From positions 1 through 24,912 of the forward strand of contig JAEOSP010000034.1 in assembly GCA_016840305.1 (NCBI GenBank): a stretch of DNA of 24,912 nucleotides, written 5' to 3'. The stretch comes from Candidatus Hodarchaeota archaeon (GTDB taxonomy: Archaea; Asgardarchaeota; Heimdallarchaeia; Hodarchaeales; Hodarchaeaceae). The notes beneath the pieces were generated by a model, which worked only from the letters and a program-made list of their open reading frames with translations, made no database searches and had not been told where the DNA came from. How positions within the stretch are numbered: position 1 is the stretch's first letter; each line of letters starts with the position of its first letter. Positions 1 through 24,912 of this stretch are shown piece by piece. The position numbers and the translations under genes were made by a program.

Positions 1-168
1 CGAACTGCCATTGCTAATCGTATTAATGAAATTGGTTTAATTGATATTGATATTACTGGATCTGATGATGGTATCTTTTATTCTACTATAGTTAGAAAGT
101 CTAAACCAGCAATAACTGCTGGATATTCCTTATTCATTGACCTAGTCTGGTTTTTCGAGATGTTGTAG
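1..168 (+). CDS. 3' end of unrecognised protein (partial)
   Basis: Frame 1 is open from the left edge to a TAG at 166-168 and encodes 55 C-terminal residues. The piece alternates short hydrophobic stretches with polar residues and ends in a hydrophobic/aromatic tail (LVWFFEML). I recognise no motif and cannot name a family. It converges on the transporter gene that ends at 208, leaving 39 bp between them. The stop-free frame in AT-rich DNA and the ordinary amino-acid composition suggest real coding sequence, but the fragment is too short to be certain. Confidence 0.5.
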   Translation, partial: RTAIANRINEIGLIDIDITGSDDGIFYSTIVRKSKPAITAGYSLFIDLVWFFEML

Positions 169-207
169 GAAAATAAAAAAGGAAAAGAGAGTTAGGATCG
201 ACATTGC
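169..207 (-). terminator. T-rich probable transcription terminator of the minus-strand transporter gene
   Basis: Read on the minus strand, the bases after the transporter stop run through a pyrimidine/T-rich stretch (tctcttttccttttttattt). Oligo-T tracts are the usual intrinsic termination signal in archaea, and no hairpin is needed. The same spacer separates two convergent genes, where a terminator is expected. The call is inferred from composition only. Confidence 0.4.
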
Positions 208-1623
208 TTAATCCTGCAATCTTTGCCCTAATTCTCCAGATTTTACTTTGAACATTGATAGAAATGCTAGGAAGAGAAATACGATCGATACCAAAAATAG
301 GAAGTCCATTTCTCTTCCTGGGCCACCAACAAGTCCATTAATTATTGTTAGCATTAACCCAACCAATGGTGGTCCTGCTACAGCTGCTAGCATACTGAAA
401 AAATAATAGAGTCCAGTATATGCACCTCTTTTTTCTCCTCCTATTTCCCAAACTATTACGATGCTATTTATGTTCACTAATGCCCAGCTAGATCCTCCAA
501 ATATCAAGCATATGACCATAATTATTAATGCTGTTCCTTGATTATCCGTAGCAAGGCTATGCATAGGTAACAATGCCAAGGGGGTCAATGCTAAAAGAAT
601 TCCAACCAGCCCTATCTTTATTGTCTTTGATCTACCTATTTTAGCGGCAATTAACCCTGCAGGTACAGCCATAAGTAAAAATGGAATTGCAAAAGCATTG
701 AGATAGAAAGCAACATCTTCCACATTAGCAAAACCGAGAGTATAAACTCCATATAAGGAAAAGAATGTTTCCATGGCTTGATAGCCGGTAAACCATAGGA
801 AAATGGCAATTAAAATATACATCCCAGATTTGTCTTTCGAACGAAAAACTTCAGAAAAAGTTGATCTTAATTTTGCTTCTTCTTCTAGTTCTTGGCCGAA
901 TGGGATTTCTGATTCTTTTATCGTCAACCTAAGTACAATTAAAGCTAGTACCATGATAATAGCAGTTAGAATAAATCCTACTGAGAAACCATACTGATCA
1001 CCCAAACCTGAACCTGCTGGTGCTAGAGAACGACCAAAACTCACTACAAATTTCCCTCCAAAAAATGCTATTACTGATCCTAAACCTCCCATTAGGTTAA
1101 TTGCACCGTTAGCTTTTGTACGATCCTCAGGTGGTATCAAATCAGGCATCAATGCAACGACAGGGGATCGATAAGAAGCCATAAACACATTAAATATATT
1201 TATTACTAACATGAAAAGTAACAAAGGCAAAATCGAGAATGTTACAGAGCCAAATTCCGATCCAGGGACAAACCACCAAACCAGTGGGATAAAGATAAAA
1301 GCAATGGCTGAGATTGGTATTCCAATCAGTAGATATGGCATTCGTCTGCCCCATCGAGAATGCCAAGTGTTATCGCTTCTGGCCCCAACCCAAGGTTGGA
1401 TAATCCAAGCAATTATATTGTCAAAGGTCATAATAAGACCAATAATTAATAGAGCTGGCATTAGAAAGTAACTATTTTCCTTGAAAAACCAAGTAGTTTC
1501 AAGCATAACAGGAACATATGTATTATACATACTCCAACTTATTCCAGTCGTCATAAATCCTAATCCGATTAATAACGTATATTTCAATGAACTTGTACTT
1601 CTAGTAGATGTGTTTTCATTCAT
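208..1623 (-). CDS. MFS transporter, GPH/SLC45-like (sugar:cation symporter type)
   Basis: This is a 471-aa integral membrane protein with about twelve hydrophobic segments, the usual size and topology of the major facilitator superfamily. The loop between TM2 and TM3 carries a signature around residues 83-96 (SDNTWHSRWGRRMP), preceded by QPWVGAR. This form of the MFS A-motif is typical of the glycoside-pentoside-hexuronide/SLC45 (sucrose transporter-like) branch. The likely role is cation-coupled import of a sugar or small organic solute; the substrate cannot be read from sequence. I chose the ATG at 1623 over the in-frame GTG at 1632 because that GTGA is itself a plausible Shine-Dalgarno site five bases before the ATG. 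It lies downstream of the OCD-family enzyme on the same strand with a short spacer, so the two are probably co-transcribed. The transported solute could therefore be related to that enzyme's substrate, which is inference. Confidence 0.85.
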   Translation of the reverse strand: MNENTSTRSTSSLKYTLLIGLGFMTTGISWSMYNTYVPVMLETTWFFKENSYFLMPALLIIGLIMTFDNIIAWIIQPWVGARSDNTWHSRWGRRMPYLLIGIPISAIAFIFIPLVWWFVPGSEFGSVTFSILPLLLFMLVINIFNVFMASYRSPVVALMPDLIPPEDRTKANGAINLMGGLGSVIAFFGGKFVVSFGRSLAPAGSGLGDQYGFSVGFILTAIIMVLALIVLRLTIKESEIPFGQELEEEAKLRSTFSEVFRSKDKSGMYILIAIFLWFTGYQAMETFFSLYGVYTLGFANVEDVAFYLNAFAIPFLLMAVPAGLIAAKIGRSKTIKIGLVGILLALTPLALLPMHSLATDNQGTALIIMVICLIFGGSSWALVNINSIVIVWEIGGEKRGAYTGLYYFFSMLAAVAGPPLVGLMLTIINGLVGGPGREMDFLFLVSIVFLFLAFLSMFKVKSGELGQRLQD

Positions 1624-1664
1624 ACTTTTCACGTCAATTGTTTATTTCTATTCACTTAATAATT

Positions 1665-2651
1665 TCAAATTTCCACATTTACCCCGATTTTCTTCTTTAA
1701 TGCAGCCTCATATACCAATTTTGCTGCAGCAGCATCTTGTATTGCTAAACCTACAGATTTAAATACGGTTATTTCTTCTTCATTCATACGACCAGGTTTT
1801 TTACCAGAAATTATTTCTCCCAGTTCACCATAAATATGTTCTTTGTTTATTATCCCTTCATTCAAAGGTATTATAAGATCTCCTGCCTCTGTAAGACATG
1901 CACTTATTTGATCACAGATAACTTTCGAATTCAGTATTGTTTCCCCGTCTAATTCCCTTGTTCCTGGACTATGGGAACCAATTCCTGAGATGTGAGTTCC
2001 TGGTTTTACCCATTTTCCATGAAAGATCGGAGTCGCAGAGGTGGTGGCGGTTAAGATTATATCTGCACTTTTTACTGTATCCTCAGCAGAATCAGCAACT
2101 TCTACCATAATATTCAATTTCTTACTCATTTTTTGAGCAAACTCTTCCGAAACATCTTTTTGGACATCGTAAACCTTGCATTTCTTAATCGTGGGTCTTG
2201 CAACACACGCGGCCCATAATTGAGTCATGCCCTGAACTCCTGTCCCGAATAAACCAGCAGTTTCCGATTTTTCTTTGGCAAGATATTCAATAGCACACCC
2301 TGATACGGCTCCTGTTCTCATTGCCGTCAAGTAACCTCCATCCATTATACAGATCACATCACCCGTGTTAACATCCTGCAATAGAACCTTTCCTAAGGTG
2401 GTGGGAAGGTTGTAAGATTTGGGATTATCTTTAAAAACAGTAACTACTTTGACAGCAAGTGATTCTGATTGAGGAAGATATGCTGGCATATATAAGCTCA
2501 AGCCTTTCTTGGTTGATATCACAATTCGCTGAGGTAGTACAGCTGATCCATCTGAAAGCTGACTAAAAGCACTTTTCATTGCTTCAATAGTGTCTTTCAT
2601 TACTAATACTGATTCAACGTCTTTTCGACTAAGTAGTAACACATTGCTCAT
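1665..2651 (-). CDS. Ornithine cyclodeaminase / mu-crystallin family oxidoreductase (alanine dehydrogenase or imine reductase type)
   Basis: A 328-aa cytosolic NAD(P)-dependent enzyme of usual family length. It has the substrate-binding lysine in AVKVVTVF (K68), an arginine in TAMRTGA (R112) that binds the substrate carboxylate in this family, and a Rossmann nucleotide-binding loop GTGVQG at 136-141. The active-site region near 225-235 reads GSHSPGTRELD. True ornithine cyclodeaminases and archaeal alanine dehydrogenases usually show GADxPGK-type sequence here. The GSHxPxxRELD form is commoner in ketimine reductases, mu-crystallins and other family members. Proline formation from ornithine is therefore doubtful; amino-acid dehydrogenase or cyclic-imine reductase activity is more likely. 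It starts at ATG 2651, preceded by an AGGT-containing leader and a palindrome at 2675-2689, and heads a unit with the transporter downstream. Confidence 0.88.
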   Translation of the reverse strand: MSNVLLLSRKDVESVLVMKDTIEAMKSAFSQLSDGSAVLPQRIVISTKKGLSLYMPAYLPQSESLAVKVVTVFKDNPKSYNLPTTLGKVLLQDVNTGDVICIMDGGYLTAMRTGAVSGCAIEYLAKEKSETAGLFGTGVQGMTQLWAACVARPTIKKCKVYDVQKDVSEEFAQKMSKKLNIMVEVADSAEDTVKSADIILTATTSATPIFHGKWVKPGTHISGIGSHSPGTRELDGETILNSKVICDQISACLTEAGDLIIPLNEGIINKEHIYGELGEIISGKKPGRMNEEEITVFKSVGLAIQDAAAAKLVYEAALKKKIGVNVEI

Positions 2652-2674
2652 AATTTTAACCTACCTTAATCCAC

Positions 2675-2689
2675 AATGATACAATCATT
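2675..2689. promoter_or_regulatory. 15-bp perfect palindrome (6-3-6), candidate operator
   Basis: AATGAT-ACA-ATCATT is a perfect dyad with a 3-bp centre. Its near edge is 23 bp upstream of the ATG of the OCD-family gene. This position would overlap the start of transcription or the leader, where a dimeric archaeal repressor could bind. The symmetry is seen directly; the regulatory role is inferred from position. No cognate regulator can be named. Confidence 0.35.
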
Positions 2690-2723
2690 CTCTTAAAATT
2701 ATCTCTCAAAGCAATCGGAATTC

Positions 2724-2741
2724 GTAAAAAAACCTTTTTAC
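2724..2741. repeat. 18-bp inverted repeat (7-4-7)
   Basis: GTAAAAA-AACC-TTTTTAC is a perfect inverted repeat in the spacer between the divergent OCD-family gene (minus) and the small GTPase gene (plus). It could be an operator, or chance symmetry of A/T runs in AT-rich DNA. Apart from this and the 15-bp palindrome, I see no convincing structure or gene in the 281-bp spacer 2652-2932. Confidence 0.25.
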
Positions 2742-2932
2742 CAATATTAAGCGTAAACCGAAATGAACAAATAGTTAAACCAAATATTCATATTTATGTC
2801 GTCAAACGGATGAAACAACGTTTAGAATTGACATTGATTACAACGTATTCGTTGAAGTTCGGAAGATCTTTCTAGTAAGACATATTAAGTTTCATTCTAT
2901 ATTTTAACCAGTGAAAGCAGGAAGAGTGACGA

Positions 2933-3556
2933 TTGACCGTTCTAAAGATCGTATTAATAGGAGATGGTGGCGTTGGTAAGACCGCTATCCGAGAAAGGTA
3001 CTTAGGTAAGGGCTTCAAATCTCAATACCTCTTAACTATCGGTGCAGATTTTGCGATGAGGGATGACAAAATTGGAACCACACCAATACGTTATCAGATA
3101 TGGGATCTAGCAGGTCAACAAAGATTCGATGCTGTTCGTGAAGTTTATTATAAAGGGTGTGTAGGGGCATTATTAGTTTATGATGTAACAAGACCAGACT
3201 CTTACTTCAATACTCCAAAGTGGATTAATGAACTTTGGGGAAATAATGGACGTGGAAGGGTTCCTATCGTTGTCGTTGCAAATAAAATTGATATGAGAGA
3301 ATTATCAGATGATACGGTCTCACCCGAGCAGGGCAGGGTTTTCACAAATCGATTAACAGATCTTACAAAACCTGAAGGATTTGAATGCAACTATATAGAG
3401 ACTTCAGCTAAAACAGGAGTAAATATTCAAGCTGCTTTTGGTCTTCTTGGTACAAACGTCATGAAATTTGTTGAAAGTCAGAGAAAAACCAGCCGAACAA
3501 CCAGTCGACTGCGTGCTGTTCCTCAACGATCAATTCAAGAACAAAGACAGTTCTAG
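2933..3556 (+). CDS. Ras/Rab-like small GTPase
   Basis: A 207-aa single-domain GTPase with all five G motifs. G1 is GDGGVGKT at 10-17, numbered exactly as in Ras. The G2 threonine is T35, G3 is DLAGQ at 58-62 with the catalytic Gln present, G4 is NKID at 117-120, and G5 is SAK at 158-160. It has the WDLAGQQRF and YDVTR features typical of Rab/Ras-type switches in Asgard archaea. The C-terminus is a basic, Ser/Arg-rich tail of about 25 residues without cysteine, so eukaryote-style prenylation is unlikely. The start is TTG at 2933; no better in-frame start exists, and an AGGA lies about ten bases upstream. It is transcribed alone and converges on the glycosyltransferase with only 8 bp between stops. 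The role is presumably a nucleotide-switched regulator; its target is unknown. Confidence 0.92.
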   Translation: MTVLKIVLIGDGGVGKTAIRERYLGKGFKSQYLLTIGADFAMRDDKIGTTPIRYQIWDLAGQQRFDAVREVYYKGCVGALLVYDVTRPDSYFNTPKWINELWGNNGRGRVPIVVVANKIDMRELSDDTVSPEQGRVFTNRLTDLTKPEGFECNYIETSAKTGVNIQAAFGLLGTNVMKFVESQRKTSRTTSRLRAVPQRSIQEQRQF

Positions 3557-3564
3557 CTTTCTTC

Positions 3565-4281
3565 TTAAAAGAGAGATCTGAAGTACACAAGTATGTGCTT
3601 AAACCCTATTTTTGATTCGCCAGCCTGACGAGTCTGAAAAATGTACTGAAACTCACCTACTCTTATATTCCTTGGTAGAACTTTCAAAACATCGAATAAC
3701 AGTTTATATCCTTTGGGAGAAATTGTTTTTGGATTCTCCAGAATTATTGATAGGATTGTTTCTGTTTCCCCTCCAAAAAAGCCGCTCATAATATCCTTGG
3801 GCCGATAACGCCTTCTAAACCATAAACTGACCTTTCCCAATGTTGTAGCGCCCCAAGAAATAATTTTCCGACTTAAACTCCAACCCTCAACACTTTTTCG
3901 AGTTCCAATGACAAGTTGTTTGCCATTAGTTAGCAAATCCAAACCTTCACCAATTTTCTCTGGTGGATGTTGAAAATCACAATCAATTACCATAAAGAAT
4001 GGAGTTTTAGTTATTTTTAATGCATCAATTAGAGAGATTGTCAGTCCTTTAACTTCTTCATCTTTTCGATCTAAAAATCTGATAAATTTGTTTTTATCAT
4101 GAAATTGTTTTACTATTTCCCCAGTTTTGTCAGTAGAACCATCATCAGCTACTATAACAGAAATTTCAGGATAAAGTTTAATTAATTCATTAATCAGGTT
4201 GGAGATATTCTTTTCCTCGTTCAAAGTTGGGATAATTACAGTTAAAGTATTAGCGGATTGAGATTGACTCATTAAAATCAT
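3565..4281 (-). CDS. Glycosyltransferase family 2, dolichol-phosphate mannose synthase-like
   Basis: About 238 aa with a GT-A fold. Motifs numbered from ATG 4281 are PTLNEE at 18-23 and DDGSTD at 46-51 (nucleotide-sugar binding). They are followed by the metal-binding region DCDFQHPPE at 100-108, a variant of the DADLQHPPE seen in polyprenyl-phosphate hexose synthases, and a basic segment RQAGESKIG near the C-terminus. The family transfers a hexose from a nucleotide sugar to a polyprenyl (dolichyl) phosphate at the cytoplasmic face of the membrane, feeding protein N-glycosylation or lipid glycosylation. There is no C-terminal membrane domain, so it matches the soluble or peripheral single-domain class. 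The frame opens at TTG 4296 with ATGs at 4281 and 4272; none has a strong ribosome site, so the exact N-terminus is uncertain. It is divergent from the helical-protein gene at 4390. Confidence 0.85.
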   Translation of the reverse strand: MILMSQSQSANTLTVIIPTLNEEKNISNLINELIKLYPEISVIVADDGSTDKTGEIVKQFHDKNKFIRFLDRKDEEVKGLTISLIDALKITKTPFFMVIDCDFQHPPEKIGEGLDLLTNGKQLVIGTRKSVEGWSLSRKIISWGATTLGKVSLWFRRRYRPKDIMSGFFGGETETILSIILENPKTISPKGYKLLFDVLKVLPRNIRVGEFQYIFQTRQAGESKIGFKHILVYFRSLF

Positions 4282-4389
4282 CAATACTATTTCCAATCAT
4301 AGGCCTTTTGATACTTTTGTGAATATGGATGATTTTAAGAGACAAGAACGTAATTATTCAATTAGTAGGTTCCTGATTCTGTGATTATT

Positions 4390-4815
4390 ATGAGCCTTCG
4401 TGAATTATTAGATAAATTTGCTGCAGGATTTTCAGTTATTGGAATCTTAGTTCAGACCTCTAAGGAGCTATTTCCAATAGTTCAAGAGAATCCAAACCTT
4501 TTTTTAGCCCTTAAAAGAACTCATATTCTCGAAGAAGGGATTAGTGAGCTTGAAATCAATGAGAAAACTTATGGCTTGCTGGTAGATACTCTTAGTGATG
4601 AGCTCAAAGTTATAATCGTTACTAGCTTGAAAAATATTCATGAAACTCAATCTCATTGGAGAAGATTTGCACCTGTCATCCGTGAAAAAATAGAACTAGA
4701 AGATTTTATACTTCAAGAAAGTCTAGAAACACGATTACTAAACCGTCTCGAGGATATACGTATTGCCATTGAAGACTCACTTAGAATATTCAAGGAGAAA
4801 ACTAAAAATGTCTGA
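4390..4815 (+). CDS. Small helical protein of unknown function, first gene of the GTPase/coiled-coil cassette
   Basis: I do not recognise this 141-aa protein. It is predicted to be almost all alpha-helical, with no signal peptide, membrane segment or cysteine cluster. It has a hydrophobic N-terminal helix (residues 1-25) and a charged C-terminal half with repeated leucine/isoleucine spacing (ESLETRLLNRLEDIRIAIED), suggesting a helical bundle or coiled-coil partner. The frame opens at GTG 4381, but ATG 4390 is preferred because the GTGA at 4381 is a good Shine-Dalgarno match five bases before it. Its last 8 bp overlap the start of the long coiled-coil gene, which implies translational coupling and a likely physical or functional link between the two products. 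Confidence 0.7.
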   Translation: MSLRELLDKFAAGFSVIGILVQTSKELFPIVQENPNLFLALKRTHILEEGISELEINEKTYGLLVDTLSDELKVIIVTSLKNIHETQSHWRRFAPVIREKIELEDFILQESLETRLLNRLEDIRIAIEDSLRIFKEKTKNV

Positions 4816-5977
4816 AGAGAATTTTGAAGAAACAACCGAAGATCTACAGCTTGCAGAGAAGATACTTGAGTTAACTACTTATATTCAAGGTATCTCAACT
4901 AAGTTAGAATCTTTATCAGTAAAAGTTGAAGATTTGGAGAAAAAATTTCAAGATTTTGATGTTCAACTAGGAAATAAATTCTCGAAAATCGATGAGAGAT
5001 TTATAATTTCACAAGAATTTCAGTCAAAACAGGGAGAAGAGATTCAAGAATTAAGAGATTCAATATTAGATCAGGGTGTAAAACTTGATCTTAATAAACA
5101 AGAAATAGAAAAAACATCAACAGAGCTTAATCAATCAGTGGAAAATTCATCAAAAGAGTTATCAGAATCAATAGGGGCAAAACAACTAGAATTGAAAACT
5201 GAATTAGATGAGCAAAACAAAAAATTTAATCAGATTATCCAAGATCAAGATGAAAAATTAACAGAAGATATATCCAACCTTTCAGGGCAATTACAATCAC
5301 AAACAAAAAATGTCACAAATTTATTGGATATACTTGGGACTGGGATGGAACAGCTTGGAGCAGTAACAAAGGAACATACAGATTCACTGAACGAAATTCG
5401 TGATAGTATTCAAAATTTCAAAGAGAAACTGCAAGAAATTGTTTCTCTGTCTAAAAAGGATCAACAAACACATTTTGAAAATTTCTCACGTATTCTTGAA
5501 AGCTTTAATGAGAATATTAGAACTGAGCTTACCCTGATGACACAAAATCTTAAAGAATCTGATATTGATATTCTAAATGAAGTCTCTGAACATTATACGC
5601 GTAAAAAGGTGGGAGAGGAACTTCAAGAGTCATTTTCTGATCTAAGCAAGCAACTCCAAACCCAGACTACAAAAATTCGAGAAGATTTGACTCAAAACTT
5701 ACAGAAATCTGTTAAGGAGTATGAAGCTCTGATTGAGGAACAATCTGAGAATATTCAAAGCTATAAAGAAGAGTTAGGACGAATCCAGCGTGAAATTCAA
5801 GCTGTTATCGAAAGGAAGGTAAATGAGAAGTATGAAGCTGTATTTTCATTATTGGCTACAGTTGCATTACATACTGAAGAACTAATGATGCTAATTAAAA
5901 CTGCAGAAATTCAAATACCCAAAGAAGTTAAAGCGATGGTAAAAGAAATACCTTTAGAAGTCGAAGAAGAGGAATAA
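4808..5977 (+). CDS. Long coiled-coil protein of unknown function
   Basis: A 389-aa, highly charged, Gln/Glu/Lys/Ser-rich protein. Heptad-like hydrophobic spacing runs from about residue 15 to 345, with few prolines and no transmembrane segment. The C-terminal part (about 345-375) is more hydrophobic (FSLLATVALHTEELMMLI) and may be a docking or oligomerisation helix; the protein ends in an acidic tail. The frame extends upstream to 4763, but ATG 4808 is the likely start: AGGAG at 4793-4797 lies at the right distance and the start overlaps the preceding stop by 8 bp. The gene sits between an unknown helical protein and two small GTPases in one direction. A scaffold or GTPase effector is a reasonable guess. 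The family is not recognised and coiled coils attract false matches, so no function is assigned. Confidence 0.78.
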   Translation: MSEENFEETTEDLQLAEKILELTTYIQGISTKLESLSVKVEDLEKKFQDFDVQLGNKFSKIDERFIISQEFQSKQGEEIQELRDSILDQGVKLDLNKQEIEKTSTELNQSVENSSKELSESIGAKQLELKTELDEQNKKFNQIIQDQDEKLTEDISNLSGQLQSQTKNVTNLLDILGTGMEQLGAVTKEHTDSLNEIRDSIQNFKEKLQEIVSLSKKDQQTHFENFSRILESFNENIRTELTLMTQNLKESDIDILNEVSEHYTRKKVGEELQESFSDLSKQLQTQTTKIREDLTQNLQKSVKEYEALIEEQSENIQSYKEELGRIQREIQAVIERKVNEKYEAVFSLLATVALHTEELMMLIKTAEIQIPKEVKAMVKEIPLEVEEEE

Positions 5978-6073
5978 CTTAGGCAATCATAAATTTTCTC
6001 AATCGAGTGAATCAATTGATAAGATTTAAATTCTTGTATGTTCTAAGGTTAATTGACGGAACGTGAATTATAG

Positions 6074-6589
6074 GTGTCGACGAATAGATCCTTAAAAGTG
6101 GTTATTGCGGGAGAAAAGAGAGTGGGAAAATCTTCACTTGTACATAGATTTATTCATGAACAGTTTCCTTTAAAAGATCTTTATTCTACTATTGGATTCG
6201 ATTTTACCGTTAAAACTGTAACTCTTGATGATGGATCAACAATAAATGTTCATCTTTTTGATTTTGGGGGAGAACCTCGGTTTCGCATGATATTTCTTCA
6301 ATATGCATCTGATTGTGATGGATTAATACTTGCATTTGATCCATCCCGAGAACAAACCTTTACCGCTCTCCACGAATGGATTAATGTATATGGAAGAGTG
6401 GAGGAGAGCGTAAATTTCTTAGTTTCAACAAAAGCCGACCTGGGTGTTTCAATTTCACCCGTTGAAATTAATGAGTTTAGAAATCAGCATCATTTTGATG
6501 AATATTTCGCAACAAGTGCTATTACGGGAAAAAACACTCAAGAACTACTACACAAATTGGTCGTGCGCATTTTAGAAAAACAAAACTAA
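6074..6589 (+). CDS. Divergent Ras-like small GTPase (Gln61 to Glu; atypical G4/G5)
   Basis: A 171-aa single-domain protein. G1 is GEKRVGKS at 13-20, the G2 threonine is T39, and G3 is DFGGE at 63-67. G4 reads TKAD at 119-122 instead of NKxD, and G5 reads SAI at 148-150 instead of SAK. The glutamine that positions the hydrolytic water in Ras/Rab proteins is Glu here, and the base-recognition motifs are weakened. Guanine specificity or intrinsic hydrolysis may therefore differ from textbook Ras. There is no C-terminal cysteine. The start is GTG 6074; no ATG lies before residue 72, and GTGA at 6063-6066 can serve as ribosome site. It follows the coiled-coil gene by about 96 bp and precedes a second GTPase by a very short gap, so it probably belongs to the same transcription unit. 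Confidence 0.88.
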   Translation: MSTNRSLKVVIAGEKRVGKSSLVHRFIHEQFPLKDLYSTIGFDFTVKTVTLDDGSTINVHLFDFGGEPRFRMIFLQYASDCDGLILAFDPSREQTFTALHEWINVYGRVEESVNFLVSTKADLGVSISPVEINEFRNQHHFDEYFATSAITGKNTQELLHKLVVRILEKQN

Positions 6590-6613
6590 CAATCAGTATG
6601 GAAATTGCAATTT

Positions 6614-7177
6614 ATGCCTTCAAGCAAATTTGTTTTTAACCCCAGCGTATTAACGGTTAAGGTAGTAGTAGCTGGACCAGGTGGTGTAGGAAAAACTACA
6701 CTTCTGAAACGTTTGGAAACAAATAATTATATTCCAGCGATCAGCACTGTCGGAGTCAATTTTCTTATCCTTGACCATGAGGTTGGAAAAACAATTTTAC
6801 GAGTTGCTTACTGGGATTATGCAGGAGAAGATCGTTTTAAGTCTCTCTTTCCTGGTTATTGCCAGGGATCCTCCGCTGGAGTCGTTACTTTCGATACGTC
6901 AAGAATTCAAACTCTCTCAGAAATACCAACCTGGTTATCAATGCTTAAACAACACAATGATCCAAATATTCCAGTCATTCTATTAGGAAATAAAATTGAT
7001 ACAATAAAGGAAGAACAAAGAGAAGTAGTTAGAGAAGCGGCCATTAGATTCGTAAAGGAATACAGTTTATCAGGATATTATTTCTGTTCAGCAAAAACTG
7101 GAGAAGGATTAAGCTCCCCATTTGCTCATTTGGGAATTCTGATAATTGAAGATCATAAAAAGAAAAATCCCTCTTAG
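6614..7177 (+). CDS. Divergent Ras-like small GTPase (Gln61 to Glu)
   Basis: A 187-aa GTPase. Numbered from ATG 6614, G1 is GPGGVGKT at 21-28, the G2 threonine is T45, G3 is DYAGE at 68-72, G4 is NKID at 126-129 and G5 is SAK at 159-161. G4 and G5 are canonical, but Glu replaces the catalytic Gln of G3, as in the upstream GTPase. The C-terminal tail is short and lysine-rich, with no prenylation cysteine. An in-frame TTG at 6605 is an alternative start; ATG 6614 is preferred by codon and by distance from the weak GGA upstream. The short gap after the preceding GTPase gene implies co-translation. A pair of GTPases beside a coiled-coil protein suggests a heterodimeric switch or paired sensor arrangement, as in Rag/Gtr or MglA-like systems. 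That comparison is inference. Confidence 0.9.
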   Translation: MPSSKFVFNPSVLTVKVVVAGPGGVGKTTLLKRLETNNYIPAISTVGVNFLILDHEVGKTILRVAYWDYAGEDRFKSLFPGYCQGSSAGVVTFDTSRIQTLSEIPTWLSMLKQHNDPNIPVILLGNKIDTIKEEQREVVREAAIRFVKEYSLSGYYFCSAKTGEGLSSPFAHLGILIIEDHKKKNPS

Positions 7178-7480
7178 ATATTCCTGCCATTAAATTTAAT
7201 TTCCCTGCTAAGACTTCTTCATTGGATTCAAATGATTGAACATGCTTACAAACTCTGAAAAAATATGAATTTCATCAGAGAACTCTAATAACTTAGTGAA
7301 CGCCCATTATGGCGCTGATATCTTCCTCAGAAGTTAGTGAAACACATTCGAATATCTTTATATTCGTTGAACCAAATTCAGTGCATATATACAATGATGT
7401 TTTATAAGGAAGGGCTTTAATTCGATTAACCAATCAGTTTACATTGCACTTCTTTTCAACTTTATTTAGAGGCCCAACGT
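7178..7480. other. 303-bp intergenic region upstream of smc
   Basis: No convincing gene. It holds a perfect 7-4-7 inverted repeat at 7349-7366, a small GC dyad at 7301-7314 (CGCC-6-GGCG), and two TATA-like A/T stretches near 7384-7390 and 7400-7407. One of these may be the box A of the smc-scpA promoter. A 32-codon frame at 7309-7407 has no ribosome site and is not called. Confidence 0.5.
7349..7366. repeat. Perfect inverted repeat upstream of smc
   Basis: CGAATAT-CTTT-ATATTCG, with 7-bp arms and a 4-bp centre, ends about 115 bp before the smc ATG. It could be an operator for the condensin genes or a hairpin near the 3' end of the preceding GTPase transcript. The symmetry is seen directly; the function is not known. 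Confidence 0.3.
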
Positions 7481-10400
7481 ATGGTACACATAAAAGAAAT
7501 TCGGATGACTGGTTGGAAGTCATATGGTCCAGGAACAGTCCGAATGCCTCTAGCTAAAGGTTTTACTGTCATTGTGGGGCCGAACGGGAGTGGAAAATCA
7601 AATGCTATAGATGCTGTTAATTTTTGTTTGGGCGCATTATCTAAAAAGAGTATGCGAGCAGATAAGATGATAGGCTTGATTTATAACGGTATTGGAGGCA
7701 GAAAAGCTGCTGATAAAGCATTTGTAGAAATCATTTTTGATAATAATGATTATGCTATACCACTAAAAGAATCAGAAGTTGTAGTAAGCCGCGAACTGAA
7801 ACGAAATGGTTCTGGTACATATCGATTAAATGGAAAAAGAACCACTCGAACAGATATTTTGGATAAATTGCGAATCGCAGGGATAGACGTTATTCACAGT
7901 TATAATATAATCGCTCAAGGTCAGGTTGGCGAAATCGTCGGAATGAATCCCATTGAACGAAGGCAAATGATGGAAAATTTAGCTGGTGTTGGTCAGTTTG
8001 ATGAAAAAAAGAAATCAGCCCTATCAGAACTTGAAGAAGCAAATAAGAGAATGGATGAACTTCAACTTCTCGTTAACGAGATAGCAAAGCGTGTTGAGTC
8101 ATTAAGAAAGGAAAAGGAAGATGCCGAACGCTGGAGTCAACTAGATAACGAAGTACTTCAACTCAAAGCCCTTCTTATCTCATACTCTTATCATACTAAT
8201 AATAAATCCCTTGAAAAGTTTGATGAAGATATTAATTCAATAAGAGACACTCAGGAGCAGCTGGTTACAGAAAGATCGCAAATCGATTCGAATGTAAATG
8301 AAGTTAATGAGAAAGTCAGAACAATCGAGGATTCATTAATTAGGGTTGAAACTTCATTAAAAGAAATAAGAACATCCGCAGAAGAAAAGAACATAGAAAA
8401 AACTAAAGTTCATGAGAAAGCTGAATATAATAAGAAAACGGTTAAATCTAACCATAATAGAGTTACACAATTACAAACTAGACTAACAGAGATTCAAAAT
8501 AAGATTGAAGGGGATTCTCAAACTAGAGATGAGCTGAATGAAAAACGTAGGGAACTGGATGGTAAAATTAAAGAAATTCAGGAAGAACGAACAGCTCTAG
8601 AAGAAGAACTTGAGTTAAAGAATCAAGAATATGATGAGATCAAGGTAGAATTTGAGGATGCTGAAAGAAGGTACAAAAACGAAAGCAGTCGTTTAACCAA
8701 AACGCAAGTGTCTTTCGAGGTATCGAATGAAACTGTCAAAGCATTGCAAAACAATGTTAATGAGTATGACAGACGCAAAACTGAAGCAAAGAACCAGATA
8801 AGTGAATCAGAATCAAGAGCTGAAGAATTAAAGACTCGCATTGAAGAAGAAAGTACTCAACAGACAGAAGCGACCTCAAAATTATCTGATATCGAAGAGA
8901 AAAAGGAATCCATTGAATCGAAAATACTTACTCTCGAGGAGAAGATCAGAGATTTAAGTGACAAGCAACTCGTTCTCAAGGCGAAAATTGATACTATTTC
9001 ATCTTTTGTTAAATCGGAAGGAGGAAAAGAAAATCCAGCAGTTTCTTTCATAAGTAAAATGAAGAACGAAGGAGAAATACAGGGTATCTTGGGGGAATTT
9101 CAGAATATGTCAGAAGGATCAGTCACTATTCCTCCTGATATTGGACATCTTTCTGATGCAATAATTACAGAAACAATTGACACTAGTTTAGAGTGTATAC
9201 AGATCCTGAAGGATAATAATGTTGGAGCTGCAAACTTCATTCCTCTAGAGAAGTTTAAACTTAAATCCAGTGATGATTTCTCAAAAATAATACAAAAAGT
9301 GCGTGAACAAAACCAAGTTGTATCCTCATTAAAAGAAGCAGGTCAACAATGGAAAAAACACGGATCTACAATTACTACTGCAGATGGGGACATTTTTAAC
9401 TCAAATGGAACCATATATGGTGGATTTCATCTAGTATCAGCTCAAGCTTCTGTAGAAGCACTACAGACAGAAATGGAAGATATCACGACTCAACTAAATC
9501 AGTTAAATGAAGAATTCAAGCAAGAAAAAGAAAATCAGAAGAAATTACTACAAATAGAAAAGGTCATTGTAACATCCATCGAAAAGCTAGTTAAAAGCAT
9601 TCAGGGGGCAACTCTTCAACTTAATCAGCAGGAAAATGAAATTAAGCTTTATACAGAGAATTCAGAAAGTATCGATCGTGAATTGGATCCTTTAAAGCAA
9701 AATCTTGAGGAGCGGAAACTTGATCGTGATCGACAAAAAGAAGAACTTGAAGCACATGAAACGAATATCGAGATACTTGATGAAGAGGTAAAAAGTGTTG
9801 AAGAACGATTAAATGCTGCTGATACACGTCCTCTTTTAGAAAAGATGAACCAGATTGAGCAAAGACTTGGGAAAATGCAGGGAAAATTGACGGGTATTGA
9901 TTCCCGAATTGAGAGTTTAGATAGCCAGAAAGAAGAGAGAAAGACGCGTTATAGTGAAACCGAAGTAGAAATTAATTCAATAAATGTAGAAACATCAAAC
10001 TTAGAAGGGGAAAGTCAGATACTCATTGAACAAGTCGAGCAATTTAATGTAGATTTAGCTAAAATTCTTGAGAATGAAGAAACACTTGTAACTGAAATCA
10101 AAGATCTTAAATCCGATTTATCTACTCAAAAGAAGTATCAAGGACAATTAGTAAAAGACAAAGATCGTCTCAACGAAAAAATTGCAAAAGATGAAGAGAA
10201 AGTAACTGAGATAAAATTACAAAGAGAGAGAATTGCTGTTGAAACCGAAAAATTAGAGCAAGAAGCACTAGAAGCGCAGATAGAAATCCTTCCTGAAGAT
10301 GCTGAAGAATTAAAGAAAGTAAATGAGCAAAAAATCAATTCGGAGATAAATAGAAAGTCTGATGAGAAAAAAAGACTCGAACCTGTTAATATGCGAGCAC

Positions 10401-11062
10401 TAAAAGAGTTTCAATCTGAAAATTCAAGATATATTGAATTACTTGACCGTAGAGACATTTTAATTGAAGAAAGACAAGTGATTTTAGATTTTATTGAAGA
10501 AATTGAAACCGAGAAGTATTCGGTCTTCATGAAAGTTTACAAATCTGTAAATAAACACTTTGGACTAATATTTAATGAACTCTCAGGGGGAGATGCCCGA
10601 TTAATATTAGAAAAAGACCCAAAGAAGGGAGAAGATATATTCGAGGGTGGTCTATTTATTGAAGCTCATCCAGCAGGTAAGAAAGTTGCATCACTAGAAA
10701 GTATGTCAGGTGGAGAAAAAGCACTTACCGCATTAGCATTCATATTCGCGGTCCAAACAGTGGATGCTCAACCTTTTTACATTTTAGATGAGATAGACGC
10801 AGCACTTGATCCGATGAACGTCCGAAGAGTAGCAAAATTATTAAATAAAATGAGTCGTAGTGTTGGTAGGGAGGAAGGTGAAGACCAGAAAAAATCAAGA
10901 AAATCCTCACCTATGGCCCAATTTCTTGTAATCAGTCACCGAGATATTTTAATGGCCTGGGCAGACAGACTATACGGATGCACGAATGTAAAAGGCCTGA
11001 GCTCAGTCTTTTCTATCCAAATGAGTGAAGATATGCAATTAGAAAGGGATCAGACTTTTTAA
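7481..11062 (+). CDS. smc: Chromosome segregation ATPase SMC
   Basis: A 1193-aa SMC protein, the core of the condensin-like complex that compacts and individualises chromosomes. The N-terminal head has Walker A GPNGSGKS at 33-40 and a Q-loop at about 146-148 (AQGQVGEI). A first coiled-coil arm spans about 165-510 and the hinge about 515-650, with a glycine-rich end (NGTIYGG). The second arm spans about 655-1020. The C-terminal head has the ABC signature SGGEK at 1076-1080, Walker B ILDE ending at D1103-E1104, D-loop ALDPMN, and switch His at 1153. Length and order match full-length archaeal and bacterial SMC. A charged insert of about 18 residues (1127-1144) lies between D-loop and switch His, where bacterial SMCs are shorter. 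It starts at ATG 7481 with GAGG upstream and is followed within 27 bp by scpA, so the two form an operon. Confidence 0.97.
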   Translation: MVHIKEIRMTGWKSYGPGTVRMPLAKGFTVIVGPNGSGKSNAIDAVNFCLGALSKKSMRADKMIGLIYNGIGGRKAADKAFVEIIFDNNDYAIPLKESEVVVSRELKRNGSGTYRLNGKRTTRTDILDKLRIAGIDVIHSYNIIAQGQVGEIVGMNPIERRQMMENLAGVGQFDEKKKSALSELEEANKRMDELQLLVNEIAKRVESLRKEKEDAERWSQLDNEVLQLKALLISYSYHTNNKSLEKFDEDINSIRDTQEQLVTERSQIDSNVNEVNEKVRTIEDSLIRVETSLKEIRTSAEEKNIEKTKVHEKAEYNKKTVKSNHNRVTQLQTRLTEIQNKIEGDSQTRDELNEKRRELDGKIKEIQEERTALEEELELKNQEYDEIKVEFEDAERRYKNESSRLTKTQVSFEVSNETVKALQNNVNEYDRRKTEAKNQISESESRAEELKTRIEEESTQQTEATSKLSDIEEKKESIESKILTLEEKIRDLSDKQLVLKAKIDTISSFVKSEGGKENPAVSFISKMKNEGEIQGILGEFQNMSEGSVTIPPDIGHLSDAIITETIDTSLECIQILKDNNVGAANFIPLEKFKLKSSDDFSKIIQKVREQNQVVSSLKEAGQQWKKHGSTITTADGDIFNSNGTIYGGFHLVSAQASVEALQTEMEDITTQLNQLNEEFKQEKENQKKLLQIEKVIVTSIEKLVKSIQGATLQLNQQENEIKLYTENSESIDRELDPLKQNLEERKLDRDRQKEELEAHETNIEILDEEVKSVEERLNAADTRPLLEKMNQIEQRLGKMQGKLTGIDSRIESLDSQKEERKTRYSETEVEINSINVETSNLEGESQILIEQVEQFNVDLAKILENEETLVTEIKDLKSDLSTQKKYQGQLVKDKDRLNEKIAKDEEKVTEIKLQRERIAVETEKLEQEALEAQIEILPEDAEELKKVNEQKINSEINRKSDEKKRLEPVNMRALKEFQSENSRYIELLDRRDILIEERQVILDFIEEIETEKYSVFMKVYKSVNKHFGLIFNELSGGDARLILEKDPKKGEDIFEGGLFIEAHPAGKKVASLESMSGGEKALTALAFIFAVQTVDAQPFYILDEIDAALDPMNVRRVAKLLNKMSRSVGREEGEDQKKSRKSSPMAQFLVISHRDILMAWADRLYGCTNVKGLSSVFSIQMSEDMQLERDQTF

Positions 11063-11089
11063 GGAAAACTATGACAATCGAAGGTAAAT

Positions 11090-11968
11090 ATGATGGCTGA
11101 ATCAGAAGTACAACAGGATAGTGACTCATCAGATGATGAAGAAACTGATGAGTATATTCGGCTATTCAGCCACCGAGAACAATTTTTTCTTGAAGAACCC
11201 TATGTTTACTTAATTAATCCAGATCTTTTTCCTGAAAAAGTTCGTTTTATAAAAGAATTTCAGTTGAAAGAGATTCTACCTGACTTTTATGGCAAATTGC
11301 TAGACCAAGGGTTAGATTTTAGGATCTTAGGTCAAGCAATTTATAGTGCAGCAAGGATTCACAAGAAAAAGGTAAGCTTGGCTCTCCAATACGAGAAAAA
11401 GCAGGAAGAAAAAATTGCTATTAGAACTAAACGTAGAGCATTCCAATTCAAAATTCCTTTGGCTTATTATATTACTAGAGAAATCCTATCACTTGCAGAA
11501 AGTGCAAATCCTGAAGAGTTTTATGCAGAGCTTCTACTAGCTCTTCAAGAAGAAGACGAGAAAAAGAAAATTGAAAAATTGAAAGAGGAGAGGAATAAAC
11601 AGCAGGGTACCGCAGAAACGACACGTAAAAGGCGAAAATTGGAACTTGCTGATTTTGAAGGGTTTGATTATGAGCTAGATTTGGACAGGGTAGCAATAGA
11701 GGATATTGTAAATAATACCTTTGACATAATAAAAACTCTTGCGGACAAAGATAAAAATAAAGAGGCAGAATTTTCAAAAGTCGTCAATAGCATGGGAGCT
11801 CAGGAAGGATCAGAGGAACACAAAAGGTTAACTCGTGCTAGAGTACTAATTTCCCTTCTGTACCTCTTTAGAGATGAAAAAATTACAGCTGAACAAGAAT
11901 TACATCCACCTTACGAGATATATATTCAAATTTTTAAGAAAGGAAAAAAGAAGAAGAATGAAGAGTGA
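11090..11968 (+). CDS. scpA: Kleisin ScpA (segregation and condensation protein A)
   Basis: A 292-aa kleisin that bridges the two SMC heads and recruits the KITE (ScpB) subunits. After an acidic N-terminal tail (about 1-25), the helical N-terminal domain (about 28-100) carries the ScpA pattern: hydrophobic start, KEILPDFYGKLL, then LGQAIYSAARIH. This domain contacts the SMC neck. The middle is a Lys/Glu-rich linker (about 100-200). The C-terminal winged helix (about 245-285) has the typical RARVLISLLYLF...ITAEQ pattern that binds the SMC cap, followed by a lysine-rich tail. It is somewhat longer than many archaeal ScpA proteins because of the charged linker. The start is ATG 11090, immediately followed by a second ATG; either could be used. 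It lies 27 bp after smc and converges tightly (7 bp) on the coiled-coil TrmB gene. Confidence 0.88.
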   Translation: MMAESEVQQDSDSSDDEETDEYIRLFSHREQFFLEEPYVYLINPDLFPEKVRFIKEFQLKEILPDFYGKLLDQGLDFRILGQAIYSAARIHKKKVSLALQYEKKQEEKIAIRTKRRAFQFKIPLAYYITREILSLAESANPEEFYAELLLALQEEDEKKKIEKLKEERNKQQGTAETTRKRRKLELADFEGFDYELDLDRVAIEDIVNNTFDIIKTLADKDKNKEAEFSKVVNSMGAQEGSEEHKRLTRARVLISLLYLFRDEKITAEQELHPPYEIYIQIFKKGKKKKNEE

Positions 11969-11975
11969 TTATTAT

Positions 11976-14375
11976 TTATAATCCCACTTCAGCTCGAGGT
12001 ATTTCTTGAGATCTTGCTAAGAAATAGTCTCCTAGTACTATTTTACCCATTAATACTATGAAGCTATCAGCTAGACTCGCTATTGCAATTGTTTCCCCTT
12101 TATCCTCTTTTACTCCGATAATAACTTCTTCACCATCACGATCAGCAGCAAGATATCCTTCAATACTTCCCGCTTTAGCCACATCTACTTTTCTCACACG
12201 AACATTCGGTTTCTGTAAAAGTTTCTTCAGGAGATCTTTATTTGTCTCAGGATCAAGTACACTGACTAGATTAATTCTCTGGTGATTTTTTGTTGCTAAA
12301 ATAGAATCCAACGGGATATCCTCAATTGAAGGAACCAGCAGCGTCATTCCACCCTTTAATCTAGTGAACATACCTTCTATGTACTGTAAAGTGGCCTCTT
12401 TTGATAAAATGGGTGCTGTTTGTATATCAGGAGCGGGATTTTCTGTAACTAATGATGCTAGCTTTTCTAATGAAAAGAGATAGTTTTTGAGTGCCTCATC
12501 GTTCTTTTTAGAAACGTCATCGAACTTTAAAGCATAGTCTTTCATTTCATTCTCCAATGTAGACATTTCTGTTTGCATACTGTCTGAAATAAGCTGATTA
12601 GTTGCAGAAAGCTGGTGATCAGCGGCTTTAGTCATCTCACTCAGAACAGAGACCACTTTTTCTTGCAAACTACGAGTTTTTGTGATGAGGCCTTCTGAAG
12701 CTTTTGTACTTGATTCTATTAAGATATCTCCGTACTTTTCATCGTACTTTTGAACCATATCAGTCATTTCAGCAATCGAATTCTGTACTCCTTCCTTCAA
12801 AGTGCTAATATCTAGTTTTACTTTATCACTCAACTCTTTATTCCTAGTAAGAACTTCCGTTTTAAAAATCTCTAGCTGTTGAGTAAAATTATTAAGGGAT
12901 TGATTCTGGGATGCTTTGAATTCCGAACTGAATTTCGTAAACTCCTCTTTCAATCCGTTTTCTTGAGGTGCCAGAGCTGTTTCAAAGTTTTTCATATGTG
13001 ATTGAATTTCTTGTCTTAAAGACTCGATTGATTGATTGAGACTTTTGGTGGTTAACCCTTTAACCGTATCGATTTTATTCGTACTTTCGTTTTTGAATTC
13101 TTCAAATTGCTTGGTAAGTTCAGTTGAAACGTTCTGGTGAGTTACGCTAGCTTTATCAGCGAGATTCGTTAAAACACCTTCGGAGTTTTTCAAGACATTT
13201 TGGAAATCAGTATCTACCTGGGTTCTCATTGTTTCAGAAAACTGATTTAAAGAACTACCTACCTGTGTTTTTGCTTCACCAAGCCTTTGAGTCACCGTTG
13301 TCTGTGCTTGCTCAAACATTTCAGTTATTTGATTTTGTGCACCTGTTAGGATCTCATCAATTGTTTGTTGTATCTTCTCTGAACTCCCAAAAGATTGAGT
13401 TGAAATTGTATCCTTAGAGGCTTCTAGAGTTGTCTTTGTCTCATTTTTTGTTGATTCTAACTCTTTACTGAGTTCAGCATGATAAGTATCTATGGAAGTA
13501 GTTAAACTAGCTTTACTACTTTCACTTGTAGTCTCAATACTGGTTGTTAATCCAGTGACAGTTTCTGATATCTGATTTTCAAACATCTCATTTTGCTTAT
13601 TAATTGAATTTAAAAGTGTTTGTCCAGTATTCTGTAACGACTCACGAATTAATTGAACACCTTGAACTAAATCATCTTCTGATTTAGTAATAAGCATTTG
13701 AGCATCAGTATCAGATTGCTGATTTCGATTAGTTTCAGTATTTTTAAGTTCCTCAAGACCTTGACCATACACAGCTTCTAAATCTTGATTAATTGCCTGA
13801 AATTTTTCATTGAATGTATCTGTTTTTTGATTGAATGCGGATCCGACATTTGTTAGCAGTGTTTGATGTTCTTCTTGTTTTAGCTTTATTGTTTCCTTCA
13901 GAGTTTCTTGAGCTTTACCATTTTCTTGTTCAACTTCGAGAACGTTCTTCGCTGTAAGTTCCTCAATATTATTTTCAGCTTTTGTCTCCAATTGGTCAAT
14001 TTCTGTCTTTGCTTTTGTTAAAGCATTACTCATTCGCTCAGATTCTTCTCGCATTGTAGATAGGATAGTTTCTAGTTTCTTCGAGATATGTTCATCTAAT
14101 TGAGAAGCAAGAGCTTCCATTTGAGAAATCGTTTTTTCCCCCTCCTGCTTTAATTCTCGAAAAGGAAGTATTGCATGATATCGGTTTGCAATACCTTGGA
14201 TCTCATGAATATATCCTTTTTTCTTTAACCCTTCCAGACTTTTTTCTATGTCAGCCGATACGACTCCTGAATTCTTAATAAGCTCGCCTATACTTTGCGG
14301 ACCATTCGCTAGTAGAATTATATATAATTTACTTTCTTGAAAATCTAGATTTAATGATTCCAGTCCCAAACTCAT
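11976..14375 (-). CDS. TrmB-like winged-helix protein with giant coiled-coil insertion
   Basis: A 799-aa protein. Residues 1-70 form a TrmB-type winged helix (short helix, then YIILLANGPQSIGELIKNSG, then EKSLEGLKKKGYIHE), normally DNA-binding. Residues about 75-640 are a continuous Ser/Thr/Gln/Asn/Glu-rich coiled coil with no membrane segment. Residues about 655-799 resemble the PLD-like C-terminal effector domain of TrmB regulators (YIEGMFTRLKGGMTLLVP, later DRDGEEVIIGV and AIASL). Ordinary TrmB proteins are roughly 250-350 aa with only a short coiled coil, so this is a very large expansion. The start ATG 14375 has a good AGGTGA ribosome site five bases upstream. The gene lies on the opposite strand between scpA and the two scpB genes, so a role in chromosome structure is possible but unproven. 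It could equally be a regulator whose coiled coil senses or assembles. Confidence 0.82.
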   Translation of the reverse strand: MSLGLESLNLDFQESKLYIILLANGPQSIGELIKNSGVVSADIEKSLEGLKKKGYIHEIQGIANRYHAILPFRELKQEGEKTISQMEALASQLDEHISKKLETILSTMREESERMSNALTKAKTEIDQLETKAENNIEELTAKNVLEVEQENGKAQETLKETIKLKQEEHQTLLTNVGSAFNQKTDTFNEKFQAINQDLEAVYGQGLEELKNTETNRNQQSDTDAQMLITKSEDDLVQGVQLIRESLQNTGQTLLNSINKQNEMFENQISETVTGLTTSIETTSESSKASLTTSIDTYHAELSKELESTKNETKTTLEASKDTISTQSFGSSEKIQQTIDEILTGAQNQITEMFEQAQTTVTQRLGEAKTQVGSSLNQFSETMRTQVDTDFQNVLKNSEGVLTNLADKASVTHQNVSTELTKQFEEFKNESTNKIDTVKGLTTKSLNQSIESLRQEIQSHMKNFETALAPQENGLKEEFTKFSSEFKASQNQSLNNFTQQLEIFKTEVLTRNKELSDKVKLDISTLKEGVQNSIAEMTDMVQKYDEKYGDILIESSTKASEGLITKTRSLQEKVVSVLSEMTKAADHQLSATNQLISDSMQTEMSTLENEMKDYALKFDDVSKKNDEALKNYLFSLEKLASLVTENPAPDIQTAPILSKEATLQYIEGMFTRLKGGMTLLVPSIEDIPLDSILATKNHQRINLVSVLDPETNKDLLKKLLQKPNVRVRKVDVAKAGSIEGYLAADRDGEEVIIGVKEDKGETIAIASLADSFIVLMGKIVLGDYFLARSQEIPRAEVGL

Positions 14376-14815
14376 AAAATCACCTTTTTTTATTCTCCCT
14401 TTTCTTGTAGGGATACATTTTATTTACTATTAATATGAATAAAGAAATTAATATCCAGTAAAGGACTCCTCGATAATGAACCGTAATTATTCCAGTCCAT
14501 TTGAAAATGAAATCCTTTTTGGTTTGATTCGTTTATAATTGAGGCAAGTCAGGTGTTATAAAGATAGTCATTCATAGAAAATTGTCTAAAAGATTTTATA
14601 GGTAAGTAATACTAATCAGAAGACATTGATCTCCTAGTATTCATTAATCTTAACATCTAGATTCAATAGTTTAACCAATAGAAGTCTTATTCAAAATATT
14701 ATTTAGGAAGAGAAGTATTTTTCAAAACTGGAGGATAAGTTACAACTCACGAATGAAAAATGATTATAAGGAGAAAAATCAGTTCGTATATATCTAGCTT
14801 TGTTTCGGTGTTCAA
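14376..14815. promoter_or_regulatory. 440-bp divergent intergenic region (coiled-coil TrmB gene / scpB1)
   Basis: No convincing gene. It must hold promoters for the minus-strand gene starting at 14375 and the plus-strand scpB pair starting at 14816. On the minus side is an AGGTGA ribosome site at 14383-14388. A/T-rich TATA-like stretches occur near 14418-14446 and 14589-14603. A 14-codon frame starting at 14753 is in frame with scpB1 but stops at 14797; it could be a leader or chance. Confidence 0.5.
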
Positions 14816-15379
14816 ATGGATATTAACTCTTTGAATGAAAAGGATATTATTGAGGCTGCCTTATTTCTATTCGATAGGCCAGTTAGTTTTCAAGAACTCT
14901 CAGAAATAACTCAAACGAGTGAGGGTAAAATTGAAAAATATATTGAGGAAATAAGAGATGAATATTTAGATCAAAATACTGCTTATTATATTGCAGATAT
15001 TGAAGATCAAAAAGTTCAGTTAAAATTACGAGATGAGGTAGCCTTACATCTTCATTGGCCATTTATTAAACGTAGTGAAGTCCCACGACATCTTCTAAAA
15101 GTTCTTAGTCTCATTGCTTTCAAAGAATATGTACTTCAGGAGACAATCAGCCCAAGTAAGATGATTAGAATCTTCGGAAAACCAGTAACTCAAGATATTG
15201 ACGAGTTACAAGCAATGAATTTGTTGAATATTGTCCAAAAAGGAAGTAAAAAAGAAATCACCGTAACAGAGGAATTTCTTACCCTTTTTAAGTTGCCAGA
15301 GGAACCTAAAATGATTAAAAACGCAATCCAAATGGGATTGCGAAATTATGCCTTAAGTCAACTACAATCAAACGAGTGA
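14816..15379 (+). CDS. scpB: ScpB-like KITE protein, first paralogue
   Basis: A 187-aa tandem winged-helix protein of the ScpB/KITE family, which binds the kleisin linker and regulates the SMC ATPase. The N-terminal winged helix (about 4-80) opens with the family pattern KDIIEAALFLFDRPVSFQEL. The second winged helix (about 85-165) shows PRHLLKVLSLIAFKEYV followed by ISPSKMIRIFGKPVTQDIDELQ, matching the ScpB stretch for helix pairing and recognition. Length fits bacterial and archaeal ScpB. It begins at ATG 14816 with GGTG five bases before it, and is followed within 24 bp by a second, longer ScpB-like gene. The pair is probably co-transcribed. Bacterial ScpB acts as a homodimer; the adjacent paralogue suggests a heterodimer here, by analogy with Nse1-Nse3. 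That point is inference. Confidence 0.85.
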   Translation: MDINSLNEKDIIEAALFLFDRPVSFQELSEITQTSEGKIEKYIEEIRDEYLDQNTAYYIADIEDQKVQLKLRDEVALHLHWPFIKRSEVPRHLLKVLSLIAFKEYVLQETISPSKMIRIFGKPVTQDIDELQAMNLLNIVQKGSKKEITVTEEFLTLFKLPEEPKMIKNAIQMGLRNYALSQLQSNE

Positions 15380-15403
15380 AAATGTTAATTTTGAGGTAAT
15401 GAT

Positions 15404-16726
15404 ATGTTTCGTCTGTTCCGTCGTAAAAAAAAGGAAACTTCTGACAAGAAAATTAAGGAAAAGGAAATAAAGGAGGTCTCAAGTGAAACTGAACCTTCAA
15501 ATATCATTTCAGAGGAAACAGAAGAATCTTCAGAACCAATTTTCGAAATTAAGGAAACTCCGTTTGAAGAAAAATTTGGCCAATATGCAAAGATACTCCC
15601 AGAATCGCTCTTGGAAGCTGGAAAAACAGAATTAGATCAACCTAGTATGTTACCTTTTATAGAAACCCTAGTTGATCAAAATGAATCGATTTTCTCTTTT
15701 ATCTCTCCACAAATAATAACGAGGTATTCAGGTACATCTTCTTCGGTATCAGAAATTTTTCCACTATTAAAGAAAGATCTTCCTCCAGTCTCATTAGAGG
15801 AAAGAATAGAAGGAGCACTTTTTGCTATTGGTAGACCTATTCATATTTCTGAAATCATTGATAACTTTGAGGAAGACTCACCTACAATTAAAAGGGCCAT
15901 TCGACGATTAAGCAGGAAGAAAAAACGTGGTTCAGCATTAATCATTCATGAAATATCTAAAGATCGTTGGGTATTACACTTAAACCCAATTTTTCATGAA
16001 TTCTTTCAAGCCCTTGAACCAGATTTATTTTTGTCGACCTCAGAAAGAAGGGTGTTAACAGAGATCTCATATAGGCAACCTATTTCACTTGCACTTGTAA
16101 AGAAAATGGTTACGGGGATTGGACCAATCAAAGTTACTGAAATATGCCAGAAATTAGAAGATAATGGATTTGTGGTTAGTGAGAAGCGAGCACGGTCGTT
16201 AATATATACTTCTACACCGAAATTCGCTCGTGCTTTTGGATTCGATAATGAAAGTCGACGATTGAAGTTACAAATGCTTTGGCGTTTAAAGCGTTTAATG
16301 GGTGACTTTGAAGCAGAGGAACCAGAAGAATTGGACGATGAAAGCTTTGAAGAGCAATTGGATGAGAAAGAGGAAGGGATAGTTCAAGAAGATTCAATTG
16401 AAATTACTCCTGATAAACAAATTGATGAAGAACCAGTAGAGCAAGAACAGAGTCTAGAAAACGAAAAAATTGATCCTCCTATTGATACAACTGCTCCTAC
16501 TAATGAAGATTGGAGAGAATTAGAAGAAACAACATCAGATATCCCTGTTAGTGATTTAGAATTTGACATAACGGAAGAGACTGAATTTCAATCAACTATT
16601 ACTGAAGAAAAGGAAGAAATTTCATCAAATTCAGATTTAATACCTCTTTCGGAAGAATCAGATCAGGACAAAGAAATTGAAGAGATTAATTTCAGTAAAA
16701 ATACAGGAATAAACGAAGAAGAATAG
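15404..16726 (+). CDS. ScpB-like KITE protein, second paralogue with long acidic extensions
   Basis: A 440-aa protein with a ScpB-type core at about 126-295: LEERIEGALFAIGRPIHISE, then a second winged helix with LSTSERRVLTEISYRQPISL and KVTEICQKLEDNGFVV. Sequence and domain order match ScpB. The N-terminal arm (about 1-125) starts with a cluster of basic residues (RLFRRKKKE) and then becomes acidic. The C-terminal arm (about 300-440) is extremely Glu/Asp/Ser-rich and probably disordered. Such tails are absent from typical ScpB (about 170-250 aa). It follows scpB1 by 24 bp and converges on the GTPase gene at 16740. Likely role: partner KITE subunit of the same SMC-kleisin complex. The tails could recruit basic, DNA-associated proteins or regulate DNA access; this is inference. 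Confidence 0.8.
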   Translation: MFRLFRRKKKETSDKKIKEKEIKEVSSETEPSNIISEETEESSEPIFEIKETPFEEKFGQYAKILPESLLEAGKTELDQPSMLPFIETLVDQNESIFSFISPQIITRYSGTSSSVSEIFPLLKKDLPPVSLEERIEGALFAIGRPIHISEIIDNFEEDSPTIKRAIRRLSRKKKRGSALIIHEISKDRWVLHLNPIFHEFFQALEPDLFLSTSERRVLTEISYRQPISLALVKKMVTGIGPIKVTEICQKLEDNGFVVSEKRARSLIYTSTPKFARAFGFDNESRRLKLQMLWRLKRLMGDFEAEEPEELDDESFEEQLDEKEEGIVQEDSIEITPDKQIDEEPVEQEQSLENEKIDPPIDTTAPTNEDWRELEETTSDIPVSDLEFDITEETEFQSTITEEKEEISSNSDLIPLSEESDQDKEIEEINFSKNTGINEEE

Positions 16727-16739
16727 TTTTCAAAGGAAT

Positions 16740-17264
16740 TTATTTAAACAAATCGAAATTGTTCTTTATCAAGTCTGTATATATCTTAGGAATTAATTCT
16801 CCTCCTAGTTTTGCTGAACATTCATAAAATGGAATTCCATATGAGTCCGCTAAGGTTTGACCTTCTTTTGTTGAGACAGCTCTTTGATCCTCCAAATCAA
16901 TTTTATTGCCAATAAGGACTAAAGGCTTGTCATCACCCCTAACGCTTTTGTAATCAGCTACCCAATGTTCAACAGAGTCAAAAGTATCACGTCTCGTTAT
17001 ATCATAAATGACCAAACATCCTACAGAACCTTCATAATAGAATCTACGAAGTCTACCAAAGACTTCCTGTCCTGCAGTATCGTGTAATATTAGTTTCACT
17101 TGCTGATTATTAACAGTTATTAATTTTGATGTAATATCAACCCCAATTGTTGGCATGTAATTTGAAGAGAAAGTTCCCTCAGCATATCGTCTAATCAGAG
17201 ACGTTTTTCCAACCTGATACGACCCTGAAGAGCATATTTTCAGAACATACTTATCCCGCATCAT
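16740..17264 (-). CDS. Rab-like small GTPase
   Basis: A 174-aa single-domain GTPase with canonical motifs: G1 GSYQVGKT at 14-21, G2 T39 in MPTIGVD, G3 DTAGQ at 62-66 with the catalytic Gln, G4 NKID at 120-123, and G5 SAK at 150-152. The YDITRRDTF and FYYEGSVG segments are very like eukaryotic Rab/Ras proteins. There is no C-terminal cysteine, so membrane attachment by prenylation is not expected. It starts at ATG 17264 (a second ATG follows at once) with AGGGG upstream. It converges on the acidic ScpB gene with 13 bp between them and is divergent from the ferredoxin oxidoreductase operon. Nothing in the context reveals its target. Confidence 0.93.
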   Translation of the reverse strand: MMRDKYVLKICSSGSYQVGKTSLIRRYAEGTFSSNYMPTIGVDITSKLITVNNQQVKLILHDTAGQEVFGRLRRFYYEGSVGCLVIYDITRRDTFDSVEHWVADYKSVRGDDKPLVLIGNKIDLEDQRAVSTKEGQTLADSYGIPFYECSAKLGGELIPKIYTDLIKNNFDLFK

Positions 17265-17515
17265 TTATGTACCCCTAGCTGTTCGTTATTGAAGTTGTAT
17301 TCTTATCCAAGTAATTAATATCAGTTTTTGTTTTTACACTTCATATCTTCTCAGACCCTATTATTAACTCTATGGAAATTACTATTCGGTGAATGGGGGA
17401 CCAAAAATGTTTACCATTGTTAATACATAGCATTAATAATCTATCTTTTGAATCTTTTATTTGCCCTAAATAACTAGGAGATGAAATTATTTCATAAATA
17501 GGGGTTGTACTTGTT
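17265..17515. promoter_or_regulatory. 251-bp divergent spacer, GTPase / por operon
   Basis: No gene is supported. An A/T-rich TATA-like stretch (CTTTTATTTG) ends about 55 bases before the porG start and may be the operon's box A. AGGGG at 17500-17504 is the likely porG ribosome site. On the other side, AGGGG near 17273-17277 precedes the GTPase ATG. The assignments rest on position and composition only. Confidence 0.35.
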
Positions 17516-18094
17516 TTGACAACGAAAATGATTGATATAAGATTACACGGTAGGGGCGGACAAGGCGTAATGACTAGTAGTTATTTAATTGCTGAAGCCG
17601 CTCTACTTGAAGATAAATTTGTACACGCGTTTCCAACATTCGGGCCAGAGCGTTCTGGCGCTCCCATCGCAGCATTTGCTCGAATTTCGGATAAGAAATT
17701 CTATGTGAAAACAGAAGTGTATGAACCTGATATTGTCGTCGTTCAGGATCCATCTCTCCTCAGTCAAATAGATGTGACAGCTGGACTACAAGAAGGTGGT
17801 ATTATTTTAATAAACACTGATAATCCGAATATAGATGCAGTAAAAGCCATAACGGAAAAACGACCTGACGCTAAACTTTACACTGTTGATGCATCCAAAA
17901 TTGCTAAAGAAGAAATAGGAATGGCTGTTACAAATACAGCAATTCTAGGTGCTTTGTGTAAAATAACCGAAAACGCGATTATAGACTTAAAAATGCTTGA
18001 AAAAGCAATCCATAATCGGTTTAAAGGGAAAGGAGCTATTGCAGATAAGAACACAAAAGCTATTAATCGTTCTTATGCGGAGGTTAAAAATTAA
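17516..18094 (+). CDS. porG: Pyruvate/2-oxoacid:ferredoxin oxidoreductase, gamma subunit
   Basis: A 192-aa cytosolic gamma subunit of the archaeal four-subunit POR/VOR class. The N-terminus has the family pattern RLHGRGGQGVMTSSYLIAEAA, followed by the PTFGPERSGAP segment (about 42-52) and QDPSLL. These match domain III of pyruvate:ferredoxin oxidoreductase, which helps form the CoA-binding side of the complex. It is first in the order gamma-delta-alpha-beta, standard for archaeal POR. TTG 17516 is the likely start (AGGGG about 11 bases upstream), with ATG 17528 as alternative. Its stop overlaps the ATG of porD (TAATG), implying translational coupling. Confidence 0.92.
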   Translation: MTTKMIDIRLHGRGGQGVMTSSYLIAEAALLEDKFVHAFPTFGPERSGAPIAAFARISDKKFYVKTEVYEPDIVVVQDPSLLSQIDVTAGLQEGGIILINTDNPNIDAVKAITEKRPDAKLYTVDASKIAKEEIGMAVTNTAILGALCKITENAIIDLKMLEKAIHNRFKGKGAIADKNTKAINRSYAEVKN

Positions 18095-18447
18095 TGCCTG
18101 ACGTTTTACCCACCGATATTAATGATGAAGATTTTAAAAAATGGGTCGCTGAAAAATGGGGTTATAAGAAACTACCCATGGCTGGAAGTACCCCAGCAGG
18201 ATCAGCGAAATTCTTTAGAACTGGAGATTGGGCAGCTCAACAACCTCGTTTAATTGTTGAGAACTGTATTAGTTGTTTCAAATGCTACTTTTTCTGCCCA
18301 GATAGCGCTATCACAATGGAAGAAGGCGCCGATGGAAAAGCATACCCAAAATTTGATTTCTTCTATTGTAAAGGATGTGGAGTGTGTGCACATGAATGTC
18401 CTGGAAGAAAGGATAACAAAGCAATTGTAATGGAGGACTTGAAATGA
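18094..18447 (+). CDS. porD: Pyruvate/2-oxoacid:ferredoxin oxidoreductase, delta (ferredoxin-like) subunit
   Basis: A 117-aa subunit carrying two [4Fe-4S] clusters that pass electrons from the catalytic beta subunit to external ferredoxin. The ligands are complete. C58, C61, C64 and C68 are in CISCFKCYFFCP; C92, C95, C98 and C102 are in CKGCGVCAHECP. An N-terminal extension of about 50 residues contains TGDW followed by P51, resembling the GDWRxxxP segment of archaeal PorD/VorD. It overlaps porG by one base at its start and porA by four bases (ATGA) at its end. Confidence 0.95.
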   Translation: MPDVLPTDINDEDFKKWVAEKWGYKKLPMAGSTPAGSAKFFRTGDWAAQQPRLIVENCISCFKCYFFCPDSAITMEEGADGKAYPKFDFFYCKGCGVCAHECPGRKDNKAIVMEDLK

Positions 18448-19619
18448 ATCGTATAGCAGTAACTGGTGACGATGCTATTGCTCAAGCAGCAAAGACAGTT
18501 AATCCTGATGTTGTCGCCGCATATCCAATTACACCACAAACAATAATCGTTGAACGTTTTTCAGATTTTGTTGCAGACGGAGAAGTTGACACTGAATTCG
18601 TGTGTGTAGAGTCTGAACATTCTGCTATGTCTGCTTGTATTGGAGCTAGCACTGCAGGTGGACGTGTATTTACTTCCTCAGCTAGTGCTGGATTAATGTT
18701 AATGTTTGAAATTCTACAAATAGCCTCTTCGTCACGAACACCCATTGTTATGGCAGTTGCGAATCGTGCTATTTCAGGGCCTATTAATATTCACGGTGAA
18801 CAAACAGATCAGCTTCTTTTTAGAGATAGTGGCTGGATCAGCATTTTTGCGGAGACTAATCAAGAAGCTTACGATAGTACCATTATGGCTTTCAAAATTG
18901 GAGAACATCCAGATATTCTTCTACCCGTTGCGGTCGGTATTGATGGTTTCATTCTTTCGCACGCAATTGAAGGAATAGAGACAATTGAGCGTAGTGTTGT
19001 TACTGATTTCCTTGGTGGTGATAGAAAAACTGCACTACGTTTAGATCCAGATAATCCAGTTAGTATTGGTTTACTCCATTTGCAGGATTATTACATGGAA
19101 GCCCGAGCACAAGTTAGAGATGCTCAACAAAGAGCCAAAGCTGAAATTCTTAACACATTCAAGGAATGGAAAGGGCTAATTGGTCGTGAATATAAACCTG
19201 TTGAGAGTTATATGATTGATGATGCAGAATATGCTTATGTCACAATGGGAAGCGGTGCAGGGAATGCACGAACTGCTGTGGATGAGTTACGAGCAAAAGG
19301 TGAAAAAGTTGGCCTCATTAAGATCCGTGTTTATCGCCCTTGGTTTGGTGAAGAATTCACTCAGTTAACAAAGAATCTTAAAGGTGTAATTTCTGTTGAA
19401 CGAGCTCACTCCTTCGGTAGCCCTGGTGGAATACTTGGACAAGATGTAAAATCATCCCTATTCAATGCTAAACAAACTCCTTATATGGCAGAGTATTGTT
19501 ATGGTTTAGGAGGACGTGATTGTTTAGTGAAAGAATGGGTTGCTATGTTTGACCGATCTAAGAAATCCTTTAGTGAAGGAAATAACGTTCCGTATTTCTG
19601 GTGGGGTGTAAGAGAATAG
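18444..19619 (+). CDS. porA: Pyruvate/2-oxoacid:ferredoxin oxidoreductase, alpha subunit
   Basis: A 391-aa alpha subunit of typical length. Near the N-terminus it has AAYPITPQT, containing the threonine that contacts substrate and cofactor in this enzyme class, then VESEHSAMSACIGASTAGGR. Next comes the segment from NRAISGPINI through RDSGW, which closely matches archaeal PorA. The C-terminal half has the VTMGSGAGNA and KIRVYRPW segments of the transketolase C-terminal-like domain. With PorB it forms the thiamine diphosphate active site that cleaves pyruvate to acetyl-CoA and CO2 and reduces ferredoxin; the reaction can also run in the synthetic direction. The pattern fits pyruvate better than 2-ketoglutarate; a branched 2-ketoacid (VOR) substrate is not excluded. 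It overlaps porD by ATGA. Confidence 0.93.
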   Translation: MNRIAVTGDDAIAQAAKTVNPDVVAAYPITPQTIIVERFSDFVADGEVDTEFVCVESEHSAMSACIGASTAGGRVFTSSASAGLMLMFEILQIASSSRTPIVMAVANRAISGPINIHGEQTDQLLFRDSGWISIFAETNQEAYDSTIMAFKIGEHPDILLPVAVGIDGFILSHAIEGIETIERSVVTDFLGGDRKTALRLDPDNPVSIGLLHLQDYYMEARAQVRDAQQRAKAEILNTFKEWKGLIGREYKPVESYMIDDAEYAYVTMGSGAGNARTAVDELRAKGEKVGLIKIRVYRPWFGEEFTQLTKNLKGVISVERAHSFGSPGGILGQDVKSSLFNAKQTPYMAEYCYGLGGRDCLVKEWVAMFDRSKKSFSEGNNVPYFWWGVRE

Positions 19620-19630
19620 GAGGAATGAAA

Positions 19631-20578
19631 ATGGTAGCACTCAAAGATTATGCACAAAAAGAAGTAATGTTCTCTGGTGGTCATCGATTATGTGCCGGAT
19701 GCGCGGCTGGTTCGATGGCTCGTCAAGTAACAATGGCTTTCAACAAACCAACAGTAATTTGCAATGCCACAGGGTGTTTGGAAGTAGCAAGTACAATATA
19801 CCCTTATACAGCTTGGAAGGTTCCCTGGCTGCATGTAGCTTTTGAAAATGTATCAGCAGTAGCTAGTGGAATTGAGGCTGCGTTTAAAACCATGCGTCGT
19901 AAAGGAATGATCAAAGACGAACATATTGACATTATAGCCTTTGGTGGTGACGGTGGTACTTTTGATATTGGTATTCAATCATTATCAGGCGCACTTGAAC
20001 GAGGGCACGACTTTCTATATATCTGTTACGATAATGGGGCATATATGAATACTGGTATTCAACGTTCAAGCGGAACTCCTTTCGCTGCAAGCACAACAAC
20101 ATCCCCAGCAGGATCTGTCATTCCAGGGAAAGCTCAATTCAAAAAACCATTAGCTGACATTGTCGTTGCTCATAGAATTGAATTCGTTGCAACTGCTGTT
20201 CCTGCAGAGCCAAAAGATCTCATTGAAAAAGTCCGTCAAGGTTTAGATGTCGAAGGACCCGCTTTTCTTCATGTAGAAGCATCATGTACTCGTGGACAAA
20301 GATTCGATCCAAAATTATCAATAGAAGCTACTCGATTAGCTGTTGAAACATGTATTCATCCTCTTTACAGAGTAGTAAAAGGAGAATATATAATGGATCG
20401 TCCCAGTCTTCGCATTGCCAAGGACGAAAGTAAGAAAAAACCTATCGACGCAATGTTAAAGACACAAGGAAGATTTAGGCATCTTTATAAACCAGAAGAG
20501 CGAAAGGATTTGATTAAAATCTTCCAAGACGACGTTAACAAAAGATGGGAAGAACTCAAAGATAAGTGTGGGATTTAA
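19631..20578 (+). CDS. porB: Pyruvate/2-oxoacid:ferredoxin oxidoreductase, beta subunit
   Basis: A 315-aa thiamine-diphosphate subunit. The TPP-binding motif starts at GGDGG (105-109) and ends at N135 in YDNGAYMNTG. Candidate [4Fe-4S] ligands are C21 and C24 (LCAGC), C49 (NATGC) and C219 (EASCTRG). Most PorB proteins read CPTGW at the last site, so the cysteine is kept but the flanking residues differ. YPYTAWKVPWLHVAFEN and RLAVETCIHPLYRV are strong PorB hallmarks. The frame is open from GTG 19601, but ATG 19631 is the likely start because AGGAGG at 19618-19623 sits seven bases before it, while ATG 19625 is too close. It is last gene of the por operon and is followed by a T-rich terminator. 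Confidence 0.94.
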   Translation: MVALKDYAQKEVMFSGGHRLCAGCAAGSMARQVTMAFNKPTVICNATGCLEVASTIYPYTAWKVPWLHVAFENVSAVASGIEAAFKTMRRKGMIKDEHIDIIAFGGDGGTFDIGIQSLSGALERGHDFLYICYDNGAYMNTGIQRSSGTPFAASTTTSPAGSVIPGKAQFKKPLADIVVAHRIEFVATAVPAEPKDLIEKVRQGLDVEGPAFLHVEASCTRGQRFDPKLSIEATRLAVETCIHPLYRVVKGEYIMDRPSLRIAKDESKKKPIDAMLKTQGRFRHLYKPEERKDLIKIFQDDVNKRWEELKDKCGI

Positions 20579-20580
20579 TC

Positions 20581-20608
20581 CACCTTTTCTTTTCTTTATT
20601 TTTTTAGG
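20581..20608 (+). terminator. Poly-T terminator after porB
   Basis: Immediately after the porB stop the plus strand reads ccttttcttttctttatttttttag, a run of T tracts typical of intrinsic archaeal termination. It lies between the por operon and the small ORF at 20680. Confidence 0.55.
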
Positions 20609-20679
20609 GAGGATTTCTTTTATACTATTATTTTATGTAATTTTAACCAATTTTGCTGAAAGTAGATTTGGTGATAATA

Positions 20680-20844
20680 ATGGAATATGAAGGAATCAAA
20701 GTACAAAAGACTGCAACAGGACTGCAGTTAACTCTGGAGGGAGAAATGTATCGTGAAATTGCTCAAAAATGGGAAAAAGGAAATGTTCAACCATTTTTTT
20801 CACTCCTAAAAGACTTCATAAGAGCTTTAGAAGTACAATGCTAG
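20680..20844 (+). CDS. Small protein of unknown function (54 aa)
   Basis: A short frame with a good GGTGA ribosome site ending five bases before ATG 20680. The product begins with a charged beta-like segment (MEYEGIKVQKTATGLQLTLEG) and continues as an amphipathic helix ending in Cys. No motif is recognised. The frame can be extended to TTG 20653, but the ribosome site favours 20680. The amino-acid composition and ribosome site make it a plausible real gene; length alone gives little support. It converges on the 108-aa gene with 11 bp between stops. Confidence 0.5.
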   Translation: MEYEGIKVQKTATGLQLTLEGEMYREIAQKWEKGNVQPFFSLLKDFIRALEVQC

Positions 20845-20855
20845 TAATAACAAAT

Positions 20856-21182
20856 TTACCAATCATATGGAGATGTTCCTTCAATGAGCTCTCCAGAAAA
20901 TAGATTTAATAAGTCAAATATCTCATTACATGCATTTGAGTTCTGTGGAGTTAAAGCTTCTAGCGTAAGTAATTTTACAATTAGCTCCTCATCTCTCCAA
21001 TCTATCTGAAGGCGAATTTGATCGCTCTTGTATAAAATATGGAAAGTCGGAGTTTTTTCAGAGTATTGGAATATAATTTGATTTTCTCGGAGGATATTTT
21101 TCAGGTCTTCCTTGAAATTATTCCATTCTGCCTTATCCGCGAATCTGATTTTATAATAATTCTTTAGGGTTTCGTTATTCAA
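20856..21182 (-). CDS. Hypothetical protein (108 aa)
   Basis: I do not recognise this protein. It looks like a small alpha/beta domain: an N-terminal helix (AEWNNFKEDLKNILREN), then beta-like strands (IIFQYSEK, TFHILYK, IRLQIDW, ELIVKLLTL), then a C-terminal helix (NEIFDLLNLFS). The start is TTG at 21182; no methionine codon occurs inside, and the start overlaps the stop of the hydrolase gene (TTGAATAA), which suggests translational coupling. It is the last gene of the cupin-hydrolase unit. Confidence 0.65.
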   Translation of the reverse strand: MNNETLKNYYKIRFADKAEWNNFKEDLKNILRENQIIFQYSEKTPTFHILYKSDQIRLQIDWRDEELIVKLLTLEALTPQNSNACNEIFDLLNLFSGELIEGTSPYDW

Positions 21183-22539
21183 TTGATATTTGACTCCTTT
21201 TAGATGTTACAAATCTTTGTATTACCCTTCCTATCTCAAGAGGTGATTCATACGGAACCATATGCCCACCTATAAGGATTTTATGAAAGCAAAATTGCTT
21301 AGGAAGGAGATTGATCATTTCTTTTCTTAATTCTTCAGGGATAACCTGGTCTTCTTCTCCCCATATACATAATATTGGTTTATCAATCTTCTGAATTTCA
21401 TTTGTGTAATCAAACTTCGGTAAAAAGTCTCTAAAGAGGTCTGAGTAGACTTTATCAGGTATCGTAAATGCATTCTGACAGAATGATTTATACAGAGTTT
21501 CTTCGCAATTTTTTGAAAAGAGAACTTTTGGAGTCATTTTCCTTACTTGCCCCTTGAAAGGACCCCAAAGCTTGGTTGGTGGTAAAGCTTTAACCCCATT
21601 CCTGAAAGTTTTTGGTGCTCGGTGTATACCAGATAAAATAATGAATTTCTTAATTTGTTCAAAATCTTTTGATAGAAAATCTCTAAATAACAAACCTGTC
21701 AACAGAGAGTGTGCTCCTAGAATAATCTTTTGATTAGGTCCTATATATTCTAAGAAAGTATTCAAGTCCTTAGAATAATTATTCATTTTAAATTCTGAAT
21801 CCTGCTCAATAGGGGGAGTGAATCCTCTGACTCCAAGGAATACAACATTTATGTCAGCTACGGTTATTGATTTGAGTAAAGGAAAATAGTCCTCTAATCT
21901 GCCTCCTATTGGGGATAAAAGTACAAAAGTTGTTTTGTATTTCCATGAGGATTGATAAAAACGTATGATTCGCCCATCTAAAGATATCTCTTGAACTTCA
22001 TATTCTTTTGGTGGATCAATGGTAGTGAATAGTTTTTTACCCAGTTTTCTTGGTGTTTTTGTAAAGATACGAATCTGAGAGGTAACATCTTCTAGTAACT
22101 GCTGAAATTGTTCAACTGGTTTCGCTAATAACGAAGCAACAACTTCTACTGCGTTAGTTTCAGATGGAACATCAGAATCTTGAGAGTTAAGTAATAAATT
22201 TTGTTTGAAATCTTTGATTTCCTTCTGGATTACAGCTATTTCGCTTAAACGAAAAGAAAAAAGGGATTTCATTACATCAGGAGGATCACCAAACGTTAGT
22301 TCTAAGAATTCTTGCTTTTTAATTTTTTTCCTTTTCTCCAGAATTTTAACATCTCGTAGAAATTTAATGGGATAACTTACAATTACAAAAGGGGCGTTCT
22401 CAGCTTCTTTCGTTTGAACTGCAAATTCCAATCTGCTTTTGTTAGAATTTATTTTCAAGATACCATGTCGTTTGTTCTGAAGTCTTGAATCACCCTTATG
22501 ATATGTTGCTAACCACGCTTGCTCATTATTTTTATTCAA
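21175..22539 (-). CDS. Two-domain protein: N-terminal PH/GRAM-like domain (tentative) and C-terminal alpha/beta hydrolase
   Basis: A 454-aa protein. The C-terminal half (about 185-445) is an alpha/beta hydrolase. The nucleophile elbow is GAHSLL with S278, the acid is D397 in WGEEDQV, and the histidine is H426 in IGGHMVP. The usual GxSxG elbow is altered: Ala before the His and Leu-Leu after the Ser replace the small glycines, so activity may be modified. Residues about 10-118 show several beta strands followed by one amphipathic helix (SEIAVIQKEIKDFKQ), the pattern of a PH/GRAM-like domain; that is a fold guess from pattern only. Residues 120-180 form a charged linker. The start is TTG 22539, as no in-frame ATG precedes. 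It follows the cupin by about 29 bp and overlaps the next gene. Substrate unknown. Confidence 0.75.
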   Translation of the reverse strand: MNKNNEQAWLATYHKGDSRLQNKRHGILKINSNKSRLEFAVQTKEAENAPFVIVSYPIKFLRDVKILEKRKKIKKQEFLELTFGDPPDVMKSLFSFRLSEIAVIQKEIKDFKQNLLLNSQDSDVPSETNAVEVVASLLAKPVEQFQQLLEDVTSQIRIFTKTPRKLGKKLFTTIDPPKEYEVQEISLDGRIIRFYQSSWKYKTTFVLLSPIGGRLEDYFPLLKSITVADINVVFLGVRGFTPPIEQDSEFKMNNYSKDLNTFLEYIGPNQKIILGAHSLLTGLLFRDFLSKDFEQIKKFIILSGIHRAPKTFRNGVKALPPTKLWGPFKGQVRKMTPKVLFSKNCEETLYKSFCQNAFTIPDKVYSDLFRDFLPKFDYTNEIQKIDKPILCIWGEEDQVIPEELRKEMINLLPKQFCFHKILIGGHMVPYESPLEIGRVIQRFVTSKRSQISIE

Positions 22540-22568
22540 AGTAATTCATCTTCTTCAATTTAAATTTA

Positions 22569-22910
22569 CTAAAGGAGGGGGATAATGCAAAGAAATTGAA
22601 GATCTTCTGCTCCTGTGTTGGAATAAGCATGAACCTCATTTGAGGGTACAAAGAGAGTATCATTTTCCTTTATGTGAATTTCATTTCCTGAATCATCAAA
22701 AACTATTCCTTTTCCAGACAAAATATATATCTCATGTTCTTCACTATGATTATGCAAACCTATATTTCCACCAGGTTCTAGTGTGAATTTTCGCAATGCA
22801 AAATTCGGAACCCCATCATCTTTTCCCCATAACCACTGAATCGATGTACCTGTAGACCCATACATACTCACAGACTCTGATTTTATTTCGTCTATTTCCT
22901 TTATTTTCAT
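22569..22910 (-). CDS. Single-domain cupin protein
   Basis: A 113-aa small beta-barrel cupin. Motif 1 is complete, with H53 and H55 (LHNHSEEHE), E60 and a glycine at 66. Motif 2 has VPSNEVH with H94. These four residues form the usual divalent-metal site. Cupins of this size act as isomerases, dioxygenases or ligand-binding regulators; the reaction cannot be told. ATG 22910 is chosen because GGTGG lies about ten bases upstream; GTG 22940 is an alternative. The reading frame stays open far upstream to a TAA two codons after an ATG at 23135, which is odd (see findings). It appears to head a unit with the hydrolase and 108-aa genes. Confidence 0.85.
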   Translation of the reverse strand: MKIKEIDEIKSESVSMYGSTGTSIQWLWGKDDGVPNFALRKFTLEPGGNIGLHNHSEEHEIYILSGKGIVFDDSGNEIHIKENDTLFVPSNEVHAYSNTGAEDLQFLCIIPLL

Positions 22911-23263
22911 ACTTGAATTACCACCGATAGTAAAATACACATTTAACTTTTCATTTAACTTTGTTGCTGTTCTTTTAAGATTAAGTTCAGCTGTTTCTTT
23001 TGCACCGCTCTTTTTAACTTCATCTTTTATTGATATATTTACTAAATCTGTAAGAGCTCCTAAAACAGCTCGTGTTGAAATATTTAAAGGTTCCTTTACT
23101 ATTCCTTTAACTATTTGCTTCGAGAATTACTTCATACCTAATCCGAAAGAACTTTAACATTCGATAAAAAAAGGATTCGCATTAGGGCATAGGATAAATA
23201 TTAAGGTAATAAATGACTAGCCTCTATTGTTCTTACGAAAGTAATCAATCTAAGTGAAATAAC
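22911..23263. other. 353-bp region between the cupin and ATPase genes
   Basis: On the minus strand, 22911-23126 continues the cupin frame without a stop for about 72 codons and reads like protein (for example GALTDLVNISIKDEVKKSG), but no usual start codon lies inside before GTG 22940. An in-frame ATG at 23135 is followed by one codon and then TAA. On the plus side, an A/T-rich TATA-like stretch (gataaatatt, 23192-23201) may serve the ATPase gene at 23264. No RNA gene was seen. Confidence 0.5.
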
Positions 23264-24912
23264 ATGCAACCGTGGTTCCAAGTCGTTCAACCTTATGAAT
23301 TCATTGAAGAGCTTGGAAAACGCGAGGAGCTACTTGTCGCTGATTTAGGGGATGTGATTTCTGGTATTGCACACCCAATATATAAGGATCCTGAATTATT
23401 TGTAAGAACAACGTATTTTACATCTGGTCTCCTACGTTTACTACAAAGAGTTCAGAGTAAAATCAACTCAGGGGTAGGAAACGGGGTGATTAGGATACAA
23501 AATTACTTTGGAGGAGGGAAAACCCACTCATTAATTGCTCTCTACCATTTTCTTCATAATCATGAAAACCTATTCTCATTCTTACCAAATACAGTGCTTC
23601 CTAATAACATATCTGTTGTGAGCATAACAGGAACTCATCTAAATCCATTAAAGGGACGAAAAATCAAGGATGTAGAAATTCGAACGATATGGGGGGAAAT
23701 AGCTTTTCAGATCTCTGGATCTGAAGGTTTGGAGTTGATAAAAGAAAATGATAGAAAAAGAATTTCTCCTGGAAAAGACATATTGCGTACTCTTTTCAAG
23801 AAGAAAAAACCTCATGTGATTCTTTTAGATGAGATAACAGAATATCTTGCGAAAGCGAGAGGTGTTACTGTTAATGAGTCAAACCTTGCTACTCAAACTT
23901 TGATATTCATCCAAGAACTAACTGAATGTATTACTACGCTTTCCAAATCAATTTTAATAATCTCATTACCTGATATTGAATACGCAGAGGTAAAAAACTC
24001 TAATAAAACAGCTCTCATCGAAATATCTCAGGTTTTAAGCAGATTGGCTTCTTCTGAAGTACCTTCTGAGCCTGGAGATTTGTATCAAATTATTCGTCAT
24101 AAACTCATCAAACATGTGAAACTCCCCAAAGAATTAACTCGGATTGTTAATGATTTCTCTGACTATTATTTATTACACAGAAATGACTTTCCAGAAATTT
24201 CGATAAAACCAATCTACAAATCCTTTATGGAACAATCTTATCCATTCCACCCATCATTAATAGACCTTCTTTACAATAATTGGAATGCAATTTCAACCTT
24301 TCAAGGAACACGAAGCATTTTAAGTCTTCTATCCCAGATTCTATTCACTTTATCATCCAATAGATGTAAGACTCCAATAATTTTACCTTCTGATATAGAT
24401 TTGAAAGAGGATAAGATAAGAGATGCAATATTTCATCACCTCCCTGCTGAATTCTCCAATATTCTAACCATAGAATTAAAATCTGAACCATACCCGCGCC
24501 AAGGAAAGGAACTTGATCTTCGTTGGAAAGAAACCTTTGAAGCAATTGTTCAAACAATATTTCTGGCATCACCACAATACAAATCAAAAAATTGTGGTCT
24601 TTATCTCCAGGATATCAATTTTACAACTTGGAAACCAAATTTATCTATTGCATTCACTTCAGAAGTTCTTAATACGTTAGTGTACTCTTCAAAATATCTA
24701 CATATTCAACAAAATAGATACTATTATTCTGATCAGCTAAATTTCAATAGTAAAATAAATCAAATGAAGTCTCAGTACAGAGAGAAAGCGCTACAACAAA
24801 TTATTCATGAAATAGTTACTATTTTTCAAAATAGTGACTTAGAAATCATTGTTTGGCCAAAATCACATGCCGAGGTGGGAGATAGTGAAGTGTTGAAATT
24901 GGTTTTACTACC
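23264..24912 (+). CDS. DUF499/COG1483-type P-loop ATPase (N-terminal part, runs off the window)
   Basis: The frame from ATG 23264 is open to the right edge, 549 complete codons. Walker A is FGGGKTH with K86, Walker B is VILLDE with D189-E190, and a sensor-like strand reads ILIISLPD (about 230-237). The preceding RTTYFTSGLLRLL (about 48-60), later GTHLNP and TIWGEIAFQ, and FIQELTE after Walker B follow the order I know from DUF499 (COG1483) ATPases. These large proteins often neighbour DUF1156-type DNA methyltransferases in archaea and are related to BREX BrxC/PglY ATPases. A DNA-associated defence role is therefore likely but depends on genes beyond the edge. Expected full length is around 900-1200 aa. 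Codons and composition resemble the rest of the window. Confidence 0.8.
   Translation, partial: MQPWFQVVQPYEFIEELGKREELLVADLGDVISGIAHPIYKDPELFVRTTYFTSGLLRLLQRVQSKINSGVGNGVIRIQNYFGGGKTHSLIALYHFLHNHENLFSFLPNTVLPNNISVVSITGTHLNPLKGRKIKDVEIRTIWGEIAFQISGSEGLELIKENDRKRISPGKDILRTLFKKKKPHVILLDEITEYLAKARGVTVNESNLATQTLIFIQELTECITTLSKSILIISLPDIEYAEVKNSNKTALIEISQVLSRLASSEVPSEPGDLYQIIRHKLIKHVKLPKELTRIVNDFSDYYLLHRNDFPEISIKPIYKSFMEQSYPFHPSLIDLLYNNWNAISTFQGTRSILSLLSQILFTLSSNRCKTPIILPSDIDLKEDKIRDAIFHHLPAEFSNILTIELKSEPYPRQGKELDLRWKETFEAIVQTIFLASPQYKSKNCGLYLQDINFTTWKPNLSIAFTSEVLNTLVYSSKYLHIQQNRYYYSDQLNFNSKINQMKSQYREKALQQIIHEIVTIFQNSDLEIIVWPKSHAEVGDSEVLKLVLL

What the first reader, a model, noticed from the sequence alone, without database searches (positions are those of the whole stretch)
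14816..16726. Two tandem, non-identical ScpB/KITE proteins in one SMC locus
Both products carry the two-winged-helix ScpB pattern, yet they differ in sequence and length (187 and 440 aa). Bacterial ScpB is a homodimer, whereas the eukaryotic SMC5/6 complex uses a KITE heterodimer (Nse1-Nse3). An Asgard SMC complex with two co-encoded KITE paralogues could use an obligate heterodimer and be informative about how the eukaryotic arrangement arose. The duplication is seen in the sequence; heterodimerisation is inference.
Basis: partly seen in the sequence, partly recalled or inferred. Interest (0 to 1): 0.7.

Follow-up and report, generated by a model that had tools for sequence, protein, structure and literature searches.

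The report
Archaeal SMC complex with two ScpBs
An Asgard archaeon from a group that some studies place next to eukaryotes carries, near its chromosome-organising SMC and kleisin genes, two very different ScpB-type partner genes side by side, a conserved arrangement suggesting that its SMC complex may use an unequal pair of partners where bacteria use two identical ones.

Summary
Observation confirmed. Window 14816-15379 (187 aa, "S") and 15404-16726 (440 aa, "L") both match the whole ScpB domain (PF04079, E 8e-18 and 1e-16) yet share 17% identity. They follow SMC and a 292-aa protein that Pfam misses but that is an ScpA-type kleisin by profile and position. S-type and L-type proteins occur in 13 of 14 held genomes of the order, Hodarchaeales by inference; S lies directly upstream of L in all 11 of 12 named loci that reach that far. 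In three divergent loci SMC-kleisin-S-L stand in one row. A related kleisin/ScpB/ScpB/SMC set occurs in 3 of 4 genomes of an order outside that class; its second ScpB and (two genomes) its SMC group with those of Hodarchaeales. Of the 150 other ScpB-positive Asgard genomes, 122 list one match. Best reading: a four-subunit SMC complex whose kleisin carries an S-L KITE heterodimer. Complex membership is likely; heterodimerisation is inference: a fused-chain AlphaFold2 model did not place S against L (pTM 0.30). Nothing found ties S or L specifically to eukaryotic Nse1/Nse3.

The parts
7481..11062 (+). SMC ATPase, 1193 aa
   Evidence: TIGR02168 E 3.7e-171, above its cut-off (571.5 vs 567.35 bits); TIGR02169 E 3.4e-187, below its cut-off; PF02463 E 4.2e-45; relatives at the same place in related loci
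11090..11968 (+). ScpA-type kleisin, 292 aa, missed by Pfam/NCBIfam
11976..14375 (-). Opposite-strand gene, 799 aa: TrmB-like HTH plus long coiled coil, between kleisin and ScpB-S in the core Hodarchaeales loci
   Evidence: PF01978 E 4.2e-10; relatives upstream of S in L002-L006 and L008-L012 and in L007; not between kleisin and S in L114-L116
14816..15379 (+). ScpB-S: minimal tandem-winged-helix KITE-type protein, 187 aa, acidic
   Evidence: PF04079 E 7.9e-18; 6juv E 1.8e-16; model pLDDT mostly 79-92 with a dip to 56-59 at residues 71-90; net charge -8
15380..15403 (+). 24-nt gap between the two ScpB genes (GAGGT before the second ATG is seen in the sequence)
15404..16726 (+). ScpB-L: KITE-type protein with long extensions, 440 aa
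   Evidence: PF04079 E 9.7e-17, TIGR00281 E 1.6e-13 but below its cut-off; 6juv E 2.2e-12
15404..15433 (+). Conserved basic/aromatic N-terminus of ScpB-L (MFRLFRRKKK), function unknown
   Evidence: M1 F2 R3 F5 R6 R7 K10 at 90% or more in 25 aligned sequences; similar starts in the divergent G053 and G054 proteins
15794..16303 (+). ScpB core of L (residues 131-300), basic (net +10), ending in the conserved helix ESRRLKLQMLWRLKRLMG
16304..16723 (+). Acidic tail of ScpB-L (net -48), variable in length and absent from the G053 relative

Best explanation
This is the gene set of a four-subunit prokaryotic SMC complex: an SMC homodimer, an ScpA-type kleisin, and two diverged ScpB-type KITE subunits, S and L, made from adjacent genes. 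As in Smc-ScpAB, the kleisin N-terminal helices would bind one SMC neck and its C-terminal winged helix the other SMC head, while its conserved middle segment carries a KITE dimer. The most likely dimer is one S with one L, through the N-terminal winged helices as in ScpB dimers (interface recalled). In this species L, with its basic core and basic N-terminus, would be the DNA-gripping half and S, acidic, the structural half, as Nse3 outweighs Nse1 in Smc5/6. SHOWN: family membership of the four proteins, gene adjacency, conservation of the pair, and that the two are old paralogues. INFERRED: that they form one complex, the S-L heterodimer, and the division of labour.
For: Both proteins are ScpB-family; the 292-aa protein is a kleisin by profile and position, with weaker fold support. 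Pair conserved: S-type profile in 13 of 14 genomes of the order, L-type in the same 13; G051 lacks both. S lies directly upstream of L in 11 of 12 named loci, the twelfth (L001) starting 69 nt before L. By mechanical ORF starts the S-L gap is 16-34 nt in 14 of 15 loci counted and a 41-nt overlap in one. In L114, L115 and L116 the order is SMC-kleisin-S-L. S rows 100/94 and L rows 95/78 each form one side of a branch, and L joins the second ScpB (m) of G080/G082/G083 at 98/97; SMCs of Hodarchaeales and G082/G083 join at SH-aLRT 97 in a quick tree. The kleisin middle segment (111-199, my bounds) is about as conserved as the C-terminal domain (0.65 vs 0.65 in nine rows, 0.81 vs 0.80 in six). 12 of 14 genomes of the order list one kleisin match. 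Charge asymmetry in the core group: S core mean -4.7 (10 rows), L core +9.8 (12 rows).
Against: The fused S-L AlphaFold2 model has pTM 0.30, so no S-L interface was predicted; the alignment was shallow (74 rows) and almost wholly unpaired, and no homodimer control could be run. [quoted passage not shown] The charge asymmetry is weak in the divergent loci (S mean +1.0, L +4.3, 3 rows each) and reversed in the related order (k +10, m +3.7, 3 rows each). In the window the pair is separated from the kleisin by an opposite-strand gene of 2.4 kb and so probably has its own promoter (inference).
Confidence: 0.6

Rival explanations
1. Two alternative KITE homodimers: S2 and L2 compete for, or take turns on, one kleisin, giving two functional forms of the same SMC complex (for example chromosome segregation and repair).
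For: In Smc-ScpAB two ScpB molecules bind one ScpA (PMC7055376 passages) and MukE is a dimeric KITE (PMC10512200 passages). S and L are strongly diverged (17% identity), which also suits separate jobs.
Against: 12 of 14 genomes of the order list one kleisin match and the two genes keep a tight tandem spacing; with separate jobs one of the two might be lost or moved somewhere, yet both occur in the same 13 of 14 genomes. This is circumstantial.
Confidence: 0.2
2. Only one of the two (probably L, which groups with the canonical ScpBs) is an SMC subunit; the other is a DNA-binding or regulatory winged-helix protein that merely travels with it.
For: Tree: L lies with canonical Asgard ScpBs and m, whereas S and k fall outside them (93/98, unstarred, long branches). 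Some genes annotated as archaeal ScpB may be unrelated in function (PMC7055376, section 3.1).
Against: S is well conserved (mean pairwise identity 66% in 10 rows; L 48% in 12 rows with its variable tails included), keeps the full ScpB domain, and in L114-L116 sits directly after the kleisin.
Confidence: 0.12
3. Both are remnants of an ancestral Smc-ScpAB that no longer bind the kleisin (binary SMC-kleisin complex, as proposed for many archaea), and do something unrelated.
For: Jeon et al. 2020 (PMC7055376) found no ScpA-ScpB binding in six archaeal pairs.
Against: That paper describes middle regions of 30-66 residues with virtually no homology among archaea; here the middle segment is conserved and about 89 residues by my own bounds, which are not drawn as in that paper. 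The genes stay in the SMC locus.
Confidence: 0.08

Closest known systems
Bacterial Smc-ScpAB (two identical ScpB on ScpA)
   Same: SMC, ScpA-type kleisin and ScpB-domain proteins encoded together; chains of ScpB entries 6juv, 3w6j, 2z99, 1t6s and 4i98 make up the ten best Foldseek rows of the S-L model, aligned on the S half where ranges are given
   Different: Two diverged ScpB genes instead of one; one of them with long basic and acidic extensions; kleisin too diverged for Pfam ScpA
Archaeal SMC-ScpA with a single ScpB (Euryarchaeota; many Asgard genomes)
   Same: Same families; P. yayanosii ScpB 6juv is the best solved-sequence match of both profiles; SMC-ScpA-ScpB rows in single-ScpB Asgard loci such as L033, L034, L054
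   Different: One ScpB match in 122 of the 150 ScpB-positive Asgard genomes outside this order (my count; 28 list two or more), against a tandem S-L pair here
Eukaryotic Smc5/6 with Nse1-Nse3 on Nse4
   Same: Would share the idea of an unequal KITE pair on one kleisin (Nse1-Nse3 pairing recalled; Nse3 doing most of the DNA clamping is from PMC10512200 passages)
   Different: No MAGE or Nse1 family among those listed; 11 of 14 genomes of the order list one SMC match (12 candidates scored per genome), so SMC itself would be a homodimer; S and L are ScpB-type by sequence
MukE / MksE
   Same: KITE superfamily (PMC10512200 passages)
   Different: No MukE match appeared in the families or structure rows listed; this is no exclusion

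Membership tests
ScpB (PF04079) | SMC_ScpB profile match above curated cut-off over both winged helices | tested here: met
   S 65 bits, L 61.4 bits, cut-off 27.4, profile positions 2-152 and 2-153 of 160
ScpB (TIGR00281 equivalog) | Score above the equivalog cut-off 89.2 | tested here: not met
   L 50.7 bits, S no match: ScpB homologues, not ScpB equivalogs by that model
KITE superfamily, S | Tandem winged-helix fold | tested here: met
KITE superfamily, L | Tandem winged-helix fold | tested here: inconclusive
   In the model the first winged helix of L is weak (pLDDT blocks 39-78) and the second (75-89) matches mainly MarR-type winged helices; L rests on the sequence match above
KITE superfamily | Binds the middle of a kleisin as a dimer | not testable with these tools
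   No complex prediction offered; the fused chain gave pTM 0.30
ScpA kleisin (PF02616) | Pfam SMC_ScpA match | tested here: not met
   No match in the window protein nor among the families listed for the 22 aligned sequences; none of the 14 genomes of the order is among the 72 with a match at E 0.01
Kleisin / ScpA (superfamily level) | Homology to ScpA over the whole length | tested here: met
   hhalign probability 98.6, E 5e-16
Kleisin / ScpA (superfamily level) | Kleisin-type C-terminal winged helix | tested here: inconclusive
Smc-ScpAB complex | SMC, kleisin and ScpB genes in one locus | tested here: met
Smc-ScpAB complex | ScpB acts as a homodimer | not testable with these tools
   needs protein biochemistry or multimer prediction
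Smc5/6 Nse1-Nse3 KITEs | Specific sequence or fold similarity to MAGE (Nse3) or Nse1 | tested here: inconclusive
   Neither is among the listed Pfam families (25 of 32 families shown for S); Foldseek E 0.016-0.05 for MAGE/Nse chains, in the range of unrelated winged helices

The most novel reading that the evidence does not exclude
An obligate, asymmetric KITE heterodimer arose by ScpB duplication within Asgard archaea together with its own SMC and kleisin, and the eukaryotic Smc5/6 arrangement (Nse1-Nse3 on Nse4) descends from this lineage of complexes and was not invented within eukaryotes.
Probability: 0.06. Interest if true: 0.95.

Novelty: new variant of a known kind. Interest (0 to 1): 0.6.

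Why it matters
In Smc-ScpAB two copies of one ScpB sit on the kleisin (PMC7055376 passages), while eukaryotic Smc5/6 has two different KITEs, Nse1 and Nse3; how that asymmetry arose is open. A conserved two-ScpB SMC module in Hodarchaeales, the order recovered as sister to eukaryotes under some treatments (correction PMC12960242 to PMC10307638) and contested elsewhere (PMC12395588, start of abstract), would give a concrete, testable prokaryotic case of KITE asymmetry. It would also run against the generalisation that archaeal SMC complexes mostly lack KITEs (PMC7055376, a survey of 640 archaeal genomes). It identifies a kleisin that public sources mostly call hypothetical where they name it. 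Even if S and L form separate homodimers, the module shows KITE diversification within archaea.

Tried and rejected
Frameshift or split gene: rejected, since each ORF has a complete ScpB domain. Recent tandem duplication: rejected, 17% identity and separate clades.

S-L interface by AlphaFold2: the two genes lie in one frame, so the joining stops were read as residues to give one chain. A first 137-row alignment (A4) put the L rows on the S half and was discarded; row sets were tried locally until both families sat on their own halves, and A6 was folded. Mean pLDDT 64.1, pTM 0.30: no S-L placement, which counts neither way. Kleisin model: mean pLDDT 45, usable only for about residues 201-283; its structural matches are tied with unrelated winged helices.

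Specific kinship to Nse1/Nse3: no support. S and k (first ScpB of G080/G082/G083) as one clade: not in the best tree, but not rejected (AU p 0.425, log-likelihood 0.29 lower), so a single old duplication is allowed and not shown. Vertical descent versus transfer of the whole module between the two Asgard groups was not resolved; the SMC of genomes in the same class (G055, G057) falls elsewhere. The SMC of G080 was left out of that tree for lack of shared columns.

Twenty-eight Asgard genomes outside the order also list two or more ScpB matches; the loci of only some were looked at (G062, G080, G082, G083, G087, G089, G090, G091, G159), so other two-ScpB loci may exist. Two-ScpB loci outside Asgard archaea were not surveyed. 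Covariation between S and L was not attempted (too few independent pairs).

Print searches: (combinations of Asgard, ScpB, SMC, kleisin, KITE, Nse1/Nse3, heterodimer, paralogs, ScpB1/ScpB2, hawk, Lokiarchaeota, Promethearchaeota). No title or abstract start listed describes two ScpBs in one archaeal SMC locus. Some lists were capped (15 of 22, 15 of 110, 8 of 39), the library is open-licence PMC only, and most listed papers were seen as listings alone.

Full report
WHAT IS THERE. The window holds, on the + strand, an SMC gene (7481-11062, 1193 aa), a 292-aa gene (11090-11968), then an opposite-strand gene (11976-14375, 799 aa) and two further + genes, S (14816-15379, 187 aa) and L (15404-16726, 440 aa). 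S and L each match Pfam SMC_ScpB over the whole domain (E 7.9e-18 and 9.7e-17). Only L is seen by the narrower NCBIfam ScpB model, and below its cut-off (50.7 against 89.2 bits). Profiles of S and L relatives both find the solved archaeal ScpB 6juv. S and L share 17% of 180 aligned positions.

CONSERVATION OF THE PAIR. A genome scan with the L profile gave 12 named loci, titled Heimdallarchaeota (6), Hodarchaeota (5) or Hodarchaeum mangrovi (1). In 11 of 12 S stands directly upstream of L; in the twelfth (L001) the contig starts 69 nt before L. Of the 14 held genomes in the order of G004 (the genome of L007), 13 have an S match and the same 13 an L match; G051 (1.4 Mb) has SMC and kleisin but neither ScpB, and an ORF just after its kleisin reads partly as X. 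That this order is Hodarchaeales is inferred: G047 holds a contig of the same length as the Hodarchaeum mangrovi record L011. The S-L distance, by mechanical ORF starts, is 16-34 nt in 14 of 15 loci and a 41-nt overlap in one. In addition I matched by hand 28 L and 28 S entries with the same longest-contig length, out of 90 and 60 hits. In L114, L115 and L116 the row is SMC-kleisin-S-L: the opposite-strand gene of the window is a feature of the core group.

WIDER DISTRIBUTION. ScpB (PF04079) occurs in 163 of 227 held genomes of the phylum at E 0.01, 156 over the cut-off; by my count of that table 122 list one match and 41 two or more, the latter being the 13 of the order and 28 others. In the class of G004 (58 genomes) L-type hits occur in 20: the 13 of the order, six weak cross-hits (G055-G058, G061, G063; E 2e-9 to 2e-12), and G062, with a full-length L hit (E 5e-163) on another contig beside its own canonical ScpB, probably contamination. 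SMC was found in 25 of the 58: all 14 of the order, all 9 of G055-G063, and G019 and G020; 33 of the 35 genomes G012-G046 gave no SMC match. Caveats: only 12 candidates were scored per genome; the hinge family PF06470 rang in 1 of 11 of these genomes sampled, but the window's own hinge is itself under that family's cut-off. Outside the class, an order of four genomes (G080-G083) has in three of four a kleisin followed by one ScpB (k) and, about 2.3-2.5 kb on, a second ScpB (m) and then SMC; in G080 a 277-aa ORF lies between m and SMC. Each of these three genomes also has a third ScpB match elsewhere.

HISTORY. In a tree of 74 ScpB rows (189 columns) the S rows form one side of a branch (100/94), the L rows likewise (95/78), and L joins m at 98/97. 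S and k both lie outside the canonical Asgard ScpBs, which group with L and m (93/98); many branches are long. S plus k as one clade is not rejected (AU p 0.425). In an SMC tree of 25 rows (258 columns, quick method) the Hodarchaeales and G082/G083 SMCs form one side of a branch (SH-aLRT 97) against 15 others, including SMCs of the same class. The simplest account is one old module of SMC, kleisin and two ScpBs, inherited or transferred as a unit; this is inference.

HOW IT MAY WORK. The families fix the likely plan (Smc-ScpAB; review PMC10512200, passages): a kleisin bridging two SMC heads and carrying a KITE dimer that helps to clamp DNA. Because S and L occur together in 13 of 14 genomes, in the same order and tightly spaced in the loci seen, a 1:1 KITE dimer is the most economical reading. 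In the core group S is acidic (core mean -4.7, 10 rows) and L basic (+9.8, 12 rows; 34 canonical rows +5.5), which would suit L as the DNA-gripping half, as Nse3 is in Smc5/6; but this split is weak in the divergent loci (+1.0 and +4.3, 3 rows each) and reversed in the G080 order (k +10, m +3.7, 3 rows each), so it may be a local feature. L also has a conserved N-terminus MFRLFRRxKK with similar starts in G053 and G054, and a variable acidic tail. The fused-chain model could not decide the dimer question: S half pLDDT mostly 79-92, first winged helix of L 39-78, second 75-89, linker mostly under 50. Against the whole idea stands the published failure of six archaeal ScpAs to bind their ScpB, and of two longer-middled ones (PMC7055376).

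VERDICT. Observation confirmed; complex membership likely; heterodimer plausible and untested; no specific support for descent of Nse1-Nse3 from S and L. I rate it a new variant of a known kind: a prokaryotic SMC-kleisin complex with two diverged KITE subunits.

PAPERS: PMC7055376 (abstract, section 3.1, passages); PMC5228436 (main text, part 1 of 2); PMC10512200, PMC12993045 and PMC9764264 (passages); PMC12960242 (whole text); PMC10307638 and PMC12872458 (term search: no SMC, ScpB, condensin, cohesin or kleisin in their main texts; one passage on Hodarchaeales in the second); PMC7297730 (start of abstract, term search without hits); PMC12395588 (start of abstract). The Nse1-Nse3 pairing as a heterodimer and the ScpB dimer interface are otherwise recalled.

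Noticed in passing
11976-14375 (-): A 799-aa protein with a TrmB-like HTH and a long coiled coil sits on the opposite strand between kleisin and ScpB-S in the core Hodarchaeales loci; it is not at that place in the more divergent loci L114-L116.
   Followed up: partly
11090-11968 and relatives P0152-P0210: Where sources name relatives of the kleisin they say hypothetical, or leucyl aminopeptidase (2) or YggL-like (1): an annotation gap for a core chromosome protein.
   Followed up: yes
G012-G046 (held genomes of the same class): 33 of 35 genomes gave no SMC match, and ScpB was under the cut-off in 4 of 35 and not found at E 0.01 in 31, so whole Heimdallarchaeia groups may lack a canonical SMC complex.
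   Followed up: partly
15404-15433: Conserved basic/aromatic N-terminus of ScpB-L (MFRLFRRxKK), kept across deep divergence; could be a DNA-, membrane- or partner-binding tag.
   Followed up: no
L118, L119, L120, L121: Four other Asgard genomes carry an SMC gene near a very diverged ScpB-like gene with no recognised kleisin in the stretch fetched: possibly another SMC system.
   Followed up: no
6074-6589, 6605-7177, 16740-17264: Three Ras-like small GTPases flank the SMC locus, and relatives flank it in other Hodarchaeales loci.
   Followed up: no
L123 (G003) and L134 (G062): G003 holds an extra canonical SMC-ScpA-ScpB set on an 8.6-kb contig and G062 an L-type ScpB beside its own ScpB; both may be contamination of metagenome bins.
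   Followed up: partly
L114 (G048): G048 seems to hold two S-L sets, one core type and one very divergent type with its own SMC and kleisin; a true second complex or a mixed bin.
   Followed up: no
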